A stretch of 64,000 bases of DNA from Methanolobus tindarius DSM 2278 (GTDB taxonomy: Archaea > Halobacteriota > Methanosarcinia > Methanosarcinales > Methanosarcinaceae): positions 904,879 through 968,878 of the forward strand of contig NZ_AZAJ01000001.1 in the NCBI RefSeq assembly GCF_000504205.1, written 5' to 3'. Position numbers and translations under genes: made by a program. Each line of letters opens with the position of its first letter. The first letter of the stretch is position 1. This document shows positions 1 to 64,000 of the stretch, in pieces. The notes below the pieces were generated by a model. It did no database searches and was not told where the DNA came from. It saw only the letters and a list, made by a program, of their open reading frames with translations.

Positions 1-1
1 C

Positions 2-505
2 CGTTTAAGCATAGGCATTGAAAGCGGTAATGAAAAAATACGTCAGGAAGTGCTAAATAGAAAAGTTTCAAATGAAAAGATAAAAAAAGCCACATCTATT
101 CTAAACGATTTGGATATAAAATACGGTACAAATAATATGATCGGACTTCCTGGAGAAACAAGGGAAGATATATTTGATACCATCAAACTAAATCGTGAGT
201 GTGAAACTAAAGATTTGAATATTTTTATATTCACACCTTTCAGAGGAACAAAATTGCATGAGGTTTGTGTTGAGGAAGGCTATATTCAAAAAGATCACAT
301 TACACAGGAACACTCAATGATGTCATCTCTGGAAATGCCACAGATCAGCAGTGAAGAACTGTATGGAATATTAAGAACATTCCCGTTATATGTTAAAATG
401 CCAGAGGAAAAGTGGCCATTAATTGAAAGAGCTGAAAAGTTTGATGAAGAAGGAAACAAAGTATATGAAGAGCTGTCAGAGATATACAGAGAACAATACA
501 TGTAA
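2..505 (+). CDS. Radical SAM protein, C-terminal part (5' end outside window)
   Basis: The open frame runs in from the left edge. Visible sequence starts with RLSIGIESGNE, the strand/loop typical of B12-binding radical SAM proteins, followed by NMIGLPGET, another hallmark near the end of the radical SAM barrel. The CxxxCxxC cluster motif must lie upstream of the window, so the exact reaction cannot be named. In this position, beside sugar-modifying genes, a role in surface glycan or lipid modification is possible but only inferred. The gene is convergent with the aldolase operon and ends just before a shared hairpin terminator. Confidence 0.8.
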   Translation, partial: RLSIGIESGNEKIRQEVLNRKVSNEKIKKATSILNDLDIKYGTNNMIGLPGETREDIFDTIKLNRECETKDLNIFIFTPFRGTKLHEVCVEEGYIQKDHITQEHSMMSSLEMPQISSEELYGILRTFPLYVKMPEEKWPLIERAEKFDEEGNKVYEELSEIYREQYM

Positions 506-520
506 TAAATGAAAAAGTAG

Positions 521-549
521 AAATCCAAAACAATAATGTTTTTGGATTT
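521..549. terminator. Bidirectional hairpin terminator
   Basis: AAATCCAAAA and TTTTGGATTT form a perfect 10-bp stem around an 8-9 base loop. It lies between two convergent stop codons and is flanked by T-rich sequence in both directions, so it can end both the radical SAM transcript and the aldolase operon. Confidence 0.7.
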
Positions 550-555
550 ACTTTT

Positions 556-1338
556 TTATTTCTTGATTTTTGCCAAATCACGTAAACAGGTTTCAGCTAA
601 AAATAATGAATCAAGACTGTAAGCTACAAAACGATAACCTTCGTCGATTTTTCCATTTAACTGAGAAAGTTCCGGTGGAACTACATGGAATCCTGAAATA
701 ATACCCATTTTTTTAGCCGCTTTTTTTACGGTTTCAAGTGCTTCATGAACCTCTGGCTCATTAAATTCACCTGGCATTCCAAGAGAACCGGACAAATCAT
801 AAGGTCCAATGATAAATCCATCAACACCCTCGGTTTGCAGAATTTCTTCAATATTGCGTACAGCTTCGATGTGTTCTATCTGAACTATAACAATGCTCTC
901 CTGCTCAACCCAAGATTTATAGTTCTCAAAATCAACCCCATACCCCTGAGCTCTGGCGAGTCCAACACCACGTGTGCCTACAGGAGGGTACTTTACAGCT
1001 TTTACAGCCGCCTCTGCATCTTCAGCAGAATTAACCATTGGTACAATTACACCATGAGAACCAGCATCCATAACACGTTTGATGAGATTAGGATCATTGC
1101 TACCGACCCTTACAAGAGGAACGCATCCGGACAATTCGATCACCTGAATTAACTGTTGTGCTTCAGTTAATGTGATAGCACTGTGTTCCATATCAACTGT
1201 CAGCCAGTCAAATCCACTTTGAGCCATAATCTCTGCAATTGCAGGATGACCAACTGTAATCCATGAGCCAATTGTAAGGATATTATTCTTTAACTTTTGT
1301 TTTAAACTCATATTATCAGTTTTAGCTGGAATCATCAT
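556..1338 (-). CDS. HpcH/HpaI-family aldolase
   Basis: A metal-dependent class II aldolase of the HpcH/HpaI (2-dehydro-3-deoxy-glucarate / 4-hydroxy-2-oxo acid) family, which cleaves 2-keto-4-hydroxy acids to pyruvate plus an aldehyde. Visible family features are DMEHS near residue 30, the VRVG substrate-arginine loop, the GTRG loop, QIEH with the metal-binding Glu and IGPYDLS with the metal-binding Asp. The start at 1338 is chosen because GGAG sits 7 bases upstream; an upstream in-frame ATG at 1374 lacks this. It overlaps the upstream epimerase stop by 17 bases, so the two are translationally coupled. Its partners are a sugar epimerase and a 2-hydroxyacid dehydrogenase, suggesting turnover or synthesis of a keto-deoxy sugar acid (inference). 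Confidence 0.85.
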   Translation of the reverse strand: MMIPAKTDNMSLKQKLKNNILTIGSWITVGHPAIAEIMAQSGFDWLTVDMEHSAITLTEAQQLIQVIELSGCVPLVRVGSNDPNLIKRVMDAGSHGVIVPMVNSAEDAEAAVKAVKYPPVGTRGVGLARAQGYGVDFENYKSWVEQESIVIVQIEHIEAVRNIEEILQTEGVDGFIIGPYDLSGSLGMPGEFNEPEVHEALETVKKAAKKMGIISGFHVVPPELSQLNGKIDEGYRFVAYSLDSLFLAETCLRDLAKIKK

Positions 1339-2230
1339 TTTCAATCTCCATTTGTACTTCTTTAAGACAGTCAAGAATTCCCTCGTTAATATCTATATAC
1401 GTACTAAGATTAATTCTAAGAGGAATATCTGGTTCAAAAGAATATGGTGTTATTTTATAATGACTGTTTTTCTCTTTGTTTTCAAATACAATTTTGATGT
1501 CACGACCAAGAATTTCCTGTATCATATTAAAGAATTCTTTGTGAGACATCCTCTGATGACCTGTTATTAATGCTGCCTTGTTTCTAAAATCCTCATTCAA
1601 AGCAATGTTAACTGTTTCCCGAGCAGCATCAGCTATATGTATGTACTCTCGCAAAGAATCAGGAGAGCCATAATAAGTGTATTCTTTGTTTAGTAATAAA
1701 TTTTTGAGAACACCATATAGAAAGTTCCAATCGTTTGCTTCTCTGCCATAAAGACTTCCATATCGAATTATGCTGAAATCAAGATCAAACTCACGGGAAT
1801 AAGTTTTACAAAGGGATTCTCCTGTTTGTTTCGATATACGATAAAATGTACCCCAGTTGCCACCTACATAAACAGAACTTGCAAAAACAAATCTATCAAC
1901 CTTATGTTCTCTTGCAGCTTCGAGACAATTAACAGTACCTATCACATTTACTTCCATTGTTTCAACAGGATATTGTAATGCATCCTCAATATTTGCAATT
2001 GCCGCAGTATGGAAAACCATATCGCACCCTTCCATTGCAATGTTTAGTTTGGTTTTGTCGAGAATATTACCTTCTACAAATGTAATTTTACCGTTGGTGT
2101 TCATTTCATCAATAATAGATGATCTTGCGATATCAAAAACAATAGTTTCAATTCCCCTGTTTGATAATTCTCTTACAATATGATGACCCAGAAAACCGTT
2201 CCCACCTGTAACTAATGCTTTTTTCATCAT
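1322..2230 (-). CDS. NAD-dependent sugar epimerase/dehydratase (extended SDR)
   Basis: An extended short-chain dehydrogenase. The N-terminus holds the nucleotide-binding GGNGFLG loop, an ASSVY stretch supplies the catalytic Ser, and YRISK is the catalytic YxxxK. Length of about 300 residues fits NDP-sugar epimerases and dehydratases of the GalE/RmlB type. The substrate cannot be read from sequence. It is the middle gene of a three-gene operon: its start overlaps the upstream dehydrogenase stop by four bases (ATGA) and its end overlaps the aldolase start. Two adjacent ATG codons are possible starts. Confidence 0.85.
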   Translation of the reverse strand: MMKKALVTGGNGFLGHHIVRELSNRGIETIVFDIARSSIIDEMNTNGKITFVEGNILDKTKLNIAMEGCDMVFHTAAIANIEDALQYPVETMEVNVIGTVNCLEAAREHKVDRFVFASSVYVGGNWGTFYRISKQTGESLCKTYSREFDLDFSIIRYGSLYGREANDWNFLYGVLKNLLLNKEYTYYGSPDSLREYIHIADAARETVNIALNEDFRNKAALITGHQRMSHKEFFNMIQEILGRDIKIVFENKEKNSHYKITPYSFEPDIPLRINLSTYIDINEGILDCLKEVQMEIENDDSS

Positions 2231-3150
2231 AAATCCCTCAATTTAGCAAGTAAATTATTAATTGCTTCTTTTTCCATTTGTTGCCTGGATTCTATGGTAT
2301 TAGAAGCAACATGTGGTGTCGCTACTACCTGTGGAAAATCTAAAAGTTTTCCACTATATGGCTCAACTGGAAATACATCTAAACCTGCTCCCCAGACAAC
2401 CCCACTTTCAATTGCTTTTGCTAATGCGTTTTCATCCACAAGTGAACCACGTGAAGTATTTATAAGAACCATTCCCGATTTACATACATTCAATTCATTA
2501 GAACCTATCAAAGGTTTTCCATCTGATTGGGGAGGTACATGTAAAGTAATAATATCCGCCTTTTTCAAAACATAATCAAGAGAATCTACACGTTTCCAGT
2601 TTGAAATAAAATTTACAGGTAAAAAGGGGTCATAAAACAGAATATTACAGCCTAGCATTTCAAACATTTCAGCAACCCTTCTACCGACTCTTCCAAGACC
2701 AATTACCCCTACAGTTTTACCTGCCAGCAATAAACCGGATTCGATCGTAAAATTATTATCTCGCATATTCTCATTATACGTTGCAATTCTTTTAATGACA
2801 GCAAATGTTAATGCAAGAGTATGTTCTGCAACTGCCAATGCTGGTGCTTCTGGAGTATTTAGAATGGATATACCTTGTTTTTTGGCAGCTTCCTGATCAA
2901 TACTGTCAACTCCCACACCTACACGAGATATTACACGTAATTTGGGAGATGATTCTAAAACTTTGGAACTAAATTTTTCAGTTCCAGCAATAACTCCATC
3001 GAAATCTTCTAGAATATGACATAACTCATCTTCACCAAGGCGCTTTCCAGATGTATTTATATATTTAACTTCGCCATGATTTTTAAGTAATTCCGATAAC
3101 AAATCAATCGACGAAAAAGAACGAATTGTAATTGCAATTTTTGCATACAC
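2227..3150 (-). CDS. D-isomer-specific 2-hydroxyacid dehydrogenase
   Basis: A two-domain NAD-dependent dehydrogenase of the phosphoglycerate dehydrogenase family, without the C-terminal ACT or ASB domains of SerA. The Rossmann motif GLGRVGRR, the catalytic Arg in NTSRGSL, the Glu in DVFPVEP and the His in ATPHVAS are all present. It probably oxidises or reduces a 2-hydroxy/2-keto acid. It is the first gene of the operon with the epimerase and the HpcH-type aldolase, so it may handle a sugar-acid intermediate rather than 3-phosphoglycerate (inference). Confidence 0.85.
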   Translation of the reverse strand: MYAKIAITIRSFSSIDLLSELLKNHGEVKYINTSGKRLGEDELCHILEDFDGVIAGTEKFSSKVLESSPKLRVISRVGVGVDSIDQEAAKKQGISILNTPEAPALAVAEHTLALTFAVIKRIATYNENMRDNNFTIESGLLLAGKTVGVIGLGRVGRRVAEMFEMLGCNILFYDPFLPVNFISNWKRVDSLDYVLKKADIITLHVPPQSDGKPLIGSNELNVCKSGMVLINTSRGSLVDENALAKAIESGVVWGAGLDVFPVEPYSGKLLDFPQVVATPHVASNTIESRQQMEKEAINNLLAKLRDL

Positions 3151-3265
3151 TGTATACCAGACCTCATTAAAAGAGAAAATTTTTGATTAATTTAATGTTG
3201 TAGTCATATAAAAATACGTGGTTCAAATATTCGTTATAGAAATTATTAGATAAAATCAAAACGAA

Positions 3266-3275
3266 CTTTATATAA
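3266..3275 (+). promoter_or_regulatory. Probable TATA box of the glycan island
   Basis: CTTTATATAA lies about 50 bases before the pseB start in an AT-rich divergent spacer. The spacing predicts a transcript start near 3297-3302 with a short leader. Confidence 0.5.
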
Positions 3276-3326
3276 TAAAATAATCATATAACCAGCAAAT
3301 ATCTATAACCTTGAGTTGGTAGACAC

Positions 3327-4310
3327 ATGCAAAATACAATTGATGGATCATTATTTGACGGGAAAAACATCCTTCTTACTGGTGGAACAGGCTCTTTTGG
3401 GAAAAAATTTACAGAAATAATTCTAAAAGAACATAATCCCAGTAGTTTAAGAATATATTCAAGAGGAGAATATAATCAATACAAAATGCAGCAAGAGTTT
3501 AATGACAGCAGACTTCGTTTTCTGATTGGAGATGTCAGAGACAGAGAAAGACTTTATCGTGCAATGAATGGTGTCGATATTGTTGTACATGCCGCTGCAT
3601 TAAAACAGGTACCTGCCTGTGAATATAATCCAATTGAAGCAATTAAAACAAATATAGATGGTTCTGTAAATGTCATTGATGCTGCAATTGACAATTCAGT
3701 AGAAAGGGTAATGGCAATTAGTACAGATAAAGCAGTTCATCCAGTTAATCTCTATGGTGCAACAAAAATGGTTGCTGAGAAATTATTCATTCAGGGAAAC
3801 ACCTACACTGGTAAGGGGAGAACAAAATTTAGCTGTGTCAGATATGGAAATGTAATTGGAAGCCGCGGGAGTGTAATACCTTTATTCAAGGAGCAGAAAA
3901 AAGAGGGTACTCTCACAATAACCGATGATAGAATGACACGCTTTTGGCTTACCCTTGATCAGGGAGTACATTTCGTACTTAATTGTATTCAAAGGATGGA
4001 AGGGGGAGAGGTATTTGTCCCAAAAATACCAAGCATGAAAATAACTGATCTTGCAGAAGCTATTGCCCCTGAATCTAAAAAGGAGTTTACAGGAATCAGG
4101 CCAGGGGAAAAATTGCATGAGATAATGATCACAGAAGATGAATCCAGACATGCTAAAGAATTCTCTGATTATTTCATAATTGAACCTGAGTTCTCATTCT
4201 GGAAAAAGCAATCTTCAAATTCAGGAAAAAGTTTGCCAGACAACTATCGCTATTCCAGTGACATTAATGATGAATGGCTTACTAAAGATGATTTTGAAAA
4301 AATGTTATGA
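3327..4310 (+). CDS. pseB: UDP-GlcNAc 4,6-dehydratase (inverting), PseB-like
   Basis: First enzyme of pseudaminic acid synthesis: it removes water from UDP-GlcNAc and inverts C5 to give a UDP-4-keto-6-deoxy sugar. Visible are the TGGTGSFG nucleotide loop near residue 18, the HAAALKQVP strand, STDKAV with the Asp/Lys characteristic of inverting dehydratases, YGATK as YxxxK, and FGNVIGSRGS-like and GIRPGEKLHE signatures. Length of 327 residues fits PseB/FlaA1. It leads a plus-strand run of nonulosonic acid genes. A weak GGT ribosome site precedes the ATG. Confidence 0.9.
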   Translation: MQNTIDGSLFDGKNILLTGGTGSFGKKFTEIILKEHNPSSLRIYSRGEYNQYKMQQEFNDSRLRFLIGDVRDRERLYRAMNGVDIVVHAAALKQVPACEYNPIEAIKTNIDGSVNVIDAAIDNSVERVMAISTDKAVHPVNLYGATKMVAEKLFIQGNTYTGKGRTKFSCVRYGNVIGSRGSVIPLFKEQKKEGTLTITDDRMTRFWLTLDQGVHFVLNCIQRMEGGEVFVPKIPSMKITDLAEAIAPESKKEFTGIRPGEKLHEIMITEDESRHAKEFSDYFIIEPEFSFWKKQSSNSGKSLPDNYRYSSDINDEWLTKDDFEKML

Positions 4311-4316
4311 TAAACA

Positions 4317-4718
4317 ATGTTATATCATAAATTAACTCGACTCAAACATAAAAGAGATGATGGATGGCTTTCTGAAGTCATCTCAATGAACTATGATGAT
4401 GAGCCTTTCAACTGCATACATAGCTATGTGGTATCAATTGAACCAATGAGGACAAGGGCAAACCATTACCATAAAAAGAAAGAAGAGTGGATTGCGCTGG
4501 CAGCCGGAAAACTAAAATTATCATTAAAAAATGTTGTTTCCGGTAAATTTGAAGAAATTATAATGGATTCAGAATCCGACACTTATGAAGTGATTCACAT
4601 ACCACCTTTTGTCGCTCATGCTGTTACTAATATGTCTGACAAAGAGGCAAGTTTGATAGTTTTCAGTAAAAATACTGAAGACAAAGAAGATACTATCCAG
4701 TACGAGGTTATATCATGA
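4317..4718 (+). CDS. Cupin-fold sugar-modifying protein (CapF C-terminal/WxcM type)
   Basis: A 133-residue single cupin domain. NHYHKKKEEW supplies the first cupin histidines and Glu, and IPPFVAHAVTN supplies the second cupin box, a pattern seen in CapF C-terminal domains and in sugar 3,4-ketoisomerases. It follows pseB by 6 bases and overlaps pseC by 4, so it is in the operon and probably acts on the 4-keto sugar made by PseB, possibly as an isomerase, epimerase or stabiliser. The reaction is not established by sequence alone. Canonical Pse pathways have no such enzyme. Confidence 0.7.
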   Translation: MLYHKLTRLKHKRDDGWLSEVISMNYDDEPFNCIHSYVVSIEPMRTRANHYHKKKEEWIALAAGKLKLSLKNVVSGKFEEIIMDSESDTYEVIHIPPFVAHAVTNMSDKEASLIVFSKNTEDKEDTIQYEVIS

Positions 4719-5848
4719 TTCCTTATGGACATCAAACAATCGATGACGAAGATATTGATGAAGTTGTTAAGGTCCTGAAAAGTGATTGGTTGACCACTGG
4801 ACCGAAAATAAAAGAGTTTGAAAATGCTCTTTGCAAGTACATCGGGTGCAACCATGCAATAGCTATGAATAGTGGTACCAGTGCACTGGATGTTGCTGTG
4901 GCATCTCTGAACTTACCCAAAGGATCAGAAGTCATTACTACTCCATTTACATTTGCAGCTACTAGCAATGCGCTTCTTTATAATGGGATAATGCCTGTTT
5001 TTGCAGATATTAAAGAAGGAACAAGAAATATCGATCCTGAGGATATCAAACGAAAGATCACTGAAAAAACAAAAGCAATTTTGTATGTAGATTATGCAGG
5101 TCATCCTTGTGAAATTGAAGAAATAAGACAAATAGCAATAGAACATGATCTTTTAATGATAGAAGATGCCTGCCATTCACTTGGAGCTAGTTATCATGGA
5201 GAAAAAGTGGGTACACTTGCAGATCTTACTATTTTTAGCTTCCATCCGGTAAAACCCATAACAACGGGTGAAGGTGGAGCTGTTGCCACCAACAACCAAG
5301 AACTCGCAAAAAGAATCAGGATGTTGCATAGTCATGGCATTGATAAAGATGCTGCATCTCGCTATGGCCCGGATGCTGGCTGGGCTTATGACATGAAATT
5401 GCTAGGTCGTAACTATCGCATGACTGATATTCAGGCTGCACTTGGAATATCACAACTGAAGAAACTTGATTATTTCATACAGGAAAGAAACAAAATCGCT
5501 TCACAATATAACCAACTCTTTGAAGAATATGATCTGATAAGTACCCCTCATACTGAAAAAGAAATCACCCATGGATGGCATATATATACTGTTCTGTTGA
5601 ATGAAACAATAAACCGGAATCAATTCTTTAAATCTATGCGGAAAATGAACATTGGAGTGAATCTCCATTATATACCTGTATACAGGCATAGTTATTATAC
5701 AGAGAACTTTAACTTTGACAAAAGTGATTATCCGGTTACAGAAGATGTGTTCAAGCGTATAATAACACTTCCAATATTCCCTGCAATGACAACTGAGAAC
5801 GTAAATTACGTCGTTTCTACCATATCAAACCTAATTGATCATCAATAG
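4715..5848 (+). CDS. pseC: UDP-4-keto-sugar aminotransferase, PseC-like (DegT/DnrJ/EryC1 family)
   Basis: A PLP-dependent aminotransferase that adds an amino group to C4 of the PseB product, making UDP-4-amino-4,6-dideoxy-N-acetyl-beta-L-altrosamine. The SxTSALxxA-type phosphate loop (MNSGTSALDVA), the EDACHSLGA strand and the Schiff-base lysine K180 in FHPVKPITTGEGGA match PseC closely. Length of 377 residues is normal. It overlaps the cupin gene by four bases. Confidence 0.9.
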   Translation: MIPYGHQTIDDEDIDEVVKVLKSDWLTTGPKIKEFENALCKYIGCNHAIAMNSGTSALDVAVASLNLPKGSEVITTPFTFAATSNALLYNGIMPVFADIKEGTRNIDPEDIKRKITEKTKAILYVDYAGHPCEIEEIRQIAIEHDLLMIEDACHSLGASYHGEKVGTLADLTIFSFHPVKPITTGEGGAVATNNQELAKRIRMLHSHGIDKDAASRYGPDAGWAYDMKLLGRNYRMTDIQAALGISQLKKLDYFIQERNKIASQYNQLFEEYDLISTPHTEKEITHGWHIYTVLLNETINRNQFFKSMRKMNIGVNLHYIPVYRHSYYTENFNFDKSDYPVTEDVFKRIITLPIFPAMTTENVNYVVSTISNLIDHQ

Positions 5849-5873
5849 AATTCGGTCATCAAGAGCTGTTATA

Positions 5874-6602
5874 ATGAATGTTGTAGGAATAATACAAGCC
5901 AGAACGGGATCTACCAGATTGCCTGGAAAAGTTGTTAAAAGGATAGGCAATCAAACTATTTTAGAAATATTGTTAAGCAGATTAAAGAATGCAACTGTTC
6001 TGGATGAAATAGTCGTTGCTACAACAACCAGAAAAGAAGACGACATTATCGAAGAACTAGCCTTAAAAAATGGTGTTCATGTATTCAGAGGGTCTGAAAG
6101 CAATGTACTGGATAGATATTGCAAGGCTGCAGAAAAGTACAATGCAGATATAGTAGTCAGAATTACTAGCGATAATCCTTTAGTAAGTCTGGAACTCATT
6201 TCGCAACAAGTTGATTATTTGATCAGAGAGAACTGTGACTATATCGGGTCCAAAGGAGTGATATTGGGCACTGGTATTGAAACTTTTAGATTTACGTCAC
6301 TCAAAGAAGCATGGAATAATGCAAGTAATGAATATGAGCTGGAACACGTTACTCCTTATTTATATGAACACGACAAACGGATTAAGATAGAATATATTAG
6401 TCCACTCAAAATACTTGAAAGAAACGATATGAGGCTGACTATAGACACTCAAGAAGATTTTGACCTTTATCTTCAGTTAGAGAAAGCTTTTGGAGACCTG
6501 ACGACAACAAGCCTAAATGCGATAATTGAGTATTTAGACAAAAATGAAAATGTTAGACTTTTAAATCAGGATGTCCTACAAAAAAATTATCGTGATATTT
6601 AA
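5874..6602 (+). CDS. pseF: Nonulosonic acid cytidylyltransferase, PseF/SpsF-like
   Basis: A nucleotidyltransferase of the SpsF/PseF type that would activate the nonulosonic acid with CTP. The N-terminus GIIQARTGSTRLPGK is the nucleotide-binding signature, and VVRITSDNPLVS carries the metal-binding Asp. The start at 5874 (MNVVGI) is chosen because the family begins immediately before the GIIQAR strand; an in-frame ATG at 5835 lies inside pseC and would add an unrelated tail. Length of 242 residues fits the family. Confidence 0.8.
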   Translation: MNVVGIIQARTGSTRLPGKVVKRIGNQTILEILLSRLKNATVLDEIVVATTTRKEDDIIEELALKNGVHVFRGSESNVLDRYCKAAEKYNADIVVRITSDNPLVSLELISQQVDYLIRENCDYIGSKGVILGTGIETFRFTSLKEAWNNASNEYELEHVTPYLYEHDKRIKIEYISPLKILERNDMRLTIDTQEDFDLYLQLEKAFGDLTTTSLNAIIEYLDKNENVRLLNQDVLQKNYRDI

Positions 6603-6649
6603 GAACTGGATTGACAAGGCATTAAATACCTGATGATGGCGGAAAAATA

Positions 6650-7534
6650 ATGCTCTCGAAATTAACACTTGGAACTGCACAATTGGGTTTGAACTATGGA
6701 ATTAATAATAAGCTGGGAAAACCACAAAAAGAGCAGGCATTGTCAATACTTGAATATGCATACTCTAACGGTATAACTTCTTTTGATACTGCAAGTGCCT
6801 ATGGGGATAGTGAAGTTATAATTGGGGAGTTTATTGCAAACAAAGACCGTTCTAAATGCTATATTACATCTAAATTAGAACCATTATTCAAAAATAAAGT
6901 GGAAGATACTAATCTAGAAGAGGAAATATTCAAAAAAATAGAAATTTCCCTTAGTAATTTGAAATCCGAGTATATTGATAATTACCTAATTCATGACTTC
7001 AAAGATATCAATCACTATACCGAGTTAGTTCCTATACTCACAAAAGCCAAAGAGAAAGGGTTGATCCGAAACATAGGTGTTTCCGTATATGCCCCATATG
7101 AAGCTGAAACCATACTCACCATGAGAGAGTTTGATGTGATACAGATACCATTAAATATCTTAGATCATAGATTCCTTAAAAATTCTCTTCTTAAAAGATT
7201 GAAGGAAAATGGATTTACTATTTTTACCAGAAGCGCATTTCTGCAGGGACTACTGTTTATGGATGCAAACAAGATTCCTGCGAACTTGCTATCTGCAAAG
7301 GCAAATTTAATAGAAATCAATCGATTTGTTCGCAGTAACAACATCAGCATATCTCAGTTAGCATTAAATTTTGCAATGTCTATTGAAGAAATAGATTCAA
7401 TAATTATAGGTGTTGATTCTGAAGAACAACTGACACAAAATATACAAGATTTTAATATTGCAGGCTGTCTTGATATTGATGCATCCATATTTGAAAGTGA
7501 AGATGAAATCATAATTGACCCAAGAAAATGGTGA
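6650..7534 (+). CDS. Aldo/keto reductase
   Basis: An NADPH-dependent aldo/keto reductase. The catalytic tetrad is visible as Asp and Tyr in FDTASAYG, Lys in ITSKLEP and His in YLIHDF. The closest relatives by context are aldo/keto reductases found in bacterial nonulosonic acid and flagellin-glycosylation clusters. Its substrate here is unknown. It may set the redox state or stereochemistry of the sugar before or after condensation by PseI (inference). Confidence 0.85.
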   Translation: MLSKLTLGTAQLGLNYGINNKLGKPQKEQALSILEYAYSNGITSFDTASAYGDSEVIIGEFIANKDRSKCYITSKLEPLFKNKVEDTNLEEEIFKKIEISLSNLKSEYIDNYLIHDFKDINHYTELVPILTKAKEKGLIRNIGVSVYAPYEAETILTMREFDVIQIPLNILDHRFLKNSLLKRLKENGFTIFTRSAFLQGLLFMDANKIPANLLSAKANLIEINRFVRSNNISISQLALNFAMSIEEIDSIIIGVDSEEQLTQNIQDFNIAGCLDIDASIFESEDEIIIDPRKW

Positions 7535-7540
7535 TTTACT

Positions 7541-8332
7541 GTGTTATTAAAAGATATGTTTAATCTTAAAAATAAAGTAATCCTCATTACAGGAGGAAGC
7601 GGCCATCTGGGGAAAAGCATGTGTGAAGCACTTGCAGAATATGGAGCTACTTTAATAATCGGGAGTAGAGATATTGATAAAAATAAAAAACTTTCAAAGA
7701 AGCTAACTAATGATTTTGGAAATGAAAATTATCCAATATTAATTGATGTTTCAAGCAATGAAAGCATCAATGATTCAGTACAATACATAAATCATAACTA
7801 TGCTAAAATTGATGTCCTTGTAAACAACGCATATTATGGAGCAGGTAAGGATTTAACCTCCATAACTGATGATGAATGGAACATGGGTATTGATGGAAGC
7901 ATTGGCTCTGTTTACAGATGCACAAAAGCAGTTTTGCCTCAAATGCTCTCAAATGGTTACGGAAAAATCATCAATATTTCATCAATGTATGGACTCGTTT
8001 CTCCAGATATATCGATCTATGACACTAATGACTACTATAATCCAGCAAATTATGGAGCAGGAAAGGCAGCAATAATACAGTTTACACGATACATTGCAGG
8101 TGTTTATGGAAAACATGGAATTTGTTCAAACTCAATATCACCAGGTCCTTTTCCAAATTCAATCGTACAAAAAGACAAAATGTTTATCGATAAACTTGAA
8201 GAAAAAGTACCATTAAAGAGAATCGGTCAGCCTGATGACCTGAAAGGTAGTGTTTTATTACTCGCCTCTGATGCTTCAAACTATATAAATGGAACAAATA
8301 TAGTAGTTGATGGTGGATGGACAATATGGTAA
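7541..8332 (+). CDS. Short-chain dehydrogenase/reductase (PtmA-like context)
   Basis: A classical SDR with the nucleotide loop TGGSGHLGK, the NNAYYG stretch, the catalytic Ser in ISSMYG and YGAGK as YxxxK. The GTG start at 7541 is supported by GGTGA five bases upstream; ATG at 7556 is the alternative. A related SDR (PtmA) occurs in Campylobacter flagellin glycosylation loci, but the substrate is not proven. It follows the aldo/keto reductase by six bases, so the two reductases are probably made together. Confidence 0.8.
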   Translation: MLLKDMFNLKNKVILITGGSGHLGKSMCEALAEYGATLIIGSRDIDKNKKLSKKLTNDFGNENYPILIDVSSNESINDSVQYINHNYAKIDVLVNNAYYGAGKDLTSITDDEWNMGIDGSIGSVYRCTKAVLPQMLSNGYGKIINISSMYGLVSPDISIYDTNDYYNPANYGAGKAAIIQFTRYIAGVYGKHGICSNSISPGPFPNSIVQKDKMFIDKLEEKVPLKRIGQPDDLKGSVLLLASDASNYINGTNIVVDGGWTIW

Positions 8333-8400
8333 GTTTTTAGAGCATAGTAAAGCATTGAAAAATAACCCATTTTTAAAGACCATATCAAAATTAGAGTTTA

Positions 8401-8410
8401 GACTTATAAT
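8401..8410 (+). promoter_or_regulatory. Possible internal promoter before pseH
   Basis: GACTTATAAT lies in the longest spacer of the glycan island (132 bases), about 55 bases before the pseH start. It could restart transcription for pseH, pseI and the genes beyond. Confidence 0.35.
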
Positions 8411-8464
8411 AATCTGATTGGAAATATCCATGAATTAATGCTCATTTAGTGGGAGAAATCTTAA

Positions 8465-9013
8465 ATGGATGATTTAAAGAATGATTTTACATTTGACGAT
8501 ATACTTGTTACCAATTTTGTAAATGTTTCAAGTGAAGAGAAAGAGATGATAAGAACATTTCGAAACCATGACACGATAAAAAAATGGATGTATAACGACA
8601 AAGACATAACTAGGGAAGAACACTTTAATTTCATTAAAATGCTTAAACATGATAATCACAATAATTATTGGATTGTGAAAAAAGGAGTGCAATACATAGG
8701 TGTTATCTCATTAAAAGGCATAAACAGAAGACATAAGAATGCCTATATAGGGATTTATACAAATCCATATACTGAGATTAAAGGGAAAGGGAGTTTACTA
8801 ATCCAATGTATTAAAAAAATAGCTTTTGATATCTCGAACCTTCATACACTTAAGCTCGAAGTGATGTGTGATAATCAGCGTGCGATTTCATTTTATCAAA
8901 GAGCTGGGTTTACAGAAGAAGGCAGGTTAAAAGAATTTGTTTTTAAAAATAACAAGTGGTATGATATGATAATAATGGGAATAATAAATGGGGAAGTCAT
9001 AAGTGCAAATTAA
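8465..9013 (+). CDS. pseH: GNAT N-acetyltransferase, PseH-like
   Basis: A GNAT-fold acetyltransferase of 182 residues that would acetylate the 4-amino group produced by PseC. Visible are the substrate-side stretch IRTFRNHDTIKKWMYN, the YIGVISLKGI core strand, a weak acetyl-CoA loop around GKGKGSLL, and NQRAISFYQRAGF, the classical C-terminal GNAT motif. GGGAG lies 10 bases upstream of the ATG. It overlaps pseI by 11 bases. Confidence 0.85.
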   Translation: MDDLKNDFTFDDILVTNFVNVSSEEKEMIRTFRNHDTIKKWMYNDKDITREEHFNFIKMLKHDNHNNYWIVKKGVQYIGVISLKGINRRHKNAYIGIYTNPYTEIKGKGSLLIQCIKKIAFDISNLHTLKLEVMCDNQRAISFYQRAGFTEEGRLKEFVFKNNKWYDMIIMGIINGEVISAN

Positions 9014-10043
9014 AAATCACTCCATTGGGGATGGAAGTCCTGTCTTCATTATTGCAGAAATGTCAGCCAATCACCTTCAGAATTTTGAACTTGCTGCAGA
9101 CACCATCAAAGCAATAAAAGAATCTGGAGCAGATGCTGTCAAAATGCAAACGTATACTCCTGATACTATAACAATTAATTGTGACAACGAATACTTCAAA
9201 ATAAAGCAAGGAACTTTATGGGATGGAAAAACATTATATCAACTTTACAAAGAAGCATATACCCCATGGGAGTGGAATCATGAACTCAAAGAATTGGCAG
9301 AAAAGCTGGGTCTTATTTTCTTTTCCTCTCCTTTCGACAAAAGTGCTGTAGATTTTCTTGAAGAAATGAATGTTCCTGCTTACAAAATTGCTTCATTTGA
9401 GATTACAGATATACCTTTAATAGAGTATGTTGCTTCAAAAGGAAAACCGGTTATAATTTCCACAGGTATTGCCACATTAACAGATATAGAAGAAGCAGTT
9501 AATTCATGTAAAAGAATGGGAAACTATGATATATCATTGTTAAAATGCACTTCTTCATATCCCACACCTTTTGATGAAATGAACTTAAATACCATCCCTA
9601 ATTTAAAAGAAACATTTGACACTGTTGTTGGTCTCTCAGACCATTCTATTGGCAACTCTGTCCCCATAGCATCTGTAGCACTTGGTGCGAAAATTATAGA
9701 AAAACATTTTATTCTTGATAGGAACCTAGGAGGACCAGATGCTGCATTTTCGCTTGAACCAGAAGAATTTAAATCAATGGTAAAAGCTGTAAGAGATGTC
9801 GAAATGGCACTTGGAAGCATTAGTTATGAATTAACGGGCAGAATGAAGAAAAACAGGGAATTTTCAAGGTCTCTTTTCATAGTAGAAGACATGAAATCAG
9901 GAGAGATGTTTACTGAAAAGAATATTCGATCAATCAGACCAGGATTTGGCTTACATCCTAGATATTTGAATCAAATAATCGGGAAAAAAGCAAGAAAAGA
10001 TATCATAAAAGGTACTCCTGTAAAATGGGATCTTGTAGAATAA
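9003..10043 (+). CDS. pseI: Pseudaminic acid synthase (NeuB family)
   Basis: Condenses a 6-deoxy-2,4-diacetamido hexose with phosphoenolpyruvate to make the nine-carbon acid. The NeuB TIM barrel shows IAEMSANH, DAVKMQTY, FFSSPFD, KIASFE and GLSDHSIG, and the C-terminal 60 residues form the SAF (antifreeze-like) domain with SIRPGFGLHP. The GTG start at 9003 has a GGGGA ribosome site and is coupled to pseH. Length of 346 residues matches PseI, LegI and NeuB; PseI is favoured by its PseB/PseC/PseH partners. Confidence 0.9.
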   Translation: MQIKNHSIGDGSPVFIIAEMSANHLQNFELAADTIKAIKESGADAVKMQTYTPDTITINCDNEYFKIKQGTLWDGKTLYQLYKEAYTPWEWNHELKELAEKLGLIFFSSPFDKSAVDFLEEMNVPAYKIASFEITDIPLIEYVASKGKPVIISTGIATLTDIEEAVNSCKRMGNYDISLLKCTSSYPTPFDEMNLNTIPNLKETFDTVVGLSDHSIGNSVPIASVALGAKIIEKHFILDRNLGGPDAAFSLEPEEFKSMVKAVRDVEMALGSISYELTGRMKKNREFSRSLFIVEDMKSGEMFTEKNIRSIRPGFGLHPRYLNQIIGKKARKDIIKGTPVKWDLVE

Positions 10044-10054
10044 TGGTGATTAAT

Positions 10055-10810
10055 ATGAAATTCGGTTTAAAATTATGGTCCACAAATAATGATCTGCTTC
10101 CAGATGCAGACCAACTTATCAAAAGCGATGTCTTTCAATATATTGAACTAACACCGATTCCACATACAGACATATCATCTTTTCTTTCCTATGACATACC
10201 GTATACTATTCACATTACTACTGAAAGACATGGAGTTAACATTGGAAATAAAAACAATCATAATAGCAGCCTTGAAGCAATATATCACTGCATTAAGTGG
10301 GCTGATAAACTTGATGCAAAATATATGGTGCTGCACCCTGGATACGGAAGTATTGAAGATTCAATAGAGCTATTAGATAAACTAGATGATGAGCGTATAT
10401 TAATAGAGAACATGCCTAAAAAAGGCTTAAACGATGAAATGATGATTGGATACATGCCCGAACAAATTGAGAAACTGATGGACAACAAATTCGGGTTTTG
10501 TTTTGATATGAATCACGCAATAAAAGCTGCAGCTAGTTTAGACATTGATTATAGGCCCTTCATTGAAAGTTTTATAAGTAAATTGTCCCCATGCTATTTC
10601 CATATCTCAGATGGAGATCTCAAAATTGAAATTGATCAACATTTAAGTATTGGAGAAGGGGAATATGATTTTTATTACTTGTTTGGAATGCTGAATGAAA
10701 AATCAGAAACCTATATCACAGTTGAAACTCCAAAACCTGACATCCACTCTTTAAATGAAGATGTTAAGAACGTGGAAAAATTGAAAACAGTTCTAAAAAC
10801 TACATATTGA
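10055..10810 (+). CDS. Sugar phosphate isomerase/epimerase-like TIM barrel
   Basis: A xylose-isomerase-like (AP endonuclease 2 family) TIM barrel of about 251 residues. Metal-binding segments are visible as LHPGYG, IENMP, FCFDMNHA, YFHISDGD and TVETP. The start at 10055 is chosen because GGTGAT lies four bases before it; in-frame ATGs at 10025 and 10043 have no good site. It sits between pseI and the glycosyltransferase and is not part of the canonical Pse pathway, so it may isomerise or epimerise a sugar intermediate (inference). Confidence 0.75.
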   Translation: MKFGLKLWSTNNDLLPDADQLIKSDVFQYIELTPIPHTDISSFLSYDIPYTIHITTERHGVNIGNKNNHNSSLEAIYHCIKWADKLDAKYMVLHPGYGSIEDSIELLDKLDDERILIENMPKKGLNDEMMIGYMPEQIEKLMDNKFGFCFDMNHAIKAAASLDIDYRPFIESFISKLSPCYFHISDGDLKIEIDQHLSIGEGEYDFYYLFGMLNEKSETYITVETPKPDIHSLNEDVKNVEKLKTVLKTTY

Positions 10811-10826
10811 ACGAAATGGAATCACT

Positions 10827-12299
10827 ATGAAAAAAGTTCTCATCTACATGCCTTTTGCCGACTGGGTTCCACACCTTGCAACAGATCTTGAAATTGCTGC
10901 AAAACATATTGAAGTGGGTGATGATGTCCACATAATTCAATGTTCATCTGACCTACCTTCTTGTGAACCAAATCCAAATCATATAAAACTAAGATGCATG
11001 TTATGTAAATCCAGAAGAAATAAGGGATTGACTATTATAAACTTGCCAGAGGAAAAAAGGCATGATCTTGCATTAAATAATTTTATTAAACCTCTGAATT
11101 TACCTGATTTTTCATCCATGAATGAATTAAAGGGGTTTAAAGTTGGTGATTTGGATGCAGGAATGGGGGTAGCTTCTTCACTTATTAGCATGGTAAGGGA
11201 ACCAAACCCTAATGTAAAACAATACAAATCATTCGTAGAGAAGAATCTCATTATGTCACTAGCTGTTCATGATGCAATTAAACATCATCTTGAAGTTATA
11301 AAACCCGACATATTCTACCTATTCAACGGGAGATATGCACCTCTTAGACCTGCCTTACGAGCTGCTCAGGAATTAGGAATTAAAACATATGTACATGAGA
11401 GAGCCGGAGTTCTCAACAAATACTCTTTAAGTGAAAATACATATCCACATGATCTAGAATACCAGAAAAAGCAGATAGACAAATATTGGGAGGCTGAAGT
11501 TAATACTGAAACAAAGGTAAAGATTGCTACATCATGGTATGAAGACCGCAGAGGCGGAAAAGACCAGAGCTGGTACTCATTTACCAAATCTCAGATTAAG
11601 GGAAACCTGCCGGAAGGTTTTGACTCTGCAAAGAGAAATATTGCCATTTATAATTCGTCACAGGATGAATTCGAGGCAATCGATGGTTGGGAAAACCCAT
11701 ATTACAGGAATCAGACTGAAGCTATAAAGGCAATTGTTAATTCAGATGTTGATCCAGATATAATGTTCTATCTAAGAATTCATCCAAATTTAAAAGGTTT
11801 GAAAAATACCCAGATAAAAGAATTGAATGGATTAAAATCGCCAAATCTGGTTGTTATTCCTGCAGACTCAAAAATAGATTCTTATGAACTGATGGCTGCA
11901 TGTGAAAAAATAATTACATTTGGTTCTACAATAGGTATTGAAAGTGTATTCTGGGGGAAACCATCTATTTTAGTTGGCAGAACCACTTATGAAGATATGA
12001 AAGGTTGTTACATTCCTAAAGATAGAAGCGACATAATTGAGCTGATAAACAAAAAACTTGATTGCTCAGACAATACAGGTTCAATAAAATTTGCATATTG
12101 GCAAAGTGTTAAAGGTTATGAATACATTTATTACAAACCGGAATCAGTCAGACAGGGTACTTTTATGGGGAAGTACCTCAAAAATCCTCATATACAAAGA
12201 ATAAAAGCAAAGATTCTGTCCAACGACCTGTTTTCAAAAATAATATTCAAAGCTGCCTATTTATTCCGAAAAATAAAGTGGAAACTTCATTTATCGTAA
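10827..12299 (+). CDS. Capsule-type glycosyltransferase-like protein (GT-B fold)
   Basis: A 490-residue protein resembling capsular polysaccharide/KpsC-LipB-like transferases. The N-terminus (VLIYMPFADW) looks like a first Rossmann strand, YLRIHPN and TFGSTIGIESVFWGKPSILVG near residues 340-395 match the C-terminal donor-binding half of such enzymes, and the N-terminal region has a C-x2-C pair (CMLC). No membrane segment is seen. Next to pseI and pseF, it is a good candidate for the enzyme that transfers the nonulosonic acid from its CMP donor (inference). It lacks the N-terminal loop of PseG, so it does not replace that hydrolase. Confidence 0.65.
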   Translation: MKKVLIYMPFADWVPHLATDLEIAAKHIEVGDDVHIIQCSSDLPSCEPNPNHIKLRCMLCKSRRNKGLTIINLPEEKRHDLALNNFIKPLNLPDFSSMNELKGFKVGDLDAGMGVASSLISMVREPNPNVKQYKSFVEKNLIMSLAVHDAIKHHLEVIKPDIFYLFNGRYAPLRPALRAAQELGIKTYVHERAGVLNKYSLSENTYPHDLEYQKKQIDKYWEAEVNTETKVKIATSWYEDRRGGKDQSWYSFTKSQIKGNLPEGFDSAKRNIAIYNSSQDEFEAIDGWENPYYRNQTEAIKAIVNSDVDPDIMFYLRIHPNLKGLKNTQIKELNGLKSPNLVVIPADSKIDSYELMAACEKIITFGSTIGIESVFWGKPSILVGRTTYEDMKGCYIPKDRSDIIELINKKLDCSDNTGSIKFAYWQSVKGYEYIYYKPESVRQGTFMGKYLKNPHIQRIKAKILSNDLFSKIIFKAAYLFRKIKWKLHLS

Positions 12300-12355
12300 C
12301 AATAGACTATAAAGAACAAAAACGAATGACATAACCGAACAAAAGGTCATAAACA

Positions 12356-13495
12356 ATGTTGTTTGATATAATTGATTCAATATTTATCTGGTATATTCTT
12401 ATTTTATTTGAGATTATTCTTTTTACATCGTACACTTTGGTAACGTACATTTATTCAAAGAAGGAAAGGAATTTAGCGAAAATTGAAGATTTACCTACTG
12501 TCACATTGATCATACCAATGTACAATGAAGAAAAAGTGATCAAAGAAAAAATAGAGAATACCTATCAATTAGACTATCCTGATGATAAACTTGAAGTTAT
12601 AATCATTGATGACTATTCCACTGATAACTCAGAAAAGATTGCATTAGATAATGTAAACAATAATGGATTTAAAGTATCTGTAGTCAAAAATGAAGGTGGC
12701 AAAGGTAAAGCCAGAGGTCTCAACTGGATATTCACAAAAGTATCCAGCGAAATAACGGTAATAACGGATGCAGACGCCATATTAAAAGAAGATTCTCTGT
12801 TACAGGTTGTAAAAAATTACTCAAATACGGAAATAGGCGGAGTTACAGGGAAAATAGTGATAATCTCTGATAAAACAAGAATATCAAAATCACAGGAAGA
12901 CTCTTACCGGCATTATTTTGATCTATGGAGACAAGGAGAAAGTAACATAGCTTCGGTATCAGTGTGTAATGGGCCACTAATGAGCTTCAGAACAAAACTC
13001 CTGAAAAAGATAAAAATCGATCCAAATGCTTACGCAGATGACTCTGATATGCTTTACAAAATAATTGGCCTGGGTTACAATGTTGTATACGAAAAAACTG
13101 CTGTTGTATACGAACGTGTTCCACTTACCTTGAAAGGGCGAACTATCCAAAAAATGAAAAGAATAAACGGTTTGAGAAAAGTCTACATCAATAACTTAAA
13201 ACTTCTGGGGAAAGGTAAATTTGGAACTATTGTTTATCCCTATGCACTCCTGACACACCTGATCTCACCCATTGTGGTCTTGTTGATAACTATTATGTAT
13301 CCTTTGATAATCATCAAACAACCACTGTATCTTGGGCTTTTAATAATACTTGTTGTCCCAAAAATTGGAAACCTAGCACTTTCATTTGTAACAACTCAAC
13401 TAATAATGAATTTTTCATTTATAATACCAACTTCAGGATCATGGGAAGCTGTAGAAGATGCCAGATACGAACTGAATTCAGCAAAAAACAAATAG
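12356..13495 (+). CDS. Membrane family 2 glycosyltransferase
   Basis: A processive-type GT2 with one N-terminal membrane helix (residues about 8-32), the catalytic domain starting at LIIPMYNEE, a DAD metal motif at 138-140, a YADDSDM acceptor/base region, and two or three C-terminal helices. The order matches membrane GT2 enzymes that build lipid-linked or exported glycans. It is the last gene before aglB, so it probably extends the dolichol-linked N-glycan on the cytoplasmic face (inference). Confidence 0.85.
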   Translation: MLFDIIDSIFIWYILILFEIILFTSYTLVTYIYSKKERNLAKIEDLPTVTLIIPMYNEEKVIKEKIENTYQLDYPDDKLEVIIIDDYSTDNSEKIALDNVNNNGFKVSVVKNEGGKGKARGLNWIFTKVSSEITVITDADAILKEDSLLQVVKNYSNTEIGGVTGKIVIISDKTRISKSQEDSYRHYFDLWRQGESNIASVSVCNGPLMSFRTKLLKKIKIDPNAYADDSDMLYKIIGLGYNVVYEKTAVVYERVPLTLKGRTIQKMKRINGLRKVYINNLKLLGKGKFGTIVYPYALLTHLISPIVVLLITIMYPLIIIKQPLYLGLLIILVVPKIGNLALSFVTTQLIMNFSFIIPTSGSWEAVEDARYELNSAKNK

Positions 13496-13569
13496 AACAT
13501 TAATCCAAATAAACTAATAAACAGCATAATATTATTGTGACATAATTTAATGAGGGAGTAAGTAAGGAA

Positions 13570-16035
13570 ATGACCATTAAAAACAAACCACCAAAGCTTT
13601 CTTCAAGCAATTTAATATATTTCATAGGAATTGCAATATCATTCCTGATTGCTATATATATTAGAACAGTTCCTAAAGCAGGAGTATTTATTTCAGAAAC
13701 ATTTACTCGTTTTGGAGGAAATGACCCCTGGTATCATTTAAGAAATGTTGAATCTATAGTTCAAAACTATCCACACATGTTGTGGTTTGATGCTCATACG
13801 CAATATCCAAATGGTAGTAATCAGGTGTTTGCTCCACTATTTGATTATTTCCTTTCAACCGTAATCTGGATAATAGGATTGGGCAATCCTGATCAGAATT
13901 TAATAAACACAATATGTGCATATAATCCAGTTATTTTGGGAGCACTGGTCATCATACCGACCTACTTTGTCACAAAACACCTATTTGATAAAAGAGCAGC
14001 TCTTTTAGCGGCATTTTTAATAGCAATTGCTCCGGGGCAGTTTTTATCACGCTCAATAATAGGATTTAACGATCACCACATAGCTGAAACACTCCTTACA
14101 ACAATCATTGCAATGTTTATGATTCTCACACTAAAAGCTGCAAAGAATCATGAAATTACCTTTGAGAACATTAAAAATAAAGATCTAAATGTGCATAAAA
14201 TGCTGTTCTTATATTTGATACTAACAGGAATAGCACTTGGAGCATATTCTTTAGCATGGATAGGGGCTATATTTTTCAGTTTTGTTATTGGAGTATATAT
14301 AACAATACAATATTGTGAAGATCATATACGTGGTAAATCCACTGATTACCTAGCTATTACAGGAGTAGTTGTTTTTGCTGTTGCACTTATAATGGTTTTA
14401 GTAACCCCTCATGTGGGAAACACAAAGCCACTTACAACAAAAGGTTTGGTTGCAGGCATAGTTGCATTTCCAATTTTAAATCTACTCTCTGTTACTCTGA
14501 ACAAAAAAAATATTAAAAATTCATATTATCCTTTATCAATTGTTCTGATATTCCTGATAGGGATTGGAATGGCAAAATTGCTTTCAGAATCCGCTTACGA
14601 ACTTATTGCAAGTGTTTTTAGTTTCTTTATGCGCACAGGCGGTGGACTTACTATTGCAGAAGCTTCCCCACTTTTATCATCAGGAGGGGCGTTCACACTC
14701 CAACCACTGTGGTACAACTTCGGAACACTGGGTTACATATCATTCTTTGCACTTGCAATACTAATCTACAAAGCATTTACAAAAGAAAATACACCCGATA
14801 AAACATTCCTGATAGTCTGGACGATTATGATTATCTGGGCTATGCTGCAACAGAATCGCTTTGCGTATTACTATTCAGTAAATGCAGCAATACTCAGTGC
14901 ATGGATTGGTATTAGTATTCTAGATCTTGCAGGATGGAAAGGTCTTATCGAAAATATAAAATCAAAAACATTCACTGCTAGTAACATAAAAGCAATGCAC
15001 ATCCTATCAGCTATATTTATTATACTGATAATGATATATCCAAGCTACAGTATTGCAATGCAACAAAATCAGGGAACAGGTGGTCCAAATGGTTACTGGA
15101 TAGAAGCAACTCAGTGGTTAAGATACAATACCCCTGACCCGGGACTTGACTACTACGAAAGCTATGAAAGACCAGAAACTGGAGAGAGCTACGAATATCC
15201 AGATACCGCATACGGAGTAATGTCCTGGTGGGACTATGGACACTGGATTGAAGTTATTGGTCACCGCATACCGAATGCTAACCCTTTCCAACAGGGAATT
15301 GGTGGCCGAAGAGATAGCATCGAAGAGGAAAACCTGCCCGGAGCATCCACATTCTTCACTGCATCATCAGAGGAAGAAGCTACTGAAGTTCTAGAAGCAG
15401 TCCACCCAGACCCTGACAAATCCGGTGCACGATACATAGTTTCAGATGTTGAAATGGCAACTGGAAAATTCTATGCCATGAGTGCCTGGACACTGGATAC
15501 GGATGATTATTATGTACAGGTGCAAGCTGATACAGGGTATATGACAGTTCCCGGACAAAGATACTATGATTCAATGGAAGCAAGACTCCACATCTTTGAC
15601 GGTAACGGACTGAAACAATACCGTATGGTACATGAATCCCCAATAGCAAGCACACAGGAGACAGGTTATAAGAACGTCTACAATGTACTCTTTGGAGGAA
15701 ATGTGGCAGAAGAAAACAGTGGTTATGTTAAAATCTTTGAATATGTCAAGGGTGCTACAGTTACAGGCAAAGCTTCAGCAAGTGAGACTGTGACCATCAG
15801 CAACACCATACTAACCAGTCAGATGAGGACATTCACATACACACAAACCACAACTGCAGAATCGGACGGAACTTACTCATTAACAGTCCCTTATTCAACA
15901 ACAGGACCTATTGAAGGAGAAACACAGTTCGATACAATGCCAACCGGAGCTTATGTGATTAGCTATGGAAATACTACACAGCAGGTTAGTGTCAGCGAAA
16001 CAGATGTTTTGAATGGGAATACAATAGAAGTTTGA
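13570..16035 (+). CDS. aglB: Dolichyl-(phosphate)-oligosaccharide protein glycosyltransferase AglB (STT3)
   Basis: Catalytic subunit of archaeal N-glycosylation; it moves the lipid-linked glycan to Asn in N-x-S/T on the outer face of the membrane. About twelve membrane helices fill residues 15-500. Metal-binding acidic residues are D52 in NDPWYH and D168 in NDHH, and the WWDYG motif lies at residues 553-557 at the start of the soluble domain. The last 120 residues form a beta-rich tail. Its place directly after the glycan genes argues that the whole island makes its donor. The ATG follows GGGAG and an AAGGAA stretch. Confidence 0.95.
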   Translation: MTIKNKPPKLSSSNLIYFIGIAISFLIAIYIRTVPKAGVFISETFTRFGGNDPWYHLRNVESIVQNYPHMLWFDAHTQYPNGSNQVFAPLFDYFLSTVIWIIGLGNPDQNLINTICAYNPVILGALVIIPTYFVTKHLFDKRAALLAAFLIAIAPGQFLSRSIIGFNDHHIAETLLTTIIAMFMILTLKAAKNHEITFENIKNKDLNVHKMLFLYLILTGIALGAYSLAWIGAIFFSFVIGVYITIQYCEDHIRGKSTDYLAITGVVVFAVALIMVLVTPHVGNTKPLTTKGLVAGIVAFPILNLLSVTLNKKNIKNSYYPLSIVLIFLIGIGMAKLLSESAYELIASVFSFFMRTGGGLTIAEASPLLSSGGAFTLQPLWYNFGTLGYISFFALAILIYKAFTKENTPDKTFLIVWTIMIIWAMLQQNRFAYYYSVNAAILSAWIGISILDLAGWKGLIENIKSKTFTASNIKAMHILSAIFIILIMIYPSYSIAMQQNQGTGGPNGYWIEATQWLRYNTPDPGLDYYESYERPETGESYEYPDTAYGVMSWWDYGHWIEVIGHRIPNANPFQQGIGGRRDSIEEENLPGASTFFTASSEEEATEVLEAVHPDPDKSGARYIVSDVEMATGKFYAMSAWTLDTDDYYVQVQADTGYMTVPGQRYYDSMEARLHIFDGNGLKQYRMVHESPIASTQETGYKNVYNVLFGGNVAEENSGYVKIFEYVKGATVTGKASASETVTISNTILTSQMRTFTYTQTTTAESDGTYSLTVPYSTTGPIEGETQFDTMPTGAYVISYGNTTQQVSVSETDVLNGNTIEV

Positions 16036-16066
16036 TTTTTTCCCATTCTTACTTTTATTTTTTTTA
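16036..16066 (+). terminator. Oligo-T terminator after aglB
   Basis: Three closely spaced runs of T (six, four and eight bases) follow the aglB stop without a strong hairpin, the usual form of archaeal intrinsic termination. Confidence 0.5.
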
Positions 16067-16132
16067 CTATTTTGGCTCCATTCCCGACACTTACAAATAA
16101 TATCATGCAGAAGCTAGCCATAAGGTGATATA

Positions 16133-16621
16133 TTGGACAATATAATCAAGGGAAAAGCATGGATATACGGTAGCGATATCGATACGGATGTAATAATTCC
16201 CGGAAAATACCTGCGTACAAAAGATATGCAGGTTTTTGCAGATCATGCTATGGAAGGAATTGATCCTGAGTTTTCAAAAAAAGTGCAGACAGGCGATATC
16301 ATTGTCGCTGCTGACAACTTTGGTTGCGGCTCATCCAGAGAACAGGCTGCACTGGCACTCAAATATGCTGGTGTAGGTTGCGTAATTGCAAAATCATTTG
16401 GAAGGATCTTTTTCAGAAATGCAATCAATGTAGGACTGCCATTGATGGAAGCAGATGTAAAGTGCAACGAAGGCGATGAAGTTGAAATAGATCTGCTTCA
16501 GGGAACAGTAACCGTAAATGATAATGTGTTCCAGGGAAACAAACTTCCTGATTTCCTGCTTGAAATGCTTACTGAAGGTGGCCTTGTAGCACACAGAAAA
16601 GCACAGAAGAACAAACAATAA
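16133..16621 (+). CDS. aksE: Homoaconitase / isopropylmalate isomerase small subunit
   Basis: Small swivel-domain subunit of an aconitase-family hydro-lyase, 162 residues. [20 protein letters not shown] and the flexible loop YLRT (residues 25-28) are visible. In methanogens the YLRT loop has been linked to homoaconitase, acting in 2-oxosuberate synthesis for coenzyme B, whereas YLRV marks isopropylmalate isomerase; this is why AksE is preferred over LeuD. The TTG start at 16133 has GGTGAT upstream. The matching large subunit is not in the window. The homoisocitrate-type dehydrogenase gene lies two genes downstream in the same direction. Confidence 0.75.
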
Positions 16622-16631
16622 CGAGCATCAA

Positions 16632-17498
16632 ATGATATTTCCGGATGAATATAAACACGTCGGGCATAGTAAAGAGATGCCTGACGGTGAAGACAGGCGT
16701 ATCTACTTTCTGACAAGGTACATGATAGTGGAAAACTGCGAAACTGGTAACTATTCTCTCTTTGAAGTCGAACATCAGGGAGAAGGACTTCTCAGGGATG
16801 CTACCTGTCTTAAGGAACTGGCTTCAGGTGAAGAGATTGTACGCTATGAAAAGGAACTTAATATTAAAGACAGGGCACTTCTCATAGACACAGCAACTGA
16901 AATCTGTAAAAGCAAAGAAAAAGTCAACACTGTCATATTCACTGGCATAGACAAGCACCTGACTTTCGTACACAAACCCGACCCTTCTGAAATTATTGAA
17001 ATTGAGATTGTTGACATTTTTCCTCCTGAGCCTTCGTGGCTTGCAAGCGTTGTCCGCAGGATTGAACAAAGCGGTGTATGGGGAGATTTATCCATACATT
17101 TCTCAGAGAACCTTACAGACCTAAGACAATTTGAAGGAGAGAACACAGTATTTCCATGTTCTTCTTCCGGACTAAAAGGTAAATGCCTGGATTGTGATGT
17201 TATTGAAGAAGACGGTGCACTGCTGGTAGGTTGCGAGATTTCAAAGAGTCTTTTTGAGTCCAGATTCCCGGGAATTGAGTACTCATTTGTGAACATCTGT
17301 CCCTTCAAATCAGACATATTCAAACCCACCAGGGTTTTCATTACAAGATGCTGCCGTGCTGAGAATTCCGGAATTGTTACAATTGCAGGCATAAAGGGAG
17401 CCGTTGTACACTGGGGAGCTTCTGAATTTGACGTGACCATGGCAATCAGGAACCTTGTTCAGGAGCTAAAGCTTTCAGTTAAGAAAGACAATTTATAA
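16632..17498 (+). CDS. Conserved-looking protein of unknown function between aksE and aksF
   Basis: I do not recognise a named family with certainty. The 288-residue product is soluble, without signal peptide or helices, and contains several cysteines: CSSSGLKGKCLDC around residues 176-188 and ITRCCRAE near residue 238. It lies 10 bases after the homoaconitase small subunit and 34 before the dehydrogenase, so it is very likely cotranscribed with them. A role in coenzyme B or branched-chain 2-oxoacid elongation is therefore possible, for example as an assembly or maturation partner, but this is inference from position alone. Confidence 0.6.
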   Translation: MIFPDEYKHVGHSKEMPDGEDRRIYFLTRYMIVENCETGNYSLFEVEHQGEGLLRDATCLKELASGEEIVRYEKELNIKDRALLIDTATEICKSKEKVNTVIFTGIDKHLTFVHKPDPSEIIEIEIVDIFPPEPSWLASVVRRIEQSGVWGDLSIHFSENLTDLRQFEGENTVFPCSSSGLKGKCLDCDVIEEDGALLVGCEISKSLFESRFPGIEYSFVNICPFKSDIFKPTRVFITRCCRAENSGIVTIAGIKGAVVHWGASEFDVTMAIRNLVQELKLSVKKDNL

Positions 17499-17532
17499 TT
17501 GTAGATATTATGGAAATAATCGGGGAATTGAT

Positions 17533-18537
17533 ATGAAACTTGCAGTTATAGAAGGTGACGGAGTAGGGAAAGAGGTTATACCTGTTGCACTGGAGGTTCT
17601 TGATGCATTTGGACTTGACGTGGAAAAAGTTCCTCTGGAACTCGGATATGGCAGGTGGGAAAGAACTGGTGCTGCCATTACAGATGAAGATATAGACTTA
17701 CTGAAGGGATGTGATTGTGTCCTTTTTGGTGCGGTGACAACACCTCCTGATCCTAATTACAAAAGCGTTCTATTGACAATCCGCAAGGAACTTGATATGT
17801 ACGCAAATATCCGTCCAATACGCCCCCTTCCTTCAATAAAAGGAATTCATGACAGGACAGATTTCAACTACATTATAGTTCGGGAAAATACGGAAGGACT
17901 TTATTCAGGAATTGAAGAGATTGGCGAAGATGTATCCACCACTAAAAGAGTGATTACAAGAAAAGGATCAAAGAGAATTGCAGATTATGCAAGCAAACTC
18001 GCAGGAAGCAGGACTAACAAACTGACAATAGTTCACAAGTCCAATGTAATGAAATCTGACAAATTATTCCTTGATGTTTGCCGCCAGTCTGCAACAGATG
18101 CAGGAGTTACTCCCAGTGACGAACTGGTGGATTCTTTTGCATACAACCTTATAAGAAATCCCTGGAATTATGACGTAATCGTTACCACTAATCTGTTTGG
18201 AGATATTCTCAGTGATATGTCAGGAGCTCTTGTGGGCGGACTTGGTCTTCTGCCAAGTGCCAATATCGGTGAGAAATATGCGTTCTTTGAACCGGTTCAC
18301 GGAAGCGCACCGGATATTGCAGGAAGAAACATCGCAAATCCTCTTGCCACAGTACTCAGTCTTAAAATGTTGCTTGAATGGCATGGAGATATGGCCGAAG
18401 CGGGAATTCTGGAAGAGGCTATTGATACCTCTCTGAATCATGGGATCTGCACTCCGGATCTTGGAGGGAAAAGCAGTACATCCGAAGTTGGTGAGTTCTT
18501 AGCAAATTACATCAAAACAAGAGTAAAACATAATTAG
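17533..18537 (+). CDS. aksF: Homoisocitrate/isopropylmalate dehydrogenase
   Basis: An NAD(P)-dependent beta-decarboxylating dehydrogenase of 334 residues. The N-terminal IEGDGVGKE, the substrate arginines in TIRKELDMYANIRPIR, VRENTEGLYSG, the catalytic Lys in VHKSNVMK, the Asp pair in FGDILSDM and EPVHGSAPDIAG are all visible. In methanogens such paralogues split between LeuB (leucine) and AksF (coenzyme B); the YLRT-type small subunit next door favours AksF. GGGGAAT lies before the ATG. It ends in a strong hairpin terminator. Confidence 0.8.
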   Translation: MKLAVIEGDGVGKEVIPVALEVLDAFGLDVEKVPLELGYGRWERTGAAITDEDIDLLKGCDCVLFGAVTTPPDPNYKSVLLTIRKELDMYANIRPIRPLPSIKGIHDRTDFNYIIVRENTEGLYSGIEEIGEDVSTTKRVITRKGSKRIADYASKLAGSRTNKLTIVHKSNVMKSDKLFLDVCRQSATDAGVTPSDELVDSFAYNLIRNPWNYDVIVTTNLFGDILSDMSGALVGGLGLLPSANIGEKYAFFEPVHGSAPDIAGRNIANPLATVLSLKMLLEWHGDMAEAGILEEAIDTSLNHGICTPDLGGKSSTSEVGEFLANYIKTRVKHN

Positions 18538-18561
18538 GCCAGGGCTTACTTTCTGGCCTAA
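18534..18561. terminator. Hairpin terminator after aksF
   Basis: TTAGGCCAG pairs perfectly with CTGGCCTAA across a 10-base loop, overlapping the aksF stop codon and followed by TTTATTATATT. Confidence 0.75.
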
Positions 18562-18635
18562 TTTATTATATTCATTATACGTTCCACATTCACCATACTT
18601 ACCATTTTTTATTTTTGTATAGGATAATTCTTTTG

Positions 18636-20291
18636 TCACGCAATACCCAGTAGTGATGACACTGCTGCCATTGTAACCACAGCACTTGCACCAGATATCC
18701 ATACCATTATGACAAAATCAATTGTAGCACTGAGCATGTGACCACCGTCTACAATTCTAATCAGGATAGCGGACATTAATGAGTGACCCACCATAATGGC
18801 CATAACCATATTTGATAGCGTATTAATGTTCCCTACATTGGTATAAAGAACCATTCCCATGGACATACCTGCCGGCATTTCCACAGATGAGAACATATCC
18901 TGCATAAGCCCGACAACACCAAGAGAAATATACATGGTAAAACCTATACCACCGGTCAGACCATACAATACGCCCACAAGACTTCCGGCAGACTGGGATC
19001 TTTTCTTTCTGAGAGTAACTATCTTGTGGAAATTAGTAGCAATAATGTCACCTATGACCTCAGGCTGACCACCAAGATTGGTTGCCTGTACAAACATACC
19101 TGAAAAACGCTGGATAAGGTTACTTCCGGTATTTGAAGCGAAATATTCCCAGGAACTGAACTTGTTTATTCTTGTAACAAGCATTTTGTAAAGATTATTC
19201 ACATCGGTTGTCAGAGGTCCGAAGTCGTGTGCCCTCAAAGCCTTAAGAGCATCATCAATGACACCACCCCTGGCACCTGCTGAACTTCCAAGGGAACGGA
19301 TAAATGCCGGGAAATTCTCATCTTTTCTTCTGATACTTTTCTCTATTTTTCTTGAAACATGACCTGTGTATACCAGAGGAGTCAGCACCATGGCTACTGC
19401 AATACTTGTTTCAATTTTACCATAGAGGACCACGGCAATGAGAACAACAATGCAACCTGCAATTGATACAGGTATTGAACGATATAGTGTCAGCTTGTTT
19501 TCAGTCATGTTTGTCGACTGACTCCATGCAGGGTCTTTTGGTATCTTGCTCTTTGTGAACATTACCATTACAACATCAGTTACAAGGAAGATGACAACCA
19601 CTACACCCATGAGCAGTTCGGCATTCATACCGGTTATCACAGGCATGATTACAGCAAAAGAAGCCATGAAAATCAAAGACATTACAAGGGAAACGAAGAG
19701 TTCCTTGATAATTTCAACAACATAGAGTGCACCATTGTACATTGCCTCGTACTCGTTCATCACAACGTTCTGCTCTGCAAACAGGAAAGTCTTCACATCT
19801 TCTCCTGACTGGAGAGCATGCGCAAACCTATCAAGGAAATCCTCAAATATTATGGAAGGAGTCCTTTTGGAAATGAAACGGCATGCATCCGCAAGACTCA
19901 GGTGCCATACTGTTACGAGATTATATATTTTCCTTGTTTCTTCTGCAAGTTCCTGGTAATCCTCATTTTCAGAAACAATACGTACAATATCTATCCTCGG
20001 GGTTTCTGCTGTTGCAATTGAACCCATCTGGGTTATGTAATAGTGCATATTATTGTCAATTCTGGAAGCTTTAGCAGCCAGGATAGAAAGAGGATAAGAG
20101 AATGCAAATACGATACATACAACCGGTAGCAGATAAGGTATATACCTGGCAGATCCCACAAATATTGTAGGGAGTAATGCAAGAAGAAGGATTGAGAATA
20201 AAAATCCGAAAAGTATGATAGGCAAAGCAAACTTCTTGAAATAAACCTTAGGCTCCATTCCAAGATTCTTGAATGCTTTCTCATAGCTCAC
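18636..20291 (-). CDS. arlJ: Archaellum membrane platform protein ArlJ (FlaJ)
   Basis: Polytopic inner-membrane core of the archaellum motor, homologous to type II secretion GspF / type IV pilus PilC. The 551-residue product shows clusters of membrane helices near residues 20-70, 195-250, 275-310 and at the C-terminus, with two cytoplasmic T2SSF-type domains between them. It is the last gene of the arl operon, with 9 bases separating it from arlI. Confidence 0.9.
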   Translation of the reverse strand: MSYEKAFKNLGMEPKVYFKKFALPIILFGFLFSILLLALLPTIFVGSARYIPYLLPVVCIVFAFSYPLSILAAKASRIDNNMHYYITQMGSIATAETPRIDIVRIVSENEDYQELAEETRKIYNLVTVWHLSLADACRFISKRTPSIIFEDFLDRFAHALQSGEDVKTFLFAEQNVVMNEYEAMYNGALYVVEIIKELFVSLVMSLIFMASFAVIMPVITGMNAELLMGVVVVIFLVTDVVMVMFTKSKIPKDPAWSQSTNMTENKLTLYRSIPVSIAGCIVVLIAVVLYGKIETSIAVAMVLTPLVYTGHVSRKIEKSIRRKDENFPAFIRSLGSSAGARGGVIDDALKALRAHDFGPLTTDVNNLYKMLVTRINKFSSWEYFASNTGSNLIQRFSGMFVQATNLGGQPEVIGDIIATNFHKIVTLRKKRSQSAGSLVGVLYGLTGGIGFTMYISLGVVGLMQDMFSSVEMPAGMSMGMVLYTNVGNINTLSNMVMAIMVGHSLMSAILIRIVDGGHMLSATIDFVIMVWISGASAVVTMAAVSSLLGIA

Positions 20292-20300
20292 AAAAACACC

Positions 20301-21962
20301 TCATACTGAAAATGGAAGACCGTCTATACCATGCTTATAGAAATTAACTATGATTTCAAGCACGTCATAATAATCTTCGATGCCCCTTGATTTCATTTCG
20401 TCCAGTATTTTGGCCCGAAGGAAAAGATCCTGATAAATAGCCCTCTTATCTTCATAACCAAGTTTAGTAGCAATCTTGTCCTCAAGGATGTAACTGTTGT
20501 TCAAACCACGGAACTTGTGAGTGTCAGAATCAGGTTCCCATTGGAAAACAGCTCTTGTTGCCACACCGCCTATTTCCTCGTAGTAGCCTTCTATTTCCTC
20601 AATTGCAAGGGCACGCCTGAGGAACTTACCTTTTCGGTAAACAGCCGAGAGAATCATTGCAATGTTCAGGTTATCTATGAAAGTTACAGGCACATTAATA
20701 GGATCAGCTGTAAGACGCTGTATCATCTTGGATACCGCAGATGCGTGGAAAGTTGCCAGCACCGGGTGCCCGGTCTGCATACCCTGAAAAGCAACGTTAC
20801 CTTCGGCTCCTCGAATCTCACCTACGATGATATAGTTTGGCCTTGACCGCAGAGCCGCTTTTAGAAGGGCAAAAGTATCTACCCTTGATTCGGGAGGACC
20901 TTCTTCACGAGTAATCAATTGCTGCCATACAGGCTGTGGAGGCTGAACTTCGGCTGTATCCTCTGCAGAGAAAATCTTGGCTTTCGGGTTAACAAAAGCA
21001 AGGCATGCATTGAGCATTGTAGTTTTTCCACTTGCGGTTTCACCACTAAAGAAAATACTCATACCATTCTCAAGGCACATCCACATGTAAGCAGCCATTT
21101 CAGCATCCAGTGCGCCCCATCCTATAAGCTGGATTATACTTACAGGAACCTCACTGAATTTACGCATGGTAAAACTGCTTCCACGCTTACTGACATCTAT
21201 ACTGTAAATAATATTGATACGTGAACCATCAGGGAGAGCACCATCTGCAATCGGCCTTGCATCACTTACAGGACGACCGATACGTTCACTCATACTACGC
21301 AGCCAGTTGTCAAGACCTTCTTCATCACCAAATGTCAGGTCGGTTTTAATTGTGTCAAAGATCTTGTGGACAATAAATACATTGTCTACACCGATACTGC
21401 TGATATCTTCAAGATACGGGTCCCTGATAATCGGTTCAATCGGACCGGAACCTATGATATCCCTCTCAAGATGATAGAGAATTTTATTGTATTCACCCTG
21501 AGTCATGGGGACTTTTTTCTGAACCGGCATGAGTTTCTGGAGAATATCAAATTTGCCTCCTCCCTCTTCATCGTCCATACTGCCACCTGAACCTATGTCT
21601 ATAGATTCATTGAACAGTTTTGTAATAAGATCTTTAAGTTCTGCCTCAGTATTTGGAACAGGTTCATTGGATGATTTTTCCAGAATAATGTCCAGAGTCG
21701 CTTTATACTTCTTTTTTTCCAGATCATTAAGTTCAGGCTCTACTCCATAATAGTTGATCTCTCCCTGTTCTTCACCACCATAAAGGTGTATGAATACAGG
21801 ATCGCCAACCGGGAGAATGATATTAACTTTATCCCTGTCAATATCTTTTCCAAGACTTACCATGAAAGTTGGTTCGTCTTCACCGGTCTCACGCATGAAT
21901 TTCTTTACATATTCACCCAGATGAGGGTTCCTTTGTACTGCTTTCTGAAATTCTGCATCCAT
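20301..21962 (-). CDS. arlI: Archaellum assembly/rotation ATPase ArlI (FlaI)
   Basis: Secretion ATPase of the GspE/PilB superfamily that powers both archaellin export and rotation. Walker A GETASGKTT lies at residues 307-315, the Asp box region around FSAEDTAEVQ follows, Walker B IIVGEIRG is near 378-385 and the His box GMQTGHPVLATFHA is near 394. An N-terminal acidic domain of about 150 residues precedes the core. Length of 553 residues is typical. Confidence 0.95.
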   Translation of the reverse strand: MDAEFQKAVQRNPHLGEYVKKFMRETGEDEPTFMVSLGKDIDRDKVNIILPVGDPVFIHLYGGEEQGEINYYGVEPELNDLEKKKYKATLDIILEKSSNEPVPNTEAELKDLITKLFNESIDIGSGGSMDDEEGGGKFDILQKLMPVQKKVPMTQGEYNKILYHLERDIIGSGPIEPIIRDPYLEDISSIGVDNVFIVHKIFDTIKTDLTFGDEEGLDNWLRSMSERIGRPVSDARPIADGALPDGSRINIIYSIDVSKRGSSFTMRKFSEVPVSIIQLIGWGALDAEMAAYMWMCLENGMSIFFSGETASGKTTMLNACLAFVNPKAKIFSAEDTAEVQPPQPVWQQLITREEGPPESRVDTFALLKAALRSRPNYIIVGEIRGAEGNVAFQGMQTGHPVLATFHASAVSKMIQRLTADPINVPVTFIDNLNIAMILSAVYRKGKFLRRALAIEEIEGYYEEIGGVATRAVFQWEPDSDTHKFRGLNNSYILEDKIATKLGYEDKRAIYQDLFLRAKILDEMKSRGIEDYYDVLEIIVNFYKHGIDGLPFSV

Positions 21963-21981
21963 ATTACCACTACCTTCAAGA

Positions 21982-22677
21982 TTATGATACTGAAGCGATC
22001 TCTACTACAAGACCTACCTTCGGTTCTATTCTGAAACCAATCATCTGCCCTACAGGGCCTTTGGCACCCGTGAACTTGTTAACGACAATAGTCCTCTTGA
22101 CTTCACTTCCCAGGGGTTTTGATTTCAGAGTAATGTAAACGTCACATGAAGAACGGAACATTGAAGCAAGATCTTCTGTCAGCTGGTTTGGCTCTATTGT
22201 CAGAATTATGACCTTGCCCATACCATTCAGTTTTTTGAAAAAAGAAATCAGATCAAGAGTTTTCTCTGTATTGGCACTGTATTTGATAAGTGAGGAAAGA
22301 GTATCAATTATGATTACATCCTTTTCAAAAAGTTCCTCTGCAGCCATCAATCTTTCAATAAAATCAAAACGGGATTTTGCTGCCTGAACAAGCGGAATAA
22401 CAGGTATGTATAAAAGCAAACCATTCAAAAGAAATGGGGCTATGGGGTAATCCATTGAATACATCTGGTTAATAAAGCCCTTTGTTGTCATTTGTGTGGA
22501 GACAAACGTAACACTGACATCGTTTTCGTTTAACCCGAATGAAAGACGCTGGGAAATTGTACTTTTTCCGCCACCACTGCCACCTTCAATTACAACAAGT
22601 GAACCGGCAGGAAAACCTCCTCCTAATTTATCATTCAGATCATCCCTGGGGATTGCAAATGCATTGATCTTTGCCAT
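21982..22677 (-). CDS. arlH: Archaellum regulatory RecA-like protein ArlH (FlaH)
   Basis: RecA/KaiC-fold protein that binds ATP and associates with ArlI and the ArlC/D/E ring. The Walker A stretch EGGSGGGKST is at residues 31-40 and DVIIIDTLSS forms Walker B. Length of 231 residues is normal. It is in the operon, 19 bases before arlI. Confidence 0.95.
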   Translation of the reverse strand: MAKINAFAIPRDDLNDKLGGGFPAGSLVVIEGGSGGGKSTISQRLSFGLNENDVSVTFVSTQMTTKGFINQMYSMDYPIAPFLLNGLLLYIPVIPLVQAAKSRFDFIERLMAAEELFEKDVIIIDTLSSLIKYSANTEKTLDLISFFKKLNGMGKVIILTIEPNQLTEDLASMFRSSCDVYITLKSKPLGSEVKRTIVVNKFTGAKGPVGQMIGFRIEPKVGLVVEIASVS

Positions 22678-22690
22678 TATTTGCCTCTTA

Positions 22691-23197
22691 TTACGTTTTA
22701 AAATTCATTGCACCGGATTTTCCATTGTCAGCTGCAACCAGCACTCTGTGATCACCTGCTTCCAGAGGAGAAGGAGTGGTTGTTACGTTCAAAGTGAGGA
22801 TTTCTCCTGGCCTCCATACAATATCCCCATCTGTAAGCGCAGCATTGACATCCACAGGCTCTATAAATATACCATCTACAAGTACAGTCACATATTCGGG
22901 AGCCAGTTCAGTCTTACCAGTATTCTTTGCGTAAAATGTGTATTTGCCGGAACCGCCGTCATATGGAATTATCTCAGGATCGTTCACAATGGTTATGTCA
23001 GTCCGCATCTGTTCGGACAATATTTTGCTGCTTGCACTGGATGAAGCAATCATGGACTGGACATTGCCGGAGATAAGAACAACTACACTGATAGCCAGAA
23101 CCATTGCGGCTATGAAGAATATCATGTGCGTTACTGCGGTTTCTGCACCTGTATCTTTCAGTAAGGTGTTTCTCTCTGTTCTTAGCATGCTTCTCAT
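22691..23197 (-). CDS. arlG: Archaellum stator protein ArlG (FlaG)
   Basis: One N-terminal membrane helix (about residues 24-45) followed by an immunoglobulin-like beta domain facing the pseudoperiplasm, as in ArlG, which with ArlF anchors the motor to the S-layer. VTVLVDG and PGEILTLNVT are typical strands. ATG at 23197 or 23188 could be the start; neither has a clear ribosome site, and a probable internal promoter lies just upstream. Confidence 0.85.
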   Translation of the reverse strand: MRSMLRTERNTLLKDTGAETAVTHMIFFIAAMVLAISVVVLISGNVQSMIASSSASSKILSEQMRTDITIVNDPEIIPYDGGSGKYTFYAKNTGKTELAPEYVTVLVDGIFIEPVDVNAALTDGDIVWRPGEILTLNVTTTPSPLEAGDHRVLVAADNGKSGAMNFKT

Positions 23198-23224
23198 GTT
23201 TTTCGGCCAGCTTGATGCAAATAG

Positions 23225-23273
23225 AATTAGAGTAGTAATATATAATTAATAGTATATAAGATTATTATTTAGT
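23225..23273 (-). promoter_or_regulatory. Possible internal promoter between arlF and arlG
   Basis: On the minus strand the 76-base gap carries two TATA-like stretches (CTTATATAC and TTATATAT). Every other junction in the operon is 20 bases or less or overlaps, so this gap stands out. Confidence 0.4.
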
Positions 23274-23705
23274 TCAGACTACATATGAACTATAAGCAGA
23301 AACGCCGTTGCGAGTAACAACTTTTACACGATGGGATCCTGTACCGGAAAGGTCAGTAACTGTCATATTACGCGTCTCAGCAGGCGTCCAGGTTGCTGCA
23401 ACATCACTATAAACATAGGATTCCAGATTACCATCAACAAGAACATTGAGCTCATCAAAGAGAACAGTCTCACTGCCTGTGTTTGAAAGTGTCACTGTCA
23501 GGTTGTAGGTGCCTGAATAGTTCCCGGGAACAGCACTTTCCACTTCAATATTGGTTTTGAGTTTTGAATTCTGCATCTGGTACTGTTCTTCAGAAGCATC
23601 GTTTACAATATCATTAGAAGTGTTAAGCATGGAATATGAAAAAGAACCAACTACAAGAGCAGTAATGAAGAACATGACTGCAACAACAGAAATTTCAAAT
23701 CCCAT
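23274..23705 (-). CDS. arlF: Archaellum stator protein ArlF (FlaF)
   Basis: A 143-residue protein with an N-terminal membrane helix (residues about 5-26) and an all-beta domain like ArlG. ArlF binds the S-layer and acts as part of the archaellum stator. The VDGNLESYVY and RVKVVTRNG strands fit the family. It overlaps the arlCDE stop by 11 bases, so translation is coupled. Confidence 0.85.
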   Translation of the reverse strand: MGFEISVVAVMFFITALVVGSFSYSMLNTSNDIVNDASEEQYQMQNSKLKTNIEVESAVPGNYSGTYNLTVTLSNTGSETVLFDELNVLVDGNLESYVYSDVAATWTPAETRNMTVTDLSGTGSHRVKVVTRNGVSAYSSYVV

Positions 23706-25053
23706 ACAATTCCTCCAGACCGTGCTTTACCTTTGCCATTTCCCTGTCAATGGAACTGAGCATGTTCCTGTCAATCTTGCGGCCGGATAGCCTTTCAATG
23801 AAGAGCAGGGATTTTGTGTGGTCTTCCGGCAAAAGACGCCATGTGGGCTTTTCAACATAATAATCGATTCCACGGGCATATGCCATTATCTCTGACATGA
23901 CATCTTCGCTTATCCATCCGATATCAACATAATAATCAAGTGCATCCATCAGGTTATTTCTTCCCACTCTTTCCATGAGGAACTCTATCCAGTTAAGAAG
24001 GACAACAACACTTGTAGGATCTGCTTTTATGAATTCAAGCCTTACAAGAGGCAGCGAAGCTTTCTTTTCAACCGGAGCATTTTCTGCTTCGACTCCTGTT
24101 TCCTCTGCTTCTTCAGGTTCCTGTATACTGTTTTTAGCCTGAACTTTTTCTTCACTCTTAGAAGCAACAACTTTTGAACTGCCCGAAGCAGGAACCGGAC
24201 GGTTTTCAAGGTCTTCAAGCCTGGTAGTTATAGTGGAAGTTGTTTCTGCAAGGTCAAGCAAATTCTGATTAATAGAATCTGTACGTGTGAATAATTCATC
24301 TGTTTTTGAGTTTAACTGCTCAATGCTTTCATGCATCATTACCATAGCATCTGCGAATGCCTCCATCTTGGATTCAAAATCCTGCATCCTGGAGGCTGCT
24401 TCTTCAGAGATACCTTTTGGCATACTCATTTTCTGGGCAGTGGCATCTAACTCATTTTTCAGAAGAACCATCATGTCACCCATCTCAGTAAGACGGGTCT
24501 CTGTTTTTTCAAATCTCTCTATCGTATCCCTGGAACCAGCGCCGTCACCCACAAAAGGATTCACCTGGTTTGATACAATTTCGTAAAGGGATAGCAGTTC
24601 AAGGACACTCTGGTCTATCTTGTCCACAGTTTTTCTAATTTCCTCATTGTCCCTCTGGACCATGTTAAGAGTTACATCTGCCTTTGAAACTTTGGACTCA
24701 ACTTCCTTGATCTTTTTACGGTTCTCCTCCAGCATCTCATTATCTACTGGAGCAGCCTGGGGAGCAGCTTGCCCTGGCATTCCAGGGGGGCCACCGGGTG
24801 CTTCTCCGGGAGCAGGAGGAGCCATACCAGGAGGAAACGCAGAATCGCCAGGTGCACCTGGAGCCATGCCCGGAGGAACACCGGGCGCAGGCGGCATACC
24901 GGCAGCAAGATCAGGAACTGAACCAAGATCCGGCCCACCCTGCATGAAAGGAGGTGTATCACCACTACTAAACGGAGAGTCGCCTCCTTTATTCTTGCCC
25001 TTTTTGGAAAGAACAGAAGTCACTTTTTTGATCTTATCACTAAATCCGGCCAT
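23695..25053 (-). CDS. arlCDE: Fused archaellum switch-ring protein ArlCDE (FlaC/D/E)
   Basis: The cytoplasmic ring protein that receives the chemotaxis signal through CheF/CheY. The fused product of 452 residues has a basic N-terminus, a Pro/Gly/Ala-rich linker at about residues 24-95 (MPPAPGVPPGMAPGAPG-type runs), a coiled-coil ArlC region at about 105-285, a charged spacer, and the conserved ArlD/E domain from LPLVRLEFIKAD to the end with LEFIKADP and GWISEDV. It is the first gene of the arl operon; no archaellin gene precedes it. Confidence 0.9.
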   Translation of the reverse strand: MAGFSDKIKKVTSVLSKKGKNKGGDSPFSSGDTPPFMQGGPDLGSVPDLAAGMPPAPGVPPGMAPGAPGDSAFPPGMAPPAPGEAPGGPPGMPGQAAPQAAPVDNEMLEENRKKIKEVESKVSKADVTLNMVQRDNEEIRKTVDKIDQSVLELLSLYEIVSNQVNPFVGDGAGSRDTIERFEKTETRLTEMGDMMVLLKNELDATAQKMSMPKGISEEAASRMQDFESKMEAFADAMVMMHESIEQLNSKTDELFTRTDSINQNLLDLAETTSTITTRLEDLENRPVPASGSSKVVASKSEEKVQAKNSIQEPEEAEETGVEAENAPVEKKASLPLVRLEFIKADPTSVVVLLNWIEFLMERVGRNNLMDALDYYVDIGWISEDVMSEIMAYARGIDYYVEKPTWRLLPEDHTKSLLFIERLSGRKIDRNMLSSIDREMAKVKHGLEELYGI

Positions 25054-25207
25054 AATTCCACTGGTTTTATTTAATTTATGAGAGATATATCTATACGTTG
25101 GACAATATACCCTTAATAATATATATAAATTATGAATAAAACATCCGTTAAGCTTATTGTGAATTCAGATGATTTTAAATCATTTACCTGACTTGTAGGA
25201 GGAGTCC
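25054..25207. promoter_or_regulatory. Divergent promoter region between arl operon and methyltransferase gene
   Basis: Very AT-rich. Towards arlCDE it contains TATA-like TTTATATATATT and GATATATC stretches; towards the methyltransferase TTTTAAATC lies about 30 bases upstream of its GGAGG site. No regulator-binding repeat is clear. Confidence 0.5.
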
Positions 25208-26227
25208 ATGGCACGTAAAAAGCAATTCAAAACAGAAATGATATCCGACAAGGATGGTATAAGATTTGCAACTCCTGAACCTGTTGCTGAGTACAGGGCA
25301 AAGAGGCTGCAATGCAAGACAATAGCCGACATCAGTTGTGGAATCGGCGGACAGGCACTCTTTTTTGCCAGATACTGTGATTTTGTCTATGCTATTGAGA
25401 TTGACCCCAAGAAAATAGCTTTTGCAAAAAAGAATGCTAAGGTAATGGGTGTTGATAACATAGAATTTATTGCAGGAGATGCACTGTCTTCCGAAGTCAT
25501 TGGAAAACTACCCAAATTGGATGTTGTCTTTTCAGATCCTGCAAGACCTCCTACAGAAAAGGAAAGAAGCATTGACAATCTTAGTCCATCTATCCCTGAA
25601 GTGATGAAAGCTTATGCTGGTATTTCATCTAATTTTGCTTTTGAAGCACCTCCTCAGTTGTCTCCTGAAAAAATACCTTTTGACTGCGAAAGAGAATACA
25701 TGTCCCTGGAAGGAAAGCTCAACCGGCTTAACCTCTATTTCGGAGAACTCAAAAAAGCTGATGTTTCTGCTGTTGCACTTCCAGGAAGCAATATCATCAG
25801 GAAAACCGGAAACATCGAACCTGTCAGGAAAGTTGAAGAATCTGCTCTTTACGCATATGAACCTGAAGAATGTGTGATTAAAGCAGGTCTGCTTGAACAG
25901 CTTGTTGCAGAGCTTAAAAAAGAATCAGATGATATTTCAATCTTTGACATTGATGGCAAAAGAACACTCCTCTGTTCAAAATCTGAAATCCAAAACAGCC
26001 TTTTTAAAAACAGATATAAAAGATTGCTTGTTACCGATACCAACTATTCACAGGTTAATTCATATCTTAGGAAAAACTCATTCGGCAAAGTAATTGTCAG
26101 GGCAGCCATTGATCCTGAAAAATACTGGAATGTTCGCAATGAGCTGGAAAACGGACTCAATGGTGAAAGAAAGGCACACCTTTTCGTAAAAGATGAGAAA
26201 GCAATATTATATGAAGTGCTGGATTAA
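25208..26227 (+). CDS. Class I SAM-dependent methyltransferase (RNA-type)
   Basis: A 339-residue methyltransferase. Motif I is DISCGIGGQA near residue 43, AIEIDPKKI is the acidic loop for the SAM ribose, DAL follows, and SDPARPP near residue 105 is the catalytic DPxR/DPPR motif of N2-guanine RNA methyltransferases. A C-terminal domain of about 140 residues resembles the THUMP-like domain found in related proteins. Target RNA is unknown. A strong AGGAGGAG ribosome site precedes the ATG. It ends four bases into the convergent receiver gene. Confidence 0.8.
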   Translation: MARKKQFKTEMISDKDGIRFATPEPVAEYRAKRLQCKTIADISCGIGGQALFFARYCDFVYAIEIDPKKIAFAKKNAKVMGVDNIEFIAGDALSSEVIGKLPKLDVVFSDPARPPTEKERSIDNLSPSIPEVMKAYAGISSNFAFEAPPQLSPEKIPFDCEREYMSLEGKLNRLNLYFGELKKADVSAVALPGSNIIRKTGNIEPVRKVEESALYAYEPEECVIKAGLLEQLVAELKKESDDISIFDIDGKRTLLCSKSEIQNSLFKNRYKRLLVTDTNYSQVNSYLRKNSFGKVIVRAAIDPEKYWNVRNELENGLNGERKAHLFVKDEKAILYEVLD

Positions 26228-26598
26228 TGAATTTTCATTTCCAGCAATTCTTTCGTTCTCTGAATAAGTTCCTTTCTGCTGAAAGGTTTTGTGATATAGT
26301 CGTCTGCCTTGAGAACATGCAGACCGAGCATTTTGTCAAATTCCTGACTCTTTACCGTAAGCATAGCTACAGGTAAAGTGGGCTCCTTTTCTTTTATCTT
26401 ATGGAAAGTTTCCCATCCATTCATATCAGGCATCATGATATCAAGAAGAATCGCATCAGGGTGTTCCTCTTCAATTGATTCAAGACAGTCAAATCCACTT
26501 TTTGCTCCGATAACTTCTATATCTTCAGATTCCAGGATCAACTTTACAAGGTCAATGGTATCGGGTTCATCATCCACGACCATGATTTTTGGACACAT
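26224..26598 (-). CDS. Single-domain response regulator
   Basis: A stand-alone receiver domain of 124 residues. The acidic pocket DDE at residues 9-11, the phosphoacceptor D53 in LLDIMMPD, the switch Thr in MLTV and the Lys in TKPF are all present. The start at 26598 has AGGAGATG upstream; a longer frame to 26643 would add an unlikely tail. It follows the KaiC-receiver fusion and lies close to the archaellum operon, so a role in relaying a signal to the motor or to transcription is possible. Confidence 0.9.
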   Translation of the reverse strand: MCPKIMVVDDEPDTIDLVKLILESEDIEVIGAKSGFDCLESIEEEHPDAILLDIMMPDMNGWETFHKIKEKEPTLPVAMLTVKSQEFDKMLGLHVLKADDYITKPFSRKELIQRTKELLEMKIH

Positions 26599-26668
26599 TA
26601 CTGAGACATCTCCTAAAACGTTTTTATTATAATTATATACCAATCAAATATTCATTTGAGATATATAA

Positions 26669-27724
26669 TTATTCCTCTTCAACCCATCCAAGACGGCGCA
26701 TTACCATCTTTATCCTTGCTTTGACCTCTCTCTTGTCAAAAGGTTTTGAAATATAGTCATCAATTCCAAGTTCCATGCCTTTGACCTTGTCTTCAATAGC
26801 GGTCTTAGCTGAGATCATAATTACAGGGATATCGCTTGCTGCCTTGCTCTTTTTAAGATTTTCAACCACTTCATAACCATCCATATCAGGCATCATGATG
26901 TCTAATAGAATAAGATCAGGAAGCTCTTTAAGTGTTAGATCAATCGCATCCTGGCCATTGTGGGCTACTATGAAGTCGTATGGCTCGCTTATAAGAGAAA
27001 GCTTAAGAAGTTCAGGAATATCCGGTTCATCATCAACAATAAGAATCTTCAGGCGCTCACGCTTGATCTTTTTCTGCATGGGTTCAAATTCAATAGAACC
27101 TTCTTCCACAGAATATCTGAAATCAAAATCCTTCATTCCGATTTCAGCATGGATTTCACCTACGTTGGTAATATCGATGACAACATCAAAGAAAGAAGTG
27201 ATAAGAACCTCTGTCTCGGAAGGCAGGATGTTACGCGAAAGCATGGAGACGATGCTGCCATCATTCTCTGCTACTTTCTTCTCTATAAACTGGACAAAAT
27301 TCTCCACAACCTGCATTGTGTCGCTTGAAAGCACATTCATGTTGTCTATGATCAGAACTGAGTTCTGGTGATTCTGGAAGATATTTGAGATATGGGATGC
27401 CATCTTTGTATAATCTGCAACTGAACTGCAGTAGAAAGTATCATCATGGTGCTCCTTACCCGGTGCATCAATATCAATGAAGAACAGCTTTCCTTCATAA
27501 TTGATGTCAAATCCAAAATCTTCGAATCTTGACAATATTTTATCCCTGGAAGAATTTAAGCATAGCCAGACTATGCTCCTTTCTGACTCTTCTTTCAGTA
27601 TATCCGATACAAAAAAATAGACAAGCCTCTCGATAAAACTATCCACCGGAGCAAGGAATAATGTATTTTTCCGGGACAGCTCTGTTCTGAGGGTTGAAAG
27701 GATTTCCTGCGTTTGAGCATTCAT
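26669..27724 (-). CDS. Degenerate KaiC/RecA-like domain fused to a receiver domain
   Basis: The N-terminal 210 residues look like a RecA/KaiC fold with strands such as SIVWLCLNS, KLFFIDID and SVLIIDNMNVL in the right order, but where a Walker A loop is expected there is none (NTLFLAPVDSF), so ATP binding is probably lost. The last 125 residues are a normal receiver with VDDEPD, LLDIMMPD and SKPF. ATG at 27724 is chosen because AGGT lies eight bases before it; a TTG at 27730 is too close to that site. The neighbours are an intact KaiC-like ATPase and a single receiver. Confidence 0.75.
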   Translation of the reverse strand: MNAQTQEILSTLRTELSRKNTLFLAPVDSFIERLVYFFVSDILKEESERSIVWLCLNSSRDKILSRFEDFGFDINYEGKLFFIDIDAPGKEHHDDTFYCSSVADYTKMASHISNIFQNHQNSVLIIDNMNVLSSDTMQVVENFVQFIEKKVAENDGSIVSMLSRNILPSETEVLITSFFDVVIDITNVGEIHAEIGMKDFDFRYSVEEGSIEFEPMQKKIKRERLKILIVDDEPDIPELLKLSLISEPYDFIVAHNGQDAIDLTLKELPDLILLDIMMPDMDGYEVVENLKKSKAASDIPVIMISAKTAIEDKVKGMELGIDDYISKPFDKREVKARIKMVMRRLGWVEEE

Positions 27725-27819
27725 TGCCAAGTACCTTTTAATTTTGTTTAGTAAATAATATTAGATTTATTTTCTTATTAATGTTTGGGAAGAAAATGTA
27801 CTTACGGCGTCCAAATTAC

Positions 27820-29160
27820 TCATTTCATAGGAATGAGGCTAACCTGCGGATAACCTGACACAAACTCCATCTGTACTGCAAAAATACCGGTTTTTGGTAC
27901 CACACCATACATAACAAGGGTCTTGTCAACGTTTTCAAACTTCCAGTGAGTTGTGGCCATGTGTGCAACTGATTCTGTAATTCTCTGGCCAAATTTAGTA
28001 ACAGCAAGTACAACATTATCAGTTGTTTTTGTAATTGATGCCATCTGCCCTATGATAGAACCAATATTCTCCCATCCGTAATTGTACTCCATACTGTCAA
28101 GGCCAATATAATCTAAAACCGGTGAGCCGTACTGGCGTAGAATCTCATTCTTGGCTTTGTGAAAAATATCCATATCTTTATAGACGTTGCCTGAGAATGG
28201 TTCAATATAGGCAGGGATTCTGCCTTTGAGGTCGCGAATTTCAAATCCCACAAACTGACCATGAAAGTGATCATCGCCTGTGAATGGAGAGATCATACGC
28301 TTTTCGGTTTCAACACTTGTACCTTCTGTAGGCATGCTCAGAAGAGCACGGCCAAGTTTTAGATGATTTATAAATGTCGGGAGCAGCAAACTGTAGAAAG
28401 AGTCACCTACACCACTTGTTATTTCAAATAGGTTGAAGCTTCCTTTCTGGTATCCTCCGGCAAGTATCTCGTCAAAGTCATGTATGCCGGTTGATATCCT
28501 GTTCTCTTCCGGATCATTAAGAGGATGTGGAACCTGTGTTTGTTCAGGATAAGAAACAGTGAATGGCTCAAAGCTCCTGAAATGGCCGCCATCGAGTGTA
28601 AATGGATATCTTGATTGTGAGAGTTCAACACCACGTATTTTAAGGAGGTTTATTTTTCTCACATCACGCCCGGATATTTCTGCTATCTCAAGGGACACTA
28701 CTCCATCCACAAGATAATCTAAGGATGTGACATCAGCCTGTTCAGTTATCATTATAATATCTGCATTGACCTTTCTGGAAAAATCAAAAAGCAAACGTTC
28801 CAGCTCGAACTTATTGCTTTCCCAATCAGAAGAACGCGTTGTTGCAATGCTCAGGGAATCTATTGAATCAACAACAATAATTGGCTTTGTATCACAGGAG
28901 TCCCATATCAATTTAATACGGGATGCCAGCATACGCAGGAAATCTTCGTTATTGTTGAAATCACCTTCAATCCAGGGATAATTTCCATAATCAGAGGATT
29001 TGTCAATACGTGGTGAAATATAAACACAATTGCCTTCGGGGCATATTTCATCAAGTATTCCAAAAACAAAAGTGGTTTTCCCAGTACCGGGCTGCCCCTT
29101 TACTAGAAGGGACTTCCCATACTGGGATGAAAAGAACTCTTTGACTTCACCAGGTATCAT
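27820..29160 (-). CDS. KaiC/GvpD-like P-loop ATPase with two RecA-like halves
   Basis: The first half has a clear Walker A (GQPGTGKTT, residues 22-30) and Walker B (IIVVDSIDSL). The second half begins near STGIHDFDEILAGGYQKGS, where a KaiC second domain starts, but its P-loop is altered to EITSGVGDSF, so only one site should bind ATP normally. Such proteins serve as signalling ATPases in archaea. A TATA box 23 bases before the ATG and the lack of a ribosome site point to a leaderless transcript. Confidence 0.75.
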   Translation of the reverse strand: MIPGEVKEFFSSQYGKSLLVKGQPGTGKTTFVFGILDEICPEGNCVYISPRIDKSSDYGNYPWIEGDFNNNEDFLRMLASRIKLIWDSCDTKPIIVVDSIDSLSIATTRSSDWESNKFELERLLFDFSRKVNADIIMITEQADVTSLDYLVDGVVSLEIAEISGRDVRKINLLKIRGVELSQSRYPFTLDGGHFRSFEPFTVSYPEQTQVPHPLNDPEENRISTGIHDFDEILAGGYQKGSFNLFEITSGVGDSFYSLLLPTFINHLKLGRALLSMPTEGTSVETEKRMISPFTGDDHFHGQFVGFEIRDLKGRIPAYIEPFSGNVYKDMDIFHKAKNEILRQYGSPVLDYIGLDSMEYNYGWENIGSIIGQMASITKTTDNVVLAVTKFGQRITESVAHMATTHWKFENVDKTLVMYGVVPKTGIFAVQMEFVSGYPQVSLIPMK

Positions 29161-29183
29161 ACTGGTGATTTACAATTTATAGA

Positions 29184-29192
29184 TATATATAC
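29184..29192 (-). promoter_or_regulatory. TATA box for leaderless KaiC-like gene
   Basis: TATATATAT on the minus strand ends about 23 bases before the ATG at 29160, inside the 36-base gap after alaS. The distance places the transcript start at or next to the start codon. Confidence 0.5.
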
Positions 29193-29196
29193 ATAT

Positions 29197-31971
29197 CTAA
29201 TTATTTAATTGCTCTTCGAGAAGACTCTGTCCTGCAGCAAGTGCTTCGTCAATCTTGCTGGCATCAACACCGCCTCCACGGGCCATCGCTGGCTTTCCGC
29301 CACCGCCACCACCAACTGTCTGGGACATAGCCCTGACAATCTTTCCAGCATCTGCTCCTGCTTTAAGTGCATCTTCGCCTGCGGCACCAACAATCTTGAC
29401 ACCACCGGATTCACTTGCCAGAAGTACAACCATGTCTTTGTTGGTGGTCAGCTCACCGGCAATCTTAACAAGCTCATCAATGTCTGCGTTAGGGATGCAT
29501 GCTGCCACAAGGCGCATACCTGCAACATTGACAGCCTCGTTGGCCATCTGGAGCACATGGACATGCGCAAGATCTTCCTTGAGCCTCTGGTTCTCCTTCT
29601 TGAACTCTTTCCATTCATTGAAGAAACGGTCAATTGTAGATGGAAGATGTTCAGGCCTGACACGGAGTGCATCTGCTGCCTGACTGAGATAAGACTCCAT
29701 TTCCTGCATTGACCTGACTGCCGCAAGACCTGCTGCGTACTCAATACGCTCCACGCCGTCCTGAACACGTTCTGTCTTAAGTATCTTAATAGGACCAACA
29801 AGTCCGGTACTGGTACAGTGAGTACCTGCACATGCTTCTATGTCATCGGCAACCTTCAGCACACGAATTGTGTTTCCTGGAGGGACACCTCCCTGATACA
29901 GTCCGAAACCATATTTCTTCTCAGCATCGATCCTGTCCATCCATTCTGCAATAACACGCTGGTTCTCCATGACAGTACGATTGGCTATCAGCTCCATCTG
30001 GTTGAGCTCATCCTGTGAAATACGTTTGTAGTGTGAGATGTCAAGACGTGCGCGGTCCACAAATTTCTGGGCACCGGCCTGCCATACATGGTCCCCAAGC
30101 ACCTTACGTGCGGCATCATTGACGATGTGGGTTGCAGTGTGATGGCATGCATGAGCCATACGACGTTCCTCATCCACGTGTCCCTGAACCATATCGCCCT
30201 TCTTAATATGGAATTCATTATCAGAATCTTCGATTATGTGAACGACAACACCATCGACACCCTGAACGTCAATTACGTTGTGTAATACATCTTCTATGAC
30301 CATGGTACCGTGGTCTGCAGGCTGTCCACCGCCTTCAGGATAGAACAGTGTGCTGTCAAGTACTATATGATTGTCAAATACATCCAGAACGACTGCTTCA
30401 AAGTTCATCCTTGTAGGTTCGTCATAGAACAGCTTCTTGGTCTTTGGAAGCCTGGACACTCTTTCTGCATAAGGGAAGACTTTTTCCTCTTTTGCCTCGG
30501 CTTTGCTGTGCCCTTCAGCAACAAGTGAATAGAAGTTATCAGGCAGATCTACAGCCACACCAACCTCAGATGCTGCTTCTTTTGAGATCTCAGGGGGAAT
30601 TCCGTGACTGTCATACATCTCGATTATACTTTCAAGAGGCATATTCTCCCCGGATTCCTTGTAGTGTTTAGCGGATTTCTGTATCATGCGCTTTCCACGT
30701 TCAAGCGTCTCACCGAACTTGCGCTCTTCATGTTCAAGGATATCCTTGATAACATCGAACTTCTCCTCAAACTCAGGATATTCCGGCAGGTTGTTAATGT
30801 GCATCCTCACAATGTCAGACAGTGGTACGGTTATGCCCATGTCCTTCATCATCCTGAGTGTCCTGCGCAGTACAAGTCTTGCAAGATATCCTGCCTTTAC
30901 ATTGGAAGGAATTACACCGTCTGCAAGCATGAATGTTAAGCAGCGTGTGTGATCAGTGATTGCGTATACAGTTTCGACTGGCTCCATAATGGATGAAAGT
31001 TTGTCCACTGTCGTACCAATGCTGGAAGCAACCTGTTTTCTCAGTTCAAAGAGATTGGCTTTCTCGCTTACGTCCATAAGACCCGCAAGGCGGGCATTCT
31101 GGGCAAGGATGTTAGCATACTCGGAGTTATCAAGTTCATGGTTAATTCCGGCAAGATCCATGAGCTCATTGACAATGTTTGGGAAAACTGCGTCATATAT
31201 AGTAGGTGAACCTTTGGATGCCCACACAAACCTCTCGAGGCCATAACCGGTATCCACAATGTAGTTGTCCATCTTCCTGTAGTTCTCACCTTTGATGGAA
31301 ATGTCACCGTCTTTTGACTGCTTGAGGTCCATGAACACAAGAGTTGCAACTTCAAGACCACCGATAAGCGCCTCTACGCAGGGACCCGCATTTCCTCCGC
31401 CTGCCCATGGTTCCTCTTTGTAAGTTACTGCCAGAGGATCAACACCAAGAGAATTGAAAAGTTCATCACATAGTTCTACGGTGTGGTCTTTCCAGTATAT
31501 TTCCTCATCTTTTTTATTGAAGGCGTGGTGAGCCATCATTTCAAATGTTGTCAGGTGGCGGCCACTCCTACCAACCGCATCAAGGTCTGAAAGACGGATG
31601 CATGGCTGGGAAATTGTCAATGGGTTCGCTGGTGGTGGCACCTGCCCGGAAGTCACAAATGGCTGGAAATCCGCAATAGATGCAATGGTCAAATAAATGT
31701 CATCTCTCCACCTTGCGATGACAGGATATCTCTCAAGCCTTGTGTGACCCCTTTCTTCAAAGAAATTCAGGTAATACTCACGCATTTCCGCGAGGTCGAA
31801 CTGTTTCTTAAACACAGGATTACCGATAAATGAGTATGGATCGCATGGTGCATCGCCACACGTGACCCTTTCAAGATCACGGGTCCAGAAATGTTTTCCA
31901 CATTTAGAGCACTGTTTGCGAACGAATCCATTCTCTGAAAAATAATCAAGCTGATATTCGTCTTCAAGCAT
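29197..31971 (-). CDS. alaS: Alanyl-tRNA synthetase, archaeal type
   Basis: Charges tRNA-Ala. The 924-residue product shows the archaeal N-terminal zinc-like segment CSKCGKHFW, class II motif 2 around RLSDLDAVGRSGRH, the second-domain GGGQPADHG loop, the editing-site motifs HHTATH and CAGTHC, and the C-terminal DHH-associated domain with the glycine loop VGGGGGGKPAMARGGG. All expected domains are complete. Confidence 0.97.
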   Translation of the reverse strand: MLEDEYQLDYFSENGFVRKQCSKCGKHFWTRDLERVTCGDAPCDPYSFIGNPVFKKQFDLAEMREYYLNFFEERGHTRLERYPVIARWRDDIYLTIASIADFQPFVTSGQVPPPANPLTISQPCIRLSDLDAVGRSGRHLTTFEMMAHHAFNKKDEEIYWKDHTVELCDELFNSLGVDPLAVTYKEEPWAGGGNAGPCVEALIGGLEVATLVFMDLKQSKDGDISIKGENYRKMDNYIVDTGYGLERFVWASKGSPTIYDAVFPNIVNELMDLAGINHELDNSEYANILAQNARLAGLMDVSEKANLFELRKQVASSIGTTVDKLSSIMEPVETVYAITDHTRCLTFMLADGVIPSNVKAGYLARLVLRRTLRMMKDMGITVPLSDIVRMHINNLPEYPEFEEKFDVIKDILEHEERKFGETLERGKRMIQKSAKHYKESGENMPLESIIEMYDSHGIPPEISKEAASEVGVAVDLPDNFYSLVAEGHSKAEAKEEKVFPYAERVSRLPKTKKLFYDEPTRMNFEAVVLDVFDNHIVLDSTLFYPEGGGQPADHGTMVIEDVLHNVIDVQGVDGVVVHIIEDSDNEFHIKKGDMVQGHVDEERRMAHACHHTATHIVNDAARKVLGDHVWQAGAQKFVDRARLDISHYKRISQDELNQMELIANRTVMENQRVIAEWMDRIDAEKKYGFGLYQGGVPPGNTIRVLKVADDIEACAGTHCTSTGLVGPIKILKTERVQDGVERIEYAAGLAAVRSMQEMESYLSQAADALRVRPEHLPSTIDRFFNEWKEFKKENQRLKEDLAHVHVLQMANEAVNVAGMRLVAACIPNADIDELVKIAGELTTNKDMVVLLASESGGVKIVGAAGEDALKAGADAGKIVRAMSQTVGGGGGGKPAMARGGGVDASKIDEALAAGQSLLEEQLNN

Positions 31972-32279
31972 AAATATTCCAACTGGATGATTGTTTTAGT
32001 TAAGTAATATAGTCAGATTTATTCTCCAACTATCGCACCAATGATTAAAAACGTTTCTTATCAAGGATTACTAACCTGTGTGTTACTGTTCGCAGTATAT
32101 AAATGATTATATAAATATACATACCGGATAATTCCTATTGATTCGCTTTATCGACAAATCCCGAATACTAAATTTTGCGATTTGTGAACATAAATACAGG
32201 ATACTTTGTACATATTGTAAAAAAAGTACACATTACGTTTAAATGCATGACCATAAAAATGTGTATTTGGTGATGACCG
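31972..32279. promoter_or_regulatory. 308-base divergent spacer between alaS and a small gene
   Basis: No gene is visible. TATA-like stretches face both ways (AGTATATAAATG around 32095 and CGTTTAAATG around 32236). The latter is preceded by an inverted pair TGTAC (32207-32211) and GTACA (32226-32230), which could be an operator. Nothing else stands out. Confidence 0.4.
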
Positions 32280-32555
32280 ATGGAATCAATGCGTTATATG
32301 TCATTAGTATTCAGAGGGCTTGTAGAAGAATATAATAATACAGGTGTCAGACCATCCGTGTTTATGGATGCAAGTGGCAGCCTGCAAGTATACCTGTGCG
32401 ATCCTATAATCGAGGAAATGGACAACGATTATGGAATTGATATCGAACGGGAATATGATGTGAATGGCGGACAGTTCTCAGATGCAAGCTTTAACAGAGT
32501 AATGCCTGTTGAGACAATCAGACACAATCTTGGGAATGAGGCAACAATCCAGTAA
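32280..32555 (+). CDS. Small acidic protein of unknown function
   Basis: A 91-residue acidic product with no recognised domain. It ends in a segment rich in charged and polar residues and has no membrane helix. The ATG has GGTGATG five bases upstream and a TATA-like box about 40 bases upstream, so it is very likely expressed. It is followed by another small unknown gene on the same strand. Confidence 0.6.
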   Translation: MESMRYMSLVFRGLVEEYNNTGVRPSVFMDASGSLQVYLCDPIIEEMDNDYGIDIEREYDVNGGQFSDASFNRVMPVETIRHNLGNEATIQ

Positions 32556-32651
32556 ATTAACTTGCAATTATAAGTAGCAGTGTACCTTACGTGACAAAAT
32601 TTGCACGGGATGAGGGAAAAGGTACCTGCATGCAGCCCCAGGGTGAAAAAC

Positions 32652-33068
32652 ATGAATTACAAAAAACTTCTGAAAGTTTTGAAAAACTCAAAACAAGTCT
32701 ACAGAGAAGATTATGTTAAAAAAATATTCAGAAGCGCACATTACGATATTGGATTGTTTGAGGAACAGCTCAATGAATTCAACTCAACCCTGTCAGGCGG
32801 TGACTCAGAAGCCGCTAAATCTTACATGGACCGGACAATCCTGGCCCAGGTAATCGATGACGCTTCAATATTACTGGAAATCGTAAAGGACAGTCCCTGT
32901 CTGAATACTGAAGAGAACAAGGCCATTGAAGAAATGATCTTCACCCTCGATGAGATGAGCGATAAAATTGAAGTCCTAGAAGAAGTGAAGGCACTTGCCG
33001 ACATGTCTGAGCAGGAAGGATTTGCCGCTACATCACAAAGAAAAGATAGAATTTACGCAAACGTGTAA
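32652..33068 (+). CDS. Helical protein of unknown function
   Basis: A 138-residue protein, predicted almost wholly helical, with a basic N-terminus (MNYKKLLKVLKNSK) and an acidic C-terminal half. The start at 32652 has GGGTGA five bases before it; the longer frame from 32601 has no such site. I do not recognise the family. The 96-base gap to the preceding gene leaves open whether they share a transcript. Confidence 0.6.
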   Translation: MNYKKLLKVLKNSKQVYREDYVKKIFRSAHYDIGLFEEQLNEFNSTLSGGDSEAAKSYMDRTILAQVIDDASILLEIVKDSPCLNTEENKAIEEMIFTLDEMSDKIEVLEEVKALADMSEQEGFAATSQRKDRIYANV

Positions 33069-33240
33069 ATTCACATAAGTTCATATCACCTCCAGTTTTA
33101 CCTTTTTTATATTTTTTAATACACCTTTTTACAGAGAGACATTCCGAATTGAAGAGTTTCAACATTAAACGGAGTTAAATTACATGCAGGATTGCATCAG
33201 GGCATTAGTTTTAAGGCAGTGTCAGGCAATTGATACAGAC

Positions 33241-34029
33241 ATGTCAAAAAAGATACTGGTTACCAATGATGATGGTGTATATTCCACAGGAATACATGCC
33301 GCCTGGAAAAGTGTTTCTGACCTTGGGGATGTGACTGTATCCGCACCCATGACACAGCAAAGTGGTGTTGGAAGATCAATCTCCATTTTTGAACCACTCA
33401 GGATTACACAGACAACGATTAATGGAATCGATGTTAATGCAGTTGCAGGAACCCCTACAGATTCCGTAATACTGGGAATTTTTGCAGTTATGAAGGAAAT
33501 GCCAGACCTTATCCTTTCAGGGTTTAATATAGGAGAAAATATCAGCACTGACACGATTACAACATCAGGCACAATCGGTGCGGCACTGGAAGGTGCGAGT
33601 TATGGAATACCTGCAATTGCCGCTTCCATTCAGGTCATGGAAGAGGGAGACAAATTTGATGATAACAGGAATTTCCAGCATGACTATGATGTTGCTATAA
33701 AAGTTGTCAACAAAATAGCAAAGAAAGTGCTTGAACATGGACTACCAGAAAATGTAGATCTGCTTAACGTGAACATCCCACACCATGCAGAAGATAATCC
33801 AGACATAGAGATCACACGCCTTGCCAGGAAATTCTTCAAGACCGATGTTGAGGAAAGGCATGATCCCAGAGGCAGACCATATTACTGGATTGCAGGCGAG
33901 CTGATAGTTGACGAAGAAGAAGGGACCGATGTTCATGCAATCATGAACAATGGAAATGTCTCTGTGACTCCTATATCACTTGATGCAACATCCCCTATTG
34001 ATTTTTCAGAAATAGAGCACCTTCTCTGA
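33241..34029 (+). CDS. surE: 5'/3'-nucleotidase SurE
   Basis: A metal-dependent nucleoside monophosphatase. ILVTNDDGV carries the metal-binding Asp pair at the N-terminus, and SGFNIGENIS, TSGTIGAALEGASYGIPAIA and LLNVNIP match the SurE core. The start at 33241 (MSKKILVTNDDG) is chosen by family alignment. An in-frame ATG at 33184 has GGAG nine bases upstream and would add 19 residues containing two cysteines; it cannot be excluded. Confidence 0.9.
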   Translation: MSKKILVTNDDGVYSTGIHAAWKSVSDLGDVTVSAPMTQQSGVGRSISIFEPLRITQTTINGIDVNAVAGTPTDSVILGIFAVMKEMPDLILSGFNIGENISTDTITTSGTIGAALEGASYGIPAIAASIQVMEEGDKFDDNRNFQHDYDVAIKVVNKIAKKVLEHGLPENVDLLNVNIPHHAEDNPDIEITRLARKFFKTDVEERHDPRGRPYYWIAGELIVDEEEGTDVHAIMNNGNVSVTPISLDATSPIDFSEIEHLL

Positions 34030-34077
34030 GGCAAAAAGAATAATATTCAAAAATATCAGAATAAAAACAACAAAAAT

Positions 34078-34101
34078 GTTCCTGACATAAGTTTCAGGAA
34101 C
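34078..34101. terminator. Bidirectional hairpin terminator between surE and moaA operon
   Basis: GTTCCTGA and TCAGGAAC form a perfect 8-bp stem with an 8-base loop. T-rich tracts follow on both strands, and the hairpin touches the stop codon of the 49-residue gene. Confidence 0.75.
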
Positions 34102-34250
34102 TACTGTTTTACTTTTATGATAACTTCCTTGCAGTCATCTTCAACACCATGTAGTGTTGTAACAGCTCCAATTACAGTGCTGCCAAGTATGGACTGCACG
34201 AAATGATTGATCTCAATATCCTTGCCATCTACTGTAAGTACGACTTCCAT
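34101..34250 (-). CDS. 49-residue protein downstream of moaA
   Basis: A very short gene that starts with MEVVLTVDG and ends GVEDDCKEVIIKVKQ. AAGGAG lies eight bases before its ATG, one of the best ribosome sites in the window, and it follows moaA by 13 bases before a shared terminator. The predicted fold is two or three strands around one helix. I do not know a function; its position suggests a link to molybdopterin synthesis or to MoaA's radical chemistry (inference). Confidence 0.65.
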   Translation of the reverse strand: MEVVLTVDGKDIEINHFVQSILGSTVIGAVTTLHGVEDDCKEVIIKVKQ

Positions 34251-34263
34251 TTTTACTACTCCT

Positions 34264-35178
34264 TCAACTTTTACAGAATGGTATTCTCCTGCTGACAGCA
34301 AGCCTGAAAAGATCAGGCAACTCTTCAATGCTGGCTTCTGATACATCAACCATATTGTCACTTACCAGAAGGCAGGGTTTTAGTTTTCCATCTGCTGTGA
34401 CCCTTAAACGATTGCAGTTTGCACAGAATTCAGTATTGTCAACAGGTCTGACAAATTCGACTTCTGCACCATTGATAATATATTTTTTCCTTTTATGTAG
34501 CTCACGCACCTTAACATCAGAAGAAACTGACATTAATGAACGTTCTACTTCGTTAGCATCTATCCTGTACTGAGGAAGATCCCTGAAATCCATGAGTTCT
34601 ATCAACTGTAAGATTACATCTCCGCCATATCCGCGCGTGAAGTCCAGCATATCTTTGATCTCATTGTCATTAAGATCTTTTAACAGGACCATGTTGAGTT
34701 TAACCGGGGTGAGACCAACATCTACTGCCTCGTGTATTCCATCAAGCACTTTATCAAAAGTTCCCTTTCCGCAATTAGTAATAGTGTGATACTTACCCGG
34801 ATCAAGTGAGTCAAGACTGATGTTAACCCTGTCAAGACCTGCATCTTTAAGAGATGATGCCCTGTCCTTTAGCAGAACGGCATTGGTTGTCATGGAAACA
34901 TCCCTCATATCAGGAAGCCGTACAAGAGCTTCCTCAAGGTCTTTTCTAAGAAGTGGTTCACCACCGGAAATCTTCAGCCTGTTAATTCCAAAACGAGATC
35001 CTACTTTCACGATATCAACAATAGTGTCCACTGACATCTCTTTGCTGTGACCTATGTGGCCTTCATTATGACAGTAGATGCAATTGAGATTACAGCGATC
35101 AGTTATAGACATCCTCAGACTTCTGACTGTACGTCCGTAAGAATCAGTGAGAAGTTCTGTCGCTTCCGGGAGAGACAT
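34264..35178 (-). CDS. moaA: GTP 3',8-cyclase MoaA
   Basis: Radical SAM enzyme for the first step of molybdopterin synthesis. The SAM cluster CxxxCxxC uses C29, C33 and C36, and the C-terminal GTP-binding cluster is visible as FCANCNRLRVTADGKLKPC (C-x2-C-x13-C). SGGEPLLRKDL is the SAM-binding GGE loop. There is no ribosome site before the ATG, and TTAAATAAAG about 25 bases upstream suggests a leaderless transcript. At 304 residues it is slightly shorter than bacterial MoaA, as is common in archaea; it lacks the bacterial C-terminal GG tail. Confidence 0.92.
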   Translation of the reverse strand: MSLPEATELLTDSYGRTVRSLRMSITDRCNLNCIYCHNEGHIGHSKEMSVDTIVDIVKVGSRFGINRLKISGGEPLLRKDLEEALVRLPDMRDVSMTTNAVLLKDRASSLKDAGLDRVNISLDSLDPGKYHTITNCGKGTFDKVLDGIHEAVDVGLTPVKLNMVLLKDLNDNEIKDMLDFTRGYGGDVILQLIELMDFRDLPQYRIDANEVERSLMSVSSDVKVRELHKRKKYIINGAEVEFVRPVDNTEFCANCNRLRVTADGKLKPCLLVSDNMVDVSEASIEELPDLFRLAVSRRIPFCKS

Positions 35179-35267
35179 AGTACTTAGATATACGTTCTTT
35201 ATTTAATCGTTTTGAATCGTCTCCTGAGGGAATAATACATATATTCGAACTATACACACTATTCCCC

Positions 35268-36584
35268 ATGACAAATGCAGTGTTGCTTGCAGGCACCAAC
35301 AGTGGCGTTGGAAAAACTACGGTTTCCATGGGCATTATGGCTGCCCTGAAAAGAAGAGAGATGGAAGTTCAGCCGTTCAAGGTGGGACCTGACTACATAG
35401 ATCCAACATACCATACAGCTATCTGCGGCAAGCCATCAAGAAACCTTGATACATTTATGATGCAGGTTGATGGCGTAAAAAACACCTTTTCAAAGTATTC
35501 CAAGAGTACTGACATCAACATTGTTGAAGGTGTCATGGGACTCTTTGACGGAATGGATGCTACTGAGATAGCAAGTTCCGCACATGTTGCTAAATCACTT
35601 GGGCTACCAGTGATACTTATTGTGAATGTACACGGGATGTCAAGAAGTGCCGCAGCTATTGTCAAGGGATTTTCCCAGTTTGATCCGGATGTGAAAATTG
35701 CCGGAGTTATCCTGAACAAGGTTGGAAGTCCAAGACATTCACAGATGATAATAGATTCAATTCCTGACATACCTGTTGTTGGAACACTGCCCCGCAACAA
35801 GGACGTTACTGTACCTTCCCGCCACCTTGGATTATACATGGCAGATGAACTGGATTTTGATACGGAAAGCCTGGCTACATTTATTGAAGAGAATATTGAC
35901 CTTGATGCCATAATAGAGCTTTCTAAAACAGCACCTGATTATGAAGCACCTGAAAAGGAGGAGGATCTCGAAACAGACCTGAAAATCGGAATTGCGTATG
36001 ATAGTGCTTTTTGTTTCTACTATCAGGACATGTTTGAGGCTTTTAAAAATGCAGGCGCAGAAATTGAGTTTTTCAGCCCCATGAAAGGAGAACTTCCTGA
36101 TGTGGATGGATTCTACTTTGGCGGAGGCTATCCTGAGCTTTACATTTCAGAACTTGAGAAGTCTAAAACAACAAAAGCACTCAAAGACCTTTCAGCAGAA
36201 GGTATGCCAATGTATGGAGAATGTGGCGGCTTACAATATATGTCCACATCATATGAGATAGATGGAACAGTATACAGGATGGCTGATGTGCTACCTGCTG
36301 AAACCGTCCAGACTAAAAAGCTTCAGGCACTTGGCTACACTGAGGGAGTTGCAAACGGCGACTTCATCAAAGGAACTATTCGAGGACATGAATTCCACTA
36401 CTCTGCAACTTACTGTGACAATGATGCCAAGCTTGCTTATGAGATGAAAAGAGGAAAAGGAATTGTCGATGGTAAGGACGGTCTCACTGAATACAATTCA
36501 CTTGCAAGCTATACTCATGCACATCCTGCGACATTCCCTGTGAAGAGTTTTGTTGAGAAGTGCAGGGAATATAGCAAAAGATAA
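35268..36584 (+). CDS. Cobyrinate / Ni-sirohydrochlorin a,c-diamide synthase
   Basis: An ATP- and glutamine-dependent amidotransferase of the CbiA/CfbB family. The N-terminal P-loop GTNSGVGKTT, VGPDYIDP and VEGVMGLFDG are typical, and the C-terminal class I glutaminase domain has its nucleophile Cys in YGECGGLQYM. In methanogens one paralogue makes cobalamin (CbiA) and another coenzyme F430 (CfbB); I cannot separate them from sequence by eye, so no symbol is given. A TATA-like TACATATAT lies about 27 bases before the ATG and there is no ribosome site, so the gene is probably leaderless and divergent from moaA. Confidence 0.85.
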   Translation: MTNAVLLAGTNSGVGKTTVSMGIMAALKRREMEVQPFKVGPDYIDPTYHTAICGKPSRNLDTFMMQVDGVKNTFSKYSKSTDINIVEGVMGLFDGMDATEIASSAHVAKSLGLPVILIVNVHGMSRSAAAIVKGFSQFDPDVKIAGVILNKVGSPRHSQMIIDSIPDIPVVGTLPRNKDVTVPSRHLGLYMADELDFDTESLATFIEENIDLDAIIELSKTAPDYEAPEKEEDLETDLKIGIAYDSAFCFYYQDMFEAFKNAGAEIEFFSPMKGELPDVDGFYFGGGYPELYISELEKSKTTKALKDLSAEGMPMYGECGGLQYMSTSYEIDGTVYRMADVLPAETVQTKKLQALGYTEGVANGDFIKGTIRGHEFHYSATYCDNDAKLAYEMKRGKGIVDGKDGLTEYNSLASYTHAHPATFPVKSFVEKCREYSKR

Positions 36585-36864
36585 TTTATGGTTAACCCTC
36601 CACTTTTTATTTTTGGATAATAGAATTTCCCAGTATTCAAATTAATTCATTGAAGCACACGATTGAATTTTTATTATACTTTTTTGAACTACATGCGTGA
36701 AATATCACCCGAGTATGAGTATAAGTATAAATTGAATAATATAATGTGTGTTTTCGATAAATATTTATACAATAGTTATTAAAATAAGATCATTTCAAAA
36801 ATATAATAAAAGTATTACAGACTATAAATAATAAGATACTATATAATAACCAATGGTGGTACAC
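36585..36864 (+). promoter_or_regulatory. Terminator and promoter spacer before PEF-CTERM gene
   Basis: The first 40 bases hold T-rich runs that can end the cbiA/cfbB transcript. The rest is extremely AT-rich with several TATA-like stretches; the last, ACTATATAATAA, lies just before GGTGG, the ribosome site for the GTG start at 36865. No other gene is visible. Confidence 0.4.
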
Positions 36865-38232
36865 GTGAAGAAATTAAATGTAATAACTGTACTCGCATTG
36901 ATACTATTGATATCAAGTGCTAATGCAAGTGCTAAACACTGTTACCCTGACGATGGAACATACTGTGGGACGTTAAGTGGGACATACACACCTGATGTAA
37001 AAAAAGATAATCCATTATATGGGGCAACATTTACCCTGGAAGCTGACTTTAAGGCTGACCTTGAAAGTAAGATGATAACTATCACGAATATAAATACAAG
37101 TGGCAGTAATCCCGCAATTGACGAAAATACCTTGAATGTTATTGCGACTTTTGAGAATAATGGATTCATTAAGGTAGTTGCTACAGGAAAATGTGGAATG
37201 GGTTATCCATTCTATGGAGAAATGATTGTAGACCCATGTGACTTTGGTATCAAATCAAATTCTGGATATGTAATTGTACCAGAATTAAATAGGGAGACAA
37301 CAAAATATGACCTCAAAGGAGATTTCACACTGGACGTAGAAGAATGCTGCGAGGAACTACCTGATGGCACCTACTGCGGAACCTTAGAAGGAACCTATTA
37401 TTCACAGGATGTACAGGGAGTGTTCAAATTAAAAGCAGACATACAGGCAGACTTCAATAGTGGAATAATAAGAATAACAAATGTAGATACCACAGGAAGC
37501 ACTCCGGAAATTGATGAGGAAAGTCTGAATGTAGTTGCGATACTGAATGAGGATACAGGAATAATAACAGTAACTGCAACAGGAACATGTGGTATGGGAT
37601 ACCCGTTCTATGGAGAAATGCTGATTAAAGCATGTGACTTCAGCATACTGTCAAGTTCAGGATACGTAAGGATTCCACTTACAACAGGCGGATACAAACA
37701 ATATGATCTAACCGGAGATTTTGCACTGGACATCGGAGAATGCTGCAAGGAACTACCTGACGGCACCTACTGCGGAACCTTAGAAGGAACCTATTATTCA
37801 CAGGATGTACAGGGAGTGTTCAAATTAAAAGCAGACATACAGGCCGACTTCAATAGTGGAATAATAAGAATTACAAATGTAGATACCACAGGAAGCTACC
37901 CGGAAATTGATGAGGGAAGTCTGAATGTAGTAGCGATGCTGAATGAGGATACAGGAATAATAACAGTAACTGCAACAGGAACATGCAGTATGGGATACCC
38001 ATTCTATGGAGAGATGCTGATTAAAGCATGTGACTTCAGCATACTGTCAAGTTCAGGATACGTAAGGATTCCACTTACAACAGGCGGATACAAACAATAT
38101 GATCTAACCGGAGATTTTTCATTGGACATTGGTAAATGTGGGCAAACTGAAGTCCCGGAGTTCCCAACAATTGCACTACCTGTAGCAGCAATTATTGGAC
38201 TTACATTCTTCATGCAGCGCAGAAAGAACTAG
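36865..38232 (+). CDS. Secreted PEF-CTERM protein with three tandem Cys-containing domains
   Basis: A 455-residue exported protein. Residues 1-24 are a signal peptide (basic start, hydrophobic LALILLIS core, small residues at the end). Three repeats of about 132-137 residues follow, each opening with DGTYCGTL, passing through TCxMGYPFYGEM and ACDF, and ending near ECC. The tail EFPTIALPVAAIIG plus a basic QRRKN end is a PEF-CTERM sorting signal recognised by an archaeosortase. The GTG start is chosen because GGTGG lies six bases before it, exactly as at the paralogue's ATG at 38427. The ligand or role of the repeated domain is unknown. Confidence 0.85.
   Translation: MKKLNVITVLALILLISSANASAKHCYPDDGTYCGTLSGTYTPDVKKDNPLYGATFTLEADFKADLESKMITITNINTSGSNPAIDENTLNVIATFENNGFIKVVATGKCGMGYPFYGEMIVDPCDFGIKSNSGYVIVPELNRETTKYDLKGDFTLDVEECCEELPDGTYCGTLEGTYYSQDVQGVFKLKADIQADFNSGIIRITNVDTTGSTPEIDEESLNVVAILNEDTGIITVTATGTCGMGYPFYGEMLIKACDFSILSSSGYVRIPLTTGGYKQYDLTGDFALDIGECCKELPDGTYCGTLEGTYYSQDVQGVFKLKADIQADFNSGIIRITNVDTTGSYPEIDEGSLNVVAMLNEDTGIITVTATGTCSMGYPFYGEMLIKACDFSILSSSGYVRIPLTTGGYKQYDLTGDFSLDIGKCGQTEVPEFPTIALPVAAIIGLTFFMQRRKN
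36940..38142 (+). repeat. Three tandem intragenic repeats (about 411, 396 and 396 bases)
   Basis: Repeat units start near 36940, 37351 and 37747. The second and third units have a 396-base period and are almost identical at the DNA level over their whole length, including silent positions, which indicates a recent duplication; the first is clearly diverged. Confidence 0.9.
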
Positions 38233-38244
38233 GTCTGAAATCAA

Positions 38245-38269
38245 GTGCAGGAGTTCCTGCACCTTTTTT
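38245..38269 (+). terminator. Hairpin terminator after PEF-CTERM gene 1
   Basis: GTGCAGGA and TCCTGCAC form a perfect 8-bp stem with a two-base centre, followed by a run of T. Confidence 0.75.
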
Positions 38270-38332
38270 ATTTTGATTCATATTACACACATACCGATAC
38301 AAATTGGCAAGTGTGTGGCGATTTAAAAAAAC

Positions 38333-38344
38333 TTATATATAATA
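38333..38344 (+). promoter_or_regulatory. TATA box of PEF-CTERM gene 2
   Basis: TTATATATAATA, preceded by an A-rich BRE-like stretch, lies about 90 bases before the ATG. The predicted leader is roughly 60 bases long and ends with GGTGG. Confidence 0.5.
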
Positions 38345-38426
38345 AGTATTGTAACACAGTTAAAGATTATTGCAAATGTATTTAGTGCAATAAATATAAA
38401 CTACAAAATAATTTTGGTGGTACAAT

Positions 38427-38972
38427 ATGAGAAAATTGAGTATATTAATATGTGCAGCATTGCTGCTCACAATGGCACAGACAGCAAGTGCCATGGTAGT
38501 AGCTCCTACAGAGTTTGCTGACGGATGTTATTGTGTGAAACTTGAAGGTTCTTATGGAGTTCCTGCACCTGCAAGTGTGCAGCTGGCACCTAATGGCTAT
38601 GAAATTCAGGTAGATGCCCAGGTCTGTAAAAATGGAGAAGACATAGACGTTACGATCCTTAGTAGTAACCCAGGAGTTACTATTGACGAACTTGAATTTA
38701 TCAGCCTTTACCAGGAATTTATTGAGATAAGTGCTAATGGAACATGTGCAATGGGACACACTTTCAATGGTACAATGTATCTGACAGGTGACGGACAGAA
38801 CTATGCATCAACATACGCAACAGGCACACTTGACGGCCAAATCCCACTTGTAGGTGATTTCACAGTAACCATTAACGAATGTGAAAACTCCATCCCGGAA
38901 TTCCCAACAATTGCACTCCCTGTGGCAGCAATAATAGGACTTGCATTCTTCATGCAGCGCAGGAAGGACTAA
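38427..38972 (+). CDS. Secreted PEF-CTERM protein with one Cys-containing domain
   Basis: A 181-residue single-domain paralogue of the preceding gene. It has a signal peptide (residues 1-22 ending TASA), one domain with DGCYCVKLEG, NGTCAMGHTFNGTM and a late ECE, and the same PEF-CTERM tail (PEFPTIALPVAAIIGLAFF plus QRRKD). NGT fits the N-glycosylation sequon. The ATG has the same GGTGG-TACA leader end as the first gene. It is transcribed separately, with its own TATA box and terminator. Confidence 0.85.
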   Translation: MRKLSILICAALLLTMAQTASAMVVAPTEFADGCYCVKLEGSYGVPAPASVQLAPNGYEIQVDAQVCKNGEDIDVTILSSNPGVTIDELEFISLYQEFIEISANGTCAMGHTFNGTMYLTGDGQNYASTYATGTLDGQIPLVGDFTVTINECENSIPEFPTIALPVAAIIGLAFFMQRRKD

Positions 38973-38988
38973 TTTAATAATAGTAAAA

Positions 38989-39005
38989 GGGACAAATAAT
39001 GTCCC
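38989..39005 (+). terminator. Hairpin terminator after PEF-CTERM gene 2
   Basis: GGGAC and GTCCC (six pairs including A-T) enclose a short AT loop and are followed by TTCTTTTT. Confidence 0.6.
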
Positions 39006-39029
39006 AAATATTCTTTTTAAAAAAGTTAT

Positions 39030-40100
39030 TTACTTTTTCTCTGCAGATTTAATATCAGGACCAACATTTTCGGCAGCTTTTTGGGCATCCCTTTTCCTGA
39101 ACCAGACCTTGCGGCTGTAATAATTGAGAGGATGGCTTATTTTCTTGCACATATCATCAGGTGCATAACAGTTACCGTAGGTCTGCATGGTTGAACAGGA
39201 TGGTGGCTTGTAGTGAGTACCTGAAGAACCGGCAATATGCTCTATCTGATAGCGGGCTTTTTCGATGTCAAAATCCGGTGACGCGGTAAAGAGATTCATT
39301 ATATCATCCACGGTCATACCTATGGTCAACAGGAAGGCGGTCATGGCAAATCTCATAGAATGAGCAAGATTCACGCCTGCCTGGGTATTAGCTATGGCTT
39401 GTGTAATGCATGGAGGGAACAGATCAGTCTCAACCGATTCAAACTCAGAATCACCGAAAGTACTCTTTCTTTCTTCAAGCAGTTCTCTTATGTCTGCAAG
39501 ATACGGCTCACAGGAGTGCACAAGCTCTTCATTTACAGGCATAGGCAGATTATGCTCAACACGCTCTTTTATTAGTTCCTGTAACAAACGTGAGAACTCT
39601 TCTTTTGAAACGTTCACACTTCCATGGTGGAGCTTTCTGTTAACCAGTTTCCATTCAATAGCCTTAAGAGAACTTGCCATTCTGATATATGAGGTAAAAT
39701 GAAGCTTAAAGCCAGAATCACTATTATCTGGGTATACGGAAAAATCAGATGCAAACTCCTCTAGAAAATCAAGATCCATTGTTTTTAAGAGTTTATATGA
39801 AGCAACCGCTTCTGCAAGACAATACCTGCGAATAAGGAAAGAATCATCGATACATGAAACAAGAATTCTTGAAAATGGATAGGAAAGTAGTTCCAGCAAT
39901 ATTTTCTGCTCATCTGACGCAGAAAGAGAAGGCTTGAACAACTCACCTTCAATCGCCTGCATGACACGTTCCTTTCCACGAATCCGTGCGGATTCCATGG
40001 CCCTGGAAGTGACCAGGCGGTCAAGGGATATTCCGAGGCTCTTTACGTGCGCAGATGCCCCGGAAAGATAAGGATATAGTGCAAAATCTTTTTCATCCAT
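39030..40100 (-). CDS. priL: DNA primase large subunit PriL
   Basis: Non-catalytic subunit of the archaeal-eukaryotic primase, needed for initiation. The C-terminal iron-sulfur domain is visible with PPCITQA, SCSTMQTYGNCY and DDMCKKISHPLNYY, which supply the four cluster cysteines. Length of 356 residues is normal. It begins three bases after the pcn stop, so replication genes are coupled here; PriS is not in the window. Confidence 0.9.
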   Translation of the reverse strand: MDEKDFALYPYLSGASAHVKSLGISLDRLVTSRAMESARIRGKERVMQAIEGELFKPSLSASDEQKILLELLSYPFSRILVSCIDDSFLIRRYCLAEAVASYKLLKTMDLDFLEEFASDFSVYPDNSDSGFKLHFTSYIRMASSLKAIEWKLVNRKLHHGSVNVSKEEFSRLLQELIKERVEHNLPMPVNEELVHSCEPYLADIRELLEERKSTFGDSEFESVETDLFPPCITQAIANTQAGVNLAHSMRFAMTAFLLTIGMTVDDIMNLFTASPDFDIEKARYQIEHIAGSSGTHYKPPSCSTMQTYGNCYAPDDMCKKISHPLNYYSRKVWFRKRDAQKAAENVGPDIKSAEKK

Positions 40101-40103
40101 AGA

Positions 40104-40841
40104 TCAGTCAGATTCGATCCTTGGGGCCAGAAGATAACCGATCTTTCCTGCACCGTTTGCAATGGTAAAGCCAATCTTCACAGGGAAATCTTTTCCAAGC
40201 TCAACGGTCACTTCATTGGAACGTGAGGCAGGTTTTACAATATCGGAAAGATAGTCCAGTGAGAAAAGTGAACGTGCCTCACCTGATTTCAGGTCAATCA
40301 GACTGTCACGGGTCATGTCAAGACGGACACGGTCTGTGTCACCTTCAGCTTCCATGTAAAAGACATCCTCATCAATTCCAAGGAGCATATGGTCACTAAT
40401 CTTCTCAGCAGCTTTTACAGCCCTTTGGAGGTCTTTTCCGTTAAGGACAACCTCAGCAGGCAACTCTAGCTGTGGAATCCTTGGTTCCGCCCTGATGGTT
40501 GAAGGGTCAAGCAGGGCCAGAGTGTAAGAGAGACCACCAAGATGCAATGACATTTTCTGGGACATCTCATCAAGTTCCATGACAACTTTTTCATCCCTGC
40601 CTGCAACACTGAAAATATCATTGATCTTTGACAGGTCCATGCCTATCTCGGAATCATCAGCATTGAATTCATCAAAAGCACTTGAGCTTAGATCAAAACT
40701 TACCATAGCTACATTTGCAGGATCTACAGCCCTGACTACTATGCCTTCAGGAGATATCCTGAAACGTGCTTCATCAACAAGAACCGAAAGAGTTTCAATT
40801 GCAGTCTTTAAAATATCTGCATCAATAGTTGCCTTGAACAT
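40104..40841 (-). CDS. pcn: DNA polymerase sliding clamp PCNA
   Basis: A 245-residue trimeric sliding clamp. The first half begins MFKATIDADILKTAIETLSVLVDEARF, and VRAVDPANVAMV (strand and DPAN loop), LDLSKINDIF-type centre and the C-terminal YLLAPRIESD are typical. It is the first gene of the pcn-priL pair. Confidence 0.95.
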   Translation of the reverse strand: MFKATIDADILKTAIETLSVLVDEARFRISPEGIVVRAVDPANVAMVSFDLSSSAFDEFNADDSEIGMDLSKINDIFSVAGRDEKVVMELDEMSQKMSLHLGGLSYTLALLDPSTIRAEPRIPQLELPAEVVLNGKDLQRAVKAAEKISDHMLLGIDEDVFYMEAEGDTDRVRLDMTRDSLIDLKSGEARSLFSLDYLSDIVKPASRSNEVTVELGKDFPVKIGFTIANGAGKIGYLLAPRIESD

Positions 40842-40944
40842 ATGGATTCGCCACCAATAAATTGAATTTTTAGGTCATTATATCTAACAAGTAATATAAG
40901 TTTTCTTTTAAGTATCTGAAACAAAGCTAAAGTATCAGATATCA

Positions 40945-41259
40945 TTAGTCGTATTCACGCCAGGTACAGCCACACTTTGTGCATTTGAAGAAACGCGTTT
41001 CGGATTCATCAGCAGATCTAAGCTGGCGCAACCACCAATATGCAACGTTGTGCCCACATTCTTCGCACCTTACGGAGGTTGTAGGAAGACCCTGGTCTAC
41101 ATTTCCTTCAAGCACAGTGACATCCCTCTTTTCCCTGGATTCTTTTGACACAAGTACCTCAGAACCTTGCTGTTTTCCCTTTACAAAACCACATTTTCTG
41201 CACTTGAATGAATCACCTGAAGGGAACATCATACTTTTACATTCGGGACAAAATTCCAT
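40945..41259 (-). CDS. tfs: Transcription factor S (RNA polymerase cleavage factor)
   Basis: A 104-residue TFIIS/RpoM homologue that rescues stalled RNA polymerase by stimulating RNA cleavage. The N-terminal zinc ribbon is FCPECKSMM with CRKCG, and the C-terminal ribbon is [12 protein letters not shown] with CTKCGCTW; the catalytic acidic pair is present in ADESETRFF. The start at 41259 has AGTGAT upstream; it overlaps the Nudix gene end. Confidence 0.92.
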
Positions 41260-41653
41260 AAATATCACTTCTCGCATTATCTATTATTAAGTTATGGTCA
41301 AAAGCTATTTGCGGTATGTCCGATAAATCAAACAGTTGTACCGCCTTTGCATCTGAATCTGCTCTGGGTTCACCTTCTCCCCGGGTCAGGTAAACTACGC
41401 TTACCGTGTGCCCTCGGGGATCGCGCGAAGGTTCAGAATATACCCCAAGTAACTTAACTATTTCTATTGTAAGGCCTGTTTCTTCAAGAACCTCACGCAC
41501 AACAGCTTCTTCTGTGGTCTCACCAATTTCCACAAACCCTCCCGGAAGTGCAAATTTTTCTTTATAGGGAGGATTTTTTCGCTGAATAAGAACTATTTTT
41601 CCGTTGAAGATGATTACCGCATCAACTGTAAGTTTTGGCGTATTGGGTGGCAT
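41237..41653 (-). CDS. Nudix hydrolase (ADP-ribose pyrophosphatase-like)
   Basis: A 138-residue Nudix enzyme. The Nudix box is [23 protein letters not shown] (GX5EX7REUXEEXGU, complete), preceded by ALPGG. The DPRGH and SVVYL context fits ADP-ribose or 8-oxo-nucleotide hydrolases of archaea. ATG at 41653 is chosen over a TTG at 41662 because relatives start just before the TVDAVI strand; neither has a ribosome site, so it may be leaderless. It overlaps tfs by 23 bases. Confidence 0.85.
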
Positions 41654-41808
41654 AAGGAGCAAAATTCATTGTTTTAGTAAAATTATGAAAAACATCCATA
41701 TTAAAGACGCGCTTGGATATAGAACAAATTCCAAATATTTTAGATTTATCTGGAACCTGCAATATATTATAAATACTCTAAAACAAAGAATAAGTGGGAG
41801 TAGTGTGG

Positions 41809-44052
41809 ATGATGTCTGAAAATACTGATGAACCGAAGGAAAAAAACCTGCAGGAAAAAGTTGAAGAACAAAAAGGTCAGGTTCCTGGTAAAAAATTATT
41901 TGGTACTGTTGAAGGAGTATTCATTCCAACCCTCTTGACGATTCTGGGAGTTATAATGTACCTCAGAGAAGGCTGGGTCATTGGTAATGCAGGGCTCCTT
42001 GGTGCCTGGCTGATAATACTGATAGCCTTTGGGATTACCCTTTCCACAGCACTTTCATTATCATCTATTACAACCAATATCAGAATCGGAGCAGGAGGAG
42101 CCTTTTCAATAATATCGCAATCCCTTGGTCTGGAGGTTGGAGGAAGTATTGGAATACCCCTGTATATTTCACAAAGCCTTGCCGTTGCGATGTATATATT
42201 TGGATTCCGTGCCGGCTGGCTCTGGATGTTCCCCGATCATTCACCCATAGTAGTTGACTTTGCTGCTTTTGCACTCCTCTTCATTATTGCCTACATAAGT
42301 GCTTCACTGGCATTCAGAATACAATATGTTATCCTTGCAATTATAATCTCATCACTTGTATCCATACTGTGGGCTGCCTCATCAGGTTCCATGCAGGAAC
42401 CAATTACATGGTGGGGGTCATTCTCCGGATCACCGGAATCTGGATTTGCAGGAATAGGATTCTGGGGAGTTTTTGCTGTATTTTTCCCGGCAGCTACAGG
42501 CATAATGGCAGGAGCGAATATGTCAGGGGAACTTAAAAACCCCCGTAAGAGTATACCTGTGGGAACTCTTGCTGCGATAGTATTGAGTCTTGTGATATAT
42601 CTTTTAATTGCATACTGGCTTGCAAGATCTGCAAGCACCGATGAACTCCTGAACAATTATACAATTATGGCAGAAAAGGCAGCATGGGCACAACTGATTG
42701 TGGCGGGCCTTCTGGGAGCCACTTTTTCCTCAGCTCTGTCTTCCATTGTTGGCGCCCCGCGAATCCTCCAGGCACTTGCTAAGCACCAGATACTCCCAGC
42801 AAGTGACTGGTTTGGGAAAAGTTCAGGATCAGGGGAACCCAGAAATGCAATGATATTTACCGGTGCAATTGTTTTTCTTGCACTATTGTTACGTGATCTC
42901 AATGCTATTGCGCCTCTAATAACAATGTTTTTCTTAATAACCTATGCAATGATCAATATTGTTGTACTCATTGAGCAGAACCTGAAACTTATAAGTTTCA
43001 GACCTCTTTTCAAAATACCAATGCTGGTATCCATAATAGGTGCCATAGGATGTGTCTTTGTGATGGTTATTGTAAATCCTACATTCACAATCCTGGCTTT
43101 TATGGTGGTGTTGGTAATACATGCATATCTTCTTAAAAAACACCTTAAAGCGCCTTTTGGAGACGTACGTAGTGGCCTTTTTGTAGCGGTTGCCGAATGG
43201 GCTGCAAAACAAAGTAACAGGATAGCACCTTCCAATGAAAGAACCTGGAAAGCAAACCTGTTGATACCTGTAAGAAACCCTAACATATTAACTGGTGCTT
43301 TTAACATTATAAAAGACATTACATATCCGAAAGGTTCTGTCAAACTACTCGGGCTTCTCGGAGAAGTGGAAGAAAGTGATCTGAACTCCCGTCTTATTGA
43401 CCTGACAAATTCTTTCCGCAAAAGAGGAGTTTTTTCTTCATGGACACTTATTGATACTAAAGAATTTGATAAAAGCCTTATAGCCGGAATGGAAGCACTC
43501 ACAGGATCATTTTTCAGACCAAGAGTCCTTTTTATCCACATGAACAGTTTTGAAGGGCGTGAAACCAAACTTCGCGATGTAATCCAGAAGGCTTCAAAAC
43601 GTAACATCGGAGTACTGTTGCTTGCAGTGCACCCGGAAACAGTTTACGGAAGGCAGAACTCAATAAACCTCTGGATTAACGATCGTAGTCCTGACTGGGA
43701 TATCAGCATGGATCTGGGAAATCAGGATCTTGCCATCCTGATCGCTTACAAGCTTAAGAAAAACTGGAAAGCTTCCCTTAAAATGATCAGTTGTGTAAAG
43801 GAGCAGTATAATAATTATAAAGCAGAACAGTATCTAGAGAACCTTTCGGAGCTGGCAAGAATACCTAATGTCAGTACAAAGATATTGCTTGGAGACATTG
43901 AATCCAGCACAGGCAACGCACCTCAGGCTTCAATCAATGTTTTTAGCATGGAACCGGATGTTGACTTTGATTTCGTTCGAAAAACTGTTGAAGATACAGG
44001 TTCTTCATGTCTGTTTGCTCTTGATTCCGGAGAAGAAAATGCCCTTGCATAA
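41809..44052 (+). CDS. Cation-chloride cotransporter (APC superfamily)
   Basis: A 747-residue secondary transporter. About twelve membrane helices occupy residues 30-450, with GVFIPTLLTILGVIMYLREGW as the typical first helix and GIMAGANMSGELKNPRKSIP, a signature of cation-chloride cotransporters, in the middle. The C-terminal 290 residues form a soluble domain like that of the Methanosarcina acetivorans cation-chloride cotransporter. It probably moves K+ and/or Na+ with Cl- for osmotic balance. ATG at 41809 is chosen for the GGGAG eight bases upstream; GTG at 41794 overlaps that site. Confidence 0.85.
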   Translation: MMSENTDEPKEKNLQEKVEEQKGQVPGKKLFGTVEGVFIPTLLTILGVIMYLREGWVIGNAGLLGAWLIILIAFGITLSTALSLSSITTNIRIGAGGAFSIISQSLGLEVGGSIGIPLYISQSLAVAMYIFGFRAGWLWMFPDHSPIVVDFAAFALLFIIAYISASLAFRIQYVILAIIISSLVSILWAASSGSMQEPITWWGSFSGSPESGFAGIGFWGVFAVFFPAATGIMAGANMSGELKNPRKSIPVGTLAAIVLSLVIYLLIAYWLARSASTDELLNNYTIMAEKAAWAQLIVAGLLGATFSSALSSIVGAPRILQALAKHQILPASDWFGKSSGSGEPRNAMIFTGAIVFLALLLRDLNAIAPLITMFFLITYAMINIVVLIEQNLKLISFRPLFKIPMLVSIIGAIGCVFVMVIVNPTFTILAFMVVLVIHAYLLKKHLKAPFGDVRSGLFVAVAEWAAKQSNRIAPSNERTWKANLLIPVRNPNILTGAFNIIKDITYPKGSVKLLGLLGEVEESDLNSRLIDLTNSFRKRGVFSSWTLIDTKEFDKSLIAGMEALTGSFFRPRVLFIHMNSFEGRETKLRDVIQKASKRNIGVLLLAVHPETVYGRQNSINLWINDRSPDWDISMDLGNQDLAILIAYKLKKNWKASLKMISCVKEQYNNYKAEQYLENLSELARIPNVSTKILLGDIESSTGNAPQASINVFSMEPDVDFDFVRKTVEDTGSSCLFALDSGEENALA

Positions 44053-44167
44053 GAGAAAAAGAAACAATTGAAACTCAGCAGGTTGGGTTTTAAACAGGGA
44101 TACGGAACAAAAAGTTAATAGGCTACATCAAATATATAGGAGCCATACCTATAAAAGGTGTGCTTAG

Positions 44168-44983
44168 ATGATTGAGAATGTTCTATGGATTGCAGTGGCT
44201 TTCATGCTGCTTGGATCAATAATTCCTAAAACGGTAAAGGCCCGCAGAATGTTGTCTGCGGCAGGATGGGTATTCTTTTCCATGCACTGGTTCTACCAGC
44301 CAATTCATTATATGGAAATAAAAGATTACTTCAACGTAGCCCTGGTAATAGCTGTAGGGATAGTCTGCCTGATCATAGCATACACCATGTTCAAAGAGTA
44401 CAAGGAAAACAAAATACCTTTAACAGACGTAACAACAATGGCTACAAGTGCAACCGCCCTTGGTTGTTTATTCTATTTCCCGTTCGCACAAATGGAAGTA
44501 CTCAATATTGGGATAATATCACAGGTCACTAATACTGTTTTTCTGACACTGCAATATATTAATGTCCCGGCAGAACTTGTAGCATGGAACAAAATCTCAC
44601 TAAATGGATACACAGTAGAGATTATACTTGCCTGTACTGCAATTGAAAGCATAGCACTTTTCATAGGCCTGATAGCGTCAGTGAACGCACCTGTTAAAAG
44701 ATTGGCAGCTGCATTCACAGTATCAGTACCCGTAATATACATATTAAATATAATAAGAGATGCTTTTGTAATCGTAGCCTATGGTTACCAGTGGTTCGGC
44801 CCTGAAAGTTTTGAGATCGCCCATAATACTATTGCAAAAATAGGATCTGGAATAGCCTTATTTGTGGTCGCTTACTTTGTCATGCGCATACTGCCCGAAC
44901 TGGTAGACCTGATAGAAGGAGTCTGGTTTTTGGTTACCGGATTTGTTCAGAAGCTATTCTATAAAGTAGTAGGAAACCAGTAA
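44168..44983 (+). CDS. artA: Archaeosortase (ArtA-like)
   Basis: A membrane transpeptidase-like enzyme that cleaves C-terminal sorting tails and attaches the protein to a lipid. The 271-residue product has about eight helices and the exosortase/archaeosortase triad: C156 in LACTAIES, R197 in NIIRDAF, and a third conserved polar segment at residues 215-223 with H219. Downstream Psd and PssA genes match the known partnership of ArtA with phosphatidylethanolamine-type lipid synthesis in haloarchaea. The tail class it recognises (PGF versus PEF) is not certain. Confidence 0.85.
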   Translation: MIENVLWIAVAFMLLGSIIPKTVKARRMLSAAGWVFFSMHWFYQPIHYMEIKDYFNVALVIAVGIVCLIIAYTMFKEYKENKIPLTDVTTMATSATALGCLFYFPFAQMEVLNIGIISQVTNTVFLTLQYINVPAELVAWNKISLNGYTVEIILACTAIESIALFIGLIASVNAPVKRLAAAFTVSVPVIYILNIIRDAFVIVAYGYQWFGPESFEIAHNTIAKIGSGIALFVVAYFVMRILPELVDLIEGVWFLVTGFVQKLFYKVVGNQ

Positions 44984-45592
44984 ATGCTTGCAAAAGGTTC
45001 TTTTCCCTGGATATTAACATCCATCACTGTAAGTGTGGTAAGCTTCTTTGCATACCTGCTATACAAAATACCATATTCCGAAATGATTATTGTACTTGGA
45101 ATATCAGTAACAATATTTTTCTTATTCTTTTTCAGGGATCCTGAAAGAGAAATAAAGGAACACGACAGCCATATGCTTTCACCTGCCGATGGCAGAATTG
45201 TGGATATTAGAGATAGAAAAATCTGTATTTTCATGAACTTCCAGAATGTTCATGTAAACAGGTTGCCAATTACCGGAAAGATACACACCATCGAGCATAA
45301 AAAAGGTGGATATATTCCCGCTTTCTGCAAAGATTCACACCGCAACGAAAGGAGCCATACACTAATAGAAACAGAACATGGCCTCGTAGAAGTAATACAG
45401 ATAGCGGGAACAGTTACACGTAGAATAGTCTCCTATGTTCAGGAAGGAGATTACATGAAGCAAGGTCAGCGTTTTGGAATGATACGTTTTGGTTCGAGGG
45501 TTGATGTTACGATTCCTGAAAACTTTGAAATACTAATAAAGAAAGGAGATCGTGTATTTGCCGGCGAAACGGTAATTGCCAGAATTAAATAA
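44984..45592 (+). CDS. asd: Archaeal phosphatidylserine decarboxylase-like protein
   Basis: A pyruvoyl-dependent decarboxylase of the short (PssD/Asd) class, 202 residues, with two N-terminal membrane helices. The self-cleavage site is GS at residues 170-171 within RFGSRVD, and LSPADG and NVHVNRLP are the other family hallmarks. It converts archaetidylserine to archaetidylethanolamine. It starts at the base after the archaeosortase stop, so the two are tightly coupled. Confidence 0.88.
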   Translation: MLAKGSFPWILTSITVSVVSFFAYLLYKIPYSEMIIVLGISVTIFFLFFFRDPEREIKEHDSHMLSPADGRIVDIRDRKICIFMNFQNVHVNRLPITGKIHTIEHKKGGYIPAFCKDSHRNERSHTLIETEHGLVEVIQIAGTVTRRIVSYVQEGDYMKQGQRFGMIRFGSRVDVTIPENFEILIKKGDRVFAGETVIARIK

Positions 45593-45597
45593 AGGAA

Positions 45598-46305
45598 GTG
45601 AACCAGATACTTCATACATTAAAACTACCTGATTTTGTCACTTTACTGAATGCATTGTGTGGAGTCATTGCCATTATAATTGTGCTTGATGGGTTTACTT
45701 ATCTGGCACCACTGCTCATACTTATTGCCGCAGTTGCAGACGGTGCTGATGGCCATATTGCCCGTAAATTCTCTTCCAGTGAGATCGGAGGAAACCTGGA
45801 CTCACTTGCAGATGTTATTTCATTTGGTGTTGCACCTGTTATAATTACATATTCATTTGTTACAGGAACACAGTCACAGTATATTCTGCTTCCTGCAATG
45901 CTGTTCTATTTCATATGTGGAATTTTAAGACTTGCAAGGTTTAACACAATGCATTTGGGAATGAATTCATTCAGCGGTTTACCAATTACTGCCGGAGGAA
46001 TAACTATTTCGTCATACTTACTAATGGGAGAAAACTTGTTCCATGCTTATGGAATGGCACTGTTGTTCCTTGTGATTGGACTTCTCATGGTAGGTGACAT
46101 GACATATATGAAAGCAAGGAACAAAAAACTACTAATGCCACTTACTCTGATATTTGCTGCAATCATTGTTTCATACTTTGTAAATATTGAATACACACAC
46201 ATTTTAGCATCAATTCTTTCAGGAATAATGGCAATTTACATAATATCACCCATTATCAAGAAAAACAAAGAGGTACACTATGCAGGAAAACGAACTAATA
46301 ACTGA
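45598..46305 (+). CDS. pssA: CDP-archaeol/CDP-diacylglycerol serine O-phosphatidyltransferase
   Basis: An integral membrane CDP-alcohol phosphotransferase. The motif DGADGHIARKFSSSEIGGNLD followed by SLAD gives the complete D-G-x2-A-R-x8-G-x3-D-x3-D pattern; about seven helices follow. It makes archaetidylserine, the substrate of the preceding decarboxylase. The GTG at 45598 is the only available start and has AAGGAA directly abutting it. It overlaps the next gene by 26 bases. Confidence 0.85.
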   Translation: MNQILHTLKLPDFVTLLNALCGVIAIIIVLDGFTYLAPLLILIAAVADGADGHIARKFSSSEIGGNLDSLADVISFGVAPVIITYSFVTGTQSQYILLPAMLFYFICGILRLARFNTMHLGMNSFSGLPITAGGITISSYLLMGENLFHAYGMALLFLVIGLLMVGDMTYMKARNKKLLMPLTLIFAAIIVSYFVNIEYTHILASILSGIMAIYIISPIIKKNKEVHYAGKRTNN

Positions 46306-46639
46306 CAGGGATAACGTACTTTTTGAAGCCGGTATCAAGCTTGGCGCACTTTACCACCAGTTCACAGGTTCACCTGTTAATCTGGATACAGTTGAAAGCT
46401 TGGAAAAAGGGATACAGGAAAGTATTTCAGTCCAGCCCTGCGTTGAAAAAATCAGAGTTTCCATCAACCGAGAGATGATTAACTCTAAACTTAACGGCAA
46501 GTATGGTTATTGTGAACTTGAAGGCCGCATGCTGGATGTTCATATCACAGCAGTGTTCAAAAATGCAAAAGTGGATGTCAGTCTGGCTTTTGACACAGAA
46601 CTCGACTATCCTCTTATGAAAATAGAAAAGATCTATTAA
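46280..46639 (+). CDS. mptD: Archaeal dihydroneopterin aldolase MptD
   Basis: A 119-residue protein with FEAGIKLGALYHQFTGSPV near residue 15 and a YCELEGRMLDVHI stretch, which I recognise as the archaeal DUF381/MptD type. The family forms 6-hydroxymethyl-dihydropterin for methanopterin synthesis. It overlaps pssA by 26 bases, though its pathway is unrelated to lipids. The recognition is by motif memory and could be checked with a profile search. Confidence 0.7.
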   Translation: MQENELITDRDNVLFEAGIKLGALYHQFTGSPVNLDTVESLEKGIQESISVQPCVEKIRVSINREMINSKLNGKYGYCELEGRMLDVHITAVFKNAKVDVSLAFDTELDYPLMKIEKIY

Positions 46640-46655
46640 TTATTACTAACTGGAT

Positions 46656-47753
46656 TCAATTAGAAACGGCCTTTGCTTCTTCAAAGGCTGATACTACTTT
46701 TTCATTCTGTTCTCTTGTGCCTACTGTTACACGAATCAGCGATTCGCCAGCATTCCTGAATGACCTGCAATCCCTGACAATAATACCTTTTTTCATTAAC
46801 GATTCTGAAACATCTTTTGCGACTAGAGGTGAGACATCCACAAGAATGAAATTTGCCTGGGAATCATATACCTTAAAAGGAATGTTCTCTGTCAGGAACT
46901 TGCGACCTTCCACAGTCATTGAGATACTTTTCTCCAGATATTCGGAATCGGAAAGTGCTGCCACTCCTGCCATTACAGCAGGTAGACTTACATTGAATGG
47001 AGTTGCAATCTTCATATACTGGACTTTAAGCCACTCAGGCATCAAACCATATCCAATTCTTAGACCTGCAAGTCCGAATGCCTTAGAGAAGGTTCTACCT
47101 ATTACAAGGTTATCATATTCAAGAACCAGCTTTGAAAGACTTTTATCTGAGAACTCAACATATGCCTCATCTACAAACACAAGTCCATTTGTAGATTCAA
47201 GAAGTGAACGGACATCGTCTTCTGAAGTCAGCAGTCCTGTAGGGTTGTTAGGAGAACATAGGAATACAACCTTTGTCCTTTCAGTAATAGCTTCCTTAAT
47301 AGCAGTTATATCAAATTTCAGCCCTTCACCGGGAGCCACATGAATCGCAGTTGCCCCGTTTGCTCTTGCGGCAATCTCATAGTAAGAGAATGTGGGAGTT
47401 GGTATTACAACTTCATCCCCGGGTTCGATGAGCACACGCATGAGGTTATCAAGCAAACCATCCATGCCCGGACCGGAAGCACATATGTTCTCTACGGGAA
47501 GACCTGTGTAAACTGAAAGAGCCTCCACGAGTTCGGAAGCATCAGCTGAAGGATATATGTTAACTTTTGATGCATAAGATATGAGAGCTTCAACTGCTTT
47601 TTGAGAAGGACCAAGTACATTCTCATTGGAGCCCAGTTTTATGATATCTATTGGGTCGATGCCGTATTTCTTTGCAATTTCCTCTATTGACTTTCCCGGA
47701 ACATATTCTGCAATTGAGTTGACAACATCTTTGATTAGCTCAGGCCTGCTCAA
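46656..47753 (-). CDS. hisC: Histidinol-phosphate aminotransferase
   Basis: PLP-dependent class I/II aminotransferase of 365 residues. [15 protein letters not shown] at the N-terminus, [14 protein letters not shown] and the Schiff-base Lys in [18 protein letters not shown] identify HisC. The TTG start has GGTGGTG seven bases upstream. It overlaps the argD stop by 14 bases, so it is the second gene of a two-gene operon with another aminotransferase. Confidence 0.93.
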
Positions 47754-48915
47754 GTACGGACACCACCCTGTCGATCTGCTCTTTTGTGATTACCAGCGGA
47801 GGAGCGATACGCAGTACTGTTTCTGAAGTGCAGTTAAGAAGAACACCATTCCTACGGCCGTGTTCCACAAGGTCGGCACATTTGCGGTCAAACTGGACAC
47901 CTATCATTAGTCCTTTACCACGAACCTCAACGAAACCGTCTGTAGTAAGCTTACTCAGTTCACCGCGGAAATATTCACCCATTTCCTTTGAGCGCTGGAT
48001 GAGATTCTCCTCACGGATTACATCAATTGATGCAAGTGCAGCAGCACATGCAAGCGGACTGCCTCCGAATGTTGCTGCGTGTTCTCCACGGTTGAAAGCA
48101 ACACCTTCTCGGGCAGCTATAGCACCCATCGGGAAACCTCCGCCAATTGCCTTTGCCATTGTCATAATGTCAGGCTCAACACCAAAATACTCTTTGCAGA
48201 ACCATGTTCCGGTTCTTCCAAAACCTGTCTGGACCTCGTCAAAAATAAGGAGCACTTCATTCTCGTCACAAATCTTGCGGACTTCCTTCAGATAATCCTG
48301 TGAAGGTACATTTATACCGCCTTCGCCCTGTATCGGCTCAACTATAACAGCAGCTGTGTTTGGGGTGATGGAGTCAGCTATTGCCTGTGCGTCATTGAAT
48401 GGGACAAACTTTTCTTCTTGTACAAGAGGTTTGAATGGAGCACGATAAATGTCCTTGTATGTCAGGCTCAACGCACCCATTGTACGACCGTGGAAAGAGT
48501 GTTCCACTGCTATGAAATCCGTCTTTTTGGTTGTTGCCCTTGCAAGTTTCATTGCAGCTTCAACTGCTTCAGTTCCGGAGTTACAGAAGAAGACACGGTC
48601 CATTCCGGTTACATTGACCAGTTGCTCGGCAAGTTCTGCCTGCGGCTCTGTGTAATAAAGATTGGAAACATGAATTAGTTTTTCAGCCTGTTTTTTTATT
48701 GCTTCGGTTAAGTATGGGTGACAGTGACCTATATTGTTCACTGCAATTCCGGCAACACAGTCCACATATTCCCTGCCTTCAATATCATAAACAAGAGAAC
48801 CTTTTCCACTTTCAAGAACCACTGGCTGGCGGCCGTATGTCTGCATTACATATTTTGAGTCTTTATCGAATATGGATTTAGACTCAGATGATGATGAAGT
48901 ATAATCCTGTTGCAA
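47740..48915 (-). CDS. argD: Acetylornithine aminotransferase
   Basis: Class III PLP aminotransferase of 391 residues for arginine synthesis. [37 protein letters not shown] and the Lys in [13 protein letters not shown] are present. The TTG start at 48915 has AAGGTG five bases upstream. It may also act on succinyl-diaminopimelate, as ArgD enzymes often do, but that is family knowledge only. Confidence 0.93.
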
Positions 48916-49039
48916 ATTAACACCTTTTCACTATAATTATTAGAACCGTTTTTAAATCTGACTATCGCTACAAAGGAAAAAACCAATTAAAAAAATAAAT
49001 GTGATCATGACCAGCCTGAAGCCAGCCGGATATCACATC

Positions 49040-49387
49040 TCAAAGAATGCGTCTGTCTGGTACTTTTATCGCCACATACAGGTGATAAAGGAAAACCAGC
49101 ATTGATATCTGGAAAACAAGCAGCATCAAACTTTTAGCGTTATCATAGCGTGTGCTTCCAGGTACTGAATTTATCGTTACAAGTACCTCTAAAAGATATA
49201 GTACAAAACCTACTGTCAGAAAGACAAAATATTTTTTCAGATTGTTAAACGATACATAAATTCGCGAGCGTATGACATCGGGATCTATCCGTATCAGCAG
49301 ATATGATGTCAATAGCGCCAGAATCACTATACAAAGACGTATTGCAAGATCCAGAAAATGGAACGTTGAACTTAGACTCATAGCCAT
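49040..49387 (-). CDS. Small membrane protein with three helices
   Basis: A 115-residue protein with helices near residues 10-30, 50-70 and 85-106 and a basic C-terminus. No family is recognised. It follows the bactofilin-like gene by 38 bases in the same direction and may anchor that polymer to the membrane (inference). ATG codons at 49387 and 49381 are both possible starts. Confidence 0.6.
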   Translation of the reverse strand: MAMSLSSTFHFLDLAIRLCIVILALLTSYLLIRIDPDVIRSRIYVSFNNLKKYFVFLTVGFVLYLLEVLVTINSVPGSTRYDNAKSLMLLVFQISMLVFLYHLYVAIKVPDRRIL

Positions 49388-49425
49388 CCCCTCATATTTT
49401 TGTGTAACCCTATACCAAAAGTCAC

Positions 49426-50256
49426 TCAGACATCCAGTTGCATCAGTTCATTATCACTCAAAGCATCATCTTCCTCACGCTCAAAGATGATACCGCCCGG
49501 CGCACGCATCACACCATCTACACGGGCACTCTCATGTATCTTTATTGACTGTGAGTTGATCTCTCCCAGAATATGTGTTCCGGCAGCAACGTAAACATTA
49601 CCCCTGGAAATAATATTTCCGTGAATCACATTATCTGTTCCGAGTTTTACATCCTGAATAGTACGTATGCTTCCATAGAGTGTGGTCTCATTTGCCATAT
49701 CGAGGGATGTTGCACGTATATTCCCTACAAGTCTGCACTTGCTTCCGACAATAGCATTTGAAGGAACCTTTATGGAATCCATGGATATCTTGGAACCGTT
49801 TGGAATTATCATTGAATTGAGTCCTATGGACTCCTCGTCATCCTCAAACAGATCCTCTAATGCCTTTTCAACTTCCTCATCCTTTCCAAGCCTCAGAAGC
49901 TCGCTGATATAAAGGAAAAGATAAACTATGACCGGTACAGGATTTCTTACAACAATCCAGCCCTTGGCTTCAAAACCACCGTTGATCTTCACATCGTTAC
50001 CAATATCCAGATCGCCCTTTACCACCAGCTTACCATCGATGGTAACGAATTCCCCGATATAGGCATTCTCATCTGTTTTGACATTGCCGCCAATCTCAGA
50101 CCAGATATCAATCCTTGTATCTCCAGTGGTGACGAGATCACCTGTAACGTTGACCCTTTCACCAAGTATTGCTGAATGTGCAATGATACCGTACTTTATT
50201 TCAGAGTGATTGCCTGCAATAACATCCCCATCTATGACTATTGTACGTTCTTCCAT
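49426..50256 (-). CDS. Bactofilin-like polymer-forming protein
   Basis: A 276-residue protein made of two runs of short, regularly spaced Gly/Val/Ile strands (for example NVTGDLVTTGDTRI, VKGDLDIGNDVKINGG, and later VGNIRATSLDM, IHGNIISRGNVYV, LGEINSQSIKI), the hallmark of a bactofilin beta-helix. A hydrophobic and acidic segment at about residues 103-145 interrupts the two halves (VPVIVYLFLYIS, then EEVEKALEDLFEDDEES), which is unusual. Bactofilins are cytoskeletal scaffolds in bacteria; archaeal examples are poorly studied. Confidence 0.75.
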   Translation of the reverse strand: MEERTIVIDGDVIAGNHSEIKYGIIAHSAILGERVNVTGDLVTTGDTRIDIWSEIGGNVKTDENAYIGEFVTIDGKLVVKGDLDIGNDVKINGGFEAKGWIVVRNPVPVIVYLFLYISELLRLGKDEEVEKALEDLFEDDEESIGLNSMIIPNGSKISMDSIKVPSNAIVGSKCRLVGNIRATSLDMANETTLYGSIRTIQDVKLGTDNVIHGNIISRGNVYVAAGTHILGEINSQSIKIHESARVDGVMRAPGGIIFEREEDDALSDNELMQLDV

Positions 50257-50400
50257 CCTTGTATTGTCTGGAATTACAAATGTCTTAAATATCTCCTCTT
50301 CTATGCTTTCACTCTCCGGTCTCGGATATACTGTATCAAAGGCACTACTATGACTTTATTTTCATCGTATTTAATAGAGATAGATTTATAAATAGTTATT

Positions 50401-50874
50401 CTAAGATTGTGCTATCCCACGCCTTACATCAACTGCAGGACCCCTGTCCATGCGAAGTGCTTCAGCCGGTGACAATAATAGCTGCCCTGTTGCCAGTATT
50501 TCGTCCTTTTCATCAACTATGATAACCTCATCTCCTGCCCTGAGATCTGGATCAACTGCAAGTACATGTTTTGCAAAAGCAGTCTTTCCTTTTGAGACAA
50601 ATGGAACTGCATCCTCACAAATTATAACTCTTGATGCAGGCTTTTCAAGTCCCTGATGAAGTGCAGCAGCTCCGTCTATACTGAGAGTGAGCATTCCGTC
50701 CCTTGCACGAACTGTTGCCATGTGCTTTCCGTTGAACTGGACCTGTCTTACGCGTTTTGTCCTTGAAAGCAGGAATGTAACACCATCAGGAAAAAGGATC
50801 TCTCCACAACCCTTACCGAACTGAATGTCGGCCATTGTCCTGACTCTAATGAGGTTTTTATCTGCATTGCTCAT
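50401..50874 (-). CDS. PUA-domain RNA-binding protein
   Basis: A 157-residue protein. The C-terminal 80 residues form a PUA domain (AKHVLAVDPDLRAGDEVIIVDE, then GQLLLSPAEAL), a fold that binds structured RNA such as tRNA or snoRNA. The N-terminal half is a small alpha/beta domain (FGKGCGEILFPDGV) found with PUA in archaeal proteins related to archaeosine enzymes. Its RNA target is unknown. It lies 130 bases from a structured RNA candidate. Confidence 0.8.
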   Translation of the reverse strand: MSNADKNLIRVRTMADIQFGKGCGEILFPDGVTFLLSRTKRVRQVQFNGKHMATVRARDGMLTLSIDGAAALHQGLEKPASRVIICEDAVPFVSKGKTAFAKHVLAVDPDLRAGDEVIIVDEKDEILATGQLLLSPAEALRMDRGPAVDVRRGIAQS

Positions 50875-50984
50875 AGTTGCTAAATAAAGTATAAGTTTTA
50901 AAATGATAGCGGTTAAATTGATATGAGATTATCCCTTATTTAAGGAAGTGAACACTATTTGCTATATAAATAATGTCAAACAGA

Positions 50985-50992
50985 TTTATATA
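50985..50992 (+). promoter_or_regulatory. TATA box of the structured RNA candidate
   Basis: TTTATATA lies about 25 bases before the first base of the outer stem, the normal archaeal TATA-to-start distance. Confidence 0.55.
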
Positions 50993-51012
50993 TAATAATG
51001 ACCAATTATAAG

Positions 51013-51116
51013 TTGAGGAAACGGGAACTACTGCTTGTAACTGTATTCAAAGGTATAGTAACTGTAACCAAGCAAAACCATTCATCCCCTCAAACATGTC
51101 CCCGTTTCCTCGTTGC
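51013..51116 (+). ncRNA. Candidate structured small RNA, about 104 bases
   Basis: A perfect 11-bp outer stem joins 51015-51025 (GAGGAAACGGG) to 51101-51111 (CCCGTTTCCTC). Inside it, TGCTTG at 51032-51037 pairs with CAAGCA at 51069-51074, and ACTGTA at 51040-51045 pairs with TATAGT at 51054-51059 around the loop TTCAAAGG. The stretch 51083-51091 (CATCCCCTC) stays unpaired. The stem is GC-rich in an AT-rich spacer, a TATA box sits at the right distance, and T-rich sequence follows. No C/D or H/ACA boxes, and it is not a recognised tRNA, SRP or RNase P RNA. Strand is chosen from the TATA box. Confidence 0.6.
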
Positions 51117-51249
51117 TCAATAACAGATCAAGACTTCTTTTATGTTGTTTAACTGATCAGTGTAAACTCTGATTTTTTGTTTCAAGAATGTAGTTAAAAA
51201 TACAAATTTCTATTTAAGAATCAGAAACAAAACTGAATTTGTTTTGCGA

Positions 51250-51292
51250 TAAATAAAAAAGAAAACTAAGCCAAAGGTCAGTTTAACCTTTG
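51250..51292 (-). terminator. Hairpin terminator of rtcB
   Basis: On the minus strand CAAAGGT and ACCTTTG form a 7-bp stem across the rtcB stop codon, followed by TTTTCTTTTTTATTTAT. Confidence 0.6.
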
Positions 51293-52749
51293 ACAACTCC
51301 CATTGGAAGTACACGTGCAACTTTTGTAGCGATTCCGAGGTTATGCACTACATCCACAACATCACTACTGGATTTGTATACCTCAGGCGCTTCCTCGGCT
51401 ATGAGTGATGGCTGCGTTGCTCTTACAATAATTCCCTGTGACTTCAGTTCATTCTGAATCTCTTCACCACGCAGTTCTTTCTTTGCACTGCTTCGGCTCA
51501 TAACTCTTCCTGCACCATGACAGGCACTGCCGAAGGTAAGCTCCATTGCAGCAGGGCAGCCTTTAAGCACATAAGATGCAGTGCCCATACTTCCGGGAAT
51601 GATGACCGGTTGTCCTATATCCCTGTAGTCTTCCGGAATCTCAGGATGACCTGCAGGGAATGCTCTTGTTGCACCTTTCCTGTGTACGTAGACTTCCTTT
51701 TCCTTGCCATCGATCATGTGTTTCTCAAGCTTTGCAACATTGTGAGCAACATCATACACAAGGTCAAGTCCCAGATCACCATGTTGAGCTTTGAAGAACT
51801 CATCAAAAACCTCACGTGCCCAGTGCATTATCATCTGGCGGTTCACCCATGCATAGTTTGCTGCACACGTCATGGCCTTGAAATAATCCTGTGCTTCCTC
51901 CGAGCTTGCAGGAGCGCAGGCAAGCTGTTTGTCAGGGAGAGGAATCTTATACTTTTTGGAAGCCTGTGTGAGCTTCTGGAGATGGTCAGTACATATCTGG
52001 TGACCTGCACCACGTGAACCGCAGTGAATCATGAAAGTTATCTGTCCTTCCTTAAGACCGAAAGCCTTTGCGGCTTCCTCGTCATAGATCTTGTCCACAT
52101 ACTGTACTTCAAGGAAATGATTACCACTTCCAAGAGTTCCTATCTGTGGACGACCTCTTTTACGGGCTTTTATACTGACCTTTGAAGGATCAGCACCTGG
52201 CATCTTGCCATTGCTTTCACAATGACTTAGATCGCCTTTCATACCATATCCATTCTTAACAGCCCAGTTTACACCATTGATAAATACCTCATCCAATTCC
52301 TCATCAGTAAGTCTCATGCGGCTCTTGGAACCAACACCTGAAGGAATTGCTTCGAATAATGAATCGAGAAGCTCAGCCAGCCTTGGACGGACATCATCTT
52401 CCATAAGATTGGAACGGATAAGGCGAACTCCGCAGTTGATGTCAAAACCTACACCTCCCGGACTAATCACACCTTCATTCTTATCGAAAGCTGCAACCCC
52501 ACCAATGGAGAATCCATAACCAAGATGTGCATCCGGCATCGCCATGGAGTATTTCTGGATTCCCGGCAGGGAAGCTACGTTTGCAACCTGATCGATGGTT
52601 TCAGGCTCCAGAATATCAAGGAGAGGTTTTGATACGAATATCCTTCCCGGAACATTCATCCCTGGTTTGTAATTACCGGATACCTCCCACGTATTATCAT
52701 TTACTTTAGTGAGAATATCGAAAATTGATGTTGCATTTTCATCTGACAT
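51283..52749 (-). CDS. rtcB: RNA-splicing ligase RtcB
   Basis: Joins 2',3'-cyclic phosphate and 5'-OH RNA ends in tRNA splicing, using GTP. The metal-binding DINCGVR near residue 102, [10 protein letters not shown] near 244, NRQMIMHW, and the guanylylated His in ACHGAGR near 414 are present. Length of 488 residues shows that no intein interrupts it. It lies 135 bases downstream of the archease gene on the same strand. Confidence 0.96.
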
Positions 52750-52884
52750 GTTATTTCCTCTTGTTTTTCTTCCTTCAAGCGTCTATAATGAAGACTATGC
52801 GCTCTAATCGTATGAATATATTGATTATAAGAAATTAATTGAAAATATAATGACCCAATCATTGGCCATGGATAAACTGATTTT

Positions 52885-53334
52885 TCACGTATCTACTGTT
52901 GCCTGAATCATCCAGCCAGCATCTGAGTTCTCAATCCTCATGTCGTTATAGGTTGCAGCTTTTACCTCAGTATCAAAGACATGGACTGAAAGATCAATGC
53001 TTTCTCCGTAGAGTGTTGCTTCGAGGGAGCATTGTTCATTATCTTCATCTACGGTTATCTTGTTGACTTCTATCCGGCCAAAAACCAATTCATCTACTTC
53101 GAATACAAAGAGTATCTCTGAAAGCCATTCAAAGAGCAGACTGTCAAGGTCAAAAGATGTAAGTTCGATATTTACTGACAGGCTGTTGTTAACAGAAGAG
53201 GTTTCCACCATTACGTTAAGCATGGCAAGGGCTGCATTCTCAAATGCCTGCTCAAGACTTTTACCGTAAGCCCGAAACCTTACATCGGCAGTGTGTTCCA
53301 GATACTCATAGTCAATATCCATCTCAGATGACAT
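52885..53334 (-). CDS. Archease, RtcB activator
   Basis: A 149-residue archease that speeds guanylylation and turnover of RtcB. EHTADVRFRAYGKSLEQAFENAALAM near residue 12, SLLFEWLSEILFVFE, and the closing DAGWMIQATVDT match the family. The neighbouring rtcB supports the assignment. Confidence 0.92.
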   Translation of the reverse strand: MSSEMDIDYEYLEHTADVRFRAYGKSLEQAFENAALAMLNVMVETSSVNNSLSVNIELTSFDLDSLLFEWLSEILFVFEVDELVFGRIEVNKITVDEDNEQCSLEATLYGESIDLSVHVFDTEVKAATYNDMRIENSDAGWMIQATVDT

Positions 53335-53407
53335 GAACCTTAATTGACCTTGAGATAATTAAATTAGCCCCTTGTTTTTGGGAGTTTGCTAATATGTTAT
53401 AGACGGA

Positions 53408-54019
53408 TCATTCCAGTTGTTTCCAGATGTGAACTATGCGCTGGAAAGCTGTTATGTGACTGCCAACTCCAATAATGAGAATCATCCAGCCAAGGGATGA
53501 GAATCCGAGTACTTCAGCCTGATAAAAATAGTAGATCACTGAAGAGAGCATGATAAGGACAAGTCTGTCAGCCCTGCCAATGATTCCTCCATAGTAGCGT
53601 CCGAGATTCAGCGCTTGTGCCTGTGTACCAAGGTAACTTGTGAGAAGGACACCGACAATGGTTATGACACCTATCTGCCAGTCTACGTAGCCGCCAAAGA
53701 AGATACCGCAAATAATGAAGACATCTGAATAGCGGTCAATTACATGGTCCAGGAAGTCACCGCGTGCGCTTGAAGCTTTCAGGTAGCGTGCCACAAGACC
53801 ATCCATTGCATCTAAAAATGAGTTCAATGCCACCAGCAAACCTGCTATCAGGACAAGAAGAGGATCAAAGGCTGATCTGTAGTATAATATGCCTGAAAGC
53901 ACTGCAAAGAGGAGTGAGATCATCGAAATCGCATTTGGGGAGATACCCAGCTTTGCGATTGCAACAGCCATTGGCTCCAGTATCTTTGATGCCACAGGTC
54001 TTAGAGCATTGAATGTCAT
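53408..54019 (-). CDS. CDP-alcohol phosphatidyltransferase, probably archaetidylinositol phosphate synthase
   Basis: A membrane enzyme of 203 residues with the complete motif DAMDGLVAR ... RGDFLDHVIDRYSD (D-x2-D-G-x2-A-R-x8-G-x3-D-x3-D). NALRP at the start and the short six-helix layout resemble archaeal archaetidylinositol phosphate synthases, which use CDP-archaeol and inositol phosphate. The exact alcohol is an inference. Confidence 0.85.
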   Translation of the reverse strand: MTFNALRPVASKILEPMAVAIAKLGISPNAISMISLLFAVLSGILYYRSAFDPLLVLIAGLLVALNSFLDAMDGLVARYLKASSARGDFLDHVIDRYSDVFIICGIFFGGYVDWQIGVITIVGVLLTSYLGTQAQALNLGRYYGGIIGRADRLVLIMLSSVIYYFYQAEVLGFSSLGWMILIIGVGSHITAFQRIVHIWKQLE

Positions 54020-54121
54020 GGATATTGTACCAAATGAGTATTTTTATGATTTAACGTTTTCCTGAAATTATAATATTTTAGTATAATTCCAGGCGAGCTA
54101 TAAGCAAAGTCAGACAAAATT

Positions 54122-54682
54122 TCATGCTCTTGTGTTTTTTGCAAGGTCGTACCAGTATTTTATTTTGCATGAGTGTTCAACCTGCGTGGTAAGTACATAG
54201 GCTTCATCCAGTACTTTTCCTATGGCAAAGGTGCCGTGACTGTAAATAATTGCAGTTTTATTGTGCGCAAGGGATGAGGCAAGGTTTTCTGCAAGCTCAT
54301 CGGAACCGATTCCGCCTTTAACTATTGGAACTTCTCCCAGGAAGTATTGGCCTTCGCTGTCAGCGGGCGTGATGTTGTCACCTTCCTCCAGCAGGGAGAG
54401 TGTCACTGCAAAAGGGCAATGTGCATGAACAATTGCAAGAGCAGGAGTTTTGCTGTAAATAGCACGGTGAACTACGGCTTCGGATGAGGCAATCATATCG
54501 AGTGGAGATGAACTGTCAATGCGCACCTCTACTACGTTGTCTTCTGTAATCTCATCCAGTGCGCAACCACTGCGTGTTATGAGCATCCGGTTTCCAATCC
54601 GTACACTGATGTTTCCAAAGTGTGATTCTACCAGCCCGTTTGCCACAAGTTTTTTTCCAATCCTCGAAATTTCATGCCACAT
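54122..54682 (-). CDS. Class II aldolase/adducin-family protein
   Basis: A 186-residue zinc-dependent aldolase fold as in fuculose-phosphate aldolase. ESHFGNISVR at residues 19-28, SEAVVHRAIY with the catalytic Glu, the zinc histidines in VHAHCPFA and YSHGTFAIG are present. Archaeal members act in several pathways, including sugar-phosphate cleavage and methanopterin-related steps; the substrate cannot be decided here. Confidence 0.8.
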   Translation of the reverse strand: MWHEISRIGKKLVANGLVESHFGNISVRIGNRMLITRSGCALDEITEDNVVEVRIDSSSPLDMIASSEAVVHRAIYSKTPALAIVHAHCPFAVTLSLLEEGDNITPADSEGQYFLGEVPIVKGGIGSDELAENLASSLAHNKTAIIYSHGTFAIGKVLDEAYVLTTQVEHSCKIKYWYDLAKNTRA

Positions 54683-54780
54683 GAGTATATCTCCGGTAGT
54701 CCGCTACCATAAAATTTATCTGCTATTATGATATGTAAGGGAATGCTTTCCATAAAAAGATGTGGAATGCGCATCATGTT

Positions 54781-54854
54781 GCCTCAGTGGCTCAGCCCGG
54801 CAGAGCGAGTGATTTGTAATCACTAGGTCGCGTGTTCAAATCACGCCTGAGGCT
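54781..54854 (+). tRNA. tRNA-Thr (anticodon TGT)
   Basis: A 74-base cloverleaf: acceptor GCCTCAG pairs with CTGAGGC, the anticodon stem AGTGA/TCACT encloses TTTGTAA with anticodon TGT at 54815-54817, and the T arm has TTCAAAT. The discriminator is T, typical of archaeal tRNA-Thr, and CCA is not encoded. There is no intron. The tRNA borders an accessory segment on its right. Confidence 0.93.
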
Positions 54855-54948
54855 CCTGATTCTTATTTTATTACAGCCATTATTATGAATAACTTGTAAA
54901 GATGTTTTGAAAACACTAAAATGTATTGAACTCTTTTAACCATTCAAA

Positions 54949-56253
54949 CTATTCAAAAGATATGTTTTTGAGCATCCATTTAAACCAGCTTATTACAGTT
55001 GATGCTCTTCTATCAGGAGTTGTGCCCGTTAAAGGCGTATGTTTCCTTATTACTGATGAAACAAAGGTTTTGTTCAAAACGTCTTCATCAAAATCATCCT
55101 GATACAGTTGCATGAAGATCTCATTGAAAGTGGCTTTCTTCAGTAACTGCCTCAAAAGAAGATCATTTCTTTCACTCCTTGAACTGGCATTAAGCAGTTT
55201 GTTTCCAAATTCAGTCAGATGGAATCTGCCGGCTGAACTTTCTGATCTTTCGATTAAACCAAGATAAATAGCAGCGTTGCCATAATAATCGGCCTGCCTT
55301 TCATGAAAATCAAAATACAATGAAATCGATTCTTTCGTATTGTAACCATTTTCAATATTAGCAACTACATCAATGACTTTATCCAGATCATCAGCCTGCG
55401 GATAAGGTACAAGAACAGGTTCGTCTTCAATTCTCACAGACTTAAGCAGACTGTCGATCCTGACATCCAGAGTTGGCGTGTCATTTACCACAAAACATCT
55501 TTTTCTAACTATTGTCGTTTCACCGAATTTTTCACCAAACTTGAATTCAGTCAGGTAGAAAAGTCCGTTTGTGTACAAAAAGAAGATAGGAATTATTTCT
55601 TTATCTGATTTAGTTATCCAGTCCCTGTATGGGTAGTAAAGTTGTCTGATATGGAAATCATCACGTTTTCCAACTTTTACCTCAATAAGATAGATTTTAT
55701 CAAAACTTTCATAGCCCGAATCCACCTCAATCTGAACTCCAGATACATTTACCTGATGATCCTGTTCCGGAAGGATGAAGTCAAAATCAGCAGACCTGTA
55801 TCTGCCCCTTATTGTAAGAAACAGATCCTGTTCTCCTGTGAAGTTCTTCAGAAGCGATATCACATACGCATAATCTATTGCCTGTGATTCGCTGAATTCT
55901 TTTGATTGTGAAAAGCTATCAAATTTGGAAATATCAATTTGTGTCTGGTATTCCTCAACCGGTAAATCATCAAGTAGTGACTGGAATTTGTAATAACTAT
56001 ATGGTTTTCTATCCCGAAAAATAATGTACTTGCCATTGATTACAGGAAAAATTACGCATTTGTTTCTTTTGAATATTTGAGGGCGGGATTCCATAGTATC
56101 ATGTTTTGCCATCAACCGGGGTTCCCTTCCACCGATACTTTTCATATCAACTGCAGTTACGTATGCACATCCGTTTTCATCTAACTGCTTTTCAATTTCA
56201 AAGTGGTCGAACACTTTTTGCCATGCAGCGTCATTCAATGAAACAGAAACCAT
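54949..56253 (-). CDS. Type II restriction endonuclease-like protein
   Basis: A 434-residue protein in the operon with a DNA adenine methylase. The middle region has SADFDFIL, then GYESFDKIYLIEVKVGKRDDF, which fits a PD-(D/E)XK nuclease core (Asp, then ExK). The C-terminal third (YYGNAAIYLGLIERS, FHLTEFGNKLL) resembles a winged-helix DNA-binding domain. The recognition sequence cannot be predicted. It follows the methylase by six bases. Confidence 0.7.
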   Translation of the reverse strand: MVSVSLNDAAWQKVFDHFEIEKQLDENGCAYVTAVDMKSIGGREPRLMAKHDTMESRPQIFKRNKCVIFPVINGKYIIFRDRKPYSYYKFQSLLDDLPVEEYQTQIDISKFDSFSQSKEFSESQAIDYAYVISLLKNFTGEQDLFLTIRGRYRSADFDFILPEQDHQVNVSGVQIEVDSGYESFDKIYLIEVKVGKRDDFHIRQLYYPYRDWITKSDKEIIPIFFLYTNGLFYLTEFKFGEKFGETTIVRKRCFVVNDTPTLDVRIDSLLKSVRIEDEPVLVPYPQADDLDKVIDVVANIENGYNTKESISLYFDFHERQADYYGNAAIYLGLIERSESSAGRFHLTEFGNKLLNASSRSERNDLLLRQLLKKATFNEIFMQLYQDDFDEDVLNKTFVSSVIRKHTPLTGTTPDRRASTVISWFKWMLKNISFE

Positions 56254-56259
56254 AAAGCC

Positions 56260-57189
56260 TCAATATTTGTAATTGGTAATTATCAACTCACTAATAGAAC
56301 CACGCTTTTGAGCATTGCAATTGATCATCCTTGTTGCAGGAACCCTTTCAATGTTGAAGTTCGGATGTAGTTTCTGTGAATATAGCTCATCAAAGAAATT
56401 ATCATCCGGATTCTCATTTCGCGGATCTGAATTGCTGAGCATGAGTTTTGCACCTTTTTCATCCAGATTTTTGTACAATACTGCCAGACGAATCTGGTCT
56501 TCATCGTTAAATGAGTCTTTTGAATAAGAAGTAAAATTGGATGTTTTGCTCAATGGTCTGTAAGGCGGATCAAAATAGACAAAAGTACTGCTTTCAACTA
56601 CTTTTTTGCAGTTCTCAAAATCACCAAGATGGATGACCACATTTTGCAATGCCTCAGAAACTGATAACAGGTTCTCAGAATCTGCAATTTTTGGATTTTT
56701 ATATCTTCCGAAAGGAACGTTGAAGCCACCTTTGGAATTTACCCTGAATAGTCCATTGTAGCATGTTCTATTCAAAAAGATTATCAGAGATGCTCTTTCA
56801 ATCCAGTTATCACTGTAATTTTCAAAATCAATTTCAGGTCTTTTGTTGTTGAATTTTTCCCTGATTGCGTAAAAAAATTCCTTCCTTTTTTCATCATCTA
56901 GTTGCAGGTAATCCTGCTGCATCTGTTGCAGCAGAGAAATCAGCTCATTGGGATTTGTCTGCACAACCCTGTATGCAAGTACTAATTCTTCATTTGCGTC
57001 AAAAATATGACATTCATCAAAACTGAATTTTCCAATGACATGGAATAATACTGCCCCGCCGCCGACAAATGGTTCTACATATTTTTTAATGGTTCCTGAA
57101 TGTAATTCCGGCGGGAAACGCTTTTCAAATTCAGGGAGCAACTGCTTTTTTCCACCGGCCCATTTTAAAAAAGGTTTTGCGTTATTCAT
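56260..57189 (-). CDS. DNA adenine N6-methyltransferase (Dam/D12 class)
   Basis: A 309-residue alpha-class m6A methyltransferase. FLKWAGGKKQLLP is the characteristic N-terminal SAM loop, YVEPFVGGGAVLFH is motif I, and VYFDPPYRPLS is the catalytic DPPY motif IV. It should protect the host sequence cut by its nuclease partner. Its start overlaps the stop of the upstream nuclease-like gene by four bases. Confidence 0.92.
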   Translation of the reverse strand: MNNAKPFLKWAGGKKQLLPEFEKRFPPELHSGTIKKYVEPFVGGGAVLFHVIGKFSFDECHIFDANEELVLAYRVVQTNPNELISLLQQMQQDYLQLDDEKRKEFFYAIREKFNNKRPEIDFENYSDNWIERASLIIFLNRTCYNGLFRVNSKGGFNVPFGRYKNPKIADSENLLSVSEALQNVVIHLGDFENCKKVVESSTFVYFDPPYRPLSKTSNFTSYSKDSFNDEDQIRLAVLYKNLDEKGAKLMLSNSDPRNENPDDNFFDELYSQKLHPNFNIERVPATRMINCNAQKRGSISELIITNYKY

Positions 57190-57701
57190 GATATCGTTAA
57201 TACCTGGATTCCATCTACTTCTTTCTGCATTACTTCTTTTGGTACCAGTCTGCCAATTGTATGATAAGCTATAATTCCATTGATGCGAGTGCTGGTTGCA
57301 ATCTCCTTAAATCGATCCATGTTAGTTATAAACCATTCTCTTGAAGCAGGCATCGGTAAAATATGTAACTCTTTAATATTGAAAAAATAATAATATACAT
57401 AATTAGCTTCGGTATACATGAAACAACCAGGAGTATCTTTTTTGTTGTTGCTTATTGTCTCAAGAAAATAGTTTCCTGTCTTTTCCTGATAATCGGCTTT
57501 AACCTCGATTAGTGTTTCATGATAGCCTGAATCGTCCTCCCTGAGCCAGATTAGATCGACATCCTGTGACCTGTATTTATCCTCATCTTCCACATTAATG
57601 ACACGCATTGTTTCAGGTAATTGATTCAAATATTCCTCTATATCTGCAGTTCCTGCCTTGCCCCTTGAATCAGTATCAACCATTTCGTATTCGCGCACCA
57701 T
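57186..57701 (-). CDS. PD-(D/E)XK nuclease-fold protein, first gene of R-M operon
   Basis: A 171-residue protein. SQDVDLIWL supplies the Asp and ETLIEVKADYQEKTGNYFLE supplies the ExK of a PD-(D/E)XK core; the rest resembles phage and holiday-resolvase-like accessory nucleases. It is the first gene of the three-gene restriction-modification operon, before the methylase. It may be a second nuclease, a nicking enzyme or a specificity helper. ATG at 57701 lacks a ribosome site; an in-frame ATG at 57683 is the alternative. Confidence 0.65.
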   Translation of the reverse strand: MVREYEMVDTDSRGKAGTADIEEYLNQLPETMRVINVEDEDKYRSQDVDLIWLREDDSGYHETLIEVKADYQEKTGNYFLETISNNKKDTPGCFMYTEANYVYYYFFNIKELHILPMPASREWFITNMDRFKEIATSTRINGIIAYHTIGRLVPKEVMQKEVDGIQVLTIS

Positions 57702-57885
57702 ATGAAGAAAATTAAGTTATTCACATTTACATATTACTATTTTTGAGTGTATACCACTAGAAAAACCATGATTCCAACTTTTAGAGAATAAACACATAAG
57801 TAAAGTGAGACATTTAAAGAAGAACAGCGTTTTTCAGAAAAATGAAACACAAAAGAAATAAGATTTAAAATGAAGGTGCTTGTCA

Positions 57886-58068
57886 TTGGATGTTAAAGAG
57901 ATTATTCTGGTAATTGTAGTTATTTTGGCTGCTTTTGCCCTGACAAAAGCAATTCTTAATTTCATGGGAGCTTTTTTCCATCTGGCATTCAGCTTTGTGT
58001 ATCTTCTTGTTGTGTTTGTAGTTATTGTTTTAGGGATTATGGCTGTGGTGAAGTTGTTGTTCGATTAA
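57886..58068 (+). CDS. Small two-helix membrane protein
   Basis: A 60-residue protein with two long hydrophobic helices separated by a short loop (NFMGAFFHL). A TTG start at 57886 is chosen because AAGGTG lies seven bases before it. It is convergent with the glycosylase gene and unlike its neighbours. No family is recognised. Confidence 0.5.
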   Translation: MDVKEIILVIVVILAAFALTKAILNFMGAFFHLAFSFVYLLVVFVVIVLGIMAVVKLLFD

Positions 58069-58080
58069 AATATCATCACG

Positions 58081-58872
58081 TTATCTACTGTAATTGCAAA
58101 AATCTCTGATTCCGCATATATTGCATTTTGGATTTTTACCTAGACATATTCCGCCGTCTTTCAAACCAAAATAATCATCATTTCCCATTTGGCCATAAGT
58201 CACTAAAATAATATCAATATATCTTATAGGATGACCAGTTTCCTGACTGAACTTCCTTCCATGAATAACGGTTTTCAATAATTGATTTTCACTCTCAATC
58301 AAACCTATTCTTTTGAAAATCCTTGTAATTACCCGATCAGGTTTCAAAACAGGAAGTCCAATATCAGTCATGAAATGGTATGATGTTATATCACCCAAAA
58401 ACGAAAAAGTATACTGCAATTCCTCTTTGAACAACATCAAATTCTCAAAAGACTGTTCAGTTTTGAAAGTATCTATGTACTTTTTGAAAGAATCATGTTT
58501 TTCAACTATATTCCTGAATATTTTTGCGTTTTTGATACATGCTGAAATTTTCTTTTCATTCCGTATCATCTGCTCGTCCTGCATTATCTTAATAATCATA
58601 GATTCATCGTATTCTGCAACAGATTGAAAATCTGAAAAATAAGATTTAATAGCAGGCATTTTCTTATCAACTGTTTCAGCCTTGAAACCTGAATAAAATA
58701 TAACTTCGACTAACCTTTCATAATATTGAGAATCTTTTAAATCTTGGTTCTCATATGTTTTGTAATAACCAAAATTATTCTTGAAATCTTCTTCTGATAG
58801 AGAACAATAATCTTGTAAGCTAGATTCAACTTTGAAAAATATATCTTTGTAATCAATCACAAAATACCCCAA
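58081..58872 (-). CDS. HhH-GPD DNA glycosylase with iron-sulfur loop
   Basis: A 263-residue DNA repair-type enzyme. The helix-hairpin-helix area is FLGDITSYHFMTDIGL, followed by PVLKPDRVITRIF with the GPD-type catalytic Asp. The C-terminus has C-x6-C-x2-C-x5-C (CLGKNPKCNICGIRDFC), the endonuclease III iron-sulfur loop. The N-terminal half is divergent but contains YYERLVEVIFYSGFK, recalling 3-methyladenine glycosylase I. The lesion it removes is unknown. It lies in the accessory region near the R-M operon. Confidence 0.75.
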   Translation of the reverse strand: MGYFVIDYKDIFFKVESSLQDYCSLSEEDFKNNFGYYKTYENQDLKDSQYYERLVEVIFYSGFKAETVDKKMPAIKSYFSDFQSVAEYDESMIIKIMQDEQMIRNEKKISACIKNAKIFRNIVEKHDSFKKYIDTFKTEQSFENLMLFKEELQYTFSFLGDITSYHFMTDIGLPVLKPDRVITRIFKRIGLIESENQLLKTVIHGRKFSQETGHPIRYIDIILVTYGQMGNDDYFGLKDGGICLGKNPKCNICGIRDFCNYSR

Positions 58873-59024
58873 AAAAGCTATTTAATTAAAATTTAAAAAG
58901 CTTGTCTTTTGTGATTTCATAAAAAATAATTCCAGCATCGTACATCAATTCTGCAGAAAAGCACTATATACTACTGACCATATAATTTCATATAGCTCAT
59001 TATCTAGTGCTGGGAGGGAAGAAA

Positions 59025-59447
59025 ATGAGTGATATCATTAATTTTCGTCTGGATATGACAAAAGAAGATATGGAATTAGAGCAGGAAGTTTCCAGAGATA
59101 CAAGCGAATTCAATGTCGAAACTATCAAGCCTATTAGAAGTATTCCGGAACAACCACTGGAAGAAGCACGTTTTGTAGAACCTATAACCGCATTTGTTGG
59201 TGCAACTGTCCTTTACCTTGCAAAACGCATGATAGACCATTGGTTTAAAGAAAAGGAACAGGGAGTGATGATGGACCTGAGAGAAGTCCCTCCGCTCGTA
59301 TCACGCATTGCTGGCATACCAATGGGTTTTCTTGTAATCATCGATAAAAACGGACAGGCCACAACTCACAAAGTTGAATACGATAAAGGCGACGATGAGG
59401 CATTGAAATCCATGATGGCCATACTAAATATGGCATTTAACCAATAA
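59025..59447 (+). CDS. Unknown protein paired with an HExxH protein
   Basis: A 140-residue protein with no recognised family. Residues about 50-75 (EPITAFVGATVLYLAKRMIDHW) form one amphipathic or membrane-like helix, followed by a small alpha/beta region (GIPMGFLVIIDKNGQATTHKV). GGGAGG lies seven bases before the ATG. The stop is 16 bases before the metallopeptidase-like gene, so the two form one unit. It could be an inhibitor, anchor or sensor for its partner (inference). Confidence 0.6.
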   Translation: MSDIINFRLDMTKEDMELEQEVSRDTSEFNVETIKPIRSIPEQPLEEARFVEPITAFVGATVLYLAKRMIDHWFKEKEQGVMMDLREVPPLVSRIAGIPMGFLVIIDKNGQATTHKVEYDKGDDEALKSMMAILNMAFNQ

Positions 59448-59463
59448 GGAGGATTTAAGCTCA

Positions 59464-60690
59464 ATGAGCAATAGTTTTGAATTCCTTAGTGGAACCATCA
59501 ACATTTCAGCACCTTTACCGGATAGTTTGCAGGAAAAAGGATTAGACTCGTTCTATGAAGACCCAAATAATACGCAGTGGGGAGATGTCCTCTGCCGTGT
59601 GCTATATCATGAATCCATCCATTTCTGGCAATTTCTTTCCTCTGGTTACATTGCCAACTTAATCAGCGAGGAATGGAAAAGATTGAACCATTTTGAACAA
59701 ATGAACGAGATAATTCCTAAAAGCGATTTTTTAAAAAACTTTAACCAACGCCCGGAAGATAAAACTTTTTCACCTTATGAACTCACTGAATGCTGGGCAC
59801 GGTACTGGGATGTACATACCCGCAGTCCTGCCAGAATAATAAAGGAAGAAGGAATTGAAATTGACGAATCTGAAAACCAGAATAATAAACTGTATGGCAA
59901 TTATTCATGGATAGAATATGACACAATAATGCAAAAGGGTGAAGATTCTCACCTCTATGCTCAGCCCTACAGATGGCTTCTGGAAAAAGCTTCCGGCAAT
60001 AGTTATCTTATCGCATTGTTATTTCCTATAATAACCCATGCTTCTTTTGGTAGTCCTGATCCAGTTGGTGTTTTCACCGGTTGTTTTGAACGTGCGGCAC
60101 AAGAAGAGATATTAAAAGAAATAATGGAACATCGTTCAGGCAATATTAATTTTGACTGGATAAATAGCTGGACATTTGCCTGGAATGAGATCGTTTTACC
60201 AACACTTGAAGAGAAAAAACTACCTATTTTTACAAGTGGTTTTGATGTGATACAGCGGGGTGCATTGGAAACTCACCCGATATATCGTGAATATCCGGAA
60301 AAAGCACAAATATTATTGAAATTCGTGAGACTGGCAAATGTACTTGATGTACCGGGCGAAGATCAGTTCCCTGATTACTCAATGGAGAATATGGAAAATC
60401 ATGCAATCACAGAAATGGCTGCTAATAATCCATGGGTTATTTTTGCTCTGCCAGGTCAACCACACTATCGGAATTTGTTAGGTCACTATTTAGCACCCCC
60501 AAATGTAAACTTCAGGAATTTCACATATTCAAGCAGTCGAATTAGTAACATGTGGGAATCCGAATACAGAACAAATGAATCAGCTGAAACTTTTGAATCA
60601 GCATCCATTAAGTTAACAGAAAAAATCAGACGCTTTAGGGCAGCAGAAAAAGCTCATTCACTGGGACTGCCACTAGATGCATTTGAATAA
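59464..60690 (+). CDS. Putative zinc metallopeptidase with HExxH motif
   Basis: A 408-residue soluble protein of no family that I recognise. HESIH at residues 49-53 matches HExxH, preceded by a hydrophobic/aromatic strand (VLCRVLYHE), and ELTECWARYWD with E109 is a good third zinc ligand in the gluzincin style. The remaining 290 residues are rich in Trp, Pro and aromatic residues. No signal peptide is visible, so it should act in the cytoplasm. An AGGAGG-like site precedes the ATG. It forms a unit with the preceding gene inside a probable island. Confidence 0.65.
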   Translation: MSNSFEFLSGTINISAPLPDSLQEKGLDSFYEDPNNTQWGDVLCRVLYHESIHFWQFLSSGYIANLISEEWKRLNHFEQMNEIIPKSDFLKNFNQRPEDKTFSPYELTECWARYWDVHTRSPARIIKEEGIEIDESENQNNKLYGNYSWIEYDTIMQKGEDSHLYAQPYRWLLEKASGNSYLIALLFPIITHASFGSPDPVGVFTGCFERAAQEEILKEIMEHRSGNINFDWINSWTFAWNEIVLPTLEEKKLPIFTSGFDVIQRGALETHPIYREYPEKAQILLKFVRLANVLDVPGEDQFPDYSMENMENHAITEMAANNPWVIFALPGQPHYRNLLGHYLAPPNVNFRNFTYSSSRISNMWESEYRTNESAETFESASIKLTEKIRRFRAAEKAHSLGLPLDAFE

Positions 60691-60732
60691 TATACTGCAA
60701 ACCATGAATTAAAAACCAGAGCAACATGAAAC

Positions 60733-61074
60733 ATGTCAATCAAAGAAATCGGCTGTTGCGGTGCATACTGCAAAACCTGCAAACCATTTAACACCGGAAA
60801 CTGCAAAGGATGCAAACCTGGCTATGACACCGGTGAAAGAGATCTCAGCAAGGCCAGATGTAAAATAAAAGTCTGCTGCATCGAGAAAGGTTGTGATAGC
60901 TGTGCCGATTGTCCTGAAATTAAAAACTGTTCTGTACTTAGTGAGTTCTATGGAAAAAACGGGTATAAATATGGAAAATATCGACAGGCAACTGAGTTTA
61001 TCCGGCAAAAGGGATATGATGAGTTTTTGAAGATTGCTGATAACTGGACCAATGCTTATGGTAAATATAAATAA
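60733..61074 (+). CDS. DUF3795-family Cys-rich protein
   Basis: A 113-residue protein with a cysteine-dense first half: CCGAYCKTC, NCKGC and CCIEKGCDSCADC, then a helical tail. The arrangement is that of DUF3795, a small metal-binding family common in methanogens and clostridia with no known function. It could bind zinc or an iron-sulfur cluster. Confidence 0.75.
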   Translation: MSIKEIGCCGAYCKTCKPFNTGNCKGCKPGYDTGERDLSKARCKIKVCCIEKGCDSCADCPEIKNCSVLSEFYGKNGYKYGKYRQATEFIRQKGYDEFLKIADNWTNAYGKYK

Positions 61075-61174
61075 ACCCTGAATACCGGTTGATATTAAAT
61101 TGCTATAGTTTAGCCCACTTTTCAAATATATTCGATAGCAATTAATACCATTAAATACAAACTGTCAATCACTT

Positions 61175-61488
61175 ATGAACTCTGAATCCAAAGTAAATGT
61201 CGCTGATATATATACAGCAGCTTCATGAAATGAAGCCGGAACTTGAAAAAAGGTTTAAGGTCAGCTCTCTTGCAGTTTTTAGTCTTCATGTAAGAGGAGA
61301 GCAAAAAGACAGCAGCGACCTTGACATACTTGTGGAATTCAGTGAGACACCCACCCGGATTGCTTGAATTTATTGAGCTTGAAAATTACCTTTCTACTAC
61401 TTTAGGAATAAAAGTAGACCTTGTACTCAAAACGGCCCTGAAACCAAACATTGGGAAAAACATATTGAGTGAGGCAGTGCCAGTATAA
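61175..61488 (+). pseudogene. Broken MNT-type nucleotidyltransferase
   Basis: Pieces of a MntA-like minimal nucleotidyltransferase lie in three frames. Frame 1 gives MNSESKVNVADI, a short insertion near 61210 shifts to a frame with QLHEMKPELEKRF and SDLDILVEF (intact DxD), and a second shift near 61350 leads to LLEFIELENYL and KVDLVLKTALKPNIG. The usual GSxxRG loop is changed to SLHVRG. The matching HEPN toxin gene is not visible here. Confidence 0.7.
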
Positions 61489-61532
61489 TCATCGACAAAC
61501 AATCTTATATAATCTCAAACTCTCCTGCAATC

Positions 61533-61736
61533 ATGAATCCAGGAAGCACACGAAGTAATATTAAAATTGGCCTTTCTGTTGGAATAGTCCTCAAGCAAGA
61601 CCAAAGAAATGGCAAGATAACCAGAGGTGTTGTCAAAAGGATACTGACAAAATCTTCAACACATCCACACGGAATAAAGGTTCAACTGGAAGACGGAAGT
61701 GTTGGAAGAGTAAAAGAGATTCACTCTAATGAATAA
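61533..61736 (+). CDS. YwbE-family protein
   Basis: A 67-residue protein with GLSVGIVLKQDQRNGKITRGVV and HPHGIKVQLEDGSVGRV, the features of the small YwbE/DUF2196 family. It probably forms a beta barrel like a KOW or SH3 domain. Function is unknown. Confidence 0.8.
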   Translation: MNPGSTRSNIKIGLSVGIVLKQDQRNGKITRGVVKRILTKSSTHPHGIKVQLEDGSVGRVKEIHSNE

Positions 61737-61762
61737 CTTAATCCTGATTTTGTCTTAGAGTT

Positions 61763-61960
61763 TTATTCCTGACCATCATTCTTAGTATAGCATGCAAACA
61801 TCTTATTGCAGCTTGTACATCTTGAACTGGATTTATATGCTGCTCCAAAATCATCCGGTTTACCGGAAGTGATTGAAACACATACAATGTTTTGTCCTAG
61901 TGGTACGCCTGCAAGAATCTGAGAACCACAAACTGGACATAATACATTTTCTAATTTCAT
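61763..61960 (-). CDS. Small zinc-ribbon protein
   Basis: A 65-residue protein with CPVC at residues 8-11 and CTSC at 48-51, a four-cysteine zinc ribbon around a middle beta region. It has a family-wide look but I cannot name it. It is convergent with the YwbE gene and independent of neighbours. Confidence 0.6.
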   Translation of the reverse strand: MKLENVLCPVCGSQILAGVPLGQNIVCVSITSGKPDDFGAAYKSSSRCTSCNKMFACYTKNDGQE

Positions 61961-62103
61961 AACTACATTCCTCTCTAGCTTAGCTTACGGAAACTGATCG
62001 TATAAAAAACAAGGATCAAAAAAAGTTGTGTTGACAGATACTATCGTATCAAATCAATGATAACATTGTATCTGTCTGAAATAGACTGAAATTATACTAA
62101 TAA

Positions 62104-62301
62104 TTAGTATCTTTTAGGTCTGTGGTTCTGGAAACATTCCCTGCAATATACAGGTCTCTCACCGGATGGCTTGAAAGGAACTTCGGTCTCCTGTTTGCAG
62201 TCAGAGCAGATTGCCTTGTGCATTTCTCTTGGACCGTCGTTTGATCTAAAGCCGCCACCGCCGCCGCCTCTACTGTTTCCGCCTCTGTTATTGTATCCCA
62301 T
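62104..62301 (-). CDS. Gly/Arg-rich zinc-ribbon protein
   Basis: A 65-residue protein with an N-terminal Gly/Arg/Asn-rich tail (NNRGGNSRGGGGGG) and a zinc ribbon CSDC...CREC with VPFKPSGERPVYC between. This matches a small CxxC-CxxC family widespread in archaea and bacteria and probably binds nucleic acid. The start at 62301 has AGGAG upstream; the longer frame to 62430 has no ribosome site. Confidence 0.75.
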   Translation of the reverse strand: MGYNNRGGNSRGGGGGGFRSNDGPREMHKAICSDCKQETEVPFKPSGERPVYCRECFQNHRPKRY

Positions 62302-62578
62302 TTTATATTTCTCCTGAATTTTTACATAGTTCGCACAGCAGAACCGATACTGAGAATTATTGTATGAACAGTTAATACCTGTTAAAACCAAATCGCTCAT
62401 TCCGATACGGCTACTTCTTACTGTCAGCAATTGTTAAAAGAAGCACGCAAAAATAGAGTAACCCTTTATACATCGTTGAGCAATCGAACTATTACGTAGT
62501 ACCGCACCATGGTATAAATAACCGATGCTACCAATTTAGAACGTTTACTCACAAATATACCTGACACCAAAAAATATG
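62302..62578 (-). promoter_or_regulatory. Long leader region of the zinc-ribbon gene
   Basis: On the minus strand a TATA-like TGTATAAAG lies about 175 bases before the ATG, and a second, TTATTTATACC, about 220 bases before. Either would give a long 5' leader. I see no clear single stem, but AGAAGTAGCCGTATCGG and nearby repeats of ATCGG could fold. Confidence 0.3.
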
Positions 62579-63463
62579 TCACCAGATTTCAAGCAAATTC
62601 ATAATCCCATGACAATTACAGGTTGTTGCAATAAAGAAAACACGACCTCCAATTGGACATGAATCCCTGTTTTCAGAAACTGACTTTAAATGTTCCATTA
62701 AAGAGAGCATATATTCTTTGAAATCTACTCCTTTGATTCCACCGATTCCCGGTTTCATCTGGCAGCTCTCAAAAACCCAACCTTTGTGAGATGGAAGCAA
62801 TTTCCGGGCATAAGACGTGATTGTTTCGGGTTTTTCTCTTTTGAAATTGTAGCAATATTCAGCAGGTCCCATGCAATTATCAGGACAAATTTCTCCTGTC
62901 TTTGCATATGAGAGCATGATTGCTCCATCCTTCAGGGAACTGAACACAACAATATTTTCAGGCAAAAGTGAGAGAATGTCGTTGAAATATTCTGTCGTTT
63001 TCTCATTGTGTTCATTGTTTTCACTATTTACATCAATCTGAACAGCTGAAATGAGATTTTCTGAAGAAATTGAACTCATCATGTCAATTGCCATATTTAA
63101 AACCGCATGTGTTGGAACAGCAGGAATTATGAATTCCGGAATCCCGGCTTCAAGAATCTCAGGAACTTTTCTCACATCCATGCAGTGGAAGTAAATCTTT
63201 CCTGAATTTGATTTTGACTTGTGGAACTCCTTTATCAGACTGAAAAGCTCTTCACGGTCAACAGTTACTGAACTGTTGGTAGCATTAGCAGAATCATCGA
63301 CATCAATTATCACAACAAAAGGGAAAGACTTCTCCTTAGCATATCTGGCAAAATCACTTCCTATTTTCCCACCACCCAGTACAAGGTAATAACCTTCTAT
63401 TACAGGAAGTGAACTGAAATCTGCAATCATTTTATTCATTGATGAAAGGAGTTCAGGAGTCAC
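62579..63463 (-). CDS. Rossmann-like protein with C-terminal Cys cluster, unknown function
   Basis: A protein of about 294 residues. YYLVLGGGKIGSDFARYA is a dinucleotide-binding loop near residue 30, followed by FVVIIDVDD, so the N-terminal half resembles a KtrA/TrkA-type NAD domain or a glutamate-like dehydrogenase core. The C-terminal half has CPDNCMGPAEYC, which could bind metal. The start is uncertain: GTG at 63463 has a TATA box about 20 bases upstream (leaderless), and ATG at 63439 or 63430 are alternatives. It is divergent from the dioxygenase gene. Confidence 0.6.
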   Translation of the reverse strand: MTPELLSSMNKMIADFSSLPVIEGYYLVLGGGKIGSDFARYAKEKSFPFVVIIDVDDSANATNSSVTVDREELFSLIKEFHKSKSNSGKIYFHCMDVRKVPEILEAGIPEFIIPAVPTHAVLNMAIDMMSSISSENLISAVQIDVNSENNEHNEKTTEYFNDILSLLPENIVVFSSLKDGAIMLSYAKTGEICPDNCMGPAEYCYNFKREKPETITSYARKLLPSHKGWVFESCQMKPGIGGIKGVDFKEYMLSLMEHLKSVSENRDSCPIGGRVFFIATTCNCHGIMNLLEIW

Positions 63464-63560
63464 AATAAGAGTAGGAAAGGACAGTATATAAGTGAAGCTA
63501 TTTGCAATGATTGTAAAGAAAAGGTTAATACAATCCAGACATTGTTCACATAGGGTTACT

Positions 63561-64000
63561 ATGAGTGGAAATACATCAACCAACAAAATGCCTGTACTTT
63601 TCATTGGACATGGTTCTCCAATGAACATCGTCCTTGACAATAGCTACACCCAGAGCCTTATGAAACTCGGGAAAGAACTTCCAAGGCCAAAGGCCATCAT
63701 GGTGATATCGGCTCACTGGATGACCGATGGGACATATGTAACCTGCAATGAGAAGCCAAAAACAATCTATGATTTTTATGGTTTTCCACGCAGATTATAT
63801 GAGGTGGATTATCCCAGTCCGGGAGCACCGAATGAAGCTGAACTTGCATGCAAAACCGTAAGAAAAGCAACCGTTGAGTGCAGCAATCAGTGGGGACTGG
63901 ACCATGCTTCCTGGGCTGTTCTCAAACATATGTATCCTGAAGCCGATATTCCGGTATTTGAAATGAGTATTGACTACTCATTCAACGAATGGCATCCTAA
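63561..64000 (+). CDS. LigB-type extradiol dioxygenase (3' end outside window)
   Basis: The first 146 residues of a DODA-type class III dioxygenase. FIGHGSPM, VISAHWM with a metal-binding His, FYGFPRRLYEVDYPSPG and LDHASWAVLKHMYP follow in the order of 4,5-DOPA extradiol dioxygenases. Such enzymes cleave catechol-like rings, but in strictly anaerobic methanogens the true reaction is unclear. The frame is open to the right edge. Confidence 0.85.
   Translation, partial: MSGNTSTNKMPVLFIGHGSPMNIVLDNSYTQSLMKLGKELPRPKAIMVISAHWMTDGTYVTCNEKPKTIYDFYGFPRRLYEVDYPSPGAPNEAELACKTVRKATVECSNQWGLDHASWAVLKHMYPEADIPVFEMSIDYSFNEWHP

Follow-up and report, generated by a model that had tools for sequence, protein, structure and literature searches.

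Few archaeal small RNAs (sRNAs) have known targets, and those cited here come from single genera. In Escherichia coli, the sRNA IstR-1 pairs with the upstream ribosome standby site of the tisB mRNA and not with the Shine-Dalgarno (SD) sequence itself. For Methanosarcina mazei, it has been reported that a single-stranded linker of the 191-nt sRNA162, which that work detected in Methanosarcina only, masks a ribosome-binding site (RBS; PMC3510493), and that loop 2 of sRNA154 masks the RBS of glnA2, with other mRNAs being stabilised (review PMC5867862). A 2015 study of Methanolobus psychrophilus reports 195 intergenic starts (PMC5378194).

Here, we analysed a window of 64,000 nucleotides from Methanolobus tindarius DSM 2278 (G000:C1:904879-968878, genome size 3.15 Mb), to which the positions below refer unless stated otherwise. 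As judged by comparison with related genomes, positions 51015-51111 (plus strand) are a real, widely conserved small RNA gene, which is presumably expressed. The most far-reaching view, to which we give a probability of roughly 75%, is that this sRNA and a single mRNA form a dedicated one-to-one pair that three families of one archaeal order have kept: hairpins with SD-like sequence in the leader, tandem in Methanosarcinaceae, would act as receiver for the sRNA, both partners would have co-evolved base by base, and the pair would control a putative winged-helix regulator. From sequence alone, the pair offers a target with a predicted binding site as well as compensatory changes that arose in nature, and it is present in methanogens and probably also in their methane-oxidising relatives.

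The gene measures ~97 nt up to the end of its closing stem and has homologues in 65 of 150 related genomes (BLAST). As expected for an independent gene of a trans-encoded base-pairing sRNA, it is intergenic and has its own conserved BRE/TATA promoter (CAAACAGATTTATATAT, 50977-50993, plus strand), located ~30 nt 5' of position 51015, the predicted start. Sequence and spacing are kept in the homologues inspected: in those listed, TTTATATA or TTTAAATA follows a CAAACA-like BRE ~30 nt 5' of the first G of the stem. A first-pass annotation had proposed an RNA gene with its own promoter, about 104 bases long and with a T-rich end. Gene, promoter and T-rich stretch (51134-51141, plus strand; from its sequence a possible termination region) are retained here, the size being revised to ~97 nt to the stem end. 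A search of Rfam 15 yielded no family above threshold (best score 24.5 bits, gathering score 55). The neighbours are a divergent gene for a PUA-domain protein (50401-50874, minus strand) and the convergent rtcB (51283-52749, minus strand); in Methanosarcinaceae, the sRNA locus always lies between the two wherever both are visible, and the rtcB neighbourhood was seen in this family only. An rtcB transcript reading through the locus would carry a perfect antisense of the sRNA (51015-51111).

The predicted fold consists of an 11-bp closing stem P1 (GAGGAAACGGG/CCCGUUUCCUC, 51015-51025 and 51101-51111), in which an inner helix P2 (UGCUUG, 51032-51037, with CAAGCA, 51069-51074) and a hairpin P3 (51040-51059) are nested, all on the plus strand. 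P3 is of a Methanolobus type and variable outside this genus in the alignment. The folding energy is only moderately better than that of shuffled sequences (z = -2.2 on the plus and -2.7 on the minus strand) and does not decide alone; the reality of the sRNA was settled by comparison. Among 45 sequences, 95.2% of the pair cells of P1 and P2 are standard pairs, compared to at most 59% when the pairing is slid; six pairs are changed on both sides, and 14 double-change cells were observed, compared to 4.0 in shuffles and a maximum of 7 when slid. In P1, changes on both sides occur at 5 of 11 pairs. The 11-bp closing stem noted in the first pass and the inner helix were thus borne out by the covariation check. 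In the minimum-energy fold, CAUUCAUCCCCUC is unpaired, and the predicted target-binding segment AAACCAUUCAUCCCCUCA occupies positions 51075-51092 (plus strand). A further segment, ACUGUAACC (51061-51069, plus strand; last base shared with P2), is nearly invariant in Methanosarcinaceae without pairing with the leader described below and may be a protein-binding or second target site.

Scanning an 18-nt sRNA-derived pattern (AAACCRTTCATCCCCTCW) over 84,980 species gave 76 stretches. In Methanosarcinaceae, each match fell either on the sRNA itself, truncated at a contig end in two cases, or on a second type of locus, of which there were 12, and all 12 of these exact non-sRNA matches turned out to be antisense to the 5' leader of one orthologous gene; matches outside the family were scattered and chance-like. 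We had considered a paralogous sRNA at the second locus and rejected this, as the locus is a gene leader: it has a TATA box of its own, and its distance to the start codon is nearly constant. When up to three mismatches were allowed in the genome of M. tindarius, the best two non-self matches to GAGGGGATGAATGGTT were tandem sites in this leader, 38 bp apart (G000:C1:833291-833344, minus strand), ~123 kb from the sRNA and outside the window. The invariant AAACCAUUCAUCCCCUCA is complementary to both tandem hairpin loops (UCUGAGGGGAUGAAUGG), and all 30 target loci examined had at least one site; a tandem-site pattern with too wide a spacing recovered three genomes only. Conserved complementarity to an mRNA encoded elsewhere is what characterises a trans-encoded base-pairing sRNA. 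The C-rich segment had been likened to RBS-binding seed regions and recommended for target prediction: it is complementary to SD-like sequence in an mRNA leader, and the prediction led to tandem leader sites of one orthologous gene.

The leader hairpins have the form AAACCAU-n-UCUGAGGGGAUGA-AUGGUUU (SL1) and AUCCA-n-UCUGAGGGGAUGRAUGGAU (SL2). An SD-like AGAGGC and then the start codon (ATG) of MKIRLEI... come 3' of SL2, and the leaders inspected have a TATA box ~110 nt before the SL1 loop. Each loop presents UCU-GAGG-GGAU, which resembles an SD sequence, and the sites are located about -75 to -20 from the start codon. In nearly every Methanosarcinaceae genome, UGAGGGGAUGRAUGG is uninterrupted in one site or more; genome G024 has an insertion in each site. 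The perfect site is found in SL2 in Methanomethylovorans-type and Methanolobus genomes and in SL1 in Methanococcoides-type genomes. In Methanohalobium-type leaders (L174, L176), the SL2 stem is kept, with a short loop, and its GAGGGGAU site is lost. The target gene (L164:1819-2772, minus strand; 317 aa) is divergent from a gene resembling proteasome-activating nucleotidase. Searches of Pfam, NCBIfam and PDB with the protein returned no confident family. AlphaFold models residues ~222-290 confidently as a C-terminal domain of winged-helix-like fold and predicts a Q/P-rich linker to be disordered, and the closest folds are the DNA-binding domains of RosR, BlaI/MecI and Fur type, none with E below 0.001. 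From these models, we infer a putative winged-helix DNA-binding regulator.

Pairing between sRNA and leader was compared across Methanosarcinaceae (f1) and the families f3 and f5, which may be ANME-2 lineages. The longest perfect complement of cognate f1 partners averages 16.5 nt, compared to 6.5 nt for shuffled sRNAs (maximum 11 of 600). For f1 sRNAs, it is 10.0 nt with f3 and 7.6 nt with f5 leaders; f3 sRNAs reach 15.9 nt with their own and 11.9 nt with f1 leaders, and f5 sRNAs 12.8 nt with their own, 12.7 nt with f3 and 10.4 nt with f1 leaders. The f5 sRNA therefore matches f3 leaders as well as those of f5, and f5 leaders are matched well by the f5 sRNA only. At the level of bases, the UUC of the f1 sRNA, which faces GAA, is replaced in f3 by CCAUCCAUCCCC with GGGGAUGGAUGG in the leader, and f5 combines AUCCCCUCCGAUG in the sRNA with CAUCGGAGGGGAU in the leader. 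Within f1, the sRNA of Methanosalsum natronophilum reads CCG where others have CCA (L093), and its SL2 reads CGG (L141).

The f3 sRNAs were first seen as weak model matches (E 0.002-0.04). They have a different closing stem (GGAAUUCGGG/CCCGAAUUCC) as well as CCAUCCAUCCCCUCA, and the leader of this family carries a single hairpin, with UGAGGGGAUGGAUGG; since the closing stem was misaligned, the joint f1 and f3 alignment was kept out of model building. Some f3 genomes (L220-L223, L208-L219) have two sRNA versions, one of 75 and one of 80 nt, that share the core. The f5 sRNA (~50 nt, stem GGGGC/GCCCC, TATA box upstream) was recovered in all four f5 genomes. Two of their leaders contain CAUCGGAGGGGAU, to which the AUCCCCUCCGAUG of the sRNA is exactly complementary; in the other two, the complement is shorter by one base. 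The case of f5 is less independent because its search pattern (TCCCCTCCGA) was derived from the leader; this pattern imposed neither the stem nor the promoter nor the conservation across the four genomes. Both f3 and f5 sRNAs have their own TATA boxes and closing stems entirely unlike that of f1, yet still paired.

These data bear on the idea that a protein or the ribosome binds the leader hairpins and that the match of the sRNA is a coincidence or a trace of remote antisense common ancestry. Leaders conserve the UC of UCUGAGGGG, which most sRNAs leave unmatched, as would suit such a binder, and which is predicted to pair within the hairpin; part of the conservation is indeed otherwise explained, as some of the sRNA-pairing bases are also needed for the stems of the leader hairpins. 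Duplex energies, too, reach only z = -2 to -5.6 against shuffled leaders, and in some f1 genomes 1 of 150 shuffles outdoes the cognate duplex. However, sRNA and leader have changed together, at separate positions, in f3, f5 and Methanosalsum, and complement lengths are far above those of shuffles, which makes this explanation very improbable. Comparison establishes coordinated change, as it does RNA gene, promoter, stem, leader hairpins and complementarity, and we regard pairing of the sRNA with the target leader in vivo as highly likely.

The constant position between the PUA gene and rtcB at the Methanosarcinaceae loci seen, together with the terminal pairing, had led to the suggestion of a Y-RNA-like molecule or of an RNA associated with RtcB or the PUA protein. 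This suggestion was abandoned and has hardly any probability left: a search of the genome for a Ro/TROVE protein, positive in the control genome Deinobacterium chartae, found none, so a Y RNA was rejected; no rtcB or PUA gene lies beside the f3 and f5 sRNAs within the examined flanks of 0.5-1.5 kb; and conservation peaks in the leader-matching segment. Just as implausible is that the minus strand carries the function, within the 3' untranslated region of rtcB. The stem would fold there too, but the conserved BRE/TATA stands at a fixed distance on the plus strand, the leader complementarity holds for a plus-strand RNA only and the f3 and f5 homologues lie away from rtcB; this candidate was dismissed on account of the promoter. 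A small minus-strand ORF (GAGGGGATGAATGG, resembling SD plus start) was likewise discarded, as its frame is disrupted among genera by an indel of one base next to the core (AGCAAAACC/AGCAAACC).

Both sRNA and target occur in 63 Methanosarcinaceae genomes, neither in about 24 and one only in four, namely the sRNA in two incomplete genomes (G061, G080) and the target with its leader sites in two genomes of genus g12, ~75% complete, in which the sRNA was not found. With one exception, genera without the sRNA also have no target gene. Co-occurrence is significant (Fisher p = 1.7e-17) in a test that ignores shared descent; co-absence could stem from a single loss, and the genome count may overstate independence. 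Genomes taken to be Methanosarcina appear to have neither partner: covariance model R1 gave no convincing match in these large-genome genera, and the core motif was absent from every record titled Methanosarcina in the 84,980-species scan. Methanosarcina could therefore be a clean reporter host. In a further family, f2, hairpins with GAGGGGAU are present in the leaders (as a pair in L242 and in L243, L244 being truncated at a contig end), and two patterns and model R1 found no matching sRNA, 30 of the 60 matches of one search having been read.

How might the pair work? We propose that the unpaired AAACCAUUCAUCCCCUCA of a trans-acting sRNA would pair with one or both tandem leader hairpins of one conserved mRNA that encodes a putative winged-helix DNA-binding protein, starting at the hairpin loop and then invading the 3' arm of the hairpin. 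The sRNA would thereby compete with the 30S subunit at the SD-like loops and lower translation. In the sRNA, AUCCCCUC resembles the anti-SD sequence of 16S rRNA (AUCACCUC). Since the sites are near the start codon and resemble ribosome landing sites, 30S competition with lowered translation is the likeliest outcome, and we favour repression as the probable direction of regulation. Stabilisation or activation is a less likely direction, kept in view because sRNA154 stabilises other mRNAs, and a leader acting as sponge for the sRNA appears rather unlikely.

A different view would be that the sRNA is a general anti-SD regulator of many mRNAs, with the leader hairpins mainly serving as titrating sponge. 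The octamer complement GAGGGGAT does occur 47 times in the genome, several times at SD distance from start codons, including positions 49386-49393 (minus strand) at the start of a 115-aa ORF (49040-49387), a possible second target of short complementarity only. We nevertheless consider this view improbable, as extended complementarity (about 14-20 nt), conserved over genera and co-changing, is confined to the leader, where the sites have a fixed place in one gene. Two near-identical AGAGGGGATATAATGAAGTTCACAATATCC sites stand at the start codons of 100-aa ORFs in the M. tindarius genome (L324, L349), which are likely a repeated gene.

Compared to known systems, our one-to-one pair of sRNA and leader shares with bacterial Y RNAs the closed terminal stem, in a genome without Ro protein, and with IstR-1/tisB the proposed standby-site mechanism; the latter, however, is a bacterial toxin-antitoxin pair of neighbouring genes, with no sequence relation to the present sRNA. 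As to homology with sRNA154, sRNA162 or sRNA41 of Methanosarcina, model R1 gave no convincing match in the genera taken to be Methanosarcina; sRNA154 and sRNA162 are compared here by their published descriptions. Like sRNA154, our small RNA exposes an anti-RBS segment in a loop and is conserved among relatives (PMC5867862). In contrast to the nitrogen-regulated, two-loop sRNA154 with its nif/gln targets, it appears to be dedicated to one target, and nothing seen connects it with nitrogen genes. Like sRNA162, it is an archaeal trans-acting sRNA that directs a single-stranded stretch, here by predicted pairing, against the mRNA of a transcription regulator, a putative one in our case. While sRNA162 acts on an internal RBS of a bicistronic mRNA (PMC3510493), the RNA described here measures ~97 nt, was not found in genomes taken as Methanosarcina and would address upstream hairpin loops.
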